Origin: Parabacteroides sp. PM6-13
GTDB taxonomy: Bacteria > Bacteroidota > Bacteroidia > Bacteroidales > Tannerellaceae
Direction: 5' to 3'
NCBI RefSeq assembly: GCF_029892605.1
Contig: NZ_JARXWF010000002.1
Location: 248,001 to 312,000 of the forward strand
DNA: 64,000 nt
Shown here: in pieces, positions 1 through 64,000 of the stretch
Layout: each line of letters opens with the position of its first letter
How positions within the stretch are numbered: position 1 is the first letter of the stretch
The notes under the pieces: generated by a model
Told to the model about the DNA's origin: nothing
What the model saw: the letters and a program-made list of their open reading frames with translations, nothing else
The model's database searches: none
Translations under genes and position numbers: made by a program

Positions 1-992
1 CCCTGCCGACGCCGGAAGGCTTCTCATTCAACCTGGAGACAATCAACCGTCTATTGCCCTCCGCCTTTACCATTGCCATGCTGGGAGCGATCGAATCGCT
101 GCTCTCGGCCACCGTAGCGGATGGGGTGACCGGCGACAAACATAATTCCAACACGGAACTGATTGCCCAGGGTGCTGCCAATATCGTGGTGCCCTTGTTT
201 GGCGGGATCCCCGTTACCGGAGCCATCGCGCGCACGATGACCAATATCAATAATGGCGGTCGCACGCCTGTGGCCGGCATTATCCACGCGGTGGTCTTGT
301 TGTTGATCCTCTTGTTTCTCGGCCCGTTGACAAAACATATCCCCATGGCCTGCCTGGCGGGGGTACTGATCATTGTCTCCTATAATATGAGTGAGTGGCG
401 CACCTTCCGTTCGCTGATGAAGAACCCGAAAGGCGACGTGGCGGTACTATTGGTCACCTTCTTCCTGACCGTGATATTCGACCTGACGATCGCGATCGAG
501 ATTGGATTGTTGATTGCCATGTTTATCTTTATGACACGCGTGACGGAAACGACAAAAATCTCTGTCACCACTGACCAGATCGACCTCTCGGAAGGCAGCG
601 AAGTGGCGGTGGAAGAGGAGACACTAGTTCTGCCGCAAGGCGTTGAAGTGTATGAGATCGACGGTCCGTTCTTCTTTGGTATAGCCAATAAGTTCGAGAG
701 TGTGATGCAGCGTGTGGGCGACAAGCCGCAGGTGCGTATCTTCCGTATGCGTAAGGTACCCTTTATGGACTCCACGGGGCTGCATAACCTGGAGAGCTTG
801 TTACGCCTCTCCCAAGCGGAAGAGATTCAACTGATCCTGTCAGGGGTAAACGATACGGTACGCAACCTATTGATCAAATCCGGTTTTGCCGAGAAGATAG
901 GCAAAGAGAATATCTGCAGCAATATCAATGAGGCAGTTCTCAAAGCCGGAGAACGGGTCGTTTCAAGCGGAGACACTCACGTCGAAGCCTAA
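1..992 (+). CDS. SulP family anion permease, C-terminal part (5' end outside window)
   Basis: The frame is open from base 3 to a TAA at 990-992, so about 329 residues of a longer inner-membrane SulP/SLC26-type transporter are visible. The first half has several hydrophobic segments (for example VLLLILLFLGPL, MACLAGVLIIVSY, VAVLLVTFFLTVIF and IEIGLLIAMFIFM). The last ~130 residues form a STAS domain, with the characteristic VPFMDSTGLHNL stretch that places a Ser/Thr in the anti-sigma-antagonist fold. SulP proteins move sulfate, bicarbonate or other anions by proton or sodium symport; the substrate cannot be told from this fragment. The 3' end overlaps the convergent radical SAM gene by 30 bp. 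Confidence 0.93.
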   Translation, partial: LPTPEGFSFNLETINRLLPSAFTIAMLGAIESLLSATVADGVTGDKHNSNTELIAQGAANIVVPLFGGIPVTGAIARTMTNINNGGRTPVAGIIHAVVLLLILLFLGPLTKHIPMACLAGVLIIVSYNMSEWRTFRSLMKNPKGDVAVLLVTFFLTVIFDLTIAIEIGLLIAMFIFMTRVTETTKISVTTDQIDLSEGSEVAVEEETLVLPQGVEVYEIDGPFFFGIANKFESVMQRVGDKPQVRIFRMRKVPFMDSTGLHNLESLLRLSQAEEIQLILSGVNDTVRNLLIKSGFAEKIGKENICSNINEAVLKAGERVVSSGDTHVEA

Positions 993-1742
993 CCGGCGCG
1001 CCCGGTCGGCAATCGCTTCCAGATCCTCTTTCGAGACCTTTCTTAAGCCTTTCACAGGAGTTTCCCGGTCGATGGTGTAGATCATCACCTGCCGGGGATC
1101 GATCTGTTGCAGGGCTTCGAGCCAGCCTGCGATCTCCTCTTCAGTGGTATTATCGATGGACTCTCCGTTGTGTTCGCCCCGGATAAACATCGTTTGAATA
1201 ATCAGATTCCCACGGAAACGCTTCAGGTGTTCCAACAGCCAGGCAAAGGTAAAAGAGGGCGCATTAGGCACATCCAACTGGCGGATGCGGCTGTCGAGGA
1301 CAGAGTCGAACTTCAGAATGTTATCTTCGATCTTATTCAATGCTTCGAACACATCCGGGCGGTCGATCATCGTGGCGTTGGAGAGAACAGCGATCTTCGC
1401 CTTCCCGCAATAGGCATTGCGCAAAGCGATCGTATCGTCGATGATCGCGCCGAATTCAGGATGCACCGTCGGCTCCCCATTCCCCGCAAAGGTGATCACA
1501 TCCGGGCAAACGCCTTCTATTTGCATCTGTAATAGTTTCTTCTCCAAGGCCTCACGCACAGCTTCGCGCGTTGGCATCTTCGAACGTGTTCGGCGCTCTT
1601 CATTCAAGCCGCATTCGCAATAGATACAATTGAAGGAACATAACTTCCCATCCGCGGGCAATAGATTAACCCCGAGGGAAACACCCAGCCGACGGCTGTG
1701 TATCGGTCCAAAGACAGGACTATCAAAAAGGATCGTAGACAT
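963..1742 (-). CDS. radical SAM protein (COG0731-like)
   Basis: A 259-residue protein with the radical SAM cluster motif CxxxCxxC at Cys35, Cys39 and Cys42, followed by a fourth Cys (CECG). The GNGEPT stretch further on is the SAM-contacting glycine-rich motif of the family. The protein is compact with no extra C-terminal Fe-S domain. It resembles the single-domain radical SAM Fe-S oxidoreductases grouped as COG0731, whose substrates are mostly unknown; some relatives make wyosine in archaea, which is not expected here. ATG start at 1742. A near-consensus -7 box (TACCTTTA) lies at 1793-1800 on the same strand. Its tail overlaps the SulP gene. Confidence 0.85.
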   Translation of the reverse strand: MSTILFDSPVFGPIHSRRLGVSLGVNLLPADGKLCSFNCIYCECGLNEERRTRSKMPTREAVREALEKKLLQMQIEGVCPDVITFAGNGEPTVHPEFGAIIDDTIALRNAYCGKAKIAVLSNATMIDRPDVFEALNKIEDNILKFDSVLDSRIRQLDVPNAPSFTFAWLLEHLKRFRGNLIIQTMFIRGEHNGESIDNTTEEEIAGWLEALQQIDPRQVMIYTIDRETPVKGLRKVSKEDLEAIADRARRLGFDVSVSA

Positions 1743-1853
1743 ATCGTTTAATTATGACGCTTTTACGCTACTATTTCAAACAAAGTAGCTGCTAAAGGTA
1801 CAAAACTCTGTGCAAAGTTCATTAGTTTTTTGTTTCTTTGCATCAAATCTATA

Positions 1854-2621
1854 ATGGATATGGAAAATGAACAGATGATTCTCCGCACAGAGGATCTGGT
1901 AAAGAAATATCGGACAAGAACGGTGGTAAATCATGTTTCCATTAATGTGAAACAGGGTGAGATTGTTGGTCTGCTGGGTCCCAATGGAGCCGGTAAGACG
2001 ACAACGTTTTATATGACAGTTGGGCTGGTAACACCCAATGAAGGGAAGATATTCCTGAACGATATGGAGATCACCAAGTTCCCGGTCTATAAACGTGCCC
2101 GTAACGGGATCGGTTACCTGGCACAGGAGGCTTCTATTTTCCGTAAGATGACGGTGGAAGACAATATCCGCTCGGTATTGGAGATGACCGACAAACCGCT
2201 GGACTACCAGAAAGACAAACTGGAAAGCCTGATTGCCGAATTTGGGCTGCATAAAGTACGGCGTAACCTGGGCGACCAGCTATCGGGAGGTGAGCGTCGT
2301 CGCGCGGAGATTGCCCGTTGCTTGGCCATCGACCCGAAATTCATTATGCTCGACGAACCGTTTGCCGGTGTCGACCCCATTGCCGTGCAGGATATTCAAA
2401 TGATTGTGGCACAGTTGAAGCATAAGAACATCGGTATCCTGATTACCGACCACAACGTATACGAGACACTGAGCATTTGTGATCGTGCCTATCTGTTGTT
2501 TGAAGGAAAGGTTCTATTCCAGGGATCGGCCGAACAACTGGCCGAGAATGAAATCGTTCGTGAGAAATACCTGGGTAAGGACTTCGTCTTACGGAAAAAA
2601 GAGTTCGAGAAAGAGGGCTAA
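1854..2621 (+). CDS. lptB: LPS export ABC transporter ATP-binding protein LptB
   Basis: About 255 residues. Walker A is [10 protein letters not shown], the ABC signature is [12 protein letters not shown], and Walker B is [13 protein letters not shown], followed by a switch-region His (TDHNV). LptB is the cytoplasmic ATPase of the LptBFGC complex that extracts lipopolysaccharide from the inner membrane for transport to the surface. The frame is open to a TTG at 1830, but a sequence close to the Bacteroidetes -7 box (TTTCTTTG) covers 1833-1840. The first practical start is therefore ATG 1854 or ATG 1860, giving a very short leader. It converges on lpxA with a 4-bp overlap, fitting a lipid A/LPS neighbourhood. 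Confidence 0.93.
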
Positions 2622-3400
2622 TCAATAGACCCTCTTACGATACCTCTCTCTGAAGATTTAATAAAATTGAGTATCAGGTCGCGCTCTACGCCCGGCTCAT
2701 ACTCTGTTTCTATGCTATGGATAGCTTGTGTGTTATTGAGCCCGCGTGTGTACAGCGTGCGGTAGATATCCTGGATAAGAAACACCTGATCGTTGGTGAA
2801 TCCGCGCCGACGCAATCCAACAATATTAATGCCGCAATACACGATCGGGTCGCGACCGATCAAGGTGTACGGAGGAATATCTTTCCCTACGCGTGAGCCA
2901 CCCTGAATCATCACGTGCGATGAGATGCGGGTGAATTGGTGTACCAGGGTTCCGCCGCTTATGATGGCGTAATCGTCTACTTCTACTTCACCGGCCAGCT
3001 GGGTCGCGTTGCCAATGATGATATGATCTTTCAGAATACAGTCGTGAGCAATATGCGAATAGGCCATAATCAGACAGTGGCTTCCGACAACGGTTTTCTC
3101 TTTGGCTTTTGTTCCGCGGTTGATCGTTACACATTCGCGAATGGTGGTGTGATCGCCAATCTCTACGGTCGTCTTCTCTCCTACAAACTTCAAATCCTGC
3201 GGAATACCGCCGATAACGGCTCCGGGGAATATAGAACAATGACTTCCGATACGCGATCCGTCTAAGATGGTAGCATGTGGGTAAATACGGCAATTATCGC
3301 CGATCACAACATCTTTCTCAATAACAGCGAAAGGATCGATAGTTACATTCTCCCCAATCTTCGCTTCGGGATGAACAACAGCTAAAGGTGAAATACTCAT
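2618..3400 (-). CDS. lpxA: UDP-N-acetylglucosamine O-acyltransferase LpxA
   Basis: A 260-residue left-handed beta-helix acyltransferase with hexapeptide repeats (for example [13 protein letters not shown] and [13 protein letters not shown]) through the first ~190 residues and a helical C-terminus. The conserved active-site region HDCILKD (catalytic His of the LpxA family) is present. LpxA transfers a 3-hydroxyacyl chain from ACP to O3 of UDP-GlcNAc, the first step of lipid A synthesis in the cytoplasm. It is the last gene of lpxD-lpxC/fabZ-lpxA, with a 10-bp gap after lpxC/fabZ, and its stop overlaps the convergent lptB end. Confidence 0.95.
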
Positions 3401-3410
3401 ATCTGTATTA

Positions 3411-4796
3411 TTATTTATTTTTTATTATTTGCGCCATAAATTCCGCTTCGCTCACCAGCTTCTCGCCCACGAAGGCATAGCCCTTCATCGTAGATATGCC
3501 ACGGCGGATGGGGCTCATCATCTCCAGGCGGAGCACAAGGGTATCACCCGGCACCACCTTCTGGCGGAACTTCACATTATCTATTTTCATAAAGTAAGTG
3601 GAATAGCGTTCCGGCTCTTCAATAGAGCTGAGCACCAGCAATCCACCCACCTGTGCCATCGCTTCGACCTGCAATACCCCCGGCATAACCGGCTCTTGCG
3701 GGAAATGCCCGGTGAAGAAAGGCTCATTCGTCGTGATGTTTTTAACCCCCACGATATGGCGGCTACCTACTTCGATGATCTTATCGACCAACAGGAAAGG
3801 ATAACGATGCGGCAACAGTTCACGGATACGGTTAATATCCATAATAGGCGTTGTATTCGGATCGTAGACCGGTGCCTGCACATCATTCAATTTGATCTCT
3901 TTGCGGATCATACGCGCCATCTGGTTGTTGATCTTATGCCCCGGGCGTGTCGCGATGATACGTCCGCGGATAGGCTTACCGATCAGGGCGATATCGCCGA
4001 TCACGTCGATCAACTTATGGCGAGCCGGTTCGTTAACAAACACAAGGGGTTTGTTATTGATATAGCCCATCTCCTGCACATTCTTATGCGGAAGCCCCAT
4101 CATATCGGCCAGTTGATCCAGGGATTGCTGCGGGATTTTCTGATCGTAGATAACGATGGCGTTATCCAGGTCGCCCCCTTTGATCAGGTTGTTCTGCAAC
4201 AAAGCCTCCACTTCGCGCACAAAAACAAAGGTACGTGAGGCGGCCATCTCTTTCGGGAATTCGCTCAGGTCGTCCAGGGTCGCATATTGATTGGATAATA
4301 TGGGGGAGTCGAATGAGATAAGTACATTCAGACTGAATTTATCATCGGGAAGAATAACCAATGAAGAGCCTGTCTTCTCGTCGACAACCTCTATCTTATG
4401 CTTGACAATATAATAGTCTTTCGGAGCTTCCTGCTCTTTGACGCCCACCTTTTCGATCGCTTCCGTGAAGAAGATGGAGCTACCATCCAGAATTGGGAAC
4501 TCCGGCGCGTTCACTTCGATCAGGCAATTATCGATTTCGGCCGCGTATAAGGCTGCCATGGCATGCTCTATGGTGCTTATCTGCACATTGTTTTTCGCAA
4601 TAACAGTACCACGCTGTGTGTTTACAACATTTTCGGCAAGGGCGTCAACAACGGGCTGACCTTCCAGATCGACACGTTTGATCTTATATCCGTGGTTCTC
4701 CGGTGCAGGATGGAAAGTGATCTGAATATCCAAGCCTGAGTGCAGTCCTTTGCCTGCTAAAGAGAAACTATTCGCAAGCGTCTTTTGTTTTTGCAT
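3411..4796 (-). CDS. lpxC/fabZ: bifunctional UDP-3-O-acyl-GlcNAc deacetylase / 3-hydroxyacyl-ACP dehydratase (LpxC-FabZ fusion)
   Basis: A 461-residue fusion. Residues 1 to ~300 are LpxC: the STIEHAMAALYAAEIDN stretch holds the catalytic Glu and first zinc His, and HKLIDVIGDIAL holds further zinc ligands. Residues ~310-461 are FabZ: LLPHRYPFLLVDKI, then FFTGHFPQEPVMPGV with the catalytic His, then LQVEAMAQ with the catalytic Glu. LpxC performs the committed step of lipid A synthesis and FabZ the dehydration step of fatty acid elongation. Both use the 3-hydroxyacyl-ACP pool, so the fusion couples their levels. This fusion is known in Bacteroidetes. It sits 7 bp after lpxD and 10 bp before lpxA, an obvious operon. 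Confidence 0.96.
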   Translation of the reverse strand: MQKQKTLANSFSLAGKGLHSGLDIQITFHPAPENHGYKIKRVDLEGQPVVDALAENVVNTQRGTVIAKNNVQISTIEHAMAALYAAEIDNCLIEVNAPEFPILDGSSIFFTEAIEKVGVKEQEAPKDYYIVKHKIEVVDEKTGSSLVILPDDKFSLNVLISFDSPILSNQYATLDDLSEFPKEMAASRTFVFVREVEALLQNNLIKGGDLDNAIVIYDQKIPQQSLDQLADMMGLPHKNVQEMGYINNKPLVFVNEPARHKLIDVIGDIALIGKPIRGRIIATRPGHKINNQMARMIRKEIKLNDVQAPVYDPNTTPIMDINRIRELLPHRYPFLLVDKIIEVGSRHIVGVKNITTNEPFFTGHFPQEPVMPGVLQVEAMAQVGGLLVLSSIEEPERYSTYFMKIDNVKFRQKVVPGDTLVLRLEMMSPIRRGISTMKGYAFVGEKLVSEAEFMAQIIKNK

Positions 4797-4803
4797 ATAC
4801 TTA

Positions 4804-5847
4804 TTATTGATTGTTTAGTTTTTCTTTGAGTTGTTCTATCTCGCGCTGCATATCCCCTAAGGATTTATAAATATCCGGCAGGCGGCGCATCACAGCGCTC
4901 GATTTGAAAAAGGTCTTTACCTCCATGGCGGGCGAACCCATCAGGTTTGATCCCGCTTTCAGGTTGCTGATAACTCCGGACTGAGCCCCCAGACTGACAT
5001 TGTCGCCAATCGTTATATGCCCGCCCAGACCTACCTGTCCGCCAAACACACAGTGTTTGCCTACCTTGGTAGAACCGGCAATACCCACCTGTGATGCCAT
5101 CACCGTGTTTTCGCCTATCTCTACATTATGGGCAATCTGGATCAGGTTATCCAGTTTCACTCCTTTGCGGATAACGGTCGAGCCCATCACCGCACGGTCG
5201 ATAGCCGTATTAGCTCCGATCTCCACATCCTCTTCCAAAACGACATTCCCCACCTGAGGGATCTTATTGTAGCTCTCCCCGTCGGGAGCGAAGCCAAAAC
5301 CGTCGGAACCGATCACGGCTCCGGAGTGTATAATGCAACGATCGCCTATGCGGCAGTCGGCATACACCGACACATGCGGGTAGACGATACAGTTGTCTCC
5401 TACCGTCACGTTGTCACCGATATAGGCAAACGGATATATTTTGCTGCCGGCACCGATCTTTGCTCCTTCTCCGATATAAGCAAAACTGCCCACATAGCAA
5501 TCTTCGCCCAAGGAGGCTGACGCGGCAATAGAAGCGTTCGCATCCACTCCTATCTTCTTAGGCTTGGCCTGTTCGACCATAGTCAAGAGCATGGCCAAGG
5601 AGGCATATGCATTGGCCACCCTTACCCGGGTCGCTTTTATCGGTTTCTCAGGCACAAAATCCTGGTTGACAAGGACGATGCTGGCCTCTGTCTCATAAAT
5701 GTAATGTGCGTATTTGGGGTTGGCCAGAAAGGTAATCGAACCGGAACGGGCTTCTTCAATCTTTGAGAATGTACACACTTTTACTTCCGGATCACCTTCC
5801 ACTGTACCTTTTAAAAAAGCAGCGATTTGTTGAGCAGTAAACTCCAT
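4804..5847 (-). CDS. lpxD: UDP-3-O-(3-hydroxyacyl)glucosamine N-acyltransferase LpxD
   Basis: About 347 residues. An N-terminal LpxD domain ([21 protein letters not shown]) is followed by a long hexapeptide-repeat beta-helix ([19 protein letters not shown] and onwards) with the conserved HNVEIGENT catalytic His region, and a C-terminal helix ([13 protein letters not shown]). LpxD adds the second 3-hydroxyacyl chain, N-linked, to the LpxC product. ATG 5847 (MEFTAQQ) is preferred over TTG 5856, because the TTG lies inside a perfect -7 promoter box. The mRNA leader would be only a few bases. First gene of lpxD-lpxC/fabZ-lpxA. Confidence 0.94.
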
Positions 5848-5853
5848 TGCTGT

Positions 5854-5861
5854 CAAATATA
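5854..5861 (-). promoter_or_regulatory. -7 promoter box before lpxD
   Basis: TATATTTG on the minus strand matches the Bacteroidetes -7 consensus TAnnTTTG. Transcription would begin about 4 nt after it, near 5850, only ~3 nt before the lpxD ATG. No clear -33 TTTG was assigned, so confidence is moderate. Confidence 0.45.
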
Positions 5862-5935
5862 TTAATTACACTCTAATTTTACGAACTTTTCATTGTAACC
5901 AAAAATGCAAAAATGAGAAAAATTCCCCGTATCGC

Positions 5936-6778
5936 CTATGATTTGCGGAGAATTATTCCTTTATCAAGCAGATATAAGGCCATTTCCTGTTGCACTTCGC
6001 GCGCCGCTTCACGTGCCACCCGCGCAAAATTTTCCGTATGGTCGGCATAGATAATCGCCCGAGAAGAATTCACTAACAAGCCGCATTGGTCGTTCATCCC
6101 GTAGCGGGCCACCTCTTCCAGGCTGCCTCCCTGCGCACCAACACCGGGTACCAACAGGAAATGATCGGGCGCACACTTACGGATATCCAGGAACATCTCG
6201 CCCTGGGTCGCACCCACCACATACATCATCTGCTCGTCTGTCGCCCATTCCTGCGACTTCTTCAATACCTTTTCAAACAGGCGTTCACCATTGGCATCCG
6301 TCATAAACTGGAAATCCTGCGACCCTTTGTTGGAGGTCAGCGCCAGCAATATAACCCAGCTCTCCGGATACACCAAGAAAGGCTTCACACTGTCTTCGCC
6401 CATATAAGGAGCCACCGTAACGGCATCCACCTTGACATGATCGAAGAACGAACGCGCGTACATCTCGGAGGTATTACCAATATCTCCGCGTTTGGCATCC
6501 GCAATAATGAATTGATCGGGATAGTTCTCCCGTATATAGCGCACTGTCTCTTCAAAAGCAAGCATTCCTTTGGTGCCCAGGCTTTCGTAGAAGGCCAGGT
6601 TCGGCTTGTAGGCCACACAGTAGTCGGCCGTCGCGTCAATGATTGCTTTGTTAAACGACAGGATCGGATCTGCTTCCTGCAACAGATGTTGCGGTATTTT
6701 CTTCAGGTCGGTATCCAGACCGACGCACAGAAACGATTGTTTCCGTTGTATGTTTTCGAATAATTGTTGTTTGTTCAT
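5936..6778 (-). CDS. pyrF: orotidine 5'-phosphate decarboxylase (PyrF, class 2 type)
   Basis: About 280 residues. [10 protein letters not shown] near the start, the catalytic lysine motif [10 protein letters not shown], and PGVGAQGGS near the C-terminus are the signatures of the longer 'subfamily 2' OMP decarboxylases. It converts OMP to UMP, the last step of de novo pyrimidine synthesis, in the cytoplasm. ATG 6778 (MNKQQLF) is preferred to the in-frame TTG at 6787. It starts 17 bp after the prfA stop, and the run purM-prfA-pyrF reads as one transcription unit mixing nucleotide synthesis and translation termination. Confidence 0.95.
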
Positions 6779-6795
6779 AATAACCAATGAGCTTT

Positions 6796-7881
6796 TTAAA
6801 GTTCAGATTCTTTCATTCTCTCCGCATTTTCCGCTACGATCAGGTGATCGATACAATCCTGTATGTCACCATCCATAAATGCCGAAAGATTATAAATCGT
6901 ATAGTTGATACGATGATCCGTAATACGTCCCTGCGGATAGTTGTAGGTACGGATCTTCGCCGAACGGTCACCGGTCGATACCATCGTTTTTCTTTTCGAT
7001 GAAATGGCCGACAGATGTTCCTGCATTTTCATATCATAGAGACGGGTACGAAGCATCTGCAACGCCATCTCTTTGTTGGCCAGCTGCGAACGCGACACCT
7101 GGCATTGGATCTGTATCCCGGTAGGCTTGTGATAAAGCTGCACTTTCGTTTCCACCTTGTTTACGTTCTGTCCGCCAGCCCCACTGGAACGAGCGGTTTG
7201 AAACTCCAGGTCGGCGGGATTGATCTCCACATCCACCTCTTCCGCTTCGGGAAGAACGGCTACCGATGCGGCCGATGTGTGTACCCTTCCTTGTGTTTCC
7301 GTCGCCGGAATGCGTTGCACCCGGTGTACGCCACTCTCATATTTAAGCGTTCCGTACACATTATCACCGCTTACATTGAGGATGATTTCTTTGAAACCAC
7401 CCGATGAGCCTTCGCTGCTGCTGGTCACCTCCGTTTTCCAGCCTTTCGATTCGCAATATTTCAGATACATCCGGAACAGATCGCCGGCAAAGATCGCCGC
7501 TTCATCGCCACCGGTTCCTCCGCGTATTTCCAGAATCGCGTTCTTGCCATCTTCCGGATCGGCCGGGATCAAAAGCAATTTGATCTCCTCCTCCAGCTCC
7601 GGAATGCGCCGGGTACAGTTTTCCAGTTCCTCCTTGGCCATCTCGCGCAATTCGGGATCCTGCTCGCTGTCCAATAGCTGCCGGGCCTCTTCCACGCCAT
7701 TCAGGTTGCGGATATATTCTGCTCTTGCCTGGATGATCTTCTCTAGATCGTGATATTCCTTATTCAGCTTGACATACCGTTTCATGTCGGCAATCACTGC
7801 CGGGTCAGTAATCAATGTACTTACCTCTTCGAAACGGCTTACCAGTCCGTCTAATCTTTGTAATAAACTGTTATCAGCCAT
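6796..7881 (-). CDS. prfA: peptide chain release factor 1
   Basis: A 361-residue class I release factor. The codon-recognition tripeptide is PAT (residues ~192-194, IPATETQGR), which marks RF1 (UAA/UAG) and not RF2 (SPF). The GGQ motif at ~236-238 ([11 protein letters not shown]) is the peptidyl-tRNA hydrolysis loop. The full-length N-terminal helical domain is present. It lies between purM (10-bp gap) and pyrF (17-bp gap). ATG at 7881. Confidence 0.97.
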
Positions 7882-7891
7882 TTATTCTTTA

Positions 7892-9058
7892 TCAATAAAC
7901 AAAGCGACCCTTTTCGCTTTCAATGATCAGCTCGTTCGCCGGTGCCTCTTCGACATAACCTACGATTTGCGCCTCAATACCGAATTGACGGGCTATATCG
8001 ATCACCTCCCCGGCATGTTCTTCGGAAAGATAGATCTCCATGCGGTGTCCCATATTGAATACCTTGTACATCTCATCCCAGCTTGTCGCGCTCTGCTCCT
8101 GAATGATACGGAACAGCGGTGGGATGGGGAAAAGGTTGTTCTTCACCACCCGTTTGTTTTGTACAAAATGCATCACCTTCGTCTGAGCCCCGCCCGAACA
8201 ATGCACCATCCCGTGAATCTCAGGACGTAGTTTGTCGAGCAACTGTTTGATTACCGGGGCATAGGTACGGGTCGGCGACAACACCATCTTGCCGGCTGTC
8301 ATGCCTATCTCCTCGATCATATCGGTCAACTTCAGGTTGCCTGAATAAACCAGATCGTCGGGAGTTGCATTATCATAACTTTCCGGGTATTTCTGCGTCA
8401 GGTACTTGGCAAACACATCATGGCGTGCCGATGTAAGCCCGTTGCTTCCCATACCGCTATTGTATTCTTTTTCGTAGGTCGCCTTTCCGTAGGAGGCCAG
8501 TCCGACAATCACATCACCGCCTTGAATACGGGCATTGTCGATCACATCGGCTCTTTTCATACGGCAGGTCACCGTACTGTCGACGATGATGGTACGCACC
8601 AGGTCGCCCACATCGGCCGTTTCCCCGCCGGTAGGATAACATCCGAAGCCCAATTCGCGCAGTTCCGCCAATAGTTCGTCGGTGCCGTTGATAATCTCCG
8701 CGATCACCTCGCCGGTGATCAGGTGTTTGTTGCGACCAATCGTAGATGAGACCAGGATATTATCCGTTGCCCCCACGCAAAGCAGGTCATCGATATTCAT
8801 AATGAGTGCGTCCTGCGCAATGCCTTTCCATACCGAGAGATCACCTGTCTCTTTCCAATACATATAAGCCAGGGAGGATTTGGTCCCCGCGCCATCCGCA
8901 TGCATGATATTGCAATAATCAGGATCACCGCCCAATATATCAGGGATAATCTTACAGAAAGCGAAAGGGAACAATCCCTTGTCGATATTCTTTATCGCAT
9001 TGTGTACATCTTCTTTGGAAGCGGATACTCCACGTTGATTATAACGTTTGTCACTCAT
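7892..9058 (-). CDS. purM: phosphoribosylformylglycinamidine cyclo-ligase (AIR synthase)
   Basis: A 388-residue PurM-type enzyme. The N-terminal half has the ATP/Mg-binding ADGAGTKSSLAY stretch and GIAQDALIMNIDDLLCVGA, corresponding to the conserved D-G-G-T-K and D-D-x-x-x-x-G-A elements of the family. The middle has the SYGKATYEKEYNSGMGSNGL loop. The C-terminal domain has HCSGGAQTK and FNMGHRMEIY. It closes the imidazole ring of AIR in purine synthesis. The protein is longer than E. coli PurM (~345), typical of the Bacteroidetes form. It heads the purM-prfA-pyrF unit behind a good promoter. Confidence 0.92.
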   Translation of the reverse strand: MSDKRYNQRGVSASKEDVHNAIKNIDKGLFPFAFCKIIPDILGGDPDYCNIMHADGAGTKSSLAYMYWKETGDLSVWKGIAQDALIMNIDDLLCVGATDNILVSSTIGRNKHLITGEVIAEIINGTDELLAELRELGFGCYPTGGETADVGDLVRTIIVDSTVTCRMKRADVIDNARIQGGDVIVGLASYGKATYEKEYNSGMGSNGLTSARHDVFAKYLTQKYPESYDNATPDDLVYSGNLKLTDMIEEIGMTAGKMVLSPTRTYAPVIKQLLDKLRPEIHGMVHCSGGAQTKVMHFVQNKRVVKNNLFPIPPLFRIIQEQSATSWDEMYKVFNMGHRMEIYLSEEHAGEVIDIARQFGIEAQIVGYVEEAPANELIIESEKGRFVY

Positions 9059-9078
9059 TACCTTCTGTTTTTGGGTGA

Positions 9079-9109
9079 CAAAGGTAAGTCATTAATTGCT
9101 AATTGACAA
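9079..9109 (-). promoter_or_regulatory. promoter of purM-prfA-pyrF
   Basis: The -7 box TACCTTTG (9079-9086, minus strand) is perfect. A TTG at 9107-9109 lies 20 bp upstream as the -33 element. Predicted transcription start near 9075 gives a ~17-nt leader to purM. Confidence 0.6.
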
Positions 9110-9167
9110 TCGACAGTTGATAATTCTTTGGTTCATACAGCTATAGAGATGGTCATTTTTCCCTCTA

Positions 9168-10085
9168 TCAGCGTAGCTTCAGTACATCTCCTTCGGCCGG
9201 AACATACTCCGGATCCTTTTTATTCATCTTATAAAGGCTCTTTATCTGTATGCCATATTGTTGCGCAATGCTATGCATCGACTCCCCAATCACCACCACA
9301 TGATCGTAATAGGGCTTGTCGGCCTTCTTTTTCTTTTTCTGCAAGTAAACAATATCACCCGGCTGTAACGGGAAATCCTCCGGCACCTCATTGTATTTGC
9401 GTAAGTTTTTCACTTTGAAGTCCAGATCGTATGCGATTTTCTCAAAGCTATCGTTATTCAATGCCTGCACATAGATCAACCCATGTGTCTTATACACGCT
9501 TCGCCGGTGTTTCGGTTCCGATTTAATCTGTTTCTCGATCTCTTTTGCCGAGACCTTCTTGACGCCTTTCCCGCTATCGAAACGATACAATTCATAATCT
9601 TCGATCATCTTGATCAGTTTATTGGCATAGGCTTTATCGGTCGCGTATCCGCATTTCTGCAAGCCCTGTGCCCATGCTTTGTAGTCGGTTATGCGCAGTT
9701 TGAAAAGAGAGGCATAACGCGGACGATCCGCCAGAAAGTGCGAATGGTCTTCGTAAGAATCTTCCACCTTGCGGTATTTGCGGAAACATTCTCCGCGGGC
9801 GTCATCGTCGTGATAAGATCGCTGCCCTTTCCAGTCAGAGTGGCATTTGATACCGAAATGATTATTCGATTCGCGCGCCAGCTTGCTTTGCCCGGCACCC
9901 GACTCCAGGATGCCTTGCGCCAATGTGATGCTGGCGGGAATGGCATATTTACGTTGATGTTCGACCGCCAGGCTACTGTATTTATCAATATATTTTTGAT
10001 AAGACGCGTTTTTGCGTTGAGCAAATGCAGCCGTAGAAATCAACAGTAATAATAGAAAAAGAAACGAACGGTTTTTTATTGTCAT
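9168..10085 (-). CDS. secreted glucosaminidase-domain protein with two LysM repeats
   Basis: About 305 residues. An N-terminal signal peptide (MTIKNRSFLFLLLLLISTAAFAQ) is followed by a glucosaminidase domain at ~30-170 (ITLAQGILESGAGQSKLA; NNHFGIKCH; YEDHSHFL; YAT-DKAYANKLI), and then two LysM-like modules in the C-terminal half (residues ~215-260 and ~270-305). Such proteins cleave peptidoglycan glycan strands in the periplasm during growth or division; LysM binds the glycan. ATG 10085 is chosen because the earlier in-frame TTG (10118) lies inside the -7 promoter box. Confidence 0.9.
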   Translation of the reverse strand: MTIKNRSFLFLLLLLISTAAFAQRKNASYQKYIDKYSSLAVEHQRKYAIPASITLAQGILESGAGQSKLARESNNHFGIKCHSDWKGQRSYHDDDARGECFRKYRKVEDSYEDHSHFLADRPRYASLFKLRITDYKAWAQGLQKCGYATDKAYANKLIKMIEDYELYRFDSGKGVKKVSAKEIEKQIKSEPKHRRSVYKTHGLIYVQALNNDSFEKIAYDLDFKVKNLRKYNEVPEDFPLQPGDIVYLQKKKKKADKPYYDHVVVIGESMHSIAQQYGIQIKSLYKMNKKDPEYVPAEGDVLKLR

Positions 10086-10115
10086 AGCAACTATCTTTCT
10101 GTAAATTAGTTCCTG

Positions 10116-10151
10116 CAAAGATAGGATTATTGAATTTATTCTTTATATTTG
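10116..10151. promoter_or_regulatory. back-to-back -7 boxes for the glucosaminidase gene and cdd
   Basis: TATCTTTG on the minus strand (10116-10123) serves the glucosaminidase gene, and TATATTTG on the plus strand (10144-10151) serves cdd. Both match TAnnTTTG exactly. They give leaders of ~27 nt and ~21 nt. The -33 elements are not clear. Confidence 0.55.
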
Positions 10152-10175
10152 CTCATATAAATAATCCTTATCACC

Positions 10176-10652
10176 ATGAAAGAAATAAAAATAGACATGA
10201 AACTGGAGGAGATTCCGGTTTCCGAATTGTCGCCTTTAGACCGAGAGCTTATGAACAGAGCCATTGCCGCGGCTCGCAATGCCTATGCGCCCTATTCCCA
10301 TTTCCATGTAGGCGCCGCTTTGATGTTGACCAATGGTAAAATGGTAACAGGCTGCAACCAGGAGAATGCCGCATCGCCCTCTTGTGTGTGTGCCGAAGTA
10401 GCCGCCCTGACCCAGGCAGGCGTTCTTTATCCCAAAGTACCTATACGCGACATCGCCATTATCGCCTTAAAAAAGGAGGAACCGACCGAACGCATCGCTC
10501 CCTGTGGCAACTGCCGCCAGGTGATGTTGGAGTATGAAAAACGGGGCAACTCCCCCATCCGCATCCTGCTTTGTGGCCGGGAAAAGGTACAAATCATTAC
10601 TTCTGCTAAAAGCCTGCTCCCGCTCTCTTTTTCAGCAGACGAATTGGGATAA
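10176..10652 (+). CDS. cdd: cytidine deaminase
   Basis: A 158-residue zinc-dependent deaminase of the short tetrameric type. Cys72-Ala-Glu74 (VCAEVAAL) supplies a zinc ligand and the proton-shuttling Glu, and Cys110/Cys113 (APCGNCRQ) supply the other two ligands. AAARNAYAPYSHFHVGAA and GCNQENAASPS are the substrate-binding stretches. It deaminates cytidine and deoxycytidine in pyrimidine salvage. It is transcribed alone, divergently from the glucosaminidase gene, and converges with a SusD gene 14 bp away. Confidence 0.93.
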   Translation: MKEIKIDMKLEEIPVSELSPLDRELMNRAIAAARNAYAPYSHFHVGAALMLTNGKMVTGCNQENAASPSCVCAEVAALTQAGVLYPKVPIRDIAIIALKKEEPTERIAPCGNCRQVMLEYEKRGNSPIRILLCGREKVQIITSAKSLLPLSFSADELG

Positions 10653-10666
10653 GAAAAGTATTCAGC

Positions 10667-12292
10667 TTAAAAATTCACCCCTCTATCCCACCACAGACGG
10701 GTACCGCCATGGTCGGGCGCATCGAGGGCTTTCAATAGGGCTTCATATTGTGGGGGATCTAGTTGAGCCATTTCACCGGGATAAGGCAAACGTCGGATCA
10801 TAATCTGCGTGTCGATACTGCCCCCTTTGCTGTTGTTTACACGCACCGGGAAAAGACGGGGATATCCCGTACGCCGCTGTTCCGCCCAGGCTTCGCATCC
10901 TTCCGGAAAGATTGCTAGCCACTTCTGCGTGATGACCTTTTCCAGTTTTTCCTCCTGCGACGCGGTTTCGATCCAGCGGGGAGAGACGCGACATTGCGCC
11001 TCTATATTATTAATTGGCTCAAAAGGATCCACATAATCGGCGCCAATATGATCCCTTTCCAGATACTCGTCTACGCCGGCAGCGCCCCATTGACGGAAAG
11101 AGGTATAGACACCTTGCCGGTAGCAGTCGCCTGCACTCTCCGCAGTCCATCCTCGCAACGCCGCTTCCGCACGCAAGAACCACACCTCGGCCGCCGTCAT
11201 CAGGATCGGATCGGTCGTCTGGTTGACATAAATCTTGGAATAATTGGCAAACAAGAGGTGGGAATACCCGGATCCCTGCCGTATGCCTCGGTATTGTCCT
11301 TTCAGGGGAACGAGTTGTTCTTTCCCTTTGTCGTTGACAAAGACCACATCCTCTTCGCAGGGTTCGAAAAACAATTCCCGCCGCGGGTCTTCATAGCCAT
11401 TGAGGATCGACTCCATAGAGGCATTCATCTGCGCTTCGTTCCAGACACGATTGATCTCACCCAACGGATTGGAATAACCTCCTTTGGTTGACACCGTCAC
11501 CAGTTGTTGCGGCTCCTCCAGGCAGCCAAACGGATGATTCTGCGATTTCAGGAATTCAGTTCGTGCTTTTTCCGGATCGGCCATGGCAATGCGGATGGCC
11601 AGACGCATGCGGAGTGAATTGGCAAACCTGCCCCAGGCCGATATCGTTCCGTCGAGCAGGATATCGAATTTAGGCAGAATAGCCGCTGCCACCTCATCGT
11701 TTGCATTCGCCGTAAGCAAGGCAAGGGCGGCATCCAGGTCTTCAAAGAAAGCCGTATAGGCCTCTTGTTGCGTATCGGGTGTATAGTCGCCTCCCTCGTG
11801 TCCGAACGAACGATAGATGATCGGGCCATAGATATCGGTAATGCGATGCATGGCTTCCACCTTCAGTATCTTGGTGATCGCGTGGATCACCGGGTATTCA
11901 TTGGCGGTGAAGTCTTCGGATTTCTTCAACTGGGGGAGCGTGTACGAATAGGTGTACAACCAATTCGTGCCGTTCCAACCGTCCTGCAGGTTGTAGTCGG
12001 TGTTATGCGAACCGCCGTTATGCGGCTTATAATCGTGCATATAACCGCTGAACATATCGGCATTCAGGTTCTGCATAATCTGGAAAGGCCAGTTCTTGCC
12101 CTTTCCGAAATCGTAATTGAAATAGATGCCCTGCTGAGCCACCTCCAACGGGATGCGCAGGTAGTTGAAATCGATCTGCATCTGCTCCTCCGTCATACCG
12201 GAGTTGTCTGTATTGATCTCTTTGAAATCGCCTGTGCAGGAGATAAAACCTGCCAGCGCCAACATAACTATATATACTGCCGACTGTCGCAT
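10667..12292 (-). CDS. SusD/RagB-family outer-membrane lipoprotein
   Basis: A 541-residue lipoprotein: the signal peptide ends in GFISC with the lipid-carrying Cys19. The TPR-rich helical body and the C-terminal region (LRAEAALRGW; WLAIFPEGCEAWAEQRRTGYPRLF) fit the SusD-like_2 subgroup. SusD proteins form the surface lid of a SusC transporter and help bind the nutrient. It lies 5 bp after the SusC gene at 12298-15396 on the same strand, so the two form one outer-membrane transport complex. No glycosidase, peptidase or regulator is adjacent, so the substrate is not indicated. Confidence 0.93.
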   Translation of the reverse strand: MRQSAVYIVMLALAGFISCTGDFKEINTDNSGMTEEQMQIDFNYLRIPLEVAQQGIYFNYDFGKGKNWPFQIMQNLNADMFSGYMHDYKPHNGGSHNTDYNLQDGWNGTNWLYTYSYTLPQLKKSEDFTANEYPVIHAITKILKVEAMHRITDIYGPIIYRSFGHEGGDYTPDTQQEAYTAFFEDLDAALALLTANANDEVAAAILPKFDILLDGTISAWGRFANSLRMRLAIRIAMADPEKARTEFLKSQNHPFGCLEEPQQLVTVSTKGGYSNPLGEINRVWNEAQMNASMESILNGYEDPRRELFFEPCEEDVVFVNDKGKEQLVPLKGQYRGIRQGSGYSHLLFANYSKIYVNQTTDPILMTAAEVWFLRAEAALRGWTAESAGDCYRQGVYTSFRQWGAAGVDEYLERDHIGADYVDPFEPINNIEAQCRVSPRWIETASQEEKLEKVITQKWLAIFPEGCEAWAEQRRTGYPRLFPVRVNNSKGGSIDTQIMIRRLPYPGEMAQLDPPQYEALLKALDAPDHGGTRLWWDRGVNF

Positions 12293-12297
12293 AACGC

Positions 12298-15200
12298 TTA
12301 AAATTCACATTTTATACTAAAGCCTATACTACGGGTAGTAGGCATACCATATACTTCTATTCCCTGATTATCGTTCCCAGTAGAGAGTACCAGTTCCGGG
12401 TCGAACGGCGCGTCTTTGTAGATAAAAAACAGGTTGCGTCCGACAAAAGAGACCTCCATCGCCTGGAACACCCGGCTGGCTTCCATCCATTTCTTAGGCA
12501 GGATATAGCCGATCGATAGTTCGCGCAGACGGATATTGGTGGCATCATACATATAATATTCCGTCACCCCGGCACGGCCTCCGACAATATTCCGGTAGAA
12601 ACCTTCCACATTCTCGATCTGCCGCCCTTCCAGTTCCACATAGCCTCTGTCGCGCGCCTCCGCCGTAGCCGTCGTCACCCCGTAGAGATCCATATCGGCA
12701 AAGGTCTGGGAAAGCACCTCGCCCCCCACACGGCTATCGATCAGGAAGGAGAAACTGAAGTTCTTATAATTGAAATAGTTGTTCCAGCTCAGGTTAAAAA
12801 GTGGCGTGGCATTGCCCACCTTCTCCAGGTTTCCGTCGCCGACAACAATCGGCAAACCGGCCTTTTCGCCTTCTGTCTCATAGAGAATAGTCCCCTGTTC
12901 ATCGCGGGCAAAGGCTTTTCCGTAGATATCACCAAACGATCCACCCTCGCGCAAACGCATGGCATAGCTCGATGAGAAGCCCTGCGGGCCGTAGGTGAAC
13001 ACCGGTAGCTCATCATGTAGTTTCAATACCTTATTGCGGTTGGCCGAGAAGTTCACCTCGCTCCGCCAGGTCATTTTGTTATCCGCCAGCGGGAAAGCGG
13101 TCAGATTAACCTCCCATCCCCTGTTCTGAATATCACCGGCATTGACATAACGATAGGCATATTTATCGCCCGAACGGGCAGGCAGTTTGAAAAATTGGTT
13201 GCGTGTATTGGTTTTATACCAGGTCACGCTCAGATTCAAGCGGCTATCTAAGAACTTCCATTCCGTTCCCAATTCGATAGAGGTGGTCATTTCCGGTTTC
13301 ATATCTTCGAAAGGAGCGGCATCCACCGGTTCGATCTCACCACCGGCTGTCACGTGAGCCACCGGATTGGTGATATAGAGGGGGATATCGTTCCCCACCT
13401 TGCTCCATACGGCTCTCACCTTCGAGAAGGAGATCCAGGAAGGGAGCGACAGGCTCTTGTTCAGGATCCAGGATCCTCCGAACGAGGGATAGAAGAAACC
13501 CGAATGTTCATGCGGCGTAAAGGCAAGGGTCGACGACCAGTCGTTGCGCGCCGTCACATCCAGGAAGAGGCTCTCACGGTAGCCCAGCTGCGCTGTTCCG
13601 AACACCGACTGCATCTGCCGGCGGGCATCGATCTGCTGGCTGATGTAAGCCGAGCCGTTCATATTGATATTGGCAATATTGAATACATTGGCATACTTCA
13701 GCGAAGCGGTCTTCGAGTCGTAACGCAATGAATTGACCGTTTTATCGTTTATGCTGGCACCGATCGCCCCACTCAGGGAGAAACGGTCGAATTTTTTATT
13801 GAATGTTCCCAGGATATCGCCGTAATACATCGTTTCGCCGTAGGTCATCTCCACATAACGGCCGTTCGCACCCGAGAGTGCCGGAGCGGTAGAGGCGTAG
13901 AATTGCTGCCGTACCCGGTCGTTCACATTGTCGACGCTGCCGCGCGCTTTGAGCGTAAACCAGTCGTTCACCTTCAGATCGGCCGAAACAGCGGCAATCA
14001 CACGGGTGCGCACATCTTTGCTCTTGATGCGGTTCAATACCCAATAGGGATTCTGTTCAAAGTCCTGTATGTCGGAATGCCAGTTCTGCACCGAGAGATT
14101 ACGTGTCGGATCCCATACTTCAAACCCTTCCCGGTAAGGCGTCATATCCATACCCCGGGGGAAACGATAGAGCCCGACCAATGGGTTCATATAGAATCCA
14201 CCCACCGGATTGCGGTTTTTCAGTTCCTGCGAGAAGAGCGTGACGTTACCGTCAAGCTTCAGTCGCCCCTCGAAAAGATTCGCTGTTTCGCGGAAGTTCA
14301 GGTTGTGTTTATTTATATTATTATGATCCGTAATGCCTTTTCCGCTCGTATTCGCGTAGGAGAAATAGGTCTGAAACCGTTCATTCCCCGCGCTGACCGA
14401 CAATGAATTGATCGCCAACACCCCGGTTTCGTAGAAGTCACCGACATGATCATACGCCGGCATATCCTCTTTCTTGCCCCAGCTATACACACCGTCGCTC
14501 ACCCCGTAGCTGTTCTGAAACTTCGGCAGGGCAAAGGCGCGGTCGAAGGTAAGATTAGAGGTAAAGGTGATTTTGCGTTGATCCGAACGCCCGGTCTTGG
14601 TGGTGATCAGGATCACCCCATTGGCTGCCTGGCTGCCATACAGGGCTGCGGCTGGTGCCCCTTTCAATACACTCACACTGGCTATATCTTCTGGATTCAG
14701 ATTGGAGATACCATCGCCCCCGTCACGGTTGCCGGCGTCGGCTGTTCCTCCCACGGCCGTTGCCGCCTGTTCGTTGGAGGTGTTCAATACCGGAATACCG
14801 TCGATCACATACAGCGGTTGATTATTACCCACCACCGAACGTATGCCGCGGAGGATCACCTTCGAAGAAGAGCCCAGTCCGCCGGATGTCTTATTCACCT
14901 GCATACCGGCCACCTTGCCTGTCAGCGAGTTCATCAGGTTGGCATCTTTCACCCGGGTCAGCTCCTCGCCACTCACCTGTTTGATGGCGTAGGTCAGTTC
15001 GGACTCGTTTTTCTTAAGTCCCAAAGCTGTCACCACCACGTTTTCGAGCATCAACTCATCTTCCGTCAGTTCAACCCGTATATACAAACGATTATCCACA
15101 GGGACCTCCTGTGTTACAAAACCAACAAACGAAACCACCAACGTGGCATTCGACACGGTCGAAATCGAAAACGACCCATCCGCATCCGTTGTCGTTCCCA

Positions 15201-15396
15201 TCAGTGTACCCTTTTCTACTACATTAGCTCCGGGCAAAGCTTCGCCTGCCTGGTCAACAACTACCCCTACTATCTTGATTTTTTCTTGCGTCTTTACCGG
15301 ATCATCGATTGCATAATCTATAGCATATGTTTTTTCAATGATGAAAGGAAACAGAAACAAAAATAAAAGCAAGAGAGATCTACCTATGCACCTCAT
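12298..15396 (-). CDS. SusC/RagA-family TonB-linked outer-membrane transporter
   Basis: A 1032-residue protein. A signal peptide ends around KTYA; a carboxypeptidase-regulatory-like beta domain spans ~40-115 (IVGVVVDQAGEALPGANV; TTTDADGSFSI). The plug domain spans ~120-260 (LRGIRSVVGNNQPLYVIDG; VLKGAPAAALYGSQAANGV; ILITTKTGR), and a long TonB-dependent beta-barrel ends with an aromatic C-terminus (IKCEF). It imports a large ligand across the outer membrane using TonB energy, with the downstream SusD protein as partner. A -7 box (TACATTTG, 15457-15464) precedes it. No sigma/anti-sigma pair is nearby. Confidence 0.95.
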   Translation of the reverse strand: MRCIGRSLLLLFLFLFPFIIEKTYAIDYAIDDPVKTQEKIKIVGVVVDQAGEALPGANVVEKGTLMGTTTDADGSFSISTVSNATLVVSFVGFVTQEVPVDNRLYIRVELTEDELMLENVVVTALGLKKNESELTYAIKQVSGEELTRVKDANLMNSLTGKVAGMQVNKTSGGLGSSSKVILRGIRSVVGNNQPLYVIDGIPVLNTSNEQAATAVGGTADAGNRDGGDGISNLNPEDIASVSVLKGAPAAALYGSQAANGVILITTKTGRSDQRKITFTSNLTFDRAFALPKFQNSYGVSDGVYSWGKKEDMPAYDHVGDFYETGVLAINSLSVSAGNERFQTYFSYANTSGKGITDHNNINKHNLNFRETANLFEGRLKLDGNVTLFSQELKNRNPVGGFYMNPLVGLYRFPRGMDMTPYREGFEVWDPTRNLSVQNWHSDIQDFEQNPYWVLNRIKSKDVRTRVIAAVSADLKVNDWFTLKARGSVDNVNDRVRQQFYASTAPALSGANGRYVEMTYGETMYYGDILGTFNKKFDRFSLSGAIGASINDKTVNSLRYDSKTASLKYANVFNIANINMNGSAYISQQIDARRQMQSVFGTAQLGYRESLFLDVTARNDWSSTLAFTPHEHSGFFYPSFGGSWILNKSLSLPSWISFSKVRAVWSKVGNDIPLYITNPVAHVTAGGEIEPVDAAPFEDMKPEMTTSIELGTEWKFLDSRLNLSVTWYKTNTRNQFFKLPARSGDKYAYRYVNAGDIQNRGWEVNLTAFPLADNKMTWRSEVNFSANRNKVLKLHDELPVFTYGPQGFSSSYAMRLREGGSFGDIYGKAFARDEQGTILYETEGEKAGLPIVVGDGNLEKVGNATPLFNLSWNNYFNYKNFSFSFLIDSRVGGEVLSQTFADMDLYGVTTATAEARDRGYVELEGRQIENVEGFYRNIVGGRAGVTEYYMYDATNIRLRELSIGYILPKKWMEASRVFQAMEVSFVGRNLFFIYKDAPFDPELVLSTGNDNQGIEVYGMPTTRSIGFSIKCEF

Positions 15397-15456
15397 CTCT
15401 AATTACTTTGAAATATCTAATTTATGTCGTGAATTACCCTTTTCTCTCTTAATCGT

Positions 15457-15464
15457 CAAATGTA
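15457..15464 (-). promoter_or_regulatory. -7 promoter box before the first SusC gene
   Basis: TACATTTG on the minus strand matches TAnnTTTG. A TTTG at 15488-15491 lies 23 bp upstream as a possible -33 element. The leader to the SusC ATG would be ~57 nt. Confidence 0.5.
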
Positions 15465-15675
15465 GATATATTCTACACATAAAGAAACAAAAAAAAGAGA
15501 CTTTTGTTTGCCTGGTGTTTGAAATATGTCTGAAATATGTTTGTTTTCCGGAGGAGAGGTAATAGTTGATCATAAATTGTGAGTCATCTGAGAATCTTCA
15601 AAAAGGAGAAAAGAGGAAGGAGAAAGGAGAAGGGAGAAAGGGAGAAAGGGAGAAGACGGGAAGGTTTGTGGAAAA

Positions 15676-15880
15676 GCACGCCGCAGGCGTGAGATTATGC
15701 ATAACCGTATGCAAGCGTAGCGCAGCTTACGGTAGTGAATCATCTATATAAAAAGCCCCGCATGGGGCGGGATTATGACAGATCTCGCACCTGCGGCGCT
15801 TGATTGCTAGGTAGTCGCTATACCGTAAGCTGCGCTACGCTTGCATACGGTTATGCATAATCTCACGCCTGCGGCGCGAT
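15676..15880 (+). repeat. palindromic element A, copy 1
   Basis: Two 56-bp arms at 15679-15734 and 15821-15876 are perfect inverted copies of each other. The centre holds a smaller GCCCC/GGGGC hairpin. The same element is at 32128-32333 (inverted) and 37513-37715. Confidence 0.9.
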
Positions 15881-15920
15881 CCCCACCTTCCAATATTACA
15901 AAATTGGAAGATTTTCATAT

Positions 15921-16124
15921 AAATCCCGCAGGGATTTCCTATTCGTAACCGCGGGTGTAGCGAAGCAAACCCGTGGTAGGCAGATAGACAAGGTCTACTC
16001 TACAAGCAACCCCGAAGAGGGTTGAACCCATTCCGGGTTCGTTAGTTATTATTAGCGGAATACCCCCGGTCGTTCGCTTCGCTCTCTTACCGAGGGTTAC
16101 GAATAGGAAATCCCTGCGGGATTT
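15921..16124 (+). repeat. palindromic element D, copy 1
   Basis: Perfect 30-bp inverted ends (15921-15950 and 16095-16124) flank smaller internal hairpins. It recurs at 37758-37961 in the same orientation and the same distance after an A element. Confidence 0.9.
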
Positions 16125-16366
16125 AACTCATTTCAGTGCAACTTGCACACCTTCCCATCTTACTAAATCTGAAGGTGCAAGGAATACCGAAATACCTATC
16201 CAAAAGTTCCCCTTCTTAGAAAAGAAGGGGAGCCAAGATAGGTATTTCTACAAACCTTCACATCTTAGCAAATCAGAAGAGACCCCTTTCTCCCTTCTCC
16301 TTTCTCCCTCAAATATTCCAAAATTGGAAGATCCTGAATCTATATGAGGACACTTTCCGTCAATGA

Positions 16367-17404
16367 TCAATCTTCACATCCGCACGGGCGAGCTTTCACC
16401 TCCCACACCTCTCCTTGCATCAGGAGCTCCTTCAGGGTGCGTGTCGGGTTTTTAGCCTGTACGTCGGCAATCTGTTTTTCTACCTCTTCGTCGTACACCG
16501 GCGCTTTCACGTCGCGGATAACGCCTAAGGCCACCGGCATATCGCCGCCCATCATGCCCAGCATCATATGCAGGGTCGGATCCTCTTCGTAAGCATCGTG
16601 CACCAATACATCCTCCAGCGTATATCCGCCTTCGCCAATGGTCACTGCCTTCAGTTTCAATCCATCTAATACGATTCCTTTTTCATTCTCTTTGCCAAAC
16701 AGCATCTTTTCGCCATGGCGCAGGAAGATGGTCCGTTCCGGACGATTCTCCTTATCGGTGATCTGCTTGTGGATACCATCGTTGAAGATCACGCAGTTCA
16801 CCAGAACCTCCACCACGGAAGCCCCTTTGTGGCGCGCTGCCGCTTCCATCACATCGGTCGTATTCTTCAGGTCTACGTCGATCGTACGGGCAAAGAAGGT
16901 GCCGCGTGCACCCAAAGCCAGTTCAGCCGGGATAAACGGATCTTCCACCGTTCCGTACGGAGAGCTCTTGCTCACCTTACCGCGATCCGATGTAGGCGAA
17001 TACTGCCCTTTGGTCAATCCGTAGATCTTATTGTTGAACAGCGCAATATTGAGATCCACATTACGACGCACGGCATGGATAAAGTGGTTACCACCAATCG
17101 CCAGACAGTCGCCATCGCCTGTCATCACCCATACACTCAGGTCGGGACGGGCTGTTTTTACGCCGGTGGCGATCGCCGCCGCACGGCCGTGGATCGTATG
17201 GAAGCCATACGAATTCATATAATAGGGCAGACGAGACGAACAACCGATACCGGAAATAACCGCGATATCTTTCGGGTCGACACCAATCTGCGCCATTGCT
17301 TTGTGAATACAATTCAATACGGCATGGTCGCCACAACCCGGGCACCAACGCACATGTTGATCACTCTTATAATCTTTTGCCTGAAATTTGATCATTTCTT
17401 CCAT
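16367..17404 (-). CDS. korB: 2-oxoacid:ferredoxin oxidoreductase, beta subunit (2-oxoglutarate type likely)
   Basis: A 345-residue TPP-binding subunit. WCPGCGDHAVL near the N-terminus carries Fe-S ligand cysteines, and GDGDCLAIGGNHFIHAVRRN followed by NNKIYGLTKGQYSPTS is the TPP/Mg-binding region of this family. With KorA it oxidatively decarboxylates a 2-oxoacid to the acyl-CoA and reduces ferredoxin, or runs in reverse. The 2-oxoglutarate assignment rests on overall resemblance to KorB; pyruvate or branched-chain oxoacids are not excluded. It starts 3 bp after the korA stop. Confidence 0.87.
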   Translation of the reverse strand: MEEMIKFQAKDYKSDQHVRWCPGCGDHAVLNCIHKAMAQIGVDPKDIAVISGIGCSSRLPYYMNSYGFHTIHGRAAAIATGVKTARPDLSVWVMTGDGDCLAIGGNHFIHAVRRNVDLNIALFNNKIYGLTKGQYSPTSDRGKVSKSSPYGTVEDPFIPAELALGARGTFFARTIDVDLKNTTDVMEAAARHKGASVVEVLVNCVIFNDGIHKQITDKENRPERTIFLRHGEKMLFGKENEKGIVLDGLKLKAVTIGEGGYTLEDVLVHDAYEEDPTLHMMLGMMGGDMPVALGVIRDVKAPVYDEEVEKQIADVQAKNPTRTLKELLMQGEVWEVKARPCGCED

Positions 17405-17407
17405 GTC

Positions 17408-19261
17408 TTATGCCTCCAGTATTTTTGTGAATTCCTCTACCAAACGGCTTACGACGAATGGCTGTCCTTTCACGCGGTTAAACTTATACGGATTGAATCC
17501 CGCGATTTTGCTGCGCAGGTAGTTGGCAAACTGTCCTTTGTTCTGTTCAGTCACCACCACCTTTTTGTATTTTTTCAATACCTCTTCGGTATTCTTCGGC
17601 AGCGGGCTGATAAACTTAAAGTGAGCCAAAGCCACCTTCTTGCCCTGTTCCTGCATGGTCTCCATCGCTTCGTAGAGGTGTCCATAGGTGCCACCCCAGC
17701 CCACGATCAATAAATCGGCATCCGCATCGCCAATCACTTCCAGCTCGGGTATATAATCGGCAATCTTATCGATCTTCGCCTGACGCGTTTCCACCATCTT
17801 CTGGTGGTTGATCGGGTCGGTCGAGATCGCACTGTTGTCATAGTCTTTTTCTAATCCACCGATGCGGTGCGCGTGATCCGGTGTGCCCGGCACAGCCCAG
17901 TAGCGCACCAGGTTCTCCGGATTCCTACGGTAAGGCTTCCAGGGACGTTCCCCGTCGTATTGATCCACGTAGGGAGGTTTGATCTCCGGATAGTTTTCCA
18001 GATCAGGCAAACGCCAGGCCGACGAACCGTTGGCAATATAAGAATCGGTAAGTAAGATCACCGGAGTCATATGTTCCACCGCCAGTTTGGCCGACCAGAA
18101 GGCCGCGTCGAAACAGTCGGTAGGCGTAGAGGCGGCAATCACCACCACCGGGCTTTCCCCGTTACGTCCGTAAAGTGCCTGCATCAGGTCGGTCTGTTCG
18201 CTCTTGGTAGGCAATCCGGTAGAAGGGCCACCACGTTGCACATCGACCACCACCAAGGGTATCTCGGCAATCACCGCCAAACCGATCGCTTCGCTCTTCA
18301 AAGCCAAGCCCGGGCCGGAGGTAGAGGTAGCCGCCAGGGCACCGGCAAAGCTGGCACCGATGGCCGTACAGATACCGGCAATCTCGTCTTCAAACTGCAA
18401 TCCTTTCACACCTAACTCCTTGCGGGCAGAGAGCTCCTGCAGGATATCGGTAGCCGGCGTGATCGGATAGCTTCCCAGGAAGAGCTTCAAGCCCGCCTTC
18501 TCGGCAGCCGCGATCAATCCGTAAGAGGTCGCTTTGTTACCGTTGATATCGGTATAGAATCCCGGTTCACACTGCATCGCTTCGATGCGATAGGTAGAAA
18601 CGCGGGCATGAATATTATTTCCGTAATTATAACCGTCGACAAGCGCTTTCACATTGGCCTGCGCGATAGTCGGCTTTTTAGAGAATTTGTTTTCCAGCAT
18701 GTGCATAGCACCATCCAACGGACGTTCAAACAACCAGCACACCAGCCCCAGGGCAAACATATTCTTGCTGCGAACAGCCGATTTATTGTCCAGTCCGAAC
18801 TCTTTCAACCCCTCTTTGACCATCGAGGAGATAGGGGCCGCTACGACCTGCACTGTCGTCAATCCCAACTCCGCGAAAGGGTCGTCGGTCGTAAACAACG
18901 CTTTGTCCAAATCGTTCTTTTGGAACGAATCGGTGTCGATAATCACAATGGAATCCGGCTTCAGGAATTTCACATTCACCTTCAAGGCCGCCGGGTTCAT
19001 CGCCACCAGCACATCCGCCTTGTCGCCCGGAGTAAATACTTTGCGCGATCCCAGGTGCACCTGATACCCCGATACACCACTCAACGAGCCTTGGGGAGCA
19101 CGGATCTCCGCCGGAAAATCAGGAAAGGTAGAGATCTCATTCCCGAATATCGCCGACAGGTTGGAAAAGATAGTACCAGTTAACTGCATACCGTCCCCCG
19201 AGTCTCCCGAAAAACGGACAACAACTTTGTCCACAGTTGTCACTTTCGTTTGTTCTGCCAT
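17408..19261 (-). CDS. korA: 2-oxoacid:ferredoxin oxidoreductase, fused gamma-alpha subunit
   Basis: 617 residues. Residues ~1-195 are the gamma domain (VVRFSGDSGDGMQLTG; FPAEIRAPQGSLSGVSG), fused to the alpha pyrimidine-binding domain from ~225 (GLIAAAEKAGLKLFLGSYPITPATDIL; QFEDEIAGICTAIGASFAGA; TSTSGPGLALKSEAIGLA; PSTGLPTKSEQTDL). The C-terminal third is the transketolase C-like domain (DLLIVGWGGTYGHL). The fused gamma-alpha layout is typical of KorA in Bacteroidetes and many anaerobes. It is the first gene of korA-korB. In this fermenting lineage the complex likely supplies succinyl-CoA or 2-oxoglutarate. Confidence 0.9.
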   Translation of the reverse strand: MAEQTKVTTVDKVVVRFSGDSGDGMQLTGTIFSNLSAIFGNEISTFPDFPAEIRAPQGSLSGVSGYQVHLGSRKVFTPGDKADVLVAMNPAALKVNVKFLKPDSIVIIDTDSFQKNDLDKALFTTDDPFAELGLTTVQVVAAPISSMVKEGLKEFGLDNKSAVRSKNMFALGLVCWLFERPLDGAMHMLENKFSKKPTIAQANVKALVDGYNYGNNIHARVSTYRIEAMQCEPGFYTDINGNKATSYGLIAAAEKAGLKLFLGSYPITPATDILQELSARKELGVKGLQFEDEIAGICTAIGASFAGALAATSTSGPGLALKSEAIGLAVIAEIPLVVVDVQRGGPSTGLPTKSEQTDLMQALYGRNGESPVVVIAASTPTDCFDAAFWSAKLAVEHMTPVILLTDSYIANGSSAWRLPDLENYPEIKPPYVDQYDGERPWKPYRRNPENLVRYWAVPGTPDHAHRIGGLEKDYDNSAISTDPINHQKMVETRQAKIDKIADYIPELEVIGDADADLLIVGWGGTYGHLYEAMETMQEQGKKVALAHFKFISPLPKNTEEVLKKYKKVVVTEQNKGQFANYLRSKIAGFNPYKFNRVKGQPFVVSRLVEEFTKILEA

Positions 19262-19324
19262 AATTACTTTGTTTTCGTTTTGATATTTAAGTTTGTTTCA
19301 TCGTATAAAAGAACCAAAACGAAG

Positions 19325-19332
19325 CAAAGGTA
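19325..19332 (-). promoter_or_regulatory. -7 promoter box before korA
   Basis: TACCTTTG on the minus strand matches the Bacteroidetes -7 consensus exactly and would give a ~60-nt leader to korA. No well-spaced -33 TTTG was found. Confidence 0.5.
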
Positions 19333-19454
19333 CTTAATAAATTAAACGGACGGCTATTCCAAAACTATCTTTTTTGGATCAATTTCCGATTTTTGTGTGA
19401 TCAAAAAGAGCGTTTTATCTGTTATACTGATAAGAGAATCAACAACAGCATGAT

Positions 19455-20012
19455 ATGATAAAGAATAAAATAAGTTTTCGCCCTTTTCTATCCCGCCAAC
19501 GGCTCTTTGTATGGCTATTGAGCGTACTGGTTTTTCTCCCATTGAATCTCAAGGGACAGGACAATTTCTACCCAACCGACAACCGTCTTTTCCACATAGA
19601 ACGCAGTAAGAACAAAAACCTGGTATGCTACGACGTGCGTCTGACAGATGGCAAGTTTGACACAAAAAACCCGCTGGAGGTCTATTGGATAGACCGGGAG
19701 AAAACACCCGGAAAGCGAAAAGGGCTGACTGCCATTCAACGGCGTATGGCCTATGGCTATAAACTGATCACCTCGGATAACGAAAGTGCCGAGGTCACCC
19801 TCACCGCCTATCCAGGACGCGTATTGACCATCCGAAAGGAACACGACCAATATGTCTGCCTGATTCAAATCAACAACCGACAAGCCATCCTACAATCTCT
19901 CTACGTACAGGCAAACCCCAACAACTCATTACAAGTGGAATATGTCGAACTACACGGAAAAGACAGGGAAACAGGCGAGCAGCTCACAGAGAGGGTAGCT
20001 ACGAATGATTAG
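19455..20012 (+). CDS. secreted DUF4833-like protein of unknown function
   Basis: 185 residues with an N-terminal signal or anchor (RLFVWLLSVLVFLPLNLKGQ). The mature part begins NFYPTDNRLFHIERSKNKN, then NPLEVYWIDREKTPGKRKGL and VTLTAYPGRVLTIRK. I associate this pattern with the DUF4833 family found in Bacteroidetes, a family without assigned function. The fold looks beta-rich. ATG 19455. The gene stands alone, divergent from korA, and converges with der across repeat island 2, whose GA tract begins ~13 bp after its stop. Confidence 0.7.
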   Translation: MIKNKISFRPFLSRQRLFVWLLSVLVFLPLNLKGQDNFYPTDNRLFHIERSKNKNLVCYDVRLTDGKFDTKNPLEVYWIDREKTPGKRKGLTAIQRRMAYGYKLITSDNESAEVTLTAYPGRVLTIRKEHDQYVCLIQINNRQAILQSLYVQANPNNSLQVEYVELHGKDRETGEQLTERVATND

Positions 20013-20023
20013 CGAAGCGTAAG

Positions 20024-20512
20024 GAAGGAGAAGGGAGAAGGGAGAAGGGAGAAAGGAGAAAGGAGAAAGGGAGAAAGGAGAAGGGAGTGAGGGGGAAAGG
20101 GAGAGGTTGGCACAGATAGCAATCATAGATTGCCCCGCTCTGTAGCCAGTTGCCTCAGGCTGCTGGTCTTCAAATAGGAGGAAAGGGGAAGGTTTTTAGA
20201 AAGCCCGGAAGGGCTTCAACCTGGATAACCCCGTGCAAACCGTAGGTGCAGCTCGAGGTTGACGTAATATATATATCATGAGCTCCGTAGGAGGTCAACT
20301 ATTGAGCCCCTACGGAGCTCGTTTTTTATCATGCTCTCGTCCCCCGAGCTGCGCCTTAGCGGCTTGCACGGGGTTATCCACATCTAAGTCCTTCCGGACT
20401 TTAGCACCTTCACATCTTCCCTAAATTTGAAGGTGCAAGGTTTACAGAATATTGGAAGACGCCCCTTTCTCCCTTCTCCTTTCTCCCTTTCTCCCTTTCG
20501 AAAATCTCCCTC
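20024..20512. repeat. intergenic repeat island 2 (GA tract, F, B, CT tract)
   Basis: Between two convergent gene ends. A GGAGAAG/GGAGAAA heptamer tract (20026-20110) is followed by module F (20106-20172), palindrome B (20200-20402), a short inverted repeat carrying AAGGTGCAAG and its complement, then the heptamer tract on the opposite strand (about 20463-20510). No coding sequence is apparent in this 530-bp gap. Confidence 0.87.
20200..20402 (+). repeat. palindromic element B, copy 1
   Basis: Ends AAGCCCGGAAGGGCTT and AAGTCCTTCCGGACTT, with an inner pair GGATAACCCCGTGCAAACCG / CGGCTTGCACGGGGTTATCC and a core hairpin GAGCTCCGTAGG / CCTACGGAGCTC. Six copies occur in the window. This copy contains TTATCCACA at 20374-20382. 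Confidence 0.9.
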
Positions 20513-20543
20513 CACCAAAAATCATATTAAACCACCCCCACTA

Positions 20544-21857
20544 TCACTTCTCCCGAATAAACACATTAATCGGTGTCCCTGAGAAGTCCCAGTTGGCGCG
20601 GATCTTATTCTCCAGGAAGCGACGGTAGGGATCTTTGATCCATTGGGGCAGGTTACAGAAAAAGACAAAGGTTGGTACCTGTCCGGCCGGCAGCTGGGTG
20701 ATGTATTTGATCTTGATGTATTTCCCTTTATTGGCTGGAGGCGGCGTCTGCTCGATAATAGGCAGCATCACCTCATTCAGCTTAGCGGTAGAGACACGTT
20801 TGTTCCGGTTGTCATACACCGCTTTCGCCGTCTCCAACACCTTCAGGATACGCTGTTTGGTCAACGCCGAGATAAAGAGTATCGGGAAGTCCGTAAAAGG
20901 CGCAAAACGCTCCTTAATCGTATTGATATAATGGGTGATCGCCTTCTGGCTCTTATCGTCTATCAGGTCCCATTTATTCACGCAGACCACCAAGCCCTTT
21001 TTATTCTTCTGAATCAGGGAGAAGATATTCAAGTCCTGGCTCTCCACACCGCGCACCGCGTCGATCATCAACAGGCAGACATCCGAACTCTCGATCGCCC
21101 GGATAGAGCGTATCACCGAGTAGTATTCGATATCTTCATTCACCTTCCCCTTTTTCCGGATACCCGCCGTATCGACCAGGTAAAAGTTCAAGCCGAACTT
21201 ATCATATTTCGTATAAATAGAATCGCGGGTCGTACCGGCTATATCGGTCACGATATGACGCTCCTCGCCGATAAAAGCGTTGATAAGCGATGACTTCCCG
21301 GCATTCGGACGTCCTACGATCGCAATACGCGGCAGGTTATCCTCCAGCTCCTCCTCTTTCTTCTCCGGCAAGAGTTCGATGATCTTATCCAACAAATCAC
21401 CCGTGTTCGAGCCATTCACCGCCGACACACAGAAGGGATCGCCCAGTCCGAACGAATAGAACTCAGCCGCATAGGGATGCCGCTCAAAGGTATCCGCCTT
21501 ATTGGCCACCACAATGATCCGCTTTTTAGAACGGCGAAGGATAGAGGCGACCTTATCATCCAGGTCGGTTATCCCGTTCAATATATCGACCACGAAGAGG
21601 ATCACATCCGCCTCTTCAATAGCTATCTGTACCTGTTTGTTGATCTCTTCCTCAAAAACATCTTCGGAATTAACCACCCAACCGCCGGTGTCGATCAACG
21701 AGAACTCACGTCCCGTCCACTCCACCATACCATACTGGCGGTCACGGGTCGTTCCCGCCTCTTCGTTCACGATCGCCTGACGCGTCTTCGTCAACCGATT
21801 AAACAAGGTTGATTTCCCCACATTCGGGCGACCTACGATTGCAACTATATTACTCAT
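20544..21857 (-). CDS. der: ribosome biogenesis GTPase Der (EngA)
   Basis: 437 residues with two tandem GTPase domains. Domain 1 has [19 protein letters not shown] and ANKAD; domain 2 has [22 protein letters not shown] and NKWDL. A C-terminal KH-like domain (residues ~350-437) follows. This two-G-domain layout is unique to Der, which acts in 50S subunit assembly. It is the last gene of the yceD-rpmF-fabH-era-der series on this strand, separated from era by a 124-bp repeat-filled gap. Confidence 0.97.
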
Positions 21858-21859
21858 TT

Positions 21860-21981
21860 TTATAATTATGAATTATGAATTATGAATTATGAATAGAAGA
21901 TCGCTTAGCGCAGCGCAAAGCAATTATGAGTTATGCCCTGATCGAGTTCATAATTCATAATTTATAATTCATAATTCCTAC
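21860..21981. repeat. heptamer repeats and H-type module between era and der
   Basis: Two blocks of a TATGAAT/ATTCATA heptamer repeat (about 21863-21898 and, as the complement, 21948-21978) flank a short segment (AGAAGATCGCTTAGCGCAGC and following) related in inverse to the 39-bp repeat at 25383-25512. The blocks face each other and could pair as a hairpin in the era-der transcript. Confidence 0.75.
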
Positions 21982-22875
21982 CTATTCCATCGTGTATCCA
22001 TACGAACGCAACAGATTATCCCTGTTACGCCAGTCTTTTTCTACTTTGACAAACATCTCCAAAAAGACCTTCTTGTCAAAGAACCGTTCGATATCCTTCC
22101 GGGCCATCTGCCCCACCTTCTTCAAGGCAGCACCTTTATGCCCGATGATAATGCCCTTCTGCGAATCGCGTTCCACCACGATCAACGCCTTGATATGTAT
22201 CATCTTCTCGTCCTCCTTAAACAGCTCCACGATCACTTCCACTGCATAAGGAATCTCCTTCTGATAATAAAGCAGGATCTTCTCCCGTATTATCTCCGTC
22301 ACAAAAAAGCGAGCCGGCTTATCCGTCAGCGCGTCCTTCTCAAAGTAAGGAGGCGACTCAGGCATCAGCTCTTCCACCCGTTTGCGTATATATTCGATAT
22401 TGAAATTCGAGAGAGCCGACAGCGGCAATATCTCCGCCTTAGGCAACAACTCTTTCCAATTGGCCACCAATTCTTCAAGCTTCTCCTGCGTCGTCAGGTC
22501 GATCTTATTGATCAACAACAACACCGGACAGTCCACCTTCTGCACCCGTTCCAGAAACGCCTCGTTCTTATCGATCGTCTCCACCACATCGGTCACATAC
22601 AATAAAACATCCGCATCGCCCAGAGCCGATTGCGAGAAGTTAAGCATCGACTGCTGCAACTTATAATTGGGTTGCAACACCCCCGGTGTATCCGAGTAAA
22701 CGATTTGCATATCCTCGGTGTTCACAATCCCCATAATGCGGTGGCGAGTCGTCTGCGCCTTCGAGGTGATGATAGAGATGCGTTCCCCTACCAACCGGTT
22801 CATCAGCGTCGACTTCCCCACATTGGGATTCCCGACAATATTAACAAATCCCGATTTATGCTTTTTTTCCGTCAT
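21982..22875 (-). CDS. era: GTPase Era
   Basis: 297 residues: [14 protein letters not shown] (P-loop), [14 protein letters not shown], then a KH RNA-binding domain in the last ~90 residues ([20 protein letters not shown]). Era binds 16S rRNA near its 3' end and helps mature the 30S subunit. The start overlaps the end of fabH by 20 bp, so translation of the two is probably coupled. Confidence 0.97.
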
Positions 22876-23860
22876 AGCCCCATTTCAGGTAAACCGCGCC
22901 ATAGGTGAAACCGGCACCAAAAGCCGCCAGGATCATATTATCCCCTTTCTTCAACTTCTCTTCCCATTCCCACAGGCAGAGAGGGATCGAACCGGCGCTT
23001 GTATTGCCATATTGTTGGATATTCACCATCACCTGCTCATCGGTCACCCCCAGACGGCGTGCTGCCGCGTCGATGATCCGTTTATTCGCCTGGTGAGGCA
23101 CTACCCAATGTATATCTTCATTGGTCAACCCATTGCGTGCCACGATCTCTGCCGCCACATCCGCCATATAGGTCACCGCGTGCTTAAACACATACTTCCC
23201 ATCCTGATACACCGAGTGCATCTTCTTATCCACCGTCTCATGCGAAGAGGGATAAGCCGAGCCGCCCCCTTTCATATAGAGGTACTCACGGCCGCTTCCG
23301 TCGGTGCGCAGGATACTATCCATCAGCCCGATCGCCTCCGTAGTCGGTTCCAGCATGACCGCCGCACATCCGTCGCCAAACAAGGGTGCCGTGTTGCGGT
23401 CGCTGTAGTCGGTGATCGCCGTCATCTTATCGCCCGAAACCAGGATCACCTTCTTATATTGTCCCGAGCGTATATAATTGGCAGCTGTCTCCAGTCCATA
23501 GATAAAACCGGAACAGGCCGCTTGCATATCAAAAGTAAGCGCGTTCACACAGCCGGTCTCATACGCCACAATCGACGCGGTGGTCGGGAAACCAAAGTCC
23601 GGCGTGGTCGTAGCGCAAAACACCACATCCACCTCTTTCGGATCTACCCCCGTCTTCTCCAACAGTTGGTTGACAGCGCGAATACCCATATAGGATAGTC
23701 CCAGCCCCTCTCCACGCAGGATACGGCGCTCTTTGATTCCCACACGGGTGGTGATCCACTCATCGGAGGTCTCTACCAATTTCTCGATGTCCGCGTTCGT
23801 CAACCGCTCTTCGGGAACATAGCCTCCTATACCTGTAATAACCGCATTCAATCTCTCCAT
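22856..23860 (-). CDS. fabH: 3-oxoacyl-ACP synthase III (FabH)
   Basis: 334 residues with the full catalytic triad: Cys116 ([11 protein letters not shown]), His256 (VPHQANKRI) and Asn286 ([10 protein letters not shown]). FabH condenses acetyl-CoA (or a branched primer) with malonyl-ACP to start fatty acid synthesis. In the yceD-rpmF-fabH arrangement the usual plsX between rpmF and fabH is absent. It overlaps era by 20 bp at its 3' end. Confidence 0.96.
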
Positions 23861-24045
23861 ATATCTACTTTGTTTTATGACTTAGTTTTTGAGGTTTTCT
23901 TTTGCACCGGGCTTCAGCACCTTCAACCCCTTAAAATAAATGAAGCACGAAGGCTCTTCTTCTTCATAATTAATCATTAAACAATGTAACAATTAATCAT
24001 TCCCAAGACCCTCCGTGCCTCTCTTACCTTAAGGAACGCTCTCTC
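23861..24045. other. 185-bp spacer between rpmF and fabH
   Basis: No gene. On the transcribed (minus) strand there is an imperfect inverted repeat around a GCACGGAGGG-type segment and its partner CCTTCGTGCTTC, and AATTAATCATT heptamer-like repeats. It may act as an attenuator or processing hairpin between rpmF and fabH, but this is only inferred. Confidence 0.35.
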
Positions 24046-24231
24046 TTAAAGCGCTGCTTCTTTCTCGATAGCTAATTTACCTCTGTAATAGCCGCATTCA
24101 CCACATACGGTGTGATAAATATGCCATGCGCCGCAGTTTGGGCAGATGGCCATGGTGGGAGCTACCGCCTTGTCGTGCGATCTGCGCTTTCCTTGTCTAG
24201 CTGAGCCTTGTCTTCTTTTAGGATGTGCCAT
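24046..24231 (-). CDS. rpmF: 50S ribosomal protein L32
   Basis: 61 residues starting MAHPKRRQGSARQGKRRSHD, with the zinc-ribbon cysteines intact (CPNCG and CGECG). L32 is a small component of the large subunit near the peptidyl transferase centre. It follows yceD by 21 bp, the near-universal pairing. Confidence 0.97.
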   Translation of the reverse strand: MAHPKRRQGSARQGKRRSHDKAVAPTMAICPNCGAWHIYHTVCGECGYYRGKLAIEKEAAL

Positions 24232-24252
24232 TTTAGTTGTATTTAATTATTA

Positions 24253-24819
24253 TTAATCTTCCAGTAAACCTTTCAAAGCATCCCAGCGCGGATCGGTCGC
24301 GTCAGCCTGTCCTTCATCCAACGAGTTATCCGTGTCGACCACGTCATCCTCCTCTTCGTCCGAACTGCTTGCCGTATGCTTTTTCAATTTCGACGACATA
24401 CTCTTATTACATTTGCCCGGTGCGTGAACATGCTTCATGGGAATGGCCAAGGCCACAAACTCATAGAGGAACCAGGCCAGGTTGATCGCCCCTTCTTCCT
24501 CCGGGATCACGACGATCTCGTCGCTCTCTTCCGCATATTCCTTACCGAACTTCACCACCAGGCGACTCTTTGTCTCCACCGGCAGCTCCATATCGTCTAA
24601 ACAACGGTCGCAGGGAACCATCACTGTCCCGCTTAGTTCAAAGTCCATTTCAAAAGCCACCGAGGTACGCTTCAAGGTCAGGACAACATCCACCTTCCCC
24701 TTCTGCACCTCATCGCCATCGATATTCACAAAGAACATATTATCCAGCAGATACCTGTATTCATGCACCCCCTGAGGTAAATTCTTTAGATCAATCTTAT
24801 ATGAATCAAACTTTCCCAA
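24253..24819 (-). CDS. yceD: YceD/DUF177 family protein
   Basis: About 188 residues with the DUF177 core: FELSGTVMVPCDRCLDDMELPV (CxxC) and, later, a Cys in HAPGKCN, then an acidic Ser-rich linker and a conserved end (DPRWDALKGLLED). YceD is linked to 23S rRNA/ribosome assembly and is nearly always upstream of rpmF, as here. The frame is open to a TTG at 24846, but that codon lies inside a perfect -7 promoter box, so translation must begin downstream; the TTG at 24819 (LGKFDSYKI) best matches family N-termini. A TTG start is uncommon, so the start is less sure than the gene. Confidence 0.87.
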   Translation of the reverse strand: MGKFDSYKIDLKNLPQGVHEYRYLLDNMFFVNIDGDEVQKGKVDVVLTLKRTSVAFEMDFELSGTVMVPCDRCLDDMELPVETKSRLVVKFGKEYAEESDEIVVIPEEEGAINLAWFLYEFVALAIPMKHVHAPGKCNKSMSSKLKKHTASSSDEEEDDVVDTDNSLDEGQADATDPRWDALKGLLED

Positions 24820-24843
24820 AACCGCTTTATGTAAAAAACCTTG

Positions 24844-24877
24844 CAAAGGTAGGAAAAAAATAAATCACTTTGGCAAA
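24844..24877 (-). promoter_or_regulatory. promoter of yceD-rpmF-fabH-era
   Basis: The -7 box TACCTTTG (24844-24851) and the -33 TTTG (24874-24877) on the minus strand are separated by 22 bp, matching the Bacteroidetes consensus. Predicted start near 24840. Confidence 0.65.
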
Positions 24878-24883
24878 TAGGAG

Positions 24884-24918
24884 TCATAAATTATGAATTA
24901 TGAATTATGAATTATGAG
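24884..24918. repeat. TATGAAT heptamer repeat upstream of yceD
   Basis: About four head-to-tail copies of the heptamer TATGAAT (ATTCATA on the other strand), just upstream of the yceD promoter. Confidence 0.75.
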
Positions 24919-24994
24919 GTTCTCCTAATAGCGAAGCTTGATATCAAAGGATTGGCCTCTCTCCAAAAGTTCTATTTACCCTAAAGAATCAGCC

Positions 24995-25369
24995 CTATTT
25001 ACCCTTTTTACCTCTCTCTTTTGTAGTCCTAACAATGGCTGTTATGATACGTTTCAATTCTTCCGCGTCATAATATATACTTTGGAAGGCGGTTTCATCC
25101 AGGTAGTCGGAATAATACAGCAACTTCAGCCAATACAAGGTTTCGTTACATTCCTTTTGCGCGATGGCCAACTTATGAATGAAATCCGCTTCGCTTTCCG
25201 CATTTTCACTTTCACTCTGCAATGCGCCAATGGCCGTTCCCGAACGTATTAACTGCTTCGACAGTATATACTCCTTCTTCTCCTCTGTCAAATACTTAAA
25301 CAATTTCACTATCCGCAACGCGAATGCAAAACTCTTTTCCCGTACAACATTCTCTTTCATATTCTTCAT
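24995..25369 (-). CDS. four-helix bundle protein (S23-like family)
   Basis: 124 residues, almost entirely helical: REKSFAFALRIVKLFKYLTEEKKEYILSKQ..., RSGTAIGA and ESENAESEADFIHKLAIAQKECNETLYWLKLL are the hallmarks of the S23/four-helix bundle family. In some bacteria such proteins are encoded inside 23S rRNA intervening sequences; here and in most Bacteroidetes they are free-standing. The function is unknown; pentameric structures are known in the family. Start may be ATG 25369 or the second ATG at 25360 (MKENVV). It is flanked by heptamer and 39-bp repeats on both sides. Confidence 0.85.
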   Translation of the reverse strand: MKNMKENVVREKSFAFALRIVKLFKYLTEEKKEYILSKQLIRSGTAIGALQSESENAESEADFIHKLAIAQKECNETLYWLKLLYYSDYLDETAFQSIYYDAEELKRIITAIVRTTKERGKKGK

Positions 25370-25382
25370 AGTTAAAGTTTTT

Positions 25383-25534
25383 CATAATTGCTCTGCGCCT
25401 GCGGCTAAGCGATCTTCGATTCCGATCTTCGATTCATAATTGCTCTGCGCCTGCGGCTAAGCGATCTTCGATTCATAATTGCTCTGCGCCTGCGGCTAAG
25501 CGATCTTCGATTCATAATTCATAATTCATAATTC
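25383..25534. repeat. 39-bp tandem repeat (3 copies) plus ATTCATA heptamers
   Basis: The 39-bp unit beginning CATAATTGCTCTGCGCCTGC occurs at 25383-25421, 25435-25473 and 25474-25512, with a 13-bp partial duplication after the first. A block of ATTCATA heptamers (25507-25534) follows. It lies between the sensor kinase 3' end and the four-helix bundle gene start. Confidence 0.9.
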
Positions 25535-25542
25535 GTATTGAA

Positions 25543-26700
25543 TTACCTCTTCGGTAATTCAATACGGAACGTCGTCCCCCGTCCCACCTCGCTACTCTTG
25601 ACGTATATCTTGCCATTGTGGTAGGATTCTACGATGCGTTTCACTAGCGAGAGACCCAACCCCCAGCCACGTGCCTTCGTGGTGTATCCGGGGCTAAAAA
25701 CGGTCTTAAAACGCGACTTAGGTATTCCCTTCCCACTATCGGTTACATCAATGCGCACCTCCTTCTGTCCCTCTTCCATCCGGATCAGGATATCCCCTTG
25801 CCCACTCATGGCATCCACCGCGTTCTTGATCAGATTCTCCATCACCCAGGAGAAGAGCGAGTCATTAATCTTCACCCGCACGGGATGGTCGGGCATCTCC
25901 ATCGTGATACGCACCTTCGCCGAGATACGCGTCTCCAGGTAGCTCACCGCGTTACGCACCGAATCCACCAGGTTCACCGGTGTCGGGTCCGGACGCGAGC
26001 CGATCTTCGAGAAGCGGTCGGCCACCATCTCCAGGCGCGACACATCCTTCTGCATCTCAGCCAGGAGCGACGGATCGATCTCTTTCATCTTCAGGTATTC
26101 CACCCAGGCCATAAGCGACGAGATAGGTGTACCAAGCTGATGCGCCGTCTCTTTCGAGAGACCTACCCACACCCGGTTCTGTTCCGCCCGCTTGGTACTC
26201 GCCAGCGCCAGGAAAGAGATCAGGATAAAGATAAAGACCACCGCCAATTGTACGTAAGGGTAGATACTCAGCCGTTTCAATATCACCGAGTCATCATAAT
26301 AGAGGTAATGCACCGTCTCCTCGTCCACCTCCATGGCGATCGGCGGGTTCTTGGTCTTCAACACCGCCAGCTTCTCTTGCAGGAACAACTCCGGCTCCTC
26401 CTCCGGCTCGTCGATATTCTTATAATAGAGGATACTATCATCCGCGCGACAGAGAATCACCGGTATGGTCCGGTTCCCCTCGACGATACGCAGGTAGAGC
26501 GACATATCCGTCTCCAACAGATTCTGCTCCTTCAGCATCGACCGCTGCGCCTCGGCGAAGATCTCCATCTTCTCACGCTCCTCACCCGCCAACTGCTTGG
26601 TCAGCATATTGGAAAACACCAACGACGCCCCCGCGATCACCATCGCGACCAGGATAAATACATATTTCAACCGCTGCCCGGTATCCGATATTGTTGCCAT
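25543..26700 (-). CDS. membrane sensor histidine kinase
   Basis: 385 residues. Two transmembrane helices (about residues 10-31 and 142-165) enclose a ~110-residue periplasmic sensor region. The H-box is SKETAHQLGTPISSL with the phospho-accepting His; no HAMP domain is evident. The ATPase domain has the N-box ENLIKNAVDAM, G1 DSGKGIPK, and G2 GWGLGLSLVKRIVE. No response regulator is adjacent, so the partner is elsewhere. ATG 26700; the -7 box ends only 5 bp upstream, so the mRNA may be leaderless. Confidence 0.9.
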   Translation of the reverse strand: MATISDTGQRLKYVFILVAMVIAGASLVFSNMLTKQLAGEEREKMEIFAEAQRSMLKEQNLLETDMSLYLRIVEGNRTIPVILCRADDSILYYKNIDEPEEEPELFLQEKLAVLKTKNPPIAMEVDEETVHYLYYDDSVILKRLSIYPYVQLAVVFIFILISFLALASTKRAEQNRVWVGLSKETAHQLGTPISSLMAWVEYLKMKEIDPSLLAEMQKDVSRLEMVADRFSKIGSRPDPTPVNLVDSVRNAVSYLETRISAKVRITMEMPDHPVRVKINDSLFSWVMENLIKNAVDAMSGQGDILIRMEEGQKEVRIDVTDSGKGIPKSRFKTVFSPGYTTKARGWGLGLSLVKRIVESYHNGKIYVKSSEVGRGTTFRIELPKR

Positions 26701-26704
26701 ACGC

Positions 26705-26712
26705 CAAAGATA
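26705..26712 (-). promoter_or_regulatory. -7 promoter box abutting the sensor kinase start
   Basis: TATCTTTG on the minus strand is a perfect match. Since transcription normally begins ~4 nt further on, the start would be at about 26701, next to the ATG at 26700. Confidence 0.5.
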
Positions 26713-26717
26713 GAATT

Positions 26718-26752
<35 letters not shown>

Positions 26753-26775
26753 TGATATGCACACATGTCCCCCCC

Positions 26776-26881
26776 GTAGAGGCAGCATGCCTGCTGCCTC
26801 CCAATTATTTTGCACAATGGGCGATGATATTCAAATTTCCCAATCAAAAAGAAAGAGAGGCAGCAGGCATGCTGCCTCTAC
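26776..26881. mobile_element. element E, copy 1 (MITE-like, 25-bp perfect inverted ends)
   Basis: Ends at 26776-26800 and 26857-26881 are perfect 25-bp inverted repeats, themselves partly palindromic around GCAGCATGCCTGC. The 56-bp AT-rich core is shared with the inverted copy at 32753-32854. A further half copy lies at 26894-26920. No coding capacity. Confidence 0.65.
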
Positions 26882-26945
26882 AAACACGCACATGTACAGG
26901 CAGCATGCCTGCTGCCTCTTCCATCGATAACCCCTCCCCCATACC

Positions 26946-26971
26946 AAAAAAAACGCTCCTTTTCGGGAGCG
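26946..26971 (-). terminator. terminator after the antitoxin-like gene
   Basis: On the minus strand a GGAGCG/CGCTCC hairpin is followed by eight T residues, 50 bp beyond the stop of the gene at 27022-27252. Confidence 0.6.
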
Positions 26972-27021
26972 CTTCTGTTCTTCATCTAAATGATTGCTGA
27001 ATAATGACCTATATCAATTAT

Positions 27022-27252
27022 TCATTCCTGATATTTTTTAAGAAATTCTTCGTGTGTGATCGTTTGACCATTCCGATACTGCTGGATGGCTCTATCCACA
27101 GACTCTTCTAACTCTTTTGGAGTCATTTGACAAGGGGCATTCGATTCTTTTTTTAGACAAGCTATCAACCTATCTAAAACCGTTTCGTCTGTCTCTTGCC
27201 GAATCTGGCGAATTAACTCCGCCCGCTTTGTATGTATAGCAAATGTGCTCAT
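27022..27252 (-). CDS. small antitoxin-like protein, no toxin partner
   Basis: 76 residues, helical and charged. The second half (LEESVDRAIQQYRNGQTITHEEFLKKY) has the pattern of antitoxin-type proteins in which a short helix precedes a G-x-x-I/V-S/T-H-E-E-V/F tail. The first half may bind a partner or dimerise. In toxin-antitoxin loci a toxin gene would follow directly; here only repeats and a terminator follow. It has its own promoter (TATATTTG at 27290-27297), which supports it being a real gene. Function not established. Confidence 0.6.
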   Translation of the reverse strand: MSTFAIHTKRAELIRQIRQETDETVLDRLIACLKKESNAPCQMTPKELEESVDRAIQQYRNGQTITHEEFLKKYQE

Positions 27253-27289
27253 AATGTAACACGTTAATCTTTTACAATCCTACCTTATA

Positions 27290-27297
27290 CAAATATA
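27290..27297 (-). promoter_or_regulatory. -7 promoter box of the antitoxin-like gene
   Basis: TATATTTG on the minus strand, perfect match, with a ~34-nt leader to the ATG at 27252. Confidence 0.5.
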
Positions 27298-27404
27298 GCA
27301 TTTTTTTTGAAACCACGAAGTCCTAATCTTCCCAAATCTGAAAACGCTCCTTTATCCTTTATCCTTTCTCCTTTCCGCTTCCCCATAACAAAAAAGGCTT
27401 GCTG

Positions 27405-27485
27405 CCTCTGATTGGGAGGCAGCAGGCATGCTGCCTCTACAAAAAACCAACCATCGATAATCATGCCCGGATCCATATCCCATAA
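27405..27485. repeat. element E, partial copy with shared flank
   Basis: An E-type end (GAGGCAGCAGGCATGCTGCC) with a shorter opposing arm. The adjoining ~45 bp (CCATCGATAATCATGCCCGG and following) also flank the copy at 32753, so the repeated unit extends beyond the inverted ends. Confidence 0.6.
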
Positions 27486-27486
27486 C

Positions 27487-27523
27487 AAAAAAAGCGCCCC
27501 CCAAAGGGAGCGCTTCTTTTTTT
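27487..27523. terminator. bidirectional terminator after the DUF6383-like gene
   Basis: AAGCGC and GCGCTT arms extended by C/G pairs, with T runs on both sides. It lies 70-100 bp after the stop of the large secreted protein and also ends readthrough from the other direction. Confidence 0.65.
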
Positions 27524-27590
27524 GTATCTGAAATGATTGCTGAATAATGACGTATATCAATTATCCATTATCATTTATCCATTATCAGGA

Positions 27591-30500
27591 TTACTTAACC
27601 AATACCTTCTGAGCTTCGCCAGCTACCTTCACGATAGCAACACCAGCAGGAGCAGAGAATGTAGCAGCGTCAGATTTGATTACGGTGTTAACGATTACTT
27701 TACCCAGTACGTCTGTGATAACTACAGCTTCACCAGCAGCACCTGTTACAGTTACAGCACCAGCTACACCATATACTTTCACGTCACCAGCAGCAGGACC
27801 TTCGTTAGAAGTAGCCTTGTCAGAAGTGTATTCCAGGTCGAAGATTTCAGCTTGGCTGTTATAAATAGTTTTGAAAGCAGTATAGTTCATTACAGGAACA
27901 CCATTCTGTTTCTTAATGAAATACCCATAAGTAGGAGCAACGTTCAAGTCCCCCCATGATTCCATCAAGAATTCACCATCTTCATCTTCTTCAGTCAGAC
28001 GCAGTGACCACAAGTAATCTTCGTGAGCACCTTCAGCAACTTCGTCTTTTGCGTTGAATTTAACGCGAGCACCTGATTTGTAATTGTTGTTCTTATCTTT
28101 TTCAGTGTCAATTTTAACACCTGGCAAGTACATTACGCTGTCATTGTCAAGGAACTTAACATCAACAAATCCTACGCGTGCATAGCCTTCCCATTCGTAA
28201 GCTTTCTTCACTTCGTTGAAAGATTTGCCCATAGAGTCCAGGAAGCTATACATTACGCGAGCAGTGATAGCACCGTCAGTTCCCGGTTTGTCATGGATAC
28301 ATTTTTCAGGACGTTCAGCTTCCGGCAGTGCAGCACAGATCGGGCAAAGTTCACCTTTTTCACCTTCTACTACATCGTAATCAACCATCAACAGATATTG
28401 CGGTTTGATAGTACCACGTACGTAACGAGCCTGCAATACAGATTCTTTATCGTAAGCATCACCACGGCCTTCAATTCCTAAGAAGTTGATTTGGCTTGTG
28501 CGTGTTTTGTCGCTACCATTGATTACTTCTGAGTAGTTTTTGCTGTTAGCATCTTCATACAGACGTTCCGGTTCTGTTGCGTTAGCACGGAAGATACGGA
28601 TATTAGTATCACGTTTTCCTTCTTCCATAGCAATTGTACGGTACAGGATACCTGAGTCTTTAGCAATCTTGAAAGTAGCTACACCTACAGTATTACCAGT
28701 TGTGTTGCAAAGGTTTGAATGAACCAACTCCAGTGTACGTTCGTCAACAGCTACACGTCCGTAGTGTTCAACATAAGCTTCAACTAATACATAGTATTCT
28801 TCTGCAGCACCTTCTTTACCGGTAGCAGCATGATAGTATTCTTTGAAGTAGAACGGAGTGGCGTAATATTTATCCGCTTCCACAATTTCATAACGTTTAT
28901 CGTCGCTTACGTTTGTGTTATGATTATAGATCACCCAAGCTTTCGGAGTACCTTCGCGATCGATTGTTTCATACAAACCAATCTTATAAGTTTCACGTTC
29001 CAAACGAGCTACCTTATCTTTCAATACATTCTTATCATCAGGATTCCAGCCATAAACTTGAGTACCTTCAGAAACAACACGCAGATAAAGCGGTTTGTCT
29101 TCTTTATTGATTACCAATACGCTATCTTCTGTCATATTGATCGGCAGATCCATACCCAATGCATGCAGGAAGCGGAAGGTATAAGAATCGATGCGAGTAT
29201 CAAGTTCTTCATCGAAGAAGTAACCTAATTTCTTATTCTTAGCATCTGTTACAGGGATCAACTCCAGTGTGTCACCACCCAAGAAGAAGAATTGATTAGC
29301 TACCAATTTACCATCAGCATCTTTCACACCGAATGTTGATAAATAAGGACTAGACATATAATCGTTTTCACGGTTTGTATATTTAGCTGTCTTATCAGAT
29401 TTCGATTCAATAATCCACTGAGCAGAAGGCATATGTTGCAATTCCTGAACAGCCGGATCATAAGTTACATACTCCCAGTTACCACAAAGATTAGTAGCCC
29501 AATATTTACCCACTGCGTATGGATAATTAGACTTGGCCACCTTCACCAAGTAAGCACCCGGAGTCAATGTAATCGGAGTATACGTAGCTTCAGCATTCAG
29601 TTTGAACCATAAGGTATCGTTACCTACTGTAACAGCAGATACATAGTTAGATGTTTTGTCATCTCCTAATTCAGCCAAGCTGATTACGTTGTTGCTTCTA
29701 AGCGCATTGTCTTGAGTATAGTCGCTAGCAGGCCATGTATAAGTAGTGCCATTATTCTTGTATGCTTGAGAAACACCATAGATGTTACCAGTTACAGCAT
29801 CATAATAGAAGCTGAAGTTATAAGAAGCAGCAAGACGTTTTTCATTACCAGCCTTGTCTACAGTCAATCTCAGACGATCATTCCAAGCCTGACCAGTACC
29901 ACCAATAGCAACTGTATCAACTACCAAATAAACAGTTTCACCTTTATCATTTTTCGTTTTCAGCTGCATCCAAGTTTTAATATCATCTTGGTAAGCAGGA
30001 CCTGAAGCACCAATAGCTTCAGCCTGGAAGAATCCGGTCAGCGGAGTAGCTGTTGTGATCTTCTTAGCGATGCTTAAGGCAAATTCGCTATTAGCTGTAG
30101 CTAAAATTTTACCAGCATTGTTCATCTGACCTACCTTACCTAAGTAAGTGTTCATATCATTGGCAGAAAGAGCGATGTTACCTGTTGCTACTTTCGGAGT
30201 GATGATAAGTACTTCGCTGGTAGTTACTGAAGGATTCAATGCAGCGATTGTGGCGTTAACGATAGGAAGGTAATAATATCCACATACATTTTTACGGTCA
30301 CCTGCTCTTGAATATTTTTGACTATTATTACCAGTTACATCATTCAAGTTATTATCCCCAGAAGTAGCTACAGTGATCCCTGCCGCTGCTAATTTCTCTC
30401 TTGCTGTAAGAAGAAGGGCATTAAAATCAGCTGTATTATCATCAGAGAAGCCCCAATAATAAGTATACCAAGTCCTGTCACTAAAATCAATCACAGCATT

Positions 30501-31118
30501 CAAAGCAGTCACAGCCGCATTCAATTTTTCCAAATCAACCGGAGCCACACCAGCAGCTTCTGCCAATTTTGCCAAGTTTTTGTAAGCCTTCGGAATGACA
30601 GTTACAACACCATCAACTGTTTTTTCAACCAATGAAATAACAGAGTCATTCTCGATTGTGTTGAAATAATAGCTGCTTGCTACAGTAACCACATTGTCAG
30701 AAGGGTTCCATACTTTGATATCACCATTCAACTCATTCTGAATACCAGTAGTATTCGCATCTGAGCGGTTGTAACCTTCTGCTCTGTTTTTGTTAAGAGC
30801 CAGTTCCAAACCGGTAGCTACGTTAGTAAAGCTGTAAACAGCTACCGCACCAGTTGTAGTACCTTTTGTTGCAGATACTTTCCATTTCATTGAGTTCAAT
30901 GAAGCCAATGTAGCCCCTTGCAACTCATTAGAAGAAAGAGATACTAATTTACCATCCTGTACAGCCAGATACCTTTTAGCATTTTCTGCGCCTGTTTCCA
31001 GAAGGAATTCTTTGCCATTCACAGTTCCTGTTGCTGTTCCAGCCGAAATCTGTGCAAAAGCTCCAAAACTAATCGTTGCGATCATCGCAACCAAGAGTGT
31101 AAAAAACCTTTTGTTCAT
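27591..31118 (-). CDS. very large secreted protein with C-terminal DUF6383-like domain
   Basis: 1175 residues from ATG 31118, which begins a clear signal peptide (MNKRFFTLLVAMIATISFGA). The body is a series of beta-rich segments with no enzyme motif. It includes a CPIC...C...H cluster (GELCPICAALPEAERPEKC) that could bind zinc, in the last third. The last ~65 residues (VYGVAGAVTVTGAAGEAV... VLGKVIV... PAGVAIVKV... QKVLVK) have the spacing of a type IX secretion (Por) sorting domain and match what I recall of DUF6383 in Parabacteroides. It is probably a surface or secreted protein. Codons are biased to A/T and to a narrow set, unlike its GC-richer neighbours, suggesting high expression. Confidence 0.8.
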   Translation of the reverse strand: MNKRFFTLLVAMIATISFGAFAQISAGTATGTVNGKEFLLETGAENAKRYLAVQDGKLVSLSSNELQGATLASLNSMKWKVSATKGTTTGAVAVYSFTNVATGLELALNKNRAEGYNRSDANTTGIQNELNGDIKVWNPSDNVVTVASSYYFNTIENDSVISLVEKTVDGVVTVIPKAYKNLAKLAEAAGVAPVDLEKLNAAVTALNAVIDFSDRTWYTYYWGFSDDNTADFNALLLTAREKLAAAGITVATSGDNNLNDVTGNNSQKYSRAGDRKNVCGYYYLPIVNATIAALNPSVTTSEVLIITPKVATGNIALSANDMNTYLGKVGQMNNAGKILATANSEFALSIAKKITTATPLTGFFQAEAIGASGPAYQDDIKTWMQLKTKNDKGETVYLVVDTVAIGGTGQAWNDRLRLTVDKAGNEKRLAASYNFSFYYDAVTGNIYGVSQAYKNNGTTYTWPASDYTQDNALRSNNVISLAELGDDKTSNYVSAVTVGNDTLWFKLNAEATYTPITLTPGAYLVKVAKSNYPYAVGKYWATNLCGNWEYVTYDPAVQELQHMPSAQWIIESKSDKTAKYTNRENDYMSSPYLSTFGVKDADGKLVANQFFFLGGDTLELIPVTDAKNKKLGYFFDEELDTRIDSYTFRFLHALGMDLPINMTEDSVLVINKEDKPLYLRVVSEGTQVYGWNPDDKNVLKDKVARLERETYKIGLYETIDREGTPKAWVIYNHNTNVSDDKRYEIVEADKYYATPFYFKEYYHAATGKEGAAEEYYVLVEAYVEHYGRVAVDERTLELVHSNLCNTTGNTVGVATFKIAKDSGILYRTIAMEEGKRDTNIRIFRANATEPERLYEDANSKNYSEVINGSDKTRTSQINFLGIEGRGDAYDKESVLQARYVRGTIKPQYLLMVDYDVVEGEKGELCPICAALPEAERPEKCIHDKPGTDGAITARVMYSFLDSMGKSFNEVKKAYEWEGYARVGFVDVKFLDNDSVMYLPGVKIDTEKDKNNNYKSGARVKFNAKDEVAEGAHEDYLWSLRLTEEDEDGEFLMESWGDLNVAPTYGYFIKKQNGVPVMNYTAFKTIYNSQAEIFDLEYTSDKATSNEGPAAGDVKVYGVAGAVTVTGAAGEAVVITDVLGKVIVNTVIKSDAATFSAPAGVAIVKVAGEAQKVLVK

Positions 31119-31480
31119 AAATTTAATAATTAAAATGAATACTATAAAGTTAAATAAAATTGTCATTCTCAGTGTGTTTCCGTATTCTTTGCCCTGTTGA
31201 TTTGCGGGGTACCGGAGCCGTCCGGACAGAGTACATGCCACGTTTCAGAAAGCAAAAGTAGCCATAGTTTTCATAACCGCAACGCTTTCTTGGCTTTTTT
31301 TTCTCTTTTTAAGCGGTTTCTTATCCGAAAACATCGGTTTCCTGTACAAACACCCCCGTTTAGACAACAAACCCAAAAGCGTATTGTTTTCCACCAACCC
31401 ACCTCCCAATCTATATCTCCCTGAAACCATACACATTAGACGGAATTGCGAAAGGAAAAGGTTAAGTCGGGTGTTAGTGG
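31119..31480. other. upstream region of the large secreted protein gene
   Basis: About 360 bp with no gene I can support. The first ~50 bp next to the ATG are AT-rich and may hold the promoter; a box TAACTTTA on the minus strand resembles but does not match the -7 consensus. The rest has no recognised element before the GA tract begins. Confidence 0.4.
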
Positions 31481-31518
31481 GGAGAAGGGAGAAGGGAGAA
31501 GGGAGAAGGGAGAAGGGA

Positions 31519-31650
31519 GTGGTTAGTGATTAGTGGTTAGTGAGGAGAAAGGAGAAGGGAGTGGTTAGTGATTAGTGGTTAGTGAGGAGAAAGGAGAAGG
31601 GAGTGGTTAGTGATTAGTGGTTAGTGAGGAGAAAGGAGAAAGGAGAAGGG
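31519..31650. repeat. 42-bp tandem repeat inside the GA tract
   Basis: Units at 31519-31560, 31561-31602 and 31603 onwards, each GTGGTTAGTGATTAGTGGTT plus TAGTGAGG and GGAGAAA heptamers. The 42-bp unit is itself six heptamers. Confidence 0.9.
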
Positions 31651-31756
31651 AGGGGGTGACACGAATAGCAATCATAGATTGCTCCGCTCTGTAGCCAGTT
31701 GCCTCAGGCTGCTGGGCTTCAGATATGGTAAGATGGGAAGGTGGGGATATATATTC

Positions 31757-32086
31757 ATGGCTGAAGGCCACAGCGGGCCTGAAGGGCCGAGTCCCAACGG
31801 GACGAAGACTTAGCCCACGGGTAAGCAGGCTGAAGGTCTGCGCCACCCTGGGTTTAGAGGGTATATAAATAATGAGTTCTGAAGGAACGAAAGAAGAAAT
31901 CCACTATTCACAAACCTTATCACCATATATTCTATCATATTATAATATCTATCGTTCCTTCAGAACTCGATTTATTGTATTGTCTTGATACCCAGGGTGG
32001 CGCAGACCTTCGGCCTGCTTACCCATGGGCTAAGTCTTCGTCCCTCTGGGACTCGGCCCTTCAGGCCCGCTGTGACCTTCAGTCAT
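31757..32086 (+). repeat. palindromic element C, copy 1
   Basis: 330 bp. Arms of ~97 bp (31757-31853 and 31990-32086) are near-perfect inverted copies; a second inner hairpin is GAGTTCTGAAGGAACGA / TCGTTCCTTCAGAACTC. The second copy is at 55387-55716, inverted and also 330 bp. Confidence 0.9.
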
Positions 32087-32127
32087 ATAAATAAAATCTT
32101 CAGATTTTGTAAGATGTGAAGGTGAGG

Positions 32128-32333
32128 ATCGCGCTGCAAGCGCGAGATTATGCATAACCGTATGCAAGCGTAGCGCAGCTTACGGTATAGCGACTACTTA
32201 GCAATCAAGCGCCGCAGGTGCGAGATCTGTCATAATCCCGCCCCATTCGGGGCTTTTTATATAGATGATTCACTACCGTAAGCTGCGCTACGCTTGCATA
32301 CGGTTATGCATAATCTCACGCCTACGGCGTGCA
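32128..32333 (-). repeat. palindromic element A, copy 2 (inverted)
   Basis: Arms of at least 44 bp at 32144-32187 and 32275-32318. The centre reads as the reverse complement of copy 1, showing the element as a whole is inverted. Confidence 0.88.
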
Positions 32334-32644
32334 TCCCCGCAATCTTCACATCTTCACATCTTCTCCCTCCCTTTCTCCCTTCTCCCTTCTCCTTTCTCCT
32401 TCAAATCCCCTCTATTTCCCTACCCCTTTGTGCGCCTTCGTGTCCCTTTGTGGTTAATTCTTACTATATAGTATATACCCCTGGTTCTTTTCCGGTTTTT
32501 AACCACAAAGGGACACGAAGGCGCACGAAGGGTTTGATAGGGAGATGGGGATCCTATTAAACATAATCAACGCCATTTCCCGGCGATATTTCCCCATTCC
32601 ATCGTACCTTTTCCCATAAAACGTGGGGAATTTAAGGGTTAATC

Positions 32645-32675
32645 GTTAATGGTTAATGGTTAATTATTAATTGAA
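32645..32675. repeat. TTAATGG heptamer repeat
   Basis: Three to four head-to-tail heptamers, TTAATGG changing to TTAATTA and TTAATTG. Confidence 0.8.
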
Positions 32676-32752
32676 AGCCATTATTCGGAAATCATTTTTT
32701 GTTTATGGTATGGTATATGGATCCGGGAATGATTATCGATGGTTGTTTGTTT

Positions 32753-32854
32753 GTAGAGGCAGCATGCCTGCTGCCTCTCTTTTTGGTTGGGAAATTTGAA
32801 TATCATCGCCCATTGTGCAAAATGATTGAGAGGCAGCAGGCATGCTGCCTGTAC
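32753..32854. mobile_element. element E, copy 2 (MITE-like, inverted relative to copy 1)
   Basis: The ends at 32753-32777 and 32830-32854 are 25-bp inverted repeats with one mismatch, and the core is the reverse complement of that at 26801-26856 with few changes. It ends 30 bp before the stop of the clostripain-like gene. Confidence 0.65.
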
Positions 32855-32883
32855 ATATGTGCGTGTATCAATTAATAATTAAA

Positions 32884-34047
32884 TTAATCACCTCCATACA
32901 CCGCCTGTGCCCAAGCGAGGTTTTCGAGGTACCAGGCGTTATGCTGGGGCAGGTTGGTTTGCAGGGGGTAGATGGAGAGTCCGGAGAAGGTGCGGACGGA
33001 GAGGCGGTTTTGTCCCTGGATGATCACCTGGTCGGTGCAGTGTTTGGTTTGGACCACGGCTGCCAGGGCTTCATCGAAGCGTGTCTTCTGCTCTTCGGTA
33101 GCTAGCCCCTCTTCGACCAGGCGTGCCATCAGGTCTTCGATGTCATAGAGTGAGGTGCGCGCGCCCGAGAAACGGGATAACACCTGCACACCCTGCAGCG
33201 AGAGGCCATAGAGCGCTTCCCTGTCGGCCGCAGCCACAATCTCTGCCATCACCTCCGCCAGGTCATCGAGGGCAGCGGTCTTGATCACCGCGATATTGCC
33301 ATAGGGATAGTCGTAGGTGGTATAGAAATCGTAGAAGCCTTGGGCGATGCCCGCCAGGTCGGCCTCGTTGGTGAAGTAATAGGGCAATACATTTTTATAA
33401 GGAAACCCATAGGTGAGGATCTCCGAAGCCGAGGCAACGATATAGTCGGCTACATCTTTGAGTTCATAGGCACACTCCACGCCCCCCATGCTACAGGCAT
33501 CGAACGAGAGGTAGTCGAAATGGAAACCGCGGAGGGCGCGCGCCAGGTCGTAGACCTCCATGCGTGTCCCGTTCTCCTCACCAAAAGAGCGCAGGTCTTT
33601 GTAGTCGTTCGGCATCCACGAGGTGCCATGACTCGAGAAGATCATGCCATAGCTTTTTGCCGGGTAGTCGCGTATCACATCCTGTATCAGGGAACGCATA
33701 AAGTCCGGTGAAATGGCAGATATTTCGCTATAGGTACGTATCTCCTCTTCGATGATCTGCCCCTTTTTATCCTCTTTGATGCGGAAGAGACGCCCGGAAG
33801 CGGTGCCGCTTGAGGCGGTGGAATAGAAGACGATGAGATTGCTGTTATTGAGATTTTTCTGGGTGGCCACCGCTTTCATATGTTCGATATTCGTCTGCAT
33901 CGATCCACCCAGGTTACTGGAGACCATATAGACTAATAATGTACGCGTAGGTGTCACCTCATATTCATCCTCATCACCTATATTACAACAGGAGAAAGAG
34001 AGAGAAAGAAAAACCAAGAGAGAGAGTATATGATAGATCTGTTTCAT
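32884..34047 (-). CDS. clostripain-family (C11) cysteine peptidase lipoprotein
   Basis: 387 residues. Lipoprotein signal peptide with the lipobox SFSC and Cys20. The C11 catalytic dyad is visible: His140 (IFSSHGTSW) and Cys185 (LSFDACSMGGVECAYEL). The N-terminal TRTLLVYMVSSNL and the later GFYDFYTTYDYPYGNIAVI agree with the family. C11 peptidases cleave after Arg or Lys and are usually secreted or surface-anchored in Bacteroidetes, used for protein digestion or processing. A -7 box (TACCTTTG, 34079-34086) precedes the gene. Confidence 0.9.
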   Translation of the reverse strand: MKQIYHILSLLVFLSLSFSCCNIGDEDEYEVTPTRTLLVYMVSSNLGGSMQTNIEHMKAVATQKNLNNSNLIVFYSTASSGTASGRLFRIKEDKKGQIIEEEIRTYSEISAISPDFMRSLIQDVIRDYPAKSYGMIFSSHGTSWMPNDYKDLRSFGEENGTRMEVYDLARALRGFHFDYLSFDACSMGGVECAYELKDVADYIVASASEILTYGFPYKNVLPYYFTNEADLAGIAQGFYDFYTTYDYPYGNIAVIKTAALDDLAEVMAEIVAAADREALYGLSLQGVQVLSRFSGARTSLYDIEDLMARLVEEGLATEEQKTRFDEALAAVVQTKHCTDQVIIQGQNRLSVRTFSGLSIYPLQTNLPQHNAWYLENLAWAQAVYGGD

Positions 34048-34078
34048 TTTATCGTTGGATTAGATGTATATAGGGGGG

Positions 34079-34086
34079 CAAAGGTA
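34079..34086 (-). promoter_or_regulatory. -7 promoter box of the clostripain-like gene
   Basis: TACCTTTG on the minus strand, exact match, with a ~28-nt leader to the ATG at 34047. Confidence 0.5.
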
Positions 34087-34403
34087 CGAAATAATTTCCG
34101 AATTGTGATTAAGAGGGGGGGGAAGGGAGTGATTAATGGTTAGTGGTTAGTGAGGAGAAAGGAGAAAGGAGAAGGGAGAAAGGAGAAGGGAGAAAGGGAG
34201 AAAGGAGAAAGGAGAAAGGAGAAGGGAGAAAGGAGAAGGGAGAAAGGGAGAAAGGAGAAAGGAGAAGGGGAGAAAGGAGAAGGGAGAAGGGAGAAAGGAG
34301 AAGGGAGAGGTTGGCACAGATAGCAATCGTAGATTGCCTTGCTCTGTAGCCAGTTGCCTCAGGCTGCTGGTCTTCGGATCGAAGAAGAGGGGAAGGTATG
34401 GGG

Positions 34404-34603
34404 AAAGCCCGGAAGGGCTTCAACCTGGATAACCCCGTGCAAACCGTAGGTGCAGCTCGGGGTAGAAGTAAGTCTATATAATGAGCTCCGTAGGAGGTCA
34501 ACTGTTGAGCCCCTACGGAGCTCGTTCCTACGACACTATCAACCCCGAGCTGCGCCTTAACGGCTTGCACGGGGTTATCCGCATCTAAGTCCTTCCGGAC
34601 TTT
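34404..34603 (+). repeat. palindromic element B, copy 2
   Basis: Same layout as copy 1; the inner nonamer reads TTATCCGCA here. Confidence 0.88.
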
Positions 34604-34656
34604 CAAATTGGAAAAGCTGCTGGTCTTCGGATCGAAGAAAAGGGGAAGGTATGGGG

Positions 34657-34856
34657 AAAGCCCGGAAGGGCTTCAACCTGGATAACCCCGTGCAAACCGT
34701 AGGTGCAGCGCGGGGTAGAAGTATGTCTATATAATGAGCTCCGTAGGAGGTCAACTGTTGAGCCCCTACGGAGCTCGTTCCTACGGCACTATCAACCCCG
34801 AGCTGCGCCTTAACGGCTTGCACGGGGTTATCCGCATCTAAGTCCTTCCGGACTTT
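34657..34856 (+). repeat. palindromic element B, copy 3
   Basis: Nearly identical to copy 2 and spaced from it by exactly 253 bp, so one arose by tandem duplication of the other. Confidence 0.88.
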
Positions 34857-34893
34857 CAAATTGGAAAGAGTCAAAGTGACATTTTGTCAAAAT

Positions 34894-34943
34894 CGCCCGA
34901 CTATTTTTTCAAAAACGTAGGGGTTTTTAAAATTAGTCGGGCG
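34894..34943. other. isolated 10-bp inverted repeat
   Basis: CGCCCGACTA at 34894-34903 and its exact complement TAGTCGGGCG at 34934-34943 enclose a 30-bp AT-rich loop, ~65 bp downstream of the isomerase gene stop. It lacks a T run next to the stem, so it is not a plain intrinsic terminator. Confidence 0.5.
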
Positions 34944-35009
34944 AGTAACACTTTTTAACGTATCATATTGTAAAGCAAAATGGGCTTTTTGCTTACATTT
35001 TGATAATTC

Positions 35010-36002
35010 CTATTCCTTCGCAAAAAACGCATCAAAGGCATGCGCGGAGGGTTGGAAGTCGATTTGTTTGGTGAAGGCGCATGATTCGCGGGCACCATGT
35101 TCGCGGTCCATGGCGGAGTCTTCCCATTCGATGGAGAGGGGACCCTGGTAGCCGATGGAGTTGAGGGCACGGATGATCTCTTCGAAGTTGACCTTGCCGC
35201 GTCCTACGCTGCGGAAGTTCCAATAACGTCGTGGATCGCCAAAGGGCACATGTCCACCAAAGACACCGACCTGACGGGGCGTATCGCTCCACCAGGCATC
35301 TTTCATATGCACATGGAAGATACGATCGGGGAATTCGTAGATGAAATCGACATAATCGACACCCTGATAACCCAGGTGGCTGGGGTCGTAGTTGAAACCA
35401 AAGGCGGGATGGTTGCCCACTGCCTCCAGGGCGCGGCGTGCCGAGAAGGTATCGAAGGCGATCTCGGTGGGATGCACCTCAAGCGCGAAACGAACACCCA
35501 GCTTCTGATAGGCATCGAGGATCGGGATAAAACGACGGGCAAACTCCTGATAACCGGCTTCGATCATCGCTTCGGTCACCGGCGGGAAGGAATAGAGCAG
35601 GTGCCAGATAGGGCTACCGGTGAAGCCAACCACCGTGTCGACGCCCAATGCCTTAGCAGCCTCGGCGGTGCGGATCAGTTCTTCGGCAGCACGGCGGCTT
35701 ACGCCTTCGGGATCGCCATCGCCCCAGATATAAGCGGGCAGGATGCCTTTGTGGCGCTCATCGATGCGGTCGCACACGGCCTGCCCCACCAGGTGGGTAG
35801 AGATGCAATGCAGCTGCATGCCGTAGCGGGCCAACAGATCGCGGATGCCTTGGTAATAGGCGGGATCGGTCTGGCGGACATCCAGGTGATCAGGAAGTCC
35901 CAGTTCGATACCATCGTAGCCAAACTCTTTTGCTTTTTCACATACTGTCTCTAACGAGAGATCTCCCCATTGCAGGGAATACAGGGTAACTGGACGAGCC
36001 AT
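35010..36002 (-). CDS. sugar phosphate isomerase/epimerase (AP-endonuclease-2 TIM barrel)
   Basis: 330 residues with the TIM-barrel pattern of xylose isomerase-like enzymes. Metal-binding residues occur in order: Glu/His in [10 protein letters not shown], Asp/His in [12 protein letters not shown], His in [10 protein letters not shown], and Glu in [15 protein letters not shown]. It would isomerise or epimerise a sugar, sugar phosphate or inositol derivative in the cytoplasm; the substrate cannot be told. It stands alone with no linked dehydrogenase. Upstream is a short TTAATTG heptamer stretch. Confidence 0.85.
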
Positions 36003-36007
36003 GGGTT

Positions 36008-36032
36008 TAATTTTTAATTGTTAATTGATATT
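36008..36032. repeat. TTAATTG heptamers upstream of the isomerase gene
   Basis: About three consecutive heptamers of the TTAATTG type immediately before the isomerase start. Confidence 0.6.
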
Positions 36033-36174
36033 TGAATTGTACTTTCTACTCATAAGCCAATAGTTTTTTCTTCCACTTATTATATCAAAAGACAAAGACG
36101 CAGAGTTGTTCATATTCCTTTTGCGTTTTAGAAGCTCTCAGAAGTGGTTTTCACAAATCTAAGGAAATTTTTCT

Positions 36175-36182
36175 TATATTTG
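36175..36182 (+). promoter_or_regulatory. -7 promoter box of the long-leader transcript
   Basis: TATATTTG matches TAnnTTTG exactly, and predicts transcription from about 36186. The next substantial gene begins 425 nt later, at 36611. Confidence 0.5.
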
Positions 36183-36227
36183 CTGGTAACGAATGATAAT
36201 CATCACTTAACTAAAGATTTTTAACCA

Positions 36228-36305
36228 ATGGAATCTATGCTGAAGAAACATTTTAACCGATGGAATCTAAACGATAGTTTTTTCATCTATATACATTATA
36301 TATAA
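36228..36305 (+). CDS. possible 25-residue leader peptide
   Basis: ATG at 36228, stop at 36303-36305. The peptide starts MESMLKKHFNRWNLND and ends with a hydrophobic, Tyr/Ile-rich tail. It sits just after the promoter box and before the GC-rich structured segment. A direct repeat (TTTTAACC, then ATGGAATCTA) covers its start and middle. It may be a chance frame; nothing else supports translation. Confidence 0.25.
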   Translation: MESMLKKHFNRWNLNDSFFIYIHYI

Positions 36306-36325
36306 TATAACACATTCAGCTATAG

Positions 36326-36600
36326 CTGCCTGATAGGCTCCTCGTGGTAGGAGCCTGTCGGGATCAGTCGCACCTGTTCCGCCGCCGGAGGGATGGGGAG
36401 AGGTGGGCTATTAATTTCATTTCTTGATAGGGGAAACGTGCTGATTAGCTGTAATCAGCGGATGACCCCGTGTGCGCTACGAGCAGGGAGAGCCATTATC
36501 AAATCTCTTCTTGCCGCCTGGTAGCGCCCACCGGTGACGGATATTCGTCTGTCGTCGGAGGGCATAGGGGCTGGTAGGGGAACCAAACCAAGCCCCGCCA
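36326..36600 (+). ncRNA. candidate structured RNA or long 5' leader
   Basis: A GC-rich ~275-nt segment between AT-rich DNA and the gene at 36611. A strong stem-loop lies at 36329-36362 (8 perfect pairs AGGCTCCT/AGGAGCCT, extended by six more). A long-range pair joins GGTGGGCTA (36412-36420) to TAGCGCCCACC (36522-36532). Inside is a GCTGATT/AATCAGC hairpin (36440-36459), with a GGGG/CCCC pair around it. A GGGGCT/AGCCCC hairpin (36577-36596) comes just before the start codon. I could not match it to RNase P, tmRNA, SRP RNA, or the TPP, cobalamin, c-di-GMP or THF riboswitches. The promoter at 36175 would transcribe it. Confidence 0.45.
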
Positions 36601-36610
36601 GAACAAACCT

Positions 36611-37081
36611 ATGTACTACGAAAAATTAAAAGAGCTATTTGGCGGCCAACGTCCCGCCGTGAGATCATTCAACCAAATCATGCAATCACTCTCGTCCGAC
36701 GAACAGCAGGAAGCCATCCGCCTGGTCTATCGCGTGGCCCTGGCGGAATGGGGCGACTGCAACGCGGCCTACCGTCTTTTCCTGATCCGATTCCTTGAAG
36801 AGGATCTGCAACGCTTCCTCGATCACCTGCGTCGGGAGAGCTGCTGGGGCGAGTTGTTGATCCCACTCGAAGATGCCGAATGGCTGATGCTCCTGTTCTT
36901 CGCCCTGGCGGAACCTAAAAAGACCCGTAAGCTCACCCGCCGTGTCCTGGCCTTTAGCCTCTTACTCTTCACCGGGCACAGGGACTGGAAAATCAGCACC
37001 CTCCTGCAATACCGCAAAACCCGCCCCGTCACGACAGCGGAATTGGCAGAACTGATGCGGTGGGTGAAGGTGGGTGGTTAG
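36611..37081 (+). CDS. small helical protein of unknown function behind a long leader
   Basis: 156 residues, not recognised. The sequence is rich in Leu, Arg and Glu, predicted mostly helical (EEAIRLVYRVALAEWGDC-like and LIRFLEEDLQRFLDHLRRES stretches). A basic, hydrophobic segment (KTRKLTRRVLAFSLLLFTGH) near the end could be amphipathic or membrane-associated. The GC content is higher than flanking DNA. The last three codons and stop (GTG GGT GGT TAG) read into the repeat that begins island 5, so the native C-terminus may have been altered. ATG 36611. Confidence 0.65.
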   Translation: MYYEKLKELFGGQRPAVRSFNQIMQSLSSDEQQEAIRLVYRVALAEWGDCNAAYRLFLIRFLEEDLQRFLDHLRRESCWGELLIPLEDAEWLMLLFFALAEPKKTRKLTRRVLAFSLLLFTGHRDWKISTLLQYRKTRPVTTAELAELMRWVKVGG

Positions 37082-37252
37082 TAAGGAGAAAGGAGAAAGG
37101 AGAAGGGAGAAGGGAGAAGGGAGAAAGGAGAAAGGAGAAAGGGGGGAAGGGAGAAAGGGGGAGGTTGGCACAGATAGCAATCATAGATTGCTCCGCTCTG
37201 TAGCCAGTTGCCTCAGGCTGCTGGTCTCAAATGGGAGAGGATGGGAAGGTAG

Positions 37253-37453
37253 AAAGCCCGAAAGGGCTTCAACTTGGATAACCCCGTGCAAACCGTAGGT
37301 GCAGCTCGGGGTTGAAGTAATATCTATATAATGAGCTCCGTAGGAGGTCAACTGTTGAGCCCCTACGGAGCTCGTTTTTATTATACTCTCGTCCCCCGAG
37401 CTGCGCCTGGCGGCTTGCACGGGGTTATCCACGTCTAAGTCCTTCCGGACTTT
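37253..37453 (+). repeat. palindromic element B, copy 4
   Basis: Same architecture as copy 1, with inner nonamer TTATCCACG. Confidence 0.88.
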
Positions 37454-37512
37454 TGAATCAAATCTTCCAAGATTTGATTCAGGAAAGGAGAAAGGAGAAA
37501 GGTTGCAGGGAT

Positions 37513-37715
37513 GCACGCCGCAGGCGTGAGATAATACATAACCGTATGCAAGCGTAGCGCAGCTTACGGTAGTGAATCCTCTATATAAAAAGCCCTGCAT
37601 GGGGCGGGATTATGGCAGATCTCGCACCTGCGGCGCTTGATTGACAGGGAGTCGCTATACCGTAAGCTGCGCTGCGCTTGCATACGGTTATGCATAATCT
37701 CGCGCTGGCAGCGCG
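37513..37715 (+). repeat. palindromic element A, copy 3
   Basis: Same orientation as copy 1. The outer end has diverged on one side (CGCGCTGGCAGCGCG replaces the usual end), making a new small palindrome. Confidence 0.87.
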
Positions 37716-37757
37716 ATCCCCACCTTCCCATTTTCCAAAATTGGAAGATTTTCATAT

Positions 37758-37961
37758 AAATCCCACAGGGATTTCCTATTCGTAACCGCGGGTGTAGCGA
37801 AGCAAACCCGTGGTAGGCAGATAGACAAGACCTACTCTACAAGCAACCCCGAAGCGGGTTGAACCCATTCCGGGTTCGTTAGTTATTATTAGCGGAATAC
37901 CCCCGGTCGTTCGCTTCGCTCTCTAACCGAGGGTTACGAATAGGAAATCCCTGCGGGATTT
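37758..37961 (+). repeat. palindromic element D, copy 2
   Basis: Same orientation and ~42-bp distance behind element A as in island 1. One arm base differs (TCCCACAGGG versus TCCCGCAGGG). Confidence 0.88.
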
Positions 37962-38012
37962 AACTCATTTCAGTGCACCTTGCCTCCCTCCCCCCGAATT
38001 TCGCCCCCTGAC

Positions 38013-38045
38013 GGGGGGAGGAGGTGGGGTGGGCGGGGCGGGGGG
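38013..38045 (+). other. G-rich tract with G-quadruplex potential
   Basis: Runs of 6, 4, 3, 4 and 6 G separated by short spacers lie 55 bp upstream of the -7 box of the next SusC gene. A CCCCC/GGGGG hairpin overlaps its left end. Confidence 0.6.
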
Positions 38046-38100
38046 ATGTGTTTTTTTTGAAATTTTATGTTATTTTATTATGCGTTTATGTAAATTTATA

Positions 38101-38108
38101 TATCTTTG
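38101..38108 (+). promoter_or_regulatory. -7 promoter box of the SusC/SusD/S9 locus
   Basis: TATCTTTG, exact match to TAnnTTTG, giving a ~205-nt leader to the SusC ATG at 38317. Confidence 0.55.
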
Positions 38109-38138
38109 TCACATGTTGATCTGATGTACTATAGACAA

Positions 38139-38243
38139 AAAAACGGAAAGAAACGGGATGATGAGTAGCTAAACGCCCCCGAAAAACGGAAAGAAACGGG
38201 ATAAAAAGTAGCTAAATGATAGAAAAGCCTTGTTGTAAGGCTT
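38139..38243 (+). promoter_or_regulatory. leader with 43-bp direct repeat and hairpin
   Basis: AAAAACGGAAAGAAACGGGA occurs at 38139 and 38182, each followed by GTAGCTAAA, a 43-bp periodic repeat. Then an AAGCCTT/AAGGCTT hairpin (38225-38243). This long leader could bind a regulatory RNA or protein; no function is shown. Confidence 0.5.
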
Positions 38244-38316
38244 GAAAACGAAAGAAGGATAAGAGAGAGTAAATAATATTTCATTAAGTAAATTTTACAT
38301 TTTTAATACGCTATTT

Positions 38317-41300
38317 ATGAAACACAAATTGATTCTTTTTTTACTGCTCTTGTGTAGTATGCAGTATGTGGTTGCTCAATCCGTGCGAGTAACAGGAACT
38401 ATTCAGGATGAAGAGGGTGAACCGGTGATCGGTGCGACCATCCAGGTAAAAGGCACCTCGCAAGGGACCATTTCGGACTACGATGGTAAGTTCGAATTGC
38501 AAGCCGCGCAAAACGCCACTCTTTTAATTTCGTATGTAGGTATGGTGGCGCAGGAATTGAAGGTATCGCCTTCTATGCGCATCGTAATGGCTGCCGACTC
38601 GAAAACACTCGATGAGGTGATCGTCGTAGCGTATGGCCAACAACGTAAAGAGGCCATTACCGGGGCGGTATCTAACCTGAAGTCAGAGGCCATCGAACGC
38701 CGTCCGATCGCATCGGCCACGGCAGCTCTCGAAGGACAGGCCTTAGGGGTACAGGTAAACAACAGCTATGGGGAACCGGGAGCGGAAGCTACGATTCGTA
38801 TTCGTGGGTTTACCTCGGTAAATGGCAGTAACGCTCCGTTGTATGTAGTAAACGGAGTGCCGATGGGTGGAAGCATGAGTGATATCAACCCCGCCGATAT
38901 CGAGTCGTTGACCGTATTGAAAGATGCCTCTTCGGCAGCTCTTTATGGAAATAAAGCGGCTAGTGGTGTGATCTTGGTAACCACCAAAAGCGGTCGCATC
39001 GGGGAAGAGGCTATACGCATCAACGCAAATATCAGCCAGGGCTGGTATCAGCGCGCGATGAAAGATTATAAGCGCCTGGATGCCAAACAATATATGGAGG
39101 CCTATTGGGAATCAAACCGTAACGCACTTTATACAGGTGATACCAAAGGTAAATACAACACCTATACCGACGCGAACGCGGATGCGTTAGAAGTGGTACG
39201 TAACGGCGTTGGTGAAAACTACAATATCTTTAATAAGAGCTGGGATAATCTGTTTGATGCCAATGGTAAAATCGCTGCCGGCACAGAGATCCTGGATGGA
39301 TACAAAGATGACCTGGACTGGTACGACCCGATCGAGCGTACGGGAAATCGCTCCCAATATGGTATCAATGCTTCCGGAGGCACGAAAAAAGGTGCCTATT
39401 ATATGTCGTTGGGGTACCTGAACGAAGAGGGTTTTATGAAAAAATCATCGGGTGAACGTCTGACCGCCAACCTGAAAGTAGATGTCAAACCAACCTCTTG
39501 GTTGAAAATGGGATCTACGATAAATGCCTCTACCCAATATTATAACTCCATGACAGGGGATACGGATAGTAACAATTCATATATCAACCCGTTCTATTTT
39601 GCCCGTAATATGGCGCCTATTTATCCGGTGCATCTGCATGATCCGGCTACCGGTGCTTATGTATTGGATCTCTATGGCAATCAGCAATATGACTCAGGAT
39701 CATCCGGACGTGGTCAGAACAGTAACCGTCACATTGTATGGGAAACCGAATTGAATCAGGACAAAAAATACCGTACCACCGTCGATGGAACGGCATACGC
39801 AGATATTATGCTTCCTTATAACTTTACGGTTACGTTAAAAGGAAACATGAATATGAAAAACTACAGCAACAAAACCTATAACAACGCTATTATTGGGGAT
39901 GGTGCCGGATCCGGAGGACGTATGTCGAAAACAGACCACCGCTATCGGACGGTAGTATTCCAACAGTTAGTAAACTGGCATCAAACTTTCAAAGAAAAGC
40001 ATTCTGTGGAAGTCTTGGTTGGACATGAAAGTTTCAGTCGCAAATATGACTACGACTATAACTATAAAACAGGTGAAAAATTTGCGAATATGATGGAATT
40101 ATCCAATTTCGCCACCATGAGTTCTATCCTTGGTTACCAGGAGGGTTATAAAACAGAAGGTTTCCTCTCGCGTGCCGCTTATAACTACGATCAAACCTAT
40201 TTCGTAGAGGGTTCTTTCCGTCGTGACGGTTCTTCCCGTTTCCACAAAGACCACCGTTGGGGTAATTTCTGGTCGTTAGGAGGTAGCTGGATTGCATCGA
40301 ATGAAGCCTTTATCCGCCAGTTTGAATGGATCGATTATTTGAAACTCCGCGCTGGTTATGGAGAAGTAGGTCAGGAAGCCTCTGTGGATTATTATGCCTG
40401 GATGGGGCTGTATAACTCTACTGTGAACGGGGGTAATGGTGCCTATTATAAATATCAAAACGAAGCCTTAGATATTACCTGGGAAACTTCTCGTTCTGCC
40501 AGCTTCGCGTTGGAAACCAATCTATTCAAACGCCTAAATCTTTCGGTTGAATACTACCAGAGAGGATCATCCAATCTGTTGTTTGACGTAAACCTGCCCG
40601 CTTCTATGGGTTCGGTTAACACAGGTAAAGAGCGTCCAACGGTAACCAAAAACTTCGGTACCTTAGTAAATAAAGGATGGGAAATTGGTATCGACGGTGA
40701 TATCGTAAAAACGAAAGATTTCAACTGGAATCTTGGCGTGAATATCAATACATTAAAAAACAAAATCAAAAAATTGCCAGTAGAGTACGGAGGCAAAGGA
40801 TCTATCAACGGAACAAAAAGATATTTTGAAGGACATAGCATCTATGATTTCTGGATGTATCAGTTTGAAGGTATCGATAAAAGCAATGGTCGCTCACTCT
40901 ATCGCATGGATGATGAAAAGTATTATGTTGAGGGTACCACCACCGAAACAGCAGGAAAATCGAAGTTGACAACGGATTATACCGTAATAGACGGAAAGCC
41001 ATATGTATATAACACCACCTATGCCGTGAAAGACTGGAGTGGATCGGCAATTCCCGATTTATTCGGTTCATTCACTACCTCGTTCCGTTACAAAGGTTTT
41101 GAATTGTCAGGATTATTTACCTACCAAGTAGGCGGTAAGATGATTGACTACAGCTACAATTCGTTGATGAGTTTCGGCACCTCTCCGTCGGCTCTGCATG
41201 TGGATGTATTGAAGGCTTGGAAACACGAAGATGCCTCTACCGGTATTGATCCGAATGGTATTCCTACCATAAATACCACGTTGTCTACTTACAACAATGC

Positions 41301-41550
41301 GACATCCAGCCGTCAGCTGATTAGCTCCGACTATTTTGTGGTGAAAAATGTGACCCTGAGCTATGCGATTCCCCGCAAGGTATTGAAACCGATCGGTCTT
41401 AATGGCTTGACTCTTTCTGTAGCGGGTGAAAACCTGGCTATCTTTACCAAGAAGCAAGGGATGAACCCACAGCAGTCTTTTAACGGAACAAACTACAATG
41501 CCTATGTTCCTGCTCGCGTGATCACCTTTGGATTAAACTTAAACTTCTAA
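38317..41550 (+). CDS. SusC/RagA-family TonB-linked outer-membrane transporter
   Basis: 1077 residues. Signal peptide ending VVAQ, a carboxypeptidase-regulatory-like domain (~22-105; VTGTIQDEEGEPVIGATI; ISDYDGKFEL), then the plug (LDEVIVVAYGQQRKEAITGAV; IRIRGFTSVNGSNAPLYVVNG; LKDASSAALYGNKAASGVILV), then a TonB-dependent barrel with aromatic C-terminus (FGLNLNF). First gene of a SusC-SusD-S9 peptidase set. The enzyme downstream suggests that it takes up peptides, as known for RagAB of Porphyromonas gingivalis, but this is inferred. Confidence 0.96.
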   Translation: MKHKLILFLLLLCSMQYVVAQSVRVTGTIQDEEGEPVIGATIQVKGTSQGTISDYDGKFELQAAQNATLLISYVGMVAQELKVSPSMRIVMAADSKTLDEVIVVAYGQQRKEAITGAVSNLKSEAIERRPIASATAALEGQALGVQVNNSYGEPGAEATIRIRGFTSVNGSNAPLYVVNGVPMGGSMSDINPADIESLTVLKDASSAALYGNKAASGVILVTTKSGRIGEEAIRINANISQGWYQRAMKDYKRLDAKQYMEAYWESNRNALYTGDTKGKYNTYTDANADALEVVRNGVGENYNIFNKSWDNLFDANGKIAAGTEILDGYKDDLDWYDPIERTGNRSQYGINASGGTKKGAYYMSLGYLNEEGFMKKSSGERLTANLKVDVKPTSWLKMGSTINASTQYYNSMTGDTDSNNSYINPFYFARNMAPIYPVHLHDPATGAYVLDLYGNQQYDSGSSGRGQNSNRHIVWETELNQDKKYRTTVDGTAYADIMLPYNFTVTLKGNMNMKNYSNKTYNNAIIGDGAGSGGRMSKTDHRYRTVVFQQLVNWHQTFKEKHSVEVLVGHESFSRKYDYDYNYKTGEKFANMMELSNFATMSSILGYQEGYKTEGFLSRAAYNYDQTYFVEGSFRRDGSSRFHKDHRWGNFWSLGGSWIASNEAFIRQFEWIDYLKLRAGYGEVGQEASVDYYAWMGLYNSTVNGGNGAYYKYQNEALDITWETSRSASFALETNLFKRLNLSVEYYQRGSSNLLFDVNLPASMGSVNTGKERPTVTKNFGTLVNKGWEIGIDGDIVKTKDFNWNLGVNINTLKNKIKKLPVEYGGKGSINGTKRYFEGHSIYDFWMYQFEGIDKSNGRSLYRMDDEKYYVEGTTTETAGKSKLTTDYTVIDGKPYVYNTTYAVKDWSGSAIPDLFGSFTTSFRYKGFELSGLFTYQVGGKMIDYSYNSLMSFGTSPSALHVDVLKAWKHEDASTGIDPNGIPTINTTLSTYNNATSSRQLISSDYFVVKNVTLSYAIPRKVLKPIGLNGLTLSVAGENLAIFTKKQGMNPQQSFNGTNYNAYVPARVITFGLNLNF

Positions 41551-41562
41551 AACAGAGATAAA

Positions 41563-43116
41563 ATGAAAAGTATTATAAAATTAGTAACGCTTTCTTTCAT
41601 TGCAACGCTCCTGTTCGCGTCTTGTAATGACGATTATATGGATACTACACCTACGAGAAGTACCGATTATGAGACTATTTTTCACGATACAAAAGGTGCG
41701 AAGATGGCTATCAACGGGATGGCTCGTTTGATGGTAAACCAGCTTCATAGCACGCAAACTTCCTGTGGAGAGGGTACCATTAAGTTTTTGCATGGGGAAT
41801 ATACGGGCGAACATTTCTCCCGTCCCCGTTTGACCGGTTGGTACACCGTGATGAACGCTACCTTTATGGATAGCAATACCTCTTATTACGACCGCTATCC
41901 CTGGTCTTATTACTATATGTTGATCGGGAATGCGAATCTTTTTCTGGCCAATATCGACAAAGCGGAAGGAACGGATGCAGAACGTCAATTCCTGAAAGCG
42001 CAGGCATTGACCTACCGCGCGTTTGCCTATTCTCAATTGATTAATTTCTATTGCTATCGTTGGGATGATAATAACAATGGTACCGCGGTTGAGTACCCTA
42101 AGAATGGCTTGGTATTGCGTACCGTAGAGAATATGGATGAACGCGACCTTCCATTGTCTTCTGCAGGCGAGGTATATAAATTAGTGTATAGCGATTTGGA
42201 TCAAGCAATCTCTTTATTTGGGTCTAGTGGCTTGAAACGTGATAATGTATGGGAACCGAATGTCAATGTAGCTCACGCGGTATACGCACGCGCCGCTATT
42301 ACACGCAAAGACTATGCAACGGCTGCATCGAACGCTGCTTCGGCACGCGCGGGCTTCCCGTTGATGTCGAACGCGGACTATAATGCCGGCTTTAGCAAAC
42401 CCAATAGCGAATGGATCTGGGGTAGCTATGGTGGTGTTGACCAACCTCTGTATTATTATGGTTTCCATTCGTATATGGCATACGATGCGAATACCTCCAT
42501 CACCCGTACTTACCCGGTAAGTATGAGCAAAAAGTTGTACGAGAAAATCTCCGATACGGATATCCGCAAAGGACTATTCCTGAATCCGGCCAACTATGGC
42601 ACCTACAGCACCTCGACAGGGCTTTATGGAGCGGCTGATCAGAAAGCGGTACAGGCAAAATACCCGACCATGGTTAGTACACATACTGTAACGGTTTGTC
42701 ATAGCTTCAAATTTAGCATTGGTGGAGAAATCGGTATTGGTTATATCAACCACTTCCGTTCTTCGGAAATGATGTTGATCGAAGCGGAAGCGAAGTATTT
42801 CACAGGTGATGAAGCGGGTGCCCAGGCATTGTTGAACGCGTTGGTGCGCGATTCTAAAAGAGACGAGGCGTACACCTGTACAGCTACCGGCGCCGATCTG
42901 TTCTCGGAAATCAAGTTCTACCGTGCGATTGAATTGTGGGGAGAAGGTTTCGACTGGTTAGATAAAAAACGCTGGAACGAACCATTGGTACGTGCCTCTT
43001 TCGCTGAAGGTGGTAACTTCGCAACACAGATGGCAGTCACCCTACCGGTAGAATACAAAAACCGCTGGACCTATATGACTCCGCTTCTTGAAAGTGAAAG
43101 TAACCAGGGGTTGTAA
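41563..43116 (+). CDS. SusD/RagB-family outer-membrane lipoprotein
   Basis: 517 residues. Lipoprotein signal with lipobox LFASC (Cys21), followed by an acidic DDYMD stretch resembling a surface-export signal. The N-terminal SusD part (EAQALTYRAFAYSQLINFYCYRW-type TPR) and C-terminal part (RSSEMMLIEAEAKYFTG; AIELWGEGFDWLDKKRWNEP) are intact. It starts 12 bp after the SusC stop, so the two are co-translated and form one complex. Confidence 0.95.
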   Translation: MKSIIKLVTLSFIATLLFASCNDDYMDTTPTRSTDYETIFHDTKGAKMAINGMARLMVNQLHSTQTSCGEGTIKFLHGEYTGEHFSRPRLTGWYTVMNATFMDSNTSYYDRYPWSYYYMLIGNANLFLANIDKAEGTDAERQFLKAQALTYRAFAYSQLINFYCYRWDDNNNGTAVEYPKNGLVLRTVENMDERDLPLSSAGEVYKLVYSDLDQAISLFGSSGLKRDNVWEPNVNVAHAVYARAAITRKDYATAASNAASARAGFPLMSNADYNAGFSKPNSEWIWGSYGGVDQPLYYYGFHSYMAYDANTSITRTYPVSMSKKLYEKISDTDIRKGLFLNPANYGTYSTSTGLYGAADQKAVQAKYPTMVSTHTVTVCHSFKFSIGGEIGIGYINHFRSSEMMLIEAEAKYFTGDEAGAQALLNALVRDSKRDEAYTCTATGADLFSEIKFYRAIELWGEGFDWLDKKRWNEPLVRASFAEGGNFATQMAVTLPVEYKNRWTYMTPLLESESNQGL

Positions 43117-43176
43117 TCTCTGAACCAAAACGGCTATTGACGAAATAGTCTGATAAATACACTTTAAACTCTGCTA

Positions 43177-43210
43177 GAAAAGATGGCAAAAATCTATTTG
43201 TCATCTTTTC
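43177..43210 (+). other. hairpin between SusD and S9 peptidase genes
   Basis: A 14-pair stem (43177-43190 with 43197-43210, two G-T pairs) and a 6-nt loop, in the 125-bp gap. There is no following T run of the usual kind, though TCTTTTC follows. It may limit readthrough or set mRNA stability so the enzyme is made at a lower level than the transporter. Confidence 0.55.
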
Positions 43211-43241
43211 TCTTTTCAGTAATTAAAAGAATACATCAAAC

Positions 43242-45659
43242 ATGAAAACAAACATCGTCTATACATCGATCCTGACAGGCATTTTATATTTGTTGCCTCT
43301 CAGTGGGGCGACCGCCCAGGAGGCGACCTACCAGCGTCCGCCTGCCGTGATTGAAGAGGTGGTGATGGCACCCCTTTCACCAGTGAATCGTATCAGTAAG
43401 AACAATCAATGGATCCTCCAACTGGAGCGTTCCGCGTATACCTCGTTGGAGCGACTGGCACAGCCGGAGCTGAAGCTGGCGGGCATGCGTATCAACCCCG
43501 TGACATTCAACGTGAGTCGTGGGACGGTATACAGTAACCCCTCCCTCTTGCATATCGCGAGTCAACGGCGTGTGGCGGTGAGTGGTCTGCCCACCGGGGC
43601 AAGCATTATCGGTTCCTCCTTCTCGCCTTCCGACACGCGGGTGCTTCTTTTTGTGGAAGAGGCCGATGGGATCTACCTCTATTCATTCACCACCGAAGAG
43701 CCGCAGGCGGTGCGCCTGAGTGATCGTCGCCTGAACGCGACCACCGGGGTGACGGTGCAATGGCTCGATGACGAGCAGTTTCTGACCCTGTTGGTGCCCA
43801 CCTCGGCTACCAATCCGCCGGCAGCCCCCACCGTGCCCGCGGGACCGATCATTCAGGAGACCTCCGGCGGACGCGAAGCGGTGCGTACCTACCAGGACCT
43901 GTTGAAGAATCCCTACGACGAGGCATTGTTTGAATATTATTTCACGGCACAACCGGCGCGTTGGACCGGCACGGCGATGCAAGAGATCGGCCGCCCGGCT
44001 ATCTACGCCACGATGCAGCTTTCGCCCGATAAGAGCCTGTTGCTCTATGGCACGGTCGAACGTCCCTACTCTTATCAGCTGACGATGGGCTCTTTCCCGC
44101 GACGGACAGCCATTATGGATCTGGATGGCAAGGATGTGAAGGAGTTGGCGCGTACGCCGCTACTCAACCTGCCGACCGGCTACGATATGACCTCCCCCTA
44201 CCCACGCTCTTTCAGCTGGCGCCCCGACAAAGCGGCTACGATCTACTGGGCAGAGGCGCAGGATGGCGGTAACCCGCGGATGAACAAGGTGGACTATATG
44301 GATATTGTCTACCAATCGGCGGCTCCTTTCGATCAGCCGAAGCAGGAGGTGGCACGCACCGTGAAGCGCTACCGTAGTATCCTTTGGCACGATGACCAGT
44401 TTGCACTCCTGCACGAGACATCGCGTGCCGAGAACCGTACCTGGATGTATCGCATCAAACCGGCTTCGGGCGAAACACCGCAATTGATCACCGAACTGGC
44501 ACTCAACGACCGCTATAACGATCCCGGTTCGCCGGTGATGGTGCGCAATGCGTACGGCCGTTATATCGTATATACCAACAAGGCGAAAAACGAACTGTTG
44601 ATGACCTCCGAAGGGGCTTCGCCCGAAGGGGATATGCCGCTGTTGAGTCGCTTCAATCTGAAGGATAAAAAGAATACGATCCTATGGCGCTGCGAGGCAC
44701 CCTATTACGAGACAATCCTGGATGTGACCGACCCGGTGAAGCTGACACTGATCACCTCCCGTCAGTCGACCACTGAGCCGGCGAATATCTACCTGCGCGA
44801 TGTGAAGCGGAAACGGACAACGCAGATCACCCATTTTGCCCATCCCTATCCGGCGATGGAGGGGGTTAGTAAGGAGAAGATATTCTACAAACGGGCGGAT
44901 GGTATCGATATGAGCGCGATCGTGTATCTGCCGGCCGGGTATGACAAAGAAAAAGACGGACGCCTGCCGGTGTTGATGTGGGCCTATCCACGCGAATACC
45001 GCTCAGCGGAAGAGGCGGGACAGATCCGCGGGTCACAATATACGTTTACGAATATCAACTACGGTTCGCCGGTGTTCTGGGCTTTGCGAGGCTATTGTGT
45101 GATGGCCGATGTGGAGATGCCGATCGTGGGCACTTCGGAAGAGAAGGAGCCGAATGATAACTTCCTGGAGCAGTTGCGCCTGAACGCGGAAGCGGCGGTG
45201 AAGGTGATCACCGACCGGGGCGTGGGCGATCCGGAGCGGGTGGCGGTAGGCGGCCATTCCTATGGTGCCTTTATGACAGCCAACCTGTTGGCACATACCG
45301 ACCTGTTCAAAGCGGGTATTGCCCGGAGCGGTGCTTACAACCGCACCTTGACCCCCTTTGGATTCCAGGCCGAGACACGAACCTATTGGGAAGCACCGGA
45401 GGTGTATCATACGATGTCACCGTTTACCTATGCCAACCAGTTGAAGGGCGCCATCCTGCTTATTCATGGCGAGATGGATAACAACAGCGGTACCTTCCCT
45501 ATTCAGTCGGAACGCTATTACCAGGCATTGAAGGGACATGGTGCTACGGCACGTTATGTGGTGTTGCCTTACGAAAGCCATGGCTACTCCGCCAAAGAGA
45601 ATGTGTTACATATGTTGTATGAGACAGATGCTTGGTTGGAGAAACACTTGAAGAAATGA
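43242..45659 (+). CDS. secreted S9-family (prolyl oligopeptidase-like) serine peptidase
   Basis: 805 residues. Signal peptide ending GATAQ, an N-terminal beta-propeller (~80-520), then the alpha/beta hydrolase domain. The catalytic residues are visible: Ser673 (VGGHSYGAFMTANLL), Asp746 (HGEMDNNSGT) and His780 (YESHGYSAK). S9 enzymes of this secreted group cut oligopeptides, some after Glu, some releasing di- or tripeptides. Position directly after SusCD suggests trimming of peptides imported into the periplasm. A start at the ATG at 43242 gives the signal peptide. Confidence 0.93.
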   Translation: MKTNIVYTSILTGILYLLPLSGATAQEATYQRPPAVIEEVVMAPLSPVNRISKNNQWILQLERSAYTSLERLAQPELKLAGMRINPVTFNVSRGTVYSNPSLLHIASQRRVAVSGLPTGASIIGSSFSPSDTRVLLFVEEADGIYLYSFTTEEPQAVRLSDRRLNATTGVTVQWLDDEQFLTLLVPTSATNPPAAPTVPAGPIIQETSGGREAVRTYQDLLKNPYDEALFEYYFTAQPARWTGTAMQEIGRPAIYATMQLSPDKSLLLYGTVERPYSYQLTMGSFPRRTAIMDLDGKDVKELARTPLLNLPTGYDMTSPYPRSFSWRPDKAATIYWAEAQDGGNPRMNKVDYMDIVYQSAAPFDQPKQEVARTVKRYRSILWHDDQFALLHETSRAENRTWMYRIKPASGETPQLITELALNDRYNDPGSPVMVRNAYGRYIVYTNKAKNELLMTSEGASPEGDMPLLSRFNLKDKKNTILWRCEAPYYETILDVTDPVKLTLITSRQSTTEPANIYLRDVKRKRTTQITHFAHPYPAMEGVSKEKIFYKRADGIDMSAIVYLPAGYDKEKDGRLPVLMWAYPREYRSAEEAGQIRGSQYTFTNINYGSPVFWALRGYCVMADVEMPIVGTSEEKEPNDNFLEQLRLNAEAAVKVITDRGVGDPERVAVGGHSYGAFMTANLLAHTDLFKAGIARSGAYNRTLTPFGFQAETRTYWEAPEVYHTMSPFTYANQLKGAILLIHGEMDNNSGTFPIQSERYYQALKGHGATARYVVLPYESHGYSAKENVLHMLYETDAWLEKHLKK

Positions 45660-45687
45660 TTAATGGTTAATTGTTAATTGTTAATTG
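45660..45687. repeat. TTAATTG heptamer repeat
   Basis: Four head-to-tail heptamers, TTAATGG then TTAATTG three times, beginning right after the S9 peptidase stop codon. Confidence 0.85.
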
Positions 45688-45703
45688 AAACAACGATTCC
45701 CCG

Positions 45704-45736
45704 TAGAGGCAGCTTGCCAGCTGCCTCTATTTTTTT
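45704..45736 (+). terminator. E-type hairpin acting as terminator after the S9 peptidase
   Basis: A perfect 10-bp stem (TAGAGGCAGC / GCTGCCTCTA) with a 6-nt loop and seven T residues. It is a shortened relative of the element E end, showing that E ends can serve as intrinsic terminators. A degenerate remainder of element E extends to ~45775. Confidence 0.75.
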
Positions 45737-45807
45737 GTATGATGGGCGACGAGGTAGAGAGGCAGCAGGCCGGTTGCATAGGTTAGATGTTCGGATTTTG
45801 GAAAATG

Positions 45808-46165
45808 TGAAGGGAGAAAGGAGAAAGGAGAAGGGAGAAAGGGGCGTTTTCAGATTTTGTAAGATGTGGAGGTGATAAAGTCCGGAAGGACTTAGACGTG
45901 GATAACCCCGTGCAAGCCGTCAGGCGCAGCTCGGGGGACGAGAGTATAATAAAAACGAGCTCCGTAGGTGCTCAACAGTTGACCTCCTACGGAGCTCATT
46001 ATATAGATATTACGTCTACCCCGAGCTGCACCTACGGTTTGCACGGGGTTATCCGGGTTGAAGCCCTTTCGGGCTTTCTAAAACCTTCCCATTTCCTCCC
46101 ATTTGAACCAGCAGCCGTAGGCTGCTCTGCTCTGTAGCCAGTTGCCTCAGGCTGCTGGTGCTGGT
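45808..46165. repeat. intergenic repeat island 6 (GA tract, B inverted, F)
   Basis: Between two convergent gene ends. A short heptamer tract (45808-45842), palindrome B inverted (45877-46077), and a variant module F (46106-46160) whose small stem is replaced by a different one (AGCAGCC/GGCTGC). No credible coding sequence. Confidence 0.83.
45877..46077 (-). repeat. palindromic element B, copy 5 (inverted)
   Basis: Reads as the reverse complement of copy 4 with very few changes. Confidence 0.88.
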
Positions 46166-46218
46166 ATTGGTATTGGATCGGATCGGTATTGATACGCTGC
46201 TAAGCGACCGCTCTTTTA

Positions 46219-46272
46219 CAATTAATAATTAATCATTAATAATTAATCATTAATCATTAATCATTAACCATT
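46219..46272. repeat. ATTAATC heptamer repeat
   Basis: About seven head-to-tail heptamers, ATTAATA and ATTAATC alternating, ending just before the stop codon of the tricorn-like gene. Confidence 0.85.
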
Positions 46273-46276
46273 CCCC

Positions 46277-49200
46277 TCAATACTCCTTCCCCCTCGGTGT
46301 CGGGACGCCGGGCAGGGGCTGGCGGTTTTTGAGTTCTTTCAGGACCTCTTCGATGGCGCGGTTGAGCTGCTCGTCTTCGCCGTTCCACTCTTTGATCGGG
46401 TCGTTATCGACGATGATATCGGGGTTTACGCCGTAGTTCTCGATGATCCACTCACCGGTTTTCGGGTCGTAGCTGGTGAAGAACGGGACACGGATATCTG
46501 TTCCGTCCATATAGGGCAATGAGCCACTGATGCCGACAATGCCTCCCCAGGTACGGGTACCGATCAGTTTACCCAGCCCCAACGCGCGGAAGCCCCAGGG
46601 GAAGAGGTCACCATCTGAAGCGGAATACTTATTGATCAGACATACTTTCGGTCCTACCTGTACCGCGTCGGGCACGGTTCCGATAAAGGATGATCCGCGA
46701 CGCATGGTCAGACGATAGGGCTCACGGGAGAGGCGCTCCAGGATCATAGGCGACACGTTACCACCTCCGTTGGCACGGTCGTCGATAATCAAGCCCTCTT
46801 TATCGAGCTGCGGATAGAAATAGCGGGAGAACTCATTGAGTCCCTCCACACCCATGTCGGGGATATAGATATAGCCCACCTTACCGTTGGTCGCTTCGTC
46901 GACCTTGCGGATATTCTCCTGGATCCAGTTGTAGTGATACAGTGAGTATTCTTCTTCCAACGGGCTGATCACCACCTTGCGGGCGCCTGCCAGTTGTGGC
47001 TTCGTGTTCAGCATCAGTTCGGTCGGCACGTTGGCTTTTCCCACCAGGAGGGCATACATATCTTTCACCGTATTGGTCGCCACGCCATCGATTGAGACGA
47101 TGAATTCGCCCTTTTTGGCATCGATGCCCGGTTCTGTCAGCGGCGAACGCAGGTCTTTGCTCCAGGAGGCACCCGGCAGGATCTTTTCCAAGCGGAAGAA
47201 GCCGCTTTTGTCTCTCGAGATCTCCGCGCCAAGCAGGCCGGTCGGTATGCGTTTGGCACGCTGTGTCTCGCCCGGATTCACATAGCTATGCCCTACATTG
47301 AGCTCGCCAATCAGTTCGCCAATCACATAGTTCAGATCCAAGCGGGTCTTCACATAAGGGAGCAGGGCCGCATATTTCGTTTTCATGGCTTTCCAATCGA
47401 CCTCATGCATATTCTCCAGGTAGAAACCATCGCGGAAAGCACGCCAGGCTTCGTCGAAGATCTGTGCCCATTCCTGCGGGTAATCGACGGCGATCTTCAT
47501 GTTAGAGAGATCGACTGCTTCTTTCAGATCGGCTTTGCCGGACGGGATATCCATCACATAATAGCGACCGGCGCGTGAGAAGAGTGCCTTTTTGCCTCCC
47601 GGTGCCACCGACATATATCCGTCGGCCACGTCGTCTTCTTTCTGCTTTTTCAGGTCGTACGCCTTGGTGCCCCCGCGGGAGGAGTAATAGACCTTCTTTC
47701 CGTCGGAATAGAAGCCGCTATAGCGTCCGCCGGGCAAGGGCAGTTTCAGGATGCGCTCACCGATGCCTTCCGCGTCGAACAGGACCTTCACGCCCGTATC
47801 CGCTTTGACATCCTCCTTCTTGGAGGCTTCCGGTTTCGAGGCGTTCACCTCGGGGTCGATCTGCATAAAGGGGGAGGGGGTGTCTTTGGATAACAAAGCC
47901 AGGTAGACGCCATTCATATTGTTATAGGTATGGTTCCACTCCAACGAGCCGTAGGTCGGGTTGAAATCGCGTGCCGAGGTAAACACCAGGTATTTGCCAT
48001 CGGTGCTGAACACCGGTGAATAGGAGTCATACCAGCGGTCGGTGACCGGATATTCTTTCTTCTCCGCCAGGTTATAGACATAGACGATCGACATTTGATT
48101 TTCTGCCGGACGCGAATAGGTGATCCACTGGTTGTCGGGCGAGAAGTTATAATCGTTGATTTCCGACAGCGGATTGCGGAAAAGAAGCGTCACCTTTCGG
48201 GTGGCTATATCCAATAGGTTCAGTTGGTTCTTCCGATCGCTGTAAAGGATCTTCCCAGCGTCGGGACTCCATTTGAAAGAGCGGATATAGGTGTCGTTGC
48301 CTTTTGTCAGTTGCTCTTTTTCGCCACCTACCGGTTGCAGGTAAAGCTCCGTTTCGCCGGTTTCATCGGATATATAGGCGATGTATTTTCCATCGGGCGA
48401 CCATTGTGCAGCGCGTTCGTGCGCGCCGGGCGTGCGGCTGATATTGCGGGTCACCCCTTTCCCGGCCGGCACATCGAATACCTCGCCGCGGGCGGTTACC
48501 GCCAATCGCTCCCCATCGGGAGAGAGGCTTGCCGCCGTGATATATCCGGCACCCTCTTTGATTTCGCTGCGCGCGTAGATATTATCGGAATTCAGGACGA
48601 TGTTCACCTTTTGTGGTTGACGGGTGGTGGCATCCATCGAATAGATATAACCGCCGTTCTCGAACACGATGGTATTGCCATGCGCCGAAGGGAATTTTAC
48701 ATCGAACTCCGTGAAGTTGGTCACCTTTTCGGTCTGCTGGGTCTTGGTGTTGTAAACGAAGATATTCATCGTGCGGTCGCGGTCGGAGATGTAGAAGATG
48801 TTATCGCCGATCCACATAGGGATAATATCCTGCGCCTTGTTGTTGGTGATGTTTTCCACCTTTTTAGCTCCCGGATTATAGATCCAGATATCGTCGGCCA
48901 TGCCACCTTTGTAGTATTTCCAGGTACGGAACTCACGCATCACCCGGTTGTAGGCCAACTGCTTCCCGTCGGGCGAGTAGCTACAGAAGCCCCCTTCGGG
49001 CAAGGGAATCGTCTCGGAGAGACCACCCTCTTTGTGTGCCAACAGCAATTTGCCGTCGAAGCTGCTACTGATGCGATTGCGGTAGACAATCTGTTCGCCA
49101 TTGGGATGCCAGGTCATCACGATATTGTTAGGCCCCATGCGGTCGCCCAGGTCATCGCGCTGGTTGGTGGCGGTATAGGTCAGACGAAGTGGTTCACCTC

Positions 49201-49492
49201 CTGCCAAGGGGATGGTGTACACCTCCGTATTACCGTCGTATTGTCCGGTGAAAGCGATGGTTTTGCCATCGGGCGAGAAGCGTGGGAACATTTCATAACC
49301 GACGTGCGAAGTAAGCCGTTGGGCCTCCCCACCTCGGATAGATACCTTATACAAATCGCCGGCATAGCTGAAAACGATCTCCGTTCCATTGGTTGCCGGG
49401 AACCGCAGTAGTCGCGCTTCATCCGCCGCTTTCATGCCAAAGACAGCTACCGTGAAGCAAATCATGATAGAAAGAATTGATTTCTTGTTCAT
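46277..49492 (-). CDS. secreted tricorn-like S41 protease
   Basis: 1071 residues. Signal peptide MNKKSILSIMICFTVAVFGM. Two beta-propellers of PD40/WD40-like repeats (GGEAQRLT, RFSPDGKTIAFTG; WSPDGKYIAYISDETG and similar) span ~30-650, then a tricorn C1/PDZ/C2 region. The active-site stretch KYSASDGDLFPWGFRALG gives the nucleophile Ser at ~959; the upstream YVNPGETQRAKRIP begins the PDZ part. Tricorn relatives degrade peptides of 6 to 12 residues. ATG 49492 is chosen because the TTG at 49519 lies in the -7 box. Its signal peptide places it in the periplasm or outside. Confidence 0.92.
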   Translation of the reverse strand: MNKKSILSIMICFTVAVFGMKAADEARLLRFPATNGTEIVFSYAGDLYKVSIRGGEAQRLTSHVGYEMFPRFSPDGKTIAFTGQYDGNTEVYTIPLAGGEPLRLTYTATNQRDDLGDRMGPNNIVMTWHPNGEQIVYRNRISSSFDGKLLLAHKEGGLSETIPLPEGGFCSYSPDGKQLAYNRVMREFRTWKYYKGGMADDIWIYNPGAKKVENITNNKAQDIIPMWIGDNIFYISDRDRTMNIFVYNTKTQQTEKVTNFTEFDVKFPSAHGNTIVFENGGYIYSMDATTRQPQKVNIVLNSDNIYARSEIKEGAGYITAASLSPDGERLAVTARGEVFDVPAGKGVTRNISRTPGAHERAAQWSPDGKYIAYISDETGETELYLQPVGGEKEQLTKGNDTYIRSFKWSPDAGKILYSDRKNQLNLLDIATRKVTLLFRNPLSEINDYNFSPDNQWITYSRPAENQMSIVYVYNLAEKKEYPVTDRWYDSYSPVFSTDGKYLVFTSARDFNPTYGSLEWNHTYNNMNGVYLALLSKDTPSPFMQIDPEVNASKPEASKKEDVKADTGVKVLFDAEGIGERILKLPLPGGRYSGFYSDGKKVYYSSRGGTKAYDLKKQKEDDVADGYMSVAPGGKKALFSRAGRYYVMDIPSGKADLKEAVDLSNMKIAVDYPQEWAQIFDEAWRAFRDGFYLENMHEVDWKAMKTKYAALLPYVKTRLDLNYVIGELIGELNVGHSYVNPGETQRAKRIPTGLLGAEISRDKSGFFRLEKILPGASWSKDLRSPLTEPGIDAKKGEFIVSIDGVATNTVKDMYALLVGKANVPTELMLNTKPQLAGARKVVISPLEEEYSLYHYNWIQENIRKVDEATNGKVGYIYIPDMGVEGLNEFSRYFYPQLDKEGLIIDDRANGGGNVSPMILERLSREPYRLTMRRGSSFIGTVPDAVQVGPKVCLINKYSASDGDLFPWGFRALGLGKLIGTRTWGGIVGISGSLPYMDGTDIRVPFFTSYDPKTGEWIIENYGVNPDIIVDNDPIKEWNGEDEQLNRAIEEVLKELKNRQPLPGVPTPRGKEY

Positions 49493-49516
49493 AAGCTTAT
49501 ATAGATTTAGTTGGAA

Positions 49517-49524
49517 CAAAGATA
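49517..49524 (-). promoter_or_regulatory. -7 promoter box of the tricorn-like gene
   Basis: TATCTTTG on the minus strand, exact match, ~21-nt leader to ATG 49492. Confidence 0.5.
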
Positions 49525-49556
49525 GAAATCATTTCATCCTATTCCATTATTTTTAT

Positions 49557-49564
49557 TATTTTTG
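49557..49564 (+). promoter_or_regulatory. -7 promoter box of the antiporter gene
   Basis: TATTTTTG, exact match, ~40-nt leader to ATG 49608. It is divergent from the tricorn-like promoter 33 bp away. Confidence 0.5.
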
Positions 49565-49607
49565 CTAAGGTTTGTGCCTCCGTATTAATTCAAAATCCTT
49601 TACGCCT

Positions 49608-51110
49608 ATGTTTCATCATGCAGAATATGTGTTGTTGATCGCTTCTGTGATTCTCTTCCTGAGTATTTTCGCCGGTAAGGCGGGCTATCGCTTTGGACTT
49701 CCCTCGCTGCTTCTCTTCCTGGGGATAGGGATGCTGTTTGGCAGTGATGGCTTTGGTATCACCTTCAATGACCCGGGCATTACGCAGTTTATCGGTATGC
49801 TGGCATTGAGTATCATCCTCTTTTCCGGGGGGATGGATACGAAATACCACGATATCAAACCCATTGTCACGCAGGGGGTGATCCTGGCTACGGTCGGGGT
49901 CTTATTGACTACCTTTATCACCGGTGGGTTTATCTATGTGATGTCGAACCTGTTCGAGAACAGGTTTATCAATTTCACCTTCCCGGAATCGCTCCTGTTG
50001 GCAGCCGTTATGTCGTCAACCGATTCGGCTTCGGTCTTCTCTATCCTGCGCAGCAAAGGGGTGTATCTGAAACAGAAACTACGTCCGACCCTGGAGCTGG
50101 AGAGTGGTAGTAATGACCCGATGGCGTATATGTTGACCATTATCCTGATCTCTTACATCCAGTCGGGTGATATGAGCTTGGGCGCGGCGGCTGTGTCGCT
50201 GGTGGTTCAGCTGGGTATTGGCGCTGTGGCGGGGTATATCTTAGGGAAATTAGCCGTCTATATTATCAACAAGATCGATATCGACAACGAATCATTGTAT
50301 CCCATCCTGTTGCTGGCGGTCGCCGTATTCACCTTTGCGGCCACCACACTCTGTAAGGGCAATGGCTACCTGGCGGTGTATATTGCCGGGCTGGTATTGG
50401 GGAATGCAAAGATTGTGCATAAGAAGAGTATCGGAACCTTCTTTGACGGGTTCACCTGGCTGTGGCAGATCGTGATGTTCCTTACGCTGGGCTTACTGGT
50501 CAATCCGCGCGAACTGCTTCCGATTGCTCCGATAGGCTTAGGGGTCGGTATCTTTATGATTCTTTTTGCACGTCCTATCTCGGTCTTTCTCTGCCTGTTG
50601 CCGTTTAAGAATTTCACGACGAAAGGGAAATTATATATCTCGTGGGTGGGGCTGCGCGGTGCCGTACCGATTATTTTTGCCACCTATCCCCTGATAGCGG
50701 GGGTGGAGCATGCCGGCACGATTTTCAATGTGGTATTCTTTATCACCATCCTCTCATTATTGATCCAGGGGACTACCGTGACCAAAGCGGCCGAATGGCT
50801 GGGTGTGGTCGATGATCCCCCACGGAAGGATGACTTCGGGATCGATCTGCCCGATGAGATCAAGAGCGCTATGAGCGAGATTGAGATCACGCCGGAGGTG
50901 TTGTGCCACGGCAACAAATTGATGGAGCTGACGCTGCCCGACCATACGCTGGCGGTTATGGTGAAGCGGGGCAATAACTATTTCATCCCGAAGGGGAACA
51001 CCGAATTGCAGGAGAAAGACAAACTCCTGATGATCTCCGACAACGACGAGGCGCTGTTGCAGGCTTATGAGTCGCTGGGGGTTACGGATTATACAATGAA
51101 AAAGAACTAA
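49608..51110 (+). CDS. potassium/proton antiporter (CPA1 family, TrkA-C domain)
   Basis: 500 residues from ATG 49608 (MFHHAEYVLLIASVI). About 12 hydrophobic segments form a Na+/H+ exchanger-type domain with the conserved LELESGSNDPMAYML region and AVMSSTDSASVFSIL. The last ~80 residues (LMELTLPDHTLAVMVKRGNNYFIPKGNTELQEKDKLLM) are a TrkA-C (RCK_C) regulatory domain, as in NhaP2/CvrA-type K+/H+ antiporters. It expels K+ at the inner membrane under osmotic or pH stress. The 3' end overlaps purN by 4 bp, convergent. Confidence 0.9.
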   Translation: MFHHAEYVLLIASVILFLSIFAGKAGYRFGLPSLLLFLGIGMLFGSDGFGITFNDPGITQFIGMLALSIILFSGGMDTKYHDIKPIVTQGVILATVGVLLTTFITGGFIYVMSNLFENRFINFTFPESLLLAAVMSSTDSASVFSILRSKGVYLKQKLRPTLELESGSNDPMAYMLTIILISYIQSGDMSLGAAAVSLVVQLGIGAVAGYILGKLAVYIINKIDIDNESLYPILLLAVAVFTFAATTLCKGNGYLAVYIAGLVLGNAKIVHKKSIGTFFDGFTWLWQIVMFLTLGLLVNPRELLPIAPIGLGVGIFMILFARPISVFLCLLPFKNFTTKGKLYISWVGLRGAVPIIFATYPLIAGVEHAGTIFNVVFFITILSLLIQGTTVTKAAEWLGVVDDPPRKDDFGIDLPDEIKSAMSEIEITPEVLCHGNKLMELTLPDHTLAVMVKRGNNYFIPKGNTELQEKDKLLMISDNDEALLQAYESLGVTDYTMKKN

Positions 51111-51676
51111 AAAGAGGAAAGAGCCTCTTCTATCACCCTGGGGTAATGGGCATACTCAAGGGCGTGCACCTTGTTGGCAACCTCCTCCGGTGTGTCGCCG
51201 GGAGCCACTTCGCATGTTGCCTGAAAGAGGGTTTCGCCTTCGTCGTAGTTTTCGTCTATATAATGAATGGTGATGCCTGTCTCTTTTTCGCCGGCCGCCA
51301 CGACTGCTTCGTGCACATGCATGCCATACATGCCTTTGCCGCCATATTTCGGTAGAAGGGCCGGGTGGATGTTAAGGATTCGACCGGGATAGGCCTGTAG
51401 GAGTGGGTCGGATATCTTATTCATAAAACCGGCCAGGACAATCAGGTCGGTATGATATTCCGCCAGCTTCTGAAGCACCGGGGTGCCGACCTCGAACTCC
51501 TCCCGTGTGAAATGGAAAGAGGGGACACTCAGGCTTTTCGCCCTTTCGTGCACTTTCACCTTACGGTTGTTCGACAGAACTACAGCCACTTGAATCTCAG
51601 GGTTTCCTTGAAAGTATTTAATGATGTTTTCAGCATTCGTGCCTGAACCGGAAGCGAAAATAGCGACGTTTTTCAT
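51107..51676 (-). CDS. purN: phosphoribosylglycinamide formyltransferase (GAR transformylase)
   Basis: 189 residues starting MKNVAIFASGSGTN. The catalytic stretches are HPALLPKYGGKGMYGMHVHEAV (His and Asn partner region) and the DENYDEGETLFQ signature. It uses formyl-tetrahydrofolate to formylate GAR in purine synthesis. It stands alone, divergent from acpP. Confidence 0.95.
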   Translation of the reverse strand: MKNVAIFASGSGTNAENIIKYFQGNPEIQVAVVLSNNRKVKVHERAKSLSVPSFHFTREEFEVGTPVLQKLAEYHTDLIVLAGFMNKISDPLLQAYPGRILNIHPALLPKYGGKGMYGMHVHEAVVAAGEKETGITIHYIDENYDEGETLFQATCEVAPGDTPEEVANKVHALEYAHYPRVIEEALSSF

Positions 51677-51743
51677 ATGTTTTATCTAATTGAATTTGCA
51701 CACGAAAAGAAAATATGTGCAGTTTTTCGTAATTTTAGTCAAT

Positions 51744-51780
51744 TATATTTGCTTTGTTCGCAAAAAAATTAGTTCCTTTG
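51744..51780 (+). promoter_or_regulatory. candidate promoters of acpP-fabF-rnc
   Basis: TATATTTG (51744-51751) matches the -7 consensus, and a second box TTCCTTTG (51773-51780) with TTTG 16 bp before it is a weaker alternative. They predict leaders of ~78 and ~49 nt to acpP. Confidence 0.5.
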
Positions 51781-51832
51781 CACTGCAAATTTAAGAAGTA
51801 TATTCTAATTATTAATTTAAATTGAAAAAGTT

Positions 51833-52069
51833 ATGTCTGAAGTTGCATCTAGAGTAAAGGCTATCATCGTTGACAAATTAAGTGTTGAAGAAACAGAAGT
51901 TACTAACGAAGCGAGCTTTACTAATGATTTAGGAGCAGACTCTCTTGACACTGTGGAGTTGATCATGGAATTCGAAAAAGAATTCGGTATCTCTATCCCA
52001 GACGATCAAGCAGAAAAGATTACAACAGTTGGCGACGCTGTCGCTTATATCGAAGCTAACGCGAAGTAA
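51833..52069 (+). CDS. acpP: acyl carrier protein
   Basis: 78 residues, acidic, with the phosphopantetheine-attachment Ser37 in [16 protein letters not shown]. It carries acyl chains for fatty acid and lipid A synthesis. First gene of acpP-fabF-rnc, with fabF 20 bp downstream. Confidence 0.97.
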
Positions 52070-52089
52070 TCAACCCCATTCATTAAAGT

Positions 52090-53346
52090 ATGGAATTAAA
52101 AAGAGTTGTAGTAACAGGTCTTGGTGCTATTACTCCATTAGGTAATACCCTCTCAGAAACCTGGGAGGGTCTTATTAATGGAAAAAGTGGAGCAGGACCT
52201 ATTACTCAGTTTGACGCATCTAAATTCAAGACACAATTTGCCTGCGAGGTAAGAGGGTTTGATCCGTTACAGATCATGGATCGCAAAGAAGCCCGTAAGT
52301 GTGACCGATATGCCCTGTTAGCGTTGAAAGCTGCCCAGGACGCCGTTGAAGATTCTAAGTTGGACGTAGAAAACGAAGACAAAGATCGCATCGGTGTTAT
52401 TTTTGCGGCCGGTATCGGAGGGATCAAAACCTTCGAAGACGAGGTGATGGGTTATGATGCCGAGCGAGGACCCCGTTTCAATCCGTTCTTTATCCCGAAA
52501 ATGATCGCGGATATAGCAGCCGGACAGATATCCATGAAATATGGATTCCGCGGGCCTAACTTTGCCACGGTATCGGCTTGTGCCTCATCGACCAATTCAA
52601 TAGCTGACGCGTTCAATTACATTCGTTTGGGTAAAGCCAACGCTATCGTAACCGGAGGGGCGGAAGCCACGATCTCCATTGCTGCGATAGGTGGGTTTAA
52701 CGCGATGAACGCCCTGTCGACCCGCAATGACGAACCTGAGACTGCCTCACGTCCGTTCAGCGCGAGCCGCGACGGTTTTGTGATGGGCGAAGGTGCCGGT
52801 TGTCTTGTATTAGAAGAGATGGAACATGCTATTGCCCGTGGTGCTCACATCTATTGTGAAGTGGCCGGTGCAGGTATGTCGGCGGATGCTTATCACCTGA
52901 CAGCCTCTCATCCGGAAGGATTGGGCGCGAAACTGGTGATGCGTAACGCGTTGTCTGATGCTGAAATGAGTCCGGAAGAGATTGATTATATCAATGTACA
53001 CGGTACCTCTACTCCGGTAGGAGATATCTCGGAAGTAAAAGCCATCAAAGATGTGTTTGGAGAGCATGCCTACAAATTGAATATCAGTTCGACCAAATCG
53101 ATGACAGGACATCTGTTAGGAGCTGCGGGCGCGGTGGAAGCCATTGCCTGTATCAAAGCAGTGGAAGAAGACATCGTGCCTCCTACCATCAACCATGTGG
53201 AAGGCGATGAGGATCCTGAAATTGATTATAACATGAATTATACATTCAACAAAGCACAGAAAAGAACGGTTAACGTAGCGCTTTCAAATACATTCGGATT
53301 TGGCGGACACAACGCTTGTCTTATTGTAAAAAAGTTTGTAAAGTAA
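52090..53346 (+). CDS. fabF: 3-oxoacyl-ACP synthase II (FabF)
   Basis: 418 residues. The catalytic triad is Cys164 (VSACASSTNSI), His304 (NVHGTSTPVGD) and His341 (SMTGHLLGAAG). FabF elongates acyl-ACP by two carbons using malonyl-ACP. It lies between acpP and rnc; the rnc start codon follows its stop with no gap. Confidence 0.97.
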   Translation: MELKRVVVTGLGAITPLGNTLSETWEGLINGKSGAGPITQFDASKFKTQFACEVRGFDPLQIMDRKEARKCDRYALLALKAAQDAVEDSKLDVENEDKDRIGVIFAAGIGGIKTFEDEVMGYDAERGPRFNPFFIPKMIADIAAGQISMKYGFRGPNFATVSACASSTNSIADAFNYIRLGKANAIVTGGAEATISIAAIGGFNAMNALSTRNDEPETASRPFSASRDGFVMGEGAGCLVLEEMEHAIARGAHIYCEVAGAGMSADAYHLTASHPEGLGAKLVMRNALSDAEMSPEEIDYINVHGTSTPVGDISEVKAIKDVFGEHAYKLNISSTKSMTGHLLGAAGAVEAIACIKAVEEDIVPPTINHVEGDEDPEIDYNMNYTFNKAQKRTVNVALSNTFGFGGHNACLIVKKFVK

Positions 53347-54183
53347 GTGTTTAAGCAATTAAATAAAAAGTTAAGGCTCCTTAAGGTAAAAGATAAGGAG
53401 CCTTACCTGTCTATTTACAAAATAACCGGATATTATCCGAATAATGTCCAGTTGTATGAACAGGCCTTCTTGCATAAGTCTTCGTCGGTCGAAGCGGACG
53501 ACGGCAGATGGCTTAACAACGAACGATTGGAGTTTCTGGGCGATGCCATCCTGGATTCGATTGTCGCAGATGTCGTCTACAAACATTTCCCCAACAAACG
53601 GGAAGGATTCCTGACCAACACACGCTCTAAGATTGTACAGCGAGACACCTTGAACCGCGTAGCCGTAGAGCTGGGGCTCGACAAAATGGTGCGTTTCTCC
53701 GCCCGGATGAACTCGCACAATAACCATGTGTATGGGAATGCCTTGGAGGCCTTTATCGGTGCCGTCTACCTGGATCAGGGCTATCGTCGTTGCTTTCAGT
53801 TTGTGACCGAGCGTATTATCAACAAATACATCGACCTGGATGTATTGGCTCGCAAAGAGGTCAATTTCAAATCGAGCCTGATCGAATGGAGCCAGAAAAA
53901 CAAATTGGAGATCTCTTTCAATCTGATCGAAAACTTCACCGACAACGAAGGGAATCCTGTCTTTCAGACGGCGGCTTGCCTGGGTAACCGACAGATGGGG
54001 GTCGGCATCGGCTATTCTAAGAAGGAATCCCAACAGAACGCGGCGAAGATGGCCGTAAAAAAACTACGCACCGATAAGGAGTTTCAGCAGTATATCTCGG
54101 AGCTGAAGAACCTGAACAATAGCGAAAAGTCTACTTCGGAAGATGTCGCCAAAGAGCTCGACGATCTACCGGAGAGTGAATGA
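53347..54183 (+). CDS. rnc: ribonuclease III
   Basis: 278 residues. The signature NERLEFLGDAILDSIVAD (residues ~58-75) and GNALEAFIGAVYLD give the Mg-binding acidic residues of the nuclease domain; a double-stranded RNA-binding domain occupies ~165-250 (SLIEWSQKNKLEI; GIGYSKKESQQNAAKMAVKKL). The acidic, Ser-rich tail is unstructured. The chosen start is the GTG at 53347, immediately after the fabF stop, the first start codon in frame. It processes rRNA and mRNA, and could act on the long palindromic transcripts in this genome. Confidence 0.95.
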   Translation: MFKQLNKKLRLLKVKDKEPYLSIYKITGYYPNNVQLYEQAFLHKSSSVEADDGRWLNNERLEFLGDAILDSIVADVVYKHFPNKREGFLTNTRSKIVQRDTLNRVAVELGLDKMVRFSARMNSHNNHVYGNALEAFIGAVYLDQGYRRCFQFVTERIINKYIDLDVLARKEVNFKSSLIEWSQKNKLEISFNLIENFTDNEGNPVFQTAACLGNRQMGVGIGYSKKESQQNAAKMAVKKLRTDKEFQQYISELKNLNNSEKSTSEDVAKELDDLPESE

Positions 54184-54186
54184 GGC

Positions 54187-54993
54187 CTACGCCAATAAAA
54201 TCAAGCTAACGGCCATAATAGCCATGCCGGCTACCAATCCATAAATAGAGACATGATGCTCCCCGTATTCGCGGGCGGCGGGCAATAGTTCGTCTAAGGA
54301 GATAAACACCATAATACCGGCCACGGCAGCAAACACACATCCCATCATCACCGGCGACATAAAAGGCATCAATATCAACCAACCCAACAGGGCACCGACC
54401 GGCTCGGCAATGCCGGAGAAAAGGGAATAGAGAAAAGCCTTTTTGCGATCACCTGTAGCATAATAGATAGGCACGGAGACAGCGATTCCTTCCGGTATAT
54501 TATGGATGGCAATGGCTACGGCAATGGCAATCCCCAGGGTCGGGCTTTCTACAGCGGCCATAAACGTTGCGATCCCTTCCGGGAAGTTATGGATCCCGAT
54601 GGCCAGAGCGGTCATGACACCCATGCGTTTCAGTTTGGCATTCACCTGTTCGGGCCTTTGCTGCATATCCTCTACCGAACGTGCCTCGTGCGGATTCTCG
54701 TAGGAGGGCACCAGTTTGTCGATCAGGGCAATCAAACCGATCCCCAGGAAGAAACAGAGCACCGTCACCCACATCCCTTCGTATCTTCCTAAGGCGGCCG
54801 AGAGCGTATCTTCGGCACTGCGAAGCAATTCCACGAACGAGACATAGATCATCACCCCGGCGGAGAGTCCCAAGGAGAAAGAGAGGAAGCGCTTGTTGGT
54901 CTGCTTGGCAACAAAAGCGATCAAGCTGCCTATCCCGGTCGCCAGACCGGCAAACAGGGTGAGCAAAAGAGGGAGTAAAATGTTCGTATCCAT
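54187..54993 (-). CDS. zupT: ZIP-family zinc transporter (ZupT type)
   Basis: 268 residues with about eight membrane helices. The metal-binding motifs of ZIP transporters are both present: [14 protein letters not shown] and [15 protein letters not shown], in helices 4 and 5. It imports Zn2+ and probably other divalent metals into the cytoplasm. It converges with rnc, 3 bp apart. Confidence 0.95.
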
Positions 54994-55145
54994 ATATTCT
55001 TAAAACAACAAAGCTCGGAAAAAAGTTTGTGTTTTTCTTCAAATCGGAGGAAAGAGGAAGATAAGCAATCGTAGATTGCCCTGCTCTGTAGCCAGTTGCC
55101 TCAGGCTGCTGGTCTTCAAATCGGAGGAGATGGAAAGGTTTTTAG

Positions 55146-55345
55146 AAAGCCCGGAAGGGCTTCAACCTGGATAACCCCGTGCAAACCGTAGGTGCAGCTC
55201 GGGGTTGACGTAATATATATATCATGAGCTCCGTAGGAGGTCAACTGTTGAGCCCCTACGGAGCTCGTTTTTTATTATACTCGTCCCCCGAGCTGCGCCT
55301 TAACGGCTTGCACGGGGTTATCCACATCTAAGTCCTTCCGGACTT
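55146..55345 (+). repeat. palindromic element B, copy 6
   Basis: Same orientation as copies 1 to 4. Contains TTATCCACA at 55318-55326, identical to the DnaA-box consensus. Confidence 0.88.
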
Positions 55346-55386
55346 CAGTATCTTCACATCTTACAAAATCTGAAGATTTTATTTAT

Positions 55387-55716
55387 ATGACTGAAGGTCA
55401 CAGCGGGCCTGAAGGGCCGAGTCCCAATGGGACGAAGACTTAGCCCACGGGTAAGCAGGCCGAAGGTCTGCGCCACCCTGGGTATCAAGACAATACAATA
55501 AATCGAGTTCTGAAGGAACGATAGATATTATAATATGATAGAATAGATGGTGATAAAGTTTGTGAATAGTGGATTTTTTCTTTCGTTCCTTCAGAACTCA
55601 TTATTTATATACCCTCTAAACCCAGGGTGGCGCAGACCTTCAGCCTGCTTACCCGTGGGCTAAGTCTTCGTCCCATTGGGACTCGGCCCTTCAGGCCCTC
55701 TGTGGCCTTCAGTCAT
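55387..55716 (-). repeat. palindromic element C, copy 2 (inverted)
   Basis: 330 bp, same length as copy 1 at 31757-32086 but in the opposite orientation, including the inner GAGTTCTGAAGGAACGA hairpin. Confidence 0.9.
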
Positions 55717-55866
55717 GAATATATATCCCCACCTTCCCATCTTACCATATCTGAAGCCCAGCAGCCTGAGGCAACTGGCTACAGAGCGGAGCAATCTATG
55801 ATTGCTATTCGTGTCACCCCCTCCTTTCTCCCTTCTCCCTTCTCCTTTCTCCTCACTAACCATTAA

Positions 55867-56478
55867 TCACTCCTTTCTCCTATCTATTTCCTTCAAACTA
55901 AATTCACATCCGCAATAGGTCTGATTATAGAAGTTGTGTTCGGCGATGATTGCTTTGCGACGTTCGCTTAACCCGCCTTTGCGCCAGTTTTGTTCCCAGA
56001 AGAGCGTGCCGGGATAACGTTCCATGGCATAACGCCCTGCCGCATGGATCTGCTCCAGGCTTTTCCAACGGGAAGAGGCGAGGGTGGTGGTGAAAACCTT
56101 TAAGCCTCTTTCGGTGGCATAATGGGCTGTCTCGAGTAGACGCAATCGGAAACAAGCGAGGCAGCGCGGTCCCCGTTCCGGTTCAGCCTCCATGCCTTGC
56201 ATTTGGGTGCGCCAGGCATCGTGGTCGTAGTCGCCATCGATGATCTCCAATCCGAGTGCTTCCGCGTAACGCGTACATTCCGCTTTGCGGATCTCATATT
56301 CTTCCAGGGGATAGATATTCGGATTATAATAGAAGATGACCGGACGGATACCATTCTCCAGCATACATTCTATAATAGCTGACGAACAAGGGGCGCAACA
56401 GGTATGCAATAAGACCTCTCGCTCGCCGCCGGGCACCTCCAGATGGAGGTTCGTATGTCGCTCTTTGCTGTTTATCAT
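55867..56478 (-). CDS. queH: epoxyqueuosine reductase QueH
   Basis: 203 residues. The cysteine set of QueH (formerly DUF208) is present: HTCCAPCSS (Cys27, Cys28, Cys31), PRCLACFRLRL, and TYCGCEFS near the C-terminus. QueH reduces epoxyqueuosine to queuosine in tRNA and is the non-homologous replacement of QueG. The last codons AGG AGA AAG GAG and the stop TGA come from the GGAGAAA heptamer tract of island 7, so the final residues RRKE are repeat-encoded. It follows the CDF transporter gene by 5 bp, a probable operon. Confidence 0.93.
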   Translation of the reverse strand: MINSKERHTNLHLEVPGGEREVLLHTCCAPCSSAIIECMLENGIRPVIFYYNPNIYPLEEYEIRKAECTRYAEALGLEIIDGDYDHDAWRTQMQGMEAEPERGPRCLACFRLRLLETAHYATERGLKVFTTTLASSRWKSLEQIHAAGRYAMERYPGTLFWEQNWRKGGLSERRKAIIAEHNFYNQTYCGCEFSLKEIDRRKE

Positions 56479-56483
56479 TCGCT

Positions 56484-57425
56484 TTAGTCTTTACTTAGTA
56501 TCTCGCCACAGTCGCCATGACAATGGGCAGATGATAATTCGAACTCCAGGGTGACATGCTGCACACCGATATGGCGCAGGGCCTGTTTGATCTCCTCTTT
56601 TATCTCTTCCATGCGGTCGGTATTCTCCACCACGACGTGCACCGTGAGGGCGGTCTCCGTGGTGCTGATGCCCCATACATGCAGGTGATGCAGGTCTTGC
56701 ACGCCCACAACAGAGCGGATGGTCTTTTCGATATCGCGGATATCGGTACCCGCCGGCACGCCATCTAAGGAGAGACGCAGGCTGTCGCGCAAGAGTCCCC
56801 AGGTGGAGTAGACGATGACACCGGCAATCACGAGGCCGATGATCGGATCGACAATATACCATCCGGTATAGATGATAATAATGCCCGAAATAACCACGCC
56901 GATCGACACCAGGGCGTCGGCCGCCATATGCAGATAGGCGCCTTTCACATTCAGGTCTTTATCTTTGTCTTTCATAAACAGCCAGGCGGTAAGGCCGTTG
57001 ATCACCACACCGATGCCGGCCACCCAAGCGATGGCTCCCCCTTCCACTGGCTGCGGGTGGAAGAATTTATCGATACTCTCGCTGATAATGATGCCCACGG
57101 CGATCAATAGGATTACGGCATTCAACAAAGAGACCAGGATCGTGCTCTTCTTCAAGCCGTAGGTATAGTTGGGTGTCGGATTCACTTTGGCCAAGCGAAA
57201 AGCCAGCATCGCCAGAATCAGGCTGGCAACATCGCTGAGGTTGTGGCCGGCATCCGACAATAATCCCAGGGAATCATACCAGAAGCCGGCGGCGAATTCC
57301 GCCAGGACAAAAGCGATATTCAGGGATATGCTGATAATAAAGGCACGGTTCAACGAGGTGATTTCGTGATGATGATGGTCGTGATGGGGCGTCTGTTCGG
57401 CCCCGTGTGTATGATGATGTCCCAT
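56484..57425 (-). CDS. cation diffusion facilitator (zinc exporter)
   Basis: 313 residues. A His-rich N-terminus (MGHHHTHGAEQTPHHDHHHHE) precedes six membrane helices with the metal sites in helices 2 and 5: LLSDAGHNLSDVASL and YLHMAADALVSIG. The C-terminal cytoplasmic domain follows (about residues 210-313). It exports Zn2+ (or Co2+/Cd2+) by proton antiport, the counterpart of the ZIP importer 1.5 kb away. Promoter box TAGCTTTG at 57468-57475. Confidence 0.93.
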   Translation of the reverse strand: MGHHHTHGAEQTPHHDHHHHEITSLNRAFIISISLNIAFVLAEFAAGFWYDSLGLLSDAGHNLSDVASLILAMLAFRLAKVNPTPNYTYGLKKSTILVSLLNAVILLIAVGIIISESIDKFFHPQPVEGGAIAWVAGIGVVINGLTAWLFMKDKDKDLNVKGAYLHMAADALVSIGVVISGIIIIYTGWYIVDPIIGLVIAGVIVYSTWGLLRDSLRLSLDGVPAGTDIRDIEKTIRSVVGVQDLHHLHVWGISTTETALTVHVVVENTDRMEEIKEEIKQALRHIGVQHVTLEFELSSAHCHGDCGEILSKD

Positions 57426-57467
57426 AGAGAGGATGGTGTTAAATATGTATTGTATTCATTTCCATTA

Positions 57468-57475
57468 CAAAGCTA
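57468..57475 (-). promoter_or_regulatory. -7 promoter box of the CDF-queH operon
   Basis: TAGCTTTG on the minus strand, exact match, ~39-nt leader to the ATG at 57425. Confidence 0.5.
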
Positions 57476-57805
57476 CACCTTTTTTATCTATTTCCCCTCC
57501 CCATTTGTAGGTATTTCAACTACGATCGCCCTTGCGACAAGAACAGCCTCCTCCCCTTCCCCACCGGGGGCGCTTTCTAAACAAATCATAAAAAGTTATT
57601 TTTCCGACGGGATCAAATAAATAGATATCTCGTTGACAGTATGATTATTGCGCTGATCGAAAACATTTAACTACTATTTATTCACCATTACCGGGATCGA
57701 TGTTGTTCCCTATACCATCCACCAACGCTAGCACAGCCGTGCCATGGAGCCGGCTCGCTTTCCATGGCAACCCTCCAGCCGGTAATTCCGGTCGGAACAG
57801 AGGTT
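57476..57805. other. spacer between CDF transporter and HU-like genes
   Basis: About 330 bp with no gene. A GGAGCCGGCTC-type palindrome near 57740-57775 and a promoter box near its right end are all that I see. Confidence 0.4.
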
Positions 57806-57806
57806 A

Positions 57807-57814
57807 TACTTTTG
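57807..57814 (+). promoter_or_regulatory. -7 promoter box of the HU-like gene
   Basis: TACTTTTG, exact match. It makes the longer frame upstream of ATG 57878 untranslatable, confirming that start, with a ~60-nt leader. Confidence 0.5.
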
Positions 57815-57877
57815 TTTCGTGATCACAAAACAGAGAATGAAAACTTATTTAGTAAACCATTAAAACAACGAAACAAA

Positions 57878-58315
57878 ATGGCAGTAAAATTTAAATTAAT
57901 GAAACAAAAGAACCTGGGCAAAGACAAAGATGTCACTCCGGAAAAGGTATACGCCCGGGAAGTAAACAGCGACAAGATCTCATTCGAATATCTCCTGGAG
58001 GAGATCGCCGCCGCGGGTATTCCTTCGAACCAGGTGAAGGGTGTGATGGACCGTATGAACTATTTGATTCGCCTGCATTTGTCGGCAGGGCATATCGTAC
58101 AGTTCGGTGAATTGGGTAATTTCCGCTATACATTGGGGTCGACCGGCGCTGTGACAGAGGAGGAGTTCGAGACGACACAGATCAAGACTCCCCGCCTCCT
58201 GTTCTATCCGGGGAAAACGTTGCAGAAGGCGCGTAAGAATGCAGAATTCCAACGCCTGGACACCGACACCACCGACGAGTCGGAAGAGGATGAAGGTGGT
58301 GGCGATGGTTTTTAA
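57878..58315 (+). CDS. HU/IHF-like DNA-binding protein
   Basis: 145 residues starting MAVKFKLMKQKNLG. The HU-like core (TPEKVYAREVNSDKISFEYLLEEIAAAG; HIVQFGELGNFRYTL; FYPGKTLQKARKNAEF) lacks some classic HU residues but has the helix-hairpin-beta-arm layout of the Bacteroidetes 'histone-like' variants. An acidic tail (DTTDESEEDEGGGDGF) is extra. It likely bends or compacts DNA. A strong terminator follows (58329-58371). Confidence 0.83.
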   Translation: MAVKFKLMKQKNLGKDKDVTPEKVYAREVNSDKISFEYLLEEIAAAGIPSNQVKGVMDRMNYLIRLHLSAGHIVQFGELGNFRYTLGSTGAVTEEEFETTQIKTPRLLFYPGKTLQKARKNAEFQRLDTDTTDESEEDEGGGDGF

Positions 58316-58328
58316 GGCCTAACCTATA

Positions 58329-58371
58329 AGGGTGACCCGGCTCGGATGGAGTGGGGTCACCCTGCTTTTTT
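58329..58371 (+). terminator. terminator of the HU-like gene
   Basis: A 10-bp stem AGGGTGACCC / GGGTCACCCT with a 15-nt loop, then GC and six T residues. Confidence 0.85.
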
Positions 58372-58512
58372 ATTATCTCCGGACAGTTCCGGTGGAAAAA
58401 AGAAAAAAAATCAACGCCTGCATACATTTTTTTGCACAAATATTTTCAGAATTAGAAAAGATTTATTTTCTTGCAATCGATAATATTCTATTTATAAACA
58501 AAAACCTTAATT

Positions 58513-59442
58513 ATGAAGACACGTGTATGCTGGGCTCTTGCCCTTTTGGCCTGTATGGGTTGTAACCGATCCGAGCCTGTCGTTGACGACACCTTATCCA
58601 AAGTAACTTTTTCGATTGCCTTGACCCAGAAAACGATTCCTTTCCCGGAAACGAAAGGGATTCCTCCTTTGGATATTCCCGATCCGGAGATAAGAGGAGA
58701 TGAATCGGAAGGTGAGCCTAAAAGCCTGACTGACCAGTGCAGTACGATCGAATACATCGTATATGAGCAGAATGAAGCGGAGCCTGTGCGCCAGAGATGC
58801 TATTTGGCTTCGGAGAATAATCTTGACTTCGGTATCATCTCCGACGCGTTGCCTCAGGGCAACTACACCCTATTGTTTATTGCCCACAACGGATCAGGCG
58901 GCACATTGAGCGACGGGACAATGCGTTTTGACAAGGTATCGGATACGTTTCACGCATCATTGGAGCTAACGATCGAAGCTGGGCAGGTCTATGAACAGGA
59001 TGTCACCCTGTACCGCATCGTCAGCCGGATTGAGTTTGTATCGACAGATGCTGTTCCGGAAGAGGCGACATCGTTTACCATGGATGTGGTGCGTTATCCA
59101 AGCCAGCTGAATGTTCGCACCGGAGGAGGGATCGTGCCGAACACGGATCCGGTTACTTTCACGCATACCTTCACCGAAGAGGAGATTGGAACAACGGGCA
59201 TGACGCATGGTTTTTACACCTTTGTTGCTCCTGCTGACGCCACCATGGACGTGACACTGACCGCCCTGGCTGAAACTGAGACACTTCGCACCCGTCAGGT
59301 GAACGGAGTAACCCCACTAACAAACCGCATCGTGCAATATACCGGACGACTCTATTCCTATTCGCCTTCGGATGATGAGTTTAGGATTACGATAAATGAC
59401 CAATGGGGCCTTACGGATGAGAAGGAATTGCCGGAGGATTAA
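58513..59442 (+). CDS. FimB/Mfa2-like fimbrial anchor lipoprotein
   Basis: 309 residues. Lipoprotein signal with lipobox ACMGC (Cys17). The mature part begins VTFSIALTQ, then EYIVYEQNEAEPVRQR and LPQGNYTLLFIAHN, with a second domain (RIVSRIEFVSTDAVPEEATSF). These fit the two-domain FimB/Mfa2 family that anchors Porphyromonas-type fimbriae. No major fimbrillin or tip gene is adjacent, so it may serve a distant fimbria or act alone. ATG 58513. Confidence 0.75.
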   Translation: MKTRVCWALALLACMGCNRSEPVVDDTLSKVTFSIALTQKTIPFPETKGIPPLDIPDPEIRGDESEGEPKSLTDQCSTIEYIVYEQNEAEPVRQRCYLASENNLDFGIISDALPQGNYTLLFIAHNGSGGTLSDGTMRFDKVSDTFHASLELTIEAGQVYEQDVTLYRIVSRIEFVSTDAVPEEATSFTMDVVRYPSQLNVRTGGGIVPNTDPVTFTHTFTEEEIGTTGMTHGFYTFVAPADATMDVTLTALAETETLRTRQVNGVTPLTNRIVQYTGRLYSYSPSDDEFRITINDQWGLTDEKELPED

Positions 59443-59449
59443 AATACCA

Positions 59450-59482
59450 GAGCGGGCATTTCGTTTAGCGAAATGCCCGCTC
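59450..59482. terminator. 14-bp hairpin between FimB-like gene and tRNA-Arg
   Basis: A perfect stem (59450-59463 with 59469-59482) and 5-nt loop. It lies after the FimB-like gene stop and after the 3' end of the converging tRNA-Arg; the minus strand continues with TATTTTAATC, so it may end both. Confidence 0.65.
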
Positions 59483-59485
59483 AAG

Positions 59486-59557
59486 TAGTCTCGCCGGGAA
59501 TCGAACCCGGATCTAAAGTTTAGGAAACTTCTATTCTATCCATTGAACTACAAGACC
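59486..59557 (-). tRNA. tRNA-Arg (CCT anticodon)
   Basis: 72 nt on the minus strand without encoded CCA. Acceptor pairs GGTCTTG with CGAGACT. Anticodon loop TTCCTAA gives anticodon CCT. T-arm GGGTTCGATTCCC is standard. Confidence 0.92.
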
Positions 59558-59620
59558 ATTTTGGAGTGACAAAAGTATAATCTTTTCCGCATATCCACAA
59601 AAAAAGGTTATGTAAACTGG

Positions 59621-60346
59621 TTAGTCAAAGAGGTTTTCCAGGATATCGAGCGAGCGCACTCCGGAGAAGCCCGGTAGGTGGAGCTGATAATATTCAAGGA
59701 TCTTTCGAATGATATTCCGTCTATCGCCACGCGAGAAGGCATAGAGCGACATGTTTTCGAAACTGATACGTAACAGCCGATAAAAGAAAAGACTATCCTC
59801 CGGGGTTAGAAAATGGGTATGCATCGGTATATCCGCCCGGAAAGTGCCGCTCTGCAGATCGAAATAAAAACCGCTTTGATAGGTGTCGCCCCGTGGGAAT
59901 ACGCCCAGGTAGTGAAGAAGATGCATCATAAAGACAATATGAAAATTGGCGACCCCGCTCTCAGCATATTCTAAAAAATGGATCGATTCATACAAAAACT
60001 GAAAGAGACGCTGATCGGGTTCGGTCTCTTTTATGGCGCGGTAAAGGAGCTCGGAAAGGAAAAGAGCCAGTACGTTCTTGACCGGATCGAATGATAAGCT
60101 ATTCAGGAGATAACAGCTACGACACTCTTTTATACGCTGAATATCACGCTTGGGCTGATGATCGACCTCCATCTCCAAGACGGAGAGAGGCATGAACAAC
60201 GCTTTGGAGACTGCGCTACTCTTTCCTTTCTGACGAGCAACCATATAGGAGACCCGCCCGAAGGATTCGGTATAGATATATACAATGGCATATTTGTCGT
60301 TGTATGGGATACTATGTAATACAATACCACGCGTTTTACTCAACAT
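59621..60346 (-). CDS. recO: DNA repair protein RecO
   Basis: 241 residues starting MLSKTRGIVLHSIPYNDK, the N-terminal OB-fold (YIYTESFGRVSYMVAR; LFMPLSVLEMEVDHQ) followed by the helical zinc-finger-like domain (LLNSLSFDPVKNVLALFLSELLYRAI). RecO loads RecA with RecR and anneals strands in the RecFOR pathway. The longer in-frame start at 60412 is not used; a near-consensus promoter box (TACCTTTA, 60386-60393) lies within that segment. Confidence 0.9.
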   Translation of the reverse strand: MLSKTRGIVLHSIPYNDKYAIVYIYTESFGRVSYMVARQKGKSSAVSKALFMPLSVLEMEVDHQPKRDIQRIKECRSCYLLNSLSFDPVKNVLALFLSELLYRAIKETEPDQRLFQFLYESIHFLEYAESGVANFHIVFMMHLLHYLGVFPRGDTYQSGFYFDLQSGTFRADIPMHTHFLTPEDSLFFYRLLRISFENMSLYAFSRGDRRNIIRKILEYYQLHLPGFSGVRSLDILENLFD

Positions 60347-60565
60347 AATCACTCTCTTTTCATAAGATAGGATGCGTTTCCGGTGTAAAGGTACGAAATC
60401 ATTGCGAATCAAAATAGCTTTGCTTCTTCTCCTATGCCGGTATTATTCTGTGTATCTATTTGAAAAATACACACTTCCACAAAGGCGTCGGAGGGTAATT
60501 TGGAGGAGATTAGCTCTAAAGAGAAGTTAAAACAGTAATTTTTATTTAATTTTCTTATGAAAACT

Positions 60566-60596
60566 TTTGGTAGTTAAAACGAATGATCTATCTTTG
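60566..60596 (+). promoter_or_regulatory. promoter of tRNA-Glu and rpsT
   Basis: TTTG at 60566-60569 (-33) and TATCTTTG at 60589-60596 (-7), 19 bp apart, are the best-matched promoter of the window. Predicted start near 60600. Confidence 0.7.
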
Positions 60597-60655
60597 CAGT
60601 CGCAATTCAGAAAGCGCCTCTTTTAGATCGCTAAAAGTGAACACGTTGACAACTT

Positions 60656-60727
60656 GGCCCATTCGTCTATCGGTTAGGACGCAAGATTTTCATTCTTGAA
60701 AGAGGGGTTCGATTCCCCTATGGGCTA
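60656..60727 (+). tRNA. tRNA-Glu (TTC anticodon), copy 1
   Basis: 72 nt, no encoded CCA. Acceptor GGCCCAT/ATGGGCT. Anticodon loop TTTTCAT gives TTC. T-arm GGGGTTCGATTCCCC. Identical to copy 2. Confidence 0.95.
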
Positions 60728-60757
60728 CGAATAATAAAAAAATAGAATTAAAAAGAC

Positions 60758-61012
60758 ATGGCAAATCACAAGTCATCATTAAAGAGAATTAGACAGACAA
60801 ACACCCGTCGTTTGCACAACAGATATTATGCTAAGACTGCGCGTAACGCAATGCGCAAACTGCGTGCCTTGGAAGACAAGACGGAAGCACAGGCTTTGTA
60901 TCCGAAAGTTTGTTCTATGCTCGATAGACTTGCCAAGAAAAACATTATTCACAAGAATAAGGCTGGCAATCTGAAATCGAAGCTGTCAAAACATATTGCT
61001 AAATTAGCATAA
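60758..61012 (+). CDS. rpsT: 30S ribosomal protein S20
   Basis: 84 residues, very basic, starting [20 protein letters not shown], with the family's helical pattern ([38 protein letters not shown]). S20 binds 16S rRNA helices h6, h9 and h44. It lies between the two tRNA-Glu copies, all in one direction, and a terminator follows. Confidence 0.96.
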
Positions 61013-61042
61013 GAGAGGTAAAGTATTTTCCATAAGGAATGC

Positions 61043-61069
61043 AGCCGGACTATCAAGCCCGGCTTTTTT
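61043..61069 (+). terminator. terminator after rpsT
   Basis: AGCCGG / CCGGCT stem with a 10-nt loop, followed by six T residues. Confidence 0.8.
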
Positions 61070-61079
61070 ACCACCTTAT

Positions 61080-61151
61080 GGCCCATTCGTCTATCGGTTA
61101 GGACGCAAGATTTTCATTCTTGAAAGAGGGGTTCGATTCCCCTATGGGCTA
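61080..61151 (+). tRNA. tRNA-Glu (TTC anticodon), copy 2
   Basis: 72 nt, identical over its full length to copy 1 (60656-60727). It begins 11 bp after the T run of the rpsT terminator, so it needs either readthrough or its own promoter; none is clear. Confidence 0.95.
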
Positions 61152-61154
61152 CTG

Positions 61155-63389
<2,235 letters not shown>

Positions 63390-63400
63390 AATCAATTCCT

Positions 63401-64000
63401 ATGCATATCGAAGTCCGTCGTCCCTGTTTAGTGGAACTGTACGGGGAAGTAGACCGCTACAACGCGGCGAATGAACACAAACAACCTCCCCGAATCGGTA
63501 TCTCCTGCAACCGGAAAGACGGACTTTCCTGTATTGCAGAAACCTATGTGCAATCGGTTCTGCAAGCCGGAGGTGCGCCTGTCCTTATTCCGGTCATTAC
63601 CGATATCAAAGCGCTGACAGCGATTGTAGAGAGTCTGGATGGACTCGTAATGAGTGGAGGAGGCGATATCAATCCGCTCTATCTGCAAGAAGAGCCTATT
63701 CCCCAATTACAGGATGTCGATACATTCCGCGACGAATACGACCTGATCCTGCTTCGCCTGGCGGCAAATCGCCAGATCCCTATCATGGGCATCTGCCGCG
63801 GACATCAGATACTGAATGTCGCCTTTGGTGGAAGTGTCTATCAGGATATCTATTCGCAAACCGATCATTCGCTCTTGAAACACAGCCAGACCCTGGCGCG
63901 CGAATGGCCTTCGCATACCGTAAATATAGAAGAGATCGATTCCAAACTGCGGAATTTATTGAAAGAAGAGACCCTTTTTGTCAATTCCTTCCATCATCAG
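63401..64000 (+). CDS. class I glutamine amidotransferase (PuuD / gamma-glutamyl-GABA hydrolase type), 3' end outside window
   Basis: 200 codons from ATG 63401 to the window edge. IGISCNRKDGLSCIAETYVQ, VMSGGGDINPLY, and GICRGHQILNVAFGG with the nucleophile Cys (peptidase C26), then NSFHHQ with the catalytic His. The family removes gamma-glutamyl groups from GABA or acts on other amides; the exact substrate is not shown. It follows gyrB by 11 bp. Confidence 0.9.
   Translation, partial: MHIEVRRPCLVELYGEVDRYNAANEHKQPPRIGISCNRKDGLSCIAETYVQSVLQAGGAPVLIPVITDIKALTAIVESLDGLVMSGGGDINPLYLQEEPIPQLQDVDTFRDEYDLILLRLAANRQIPIMGICRGHQILNVAFGGSVYQDIYSQTDHSLLKHSQTLAREWPSHTVNIEEIDSKLRNLLKEETLFVNSFHHQ

Follow-up and report, generated by a model that had tools for sequence, protein, structure and literature searches.

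The window analysed here is a stretch of 64,000 nucleotides from Parabacteroides sp. PM6-13 (genome G000, 4.04 Mb), and all positions are counted from its first letter. On its forward strand a GC-rich leader precedes a gene for a protein of 156 residues, here called p156, which is flanked by a sugar isomerase-like gene (PF01261) on the opposite strand and by a dispersed intergenic repeat. The features of leader and gene are as follows.

36175-36182, + strand: candidate -7 promoter box TATATTTG, found by pattern search; a similar stretch lies before the homologue of a sister species (G004) in the alignment.
36228-36305, + strand: 25-codon ORF, read by eye, inside the part that cannot be aligned with G004.
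36329-36362, + strand: hairpin with 14-nt arms (36329-36342 and 36349-36362), 86% complementary.
36474-36527, + strand: SL1, a GCGCUA(C)/(G)UAGCGC stem with an inner hairpin, common to the window, G004 and G002.
36526-36563, + strand: SL2, a GCCC/GGGC stem with a 12-pair inner stem (36531-36542 with 36547-36558), from the fold and a three-species alignment.
36572-36600, + strand: SL3, UGG-UA-GGGG / CCCC-G-CCA with the 12-nt loop AACCAAACCAAG; its 3' end is 10 nt upstream of the AUG; recurrent and covarying.
36611-37081, + strand: p156 coding sequence, 156 aa, from the ORF call; undescribed family, predicted helical (low confidence), under purifying selection.

The 156-codon frame bears out the protein proposed in a sequence-only reading of this DNA. 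Between p156 and its G004 homologue amino acid identity is 71% and nucleotide identity over the coding sequence 68%, and the values of dN 0.26 and dS 1.40 (dN/dS 0.19) indicate a genuine gene under purifying selection. A contig of Parabacteroides sp. PFB2-10 carries a homologue at 71%. A profile of 16 members had matches in 28 of 123 genomes from the bacterial family (among those of good quality, 22 of 61), with up to eight matches per genome, at most seven of which span most of the protein. Spread beyond the family was rejected, as five of 393 genomes of the order matched, four being family members and the fifth a weak match (E 1.9e-4); an origin in phages, plasmids or viruses was likewise rejected, no relative having been found in phages, plasmids or viral contigs. 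No Pfam, NCBIfam, PHROG or PADLOC assignment of the family rose above chance level. The Pfam match to She9_MDM33 (E 0.0011, below the Pfam cut-off) and the NCBIfam match to casB_cse2 (E 0.016) each concerned one of 16 members, the PHROGs matches had E 0.088 or worse, and all were taken as chance. No ribosomal protein family match was found. The AlphaFold model, made for four sequences, was helical and poor (pLDDT 62.9), its comparison with the PDB by Foldseek gave nothing with E below 0.9, and a profile search of PDB sequences gave E 0.4 or worse. p156 appears to be a family new to description.

The genes downstream of p156 were surveyed in 59 loci with at least 2 kb of downstream sequence, using single-linkage clusters around one locus, L072, whose own cluster members match PF18291 and PF08291. 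An HU-HIG-like ORF follows p156 in 36 of the 59 loci, a small hydrophobic ORF in 30 and an ORF of a merged M15 peptidase/small lipoprotein-like cluster in 28, while 22 loci, the window's included, have none of these three companions. The arrangement in L072 is as follows.

L072, 3867-5400: cassette after p156 of HU-HIG (PF18291), a small hydrophobic ORF, an M15_3 peptidase and a further small protein.

By resemblance only, this set looks like a lysis cassette on the chromosome. On the other side of the gene, the isomerase gene that flanks p156 in the window is present in G004 as well, some 3 kb upstream of p156, so that the locus is common to the two genomes and differs in between. Four loci (L080, L083, L086 and L087) have, directly before p156, what are presumably peptidase-containing ABC exporter-like and HlyD-like ORFs. 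In L096, L100 and L108 a lipoprotein-like ORF lies just before p156, and 2-3 kb upstream are reverse transcriptase-like and small helical ORFs, which resemble those of diversity-generating retroelements. The window also has tandem arrays of AAGGAGA-like 7-mers at 34153-34308 and 37083-37158. The dispersed intergenic repeat after p156 (37180-37480) is ~300 nt long and partly palindromic, with copies near 34326-34856; its matching pieces number 80 in G000 (on both strands), eight in G001 and 12 in G004.

The Bacteroidota -7 box has the form TAnnTTTG. The sequence of TATATTTG, proposed earlier as a promoter box, fits this form and would place the transcript start near 36186, but the pattern is commoner in the window than expected (54 occurrences versus 35), which makes TATATTTG alone weak promoter evidence. 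That a structured leader lies before p156 was confirmed by folding: 36310-36615 reaches -140.3 kcal/mol (z -4.9), with none of 100 shuffles as good. The individual elements first described in its 5' part fared less well. The 25-residue frame is readable and the arms of the supposed 14-pair hairpin are there, and the long-range pair exists, read by eye at 36402-36410 with 36522-36532, its first arm having been misplaced by 10; but the 5' two-thirds of the leader, which holds all three, cannot be aligned in the sister species, and neither the hairpin nor the long-range pair was found in other genomes. With at most six candidates scored per genome, 36300-36470 had no credible match elsewhere in the 123 family genomes, the best non-self match being of 19 nt (E 0.01), and in G004, which has p156 at the same place, there was no match at E up to 1. 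Conservation of the whole leader was rejected on this basis. What can be aligned with the G004 leader is the stretch of ~100-150 nt next to the AUG, at 78% identity over 102 columns. Directly upstream of this module G004 carries a MITE-like inverted repeat with 69-nt arms (L063:2780-2927), which has 16 matching pieces in G004 and none in four genus-mates and helps to explain why the 5' parts differ.

Within the alignable part, three stem-loops, SL1-SL3 (36474-36600), are common to three species of the genus (G000, G004 and G002). The two outermost pairs of SL1 share bases with the foot of SL2, which lets these two stem-loops exchange pairs, and the long-range pair would compete with both. In the alignment of the three sequences 95% of cells are paired versus 90% when shuffled, four pairs show two-sided change (15 of 500 shuffles were as high), and pairing falls to 33-56% when the register is slid. 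Compared with shuffles, the module has the more stable fold in the window (z -3.7) and in G004 (z -3.5), but not in G002 (z -0.76, 40 of 200 as good). As such, with three sequences only, SL1 and SL2 are candidate structures with weaker support than SL3. A covariance model of the module (R2, 152 positions) had matches with E up to 1 in six of the 123 genomes. Three of these, all strong, come from its training set; a fourth, in G001 (E 6e-8), aligns well over SL3 only, and the remaining two are weak (E 0.19 and 0.55); nothing was found in 43 of 57 other p156 loci tested. A riboswitch-like core is not favoured family-wide, R2's strong matches being mostly training sequences and most other p156 loci having no match, though one may exist within the genus, where three sequences bear on it; nothing was seen that points to a metabolite ligand for the leader. 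The suggestion of a riboswitch-sized or larger non-coding RNA with long-range closing stems is not supported, since the 5' part and the long-range pair were not found in other genomes: the module of ~140 nt belongs to three species of one genus, and family-wide there is only the SL3 hairpin of ~30-45 nt with a variable stem. That the leader matches no known RNA class held up: three tRNAs are all that passes the Rfam 15 gathering scores in the window, and over 36100-37100 there was nothing better than E 5.

The hairpin described just before the start codon is present at 36572-36600 as SL3, and its recurrence could be followed through the p156 family. Sixty regions around p156 homologues and the window made 61, of which L071 and L093 lack usable upstream sequence, leaving 59 leaders. 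By eye, many of these show a hairpin in which an A-rich loop separates a C-rich 3' arm from a G-rich 5' arm with GGGA or the like at its end; from one paralogue to the next the stems are very different, also in length and in bulges. An earlier arm test on 28 hairpins chosen by eye was repeated without choice on all 59 leaders, pairing the 5' half of positions -52 to -2 with its own 3' half or with that of another leader. Own halves gave -14.27 kcal/mol and swapped halves -8.72, with none of 5000 permutations as good, and the result holds after seven near-duplicates are dropped (52 left). In 121 other ORFs of the same loci there was no effect (-4.92 versus -5.14; 4367 of 5000 permutations as good). 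Twenty-five SL3s chosen for having the hairpin (A6, 24 of them distinct) were also aligned: nine of nine pairs show changes on both sides, with 35 such cells versus 15.3 when shuffled (0 of 500 shuffles); 70.3% of cells are paired versus 55.2%, about 30% being unpaired, and sliding the register lowers two-sided changes and pairing alike. The covariance check that the first reading had proposed thus comes out in favour of its last hairpin. Hairpins of -12 kcal/mol or lower occur in 33 of the 59 p156 leaders versus 14 of 138 other ORFs, the control ORFs here, as for the arm swap and the opening energies below, being mechanical ORFs of at least 140 aa and not GC-matched genes. These results bear on whether the leader is a repeat, intergenic or dispersed, whose GC-rich composition makes it fold. 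The genome is rich in such repeats, as the 80 pieces matching the 300 nt after p156 illustrate, but a search of this genome with the leader gave one match, and SL3 shows covariation and goes with the p156 gene. We hold this explanation to be very improbable; the arm swap speaks against it for SL3, and it keeps some room for 36300-36465.

Covariation of the two arms could also arise in DNA, with SL3 as a palindromic operator of a dimeric p156 regulator and the RNA fold as a by-product; an inverted repeat in DNA would pass the arm-swap test too. The kinds of mismatch help to separate the two. In the 28 chosen hairpins there are 27 G.T mismatches versus 10 A.C (p 0.008), as RNA of the coding strand would show, and this excess, though modest in number, favours constraint on that RNA. 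In addition, the G-rich arm is mostly the 5' one (163 G-C versus 55 C-G pairs), the variation in stem length and bulges from paralogue to paralogue does not suit an operator, and SL3 would lie some 390 nt inside the transcript if the promoter at 36175 is right. An operator is, in our judgement, improbable. Comparison across the family shows that many p156 members have SL3 close ahead of their start codon as a hairpin whose arms covary, and there are signs of a constraint on the RNA and not on the DNA.

The hairpin was absent from 21 of the 59 leaders, including a clade of eight, and is therefore dispensable for some members. For the energy count, the tree and the opening energies its presence was judged by energy and not by motif, so that L077 counts as hairpin-bearing though it is not of the GGG-loop-CCC kind. 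On the protein tree of 59 members, in which L093 (no usable leader) was labelled hairpin-less, the hairpin label needs nine changes versus 19.3 for shuffled labels. Hairpin-bearing members lie on both sides of the midpoint root, with one clade of eight and several others without, and we read SL3 as an old feature that was probably lost several times.

A covariance model of SL3 from 12 leaders (R1) was run over the 123 genomes, with at most 57 candidates per genome scored under stricter filters. Its matches at E up to 0.0011 number 12, each of them immediately ahead of a p156 gene, and nowhere else among the sites scored does the model reach this level. Eleven of the 12 are training sequences, with G007:C2 from outside the training set, and one training hairpin (G112:C1) scored only E 0.14, so that the result speaks of specificity and not of sensitivity. 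Among the weaker matches (E 0.007 to 1), G120:C208 and G112:C1 are p156 leaders and no others coincide with p156 places. The middles of ten weaker loci were inspected by eye, which may miss the match in loci cut by a contig end; one is the G120 leader and the rest look like terminators, repeats or coding sequence. Whether RNA and gene always occur together, a question raised at the outset, has an answer that differs with direction: among the places scored, strong SL3 matches lie only before p156 (12 of 12), but the reverse is partial (33 of 59 leaders).

A stable hairpin in a leader may act on transcription, and SL3 or a hairpin preceding it could be an intrinsic terminator or attenuator at which read-through controls p156. 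In some leaders of one group (g14) a GGGCTTTT-like sequence was seen by eye before SL3, and six of the 28 chosen leaders have at least five T within 8 nt after it. This T-run is absent in the other 22, the window's among them (0 T of 8), and a scan of 36000-37300 found no terminator; the window leader does not show the combination of stem and U-run of an intrinsic terminator. With the run in only six of 28 leaders and none in the window, termination is an unlikely function, and we give it little weight. Still less likely, and to our mind hardly credible, is a leader RNA that acts as an antitoxin neutralising a p156 toxin. In type III toxin-antitoxin systems a tandem-repeat RNA precedes the toxin gene. 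A structured RNA directly before a small protein gene of patchy distribution and many paralogues recalls this arrangement, but tandem-repeat RNA was not found in the leader, nor a terminator between RNA and p156 gene. There was no PADLOC match among 16 members and no match to a ToxN-like family, and p156, predicted at low confidence to be helical, has no conserved residues readable as catalytic.

The position of SL3 is more suggestive of translation. Its 3' end lies 4-14 nt before the AUG in the 28 chosen leaders (10 nt in the window), the lower limit being that of the search, which took in 3' ends at 4-25 nt from the AUG. The median energy for opening -25 to +12 is 17.9 kcal/mol in 34 hairpin leaders, 6.5 in 21 without and 7.6 in 138 other ORFs; for p156 of the window it is 14.3 kcal/mol, above 89% of these other ORFs. 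In the part of PMC9976891 covered here, initiation in Bacteroidia is described as favouring upstream adenines and reduced structure, Shine-Dalgarno pairing not being general, and no Shine-Dalgarno sequence was seen near the AUG of p156 in the window. Restraint by SL3 fits hosts of this kind, whose ribosomes do not depend on Shine-Dalgarno pairing and prefer weakly structured start regions. A role of the hairpin in stabilising or processing the mRNA, as an RNase site or by 5' protection, rather than in initiation would be permitted by any covarying leader hairpin, and SL1 and SL2 lie upstream, where protection would act. The recurrent closeness of SL3 to the AUG in the chosen leaders is easier to understand as a role in initiation, and we regard stability as an unlikely main function, if one to be kept in mind.

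The comparisons support a structured RNA leader of an unassigned protein, and the region is probably, in our view, a cis-acting structured 5' leader of a new family that restrains initiation of p156 translation. SL3 would lie inside and cover the initiation region (-25 to +12) and in this way keep initiation low, and expression of p156 would then depend on a factor that opens or bypasses it. Our favoured candidate for this step is p156, or else a partner, which would bind the GGGA..CCC head, and this would amount to autoregulation. SL1 and SL2 may have been added at the level of the genus, to tune SL3 or to protect the transcript. The charge of the protein does not favour autoregulation, as p156 is only mildly basic (median pI 8.9, n=59) and hairpin-less members are more basic than hairpin-bearing ones (9.2 versus 8.4). 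Going further, and with considerable reserve, one may picture p156 as a family of small helical RNA-binding proteins, of which a genome has at most seven full-length copies and in which every copy regulates the mRNA that encodes it by an SL3 version of its own, the GGGA-loop-CCC head being the same and the stem rewritten. Such parallel protein-RNA pairs, many of them heading the cassette of HU-HIG, small hydrophobic peptide and M15 peptidase, are a speculative outcome that we do not expect to hold in full.

Bacteroidia generally start translation without Shine-Dalgarno pairing, so that regulation of initiation there is an open question. With at most seven full-length copies per genome, often with a stable hairpin over the start and with the stem rewritten, p156 offers a ready comparative and experimental case, and an undescribed protein family, often heading a lysis-like cassette, is put on the map. 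No description of this leader or of the p156 cassette was found in the part of the literature covered. A cis-acting leader is a known kind of element, and it is the SL3/p156 leader family that appears to be new. Like ribosomal-protein and other autoregulatory mRNA leaders, it is a small structured 5' UTR element that sits near the AUG in one gene family and has stems that covary and a loop that recurs; unlike ribosomal-protein leaders, it goes with a protein that matches no ribosomal protein family, and its stems are rewritten among the paralogues of one genome. A survey of candidate structured RNAs in the human microbiome, with 508 within 25 bp upstream of genes (PMC8040213), is of a related kind, having looked for elements that covary; its main text, to which the comparison is limited, does not mention Parabacteroides, and an overlapping candidate is possible. 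A further parallel is the rpsU leader of Flavobacteriales, where, in the part of PMC9976891 covered, a Bacteroidia gene is controlled through its initiation region, as we propose for p156. The rpsU leader works by an extended Shine-Dalgarno sequence, whereas in p156 it is a hairpin that covers the region.
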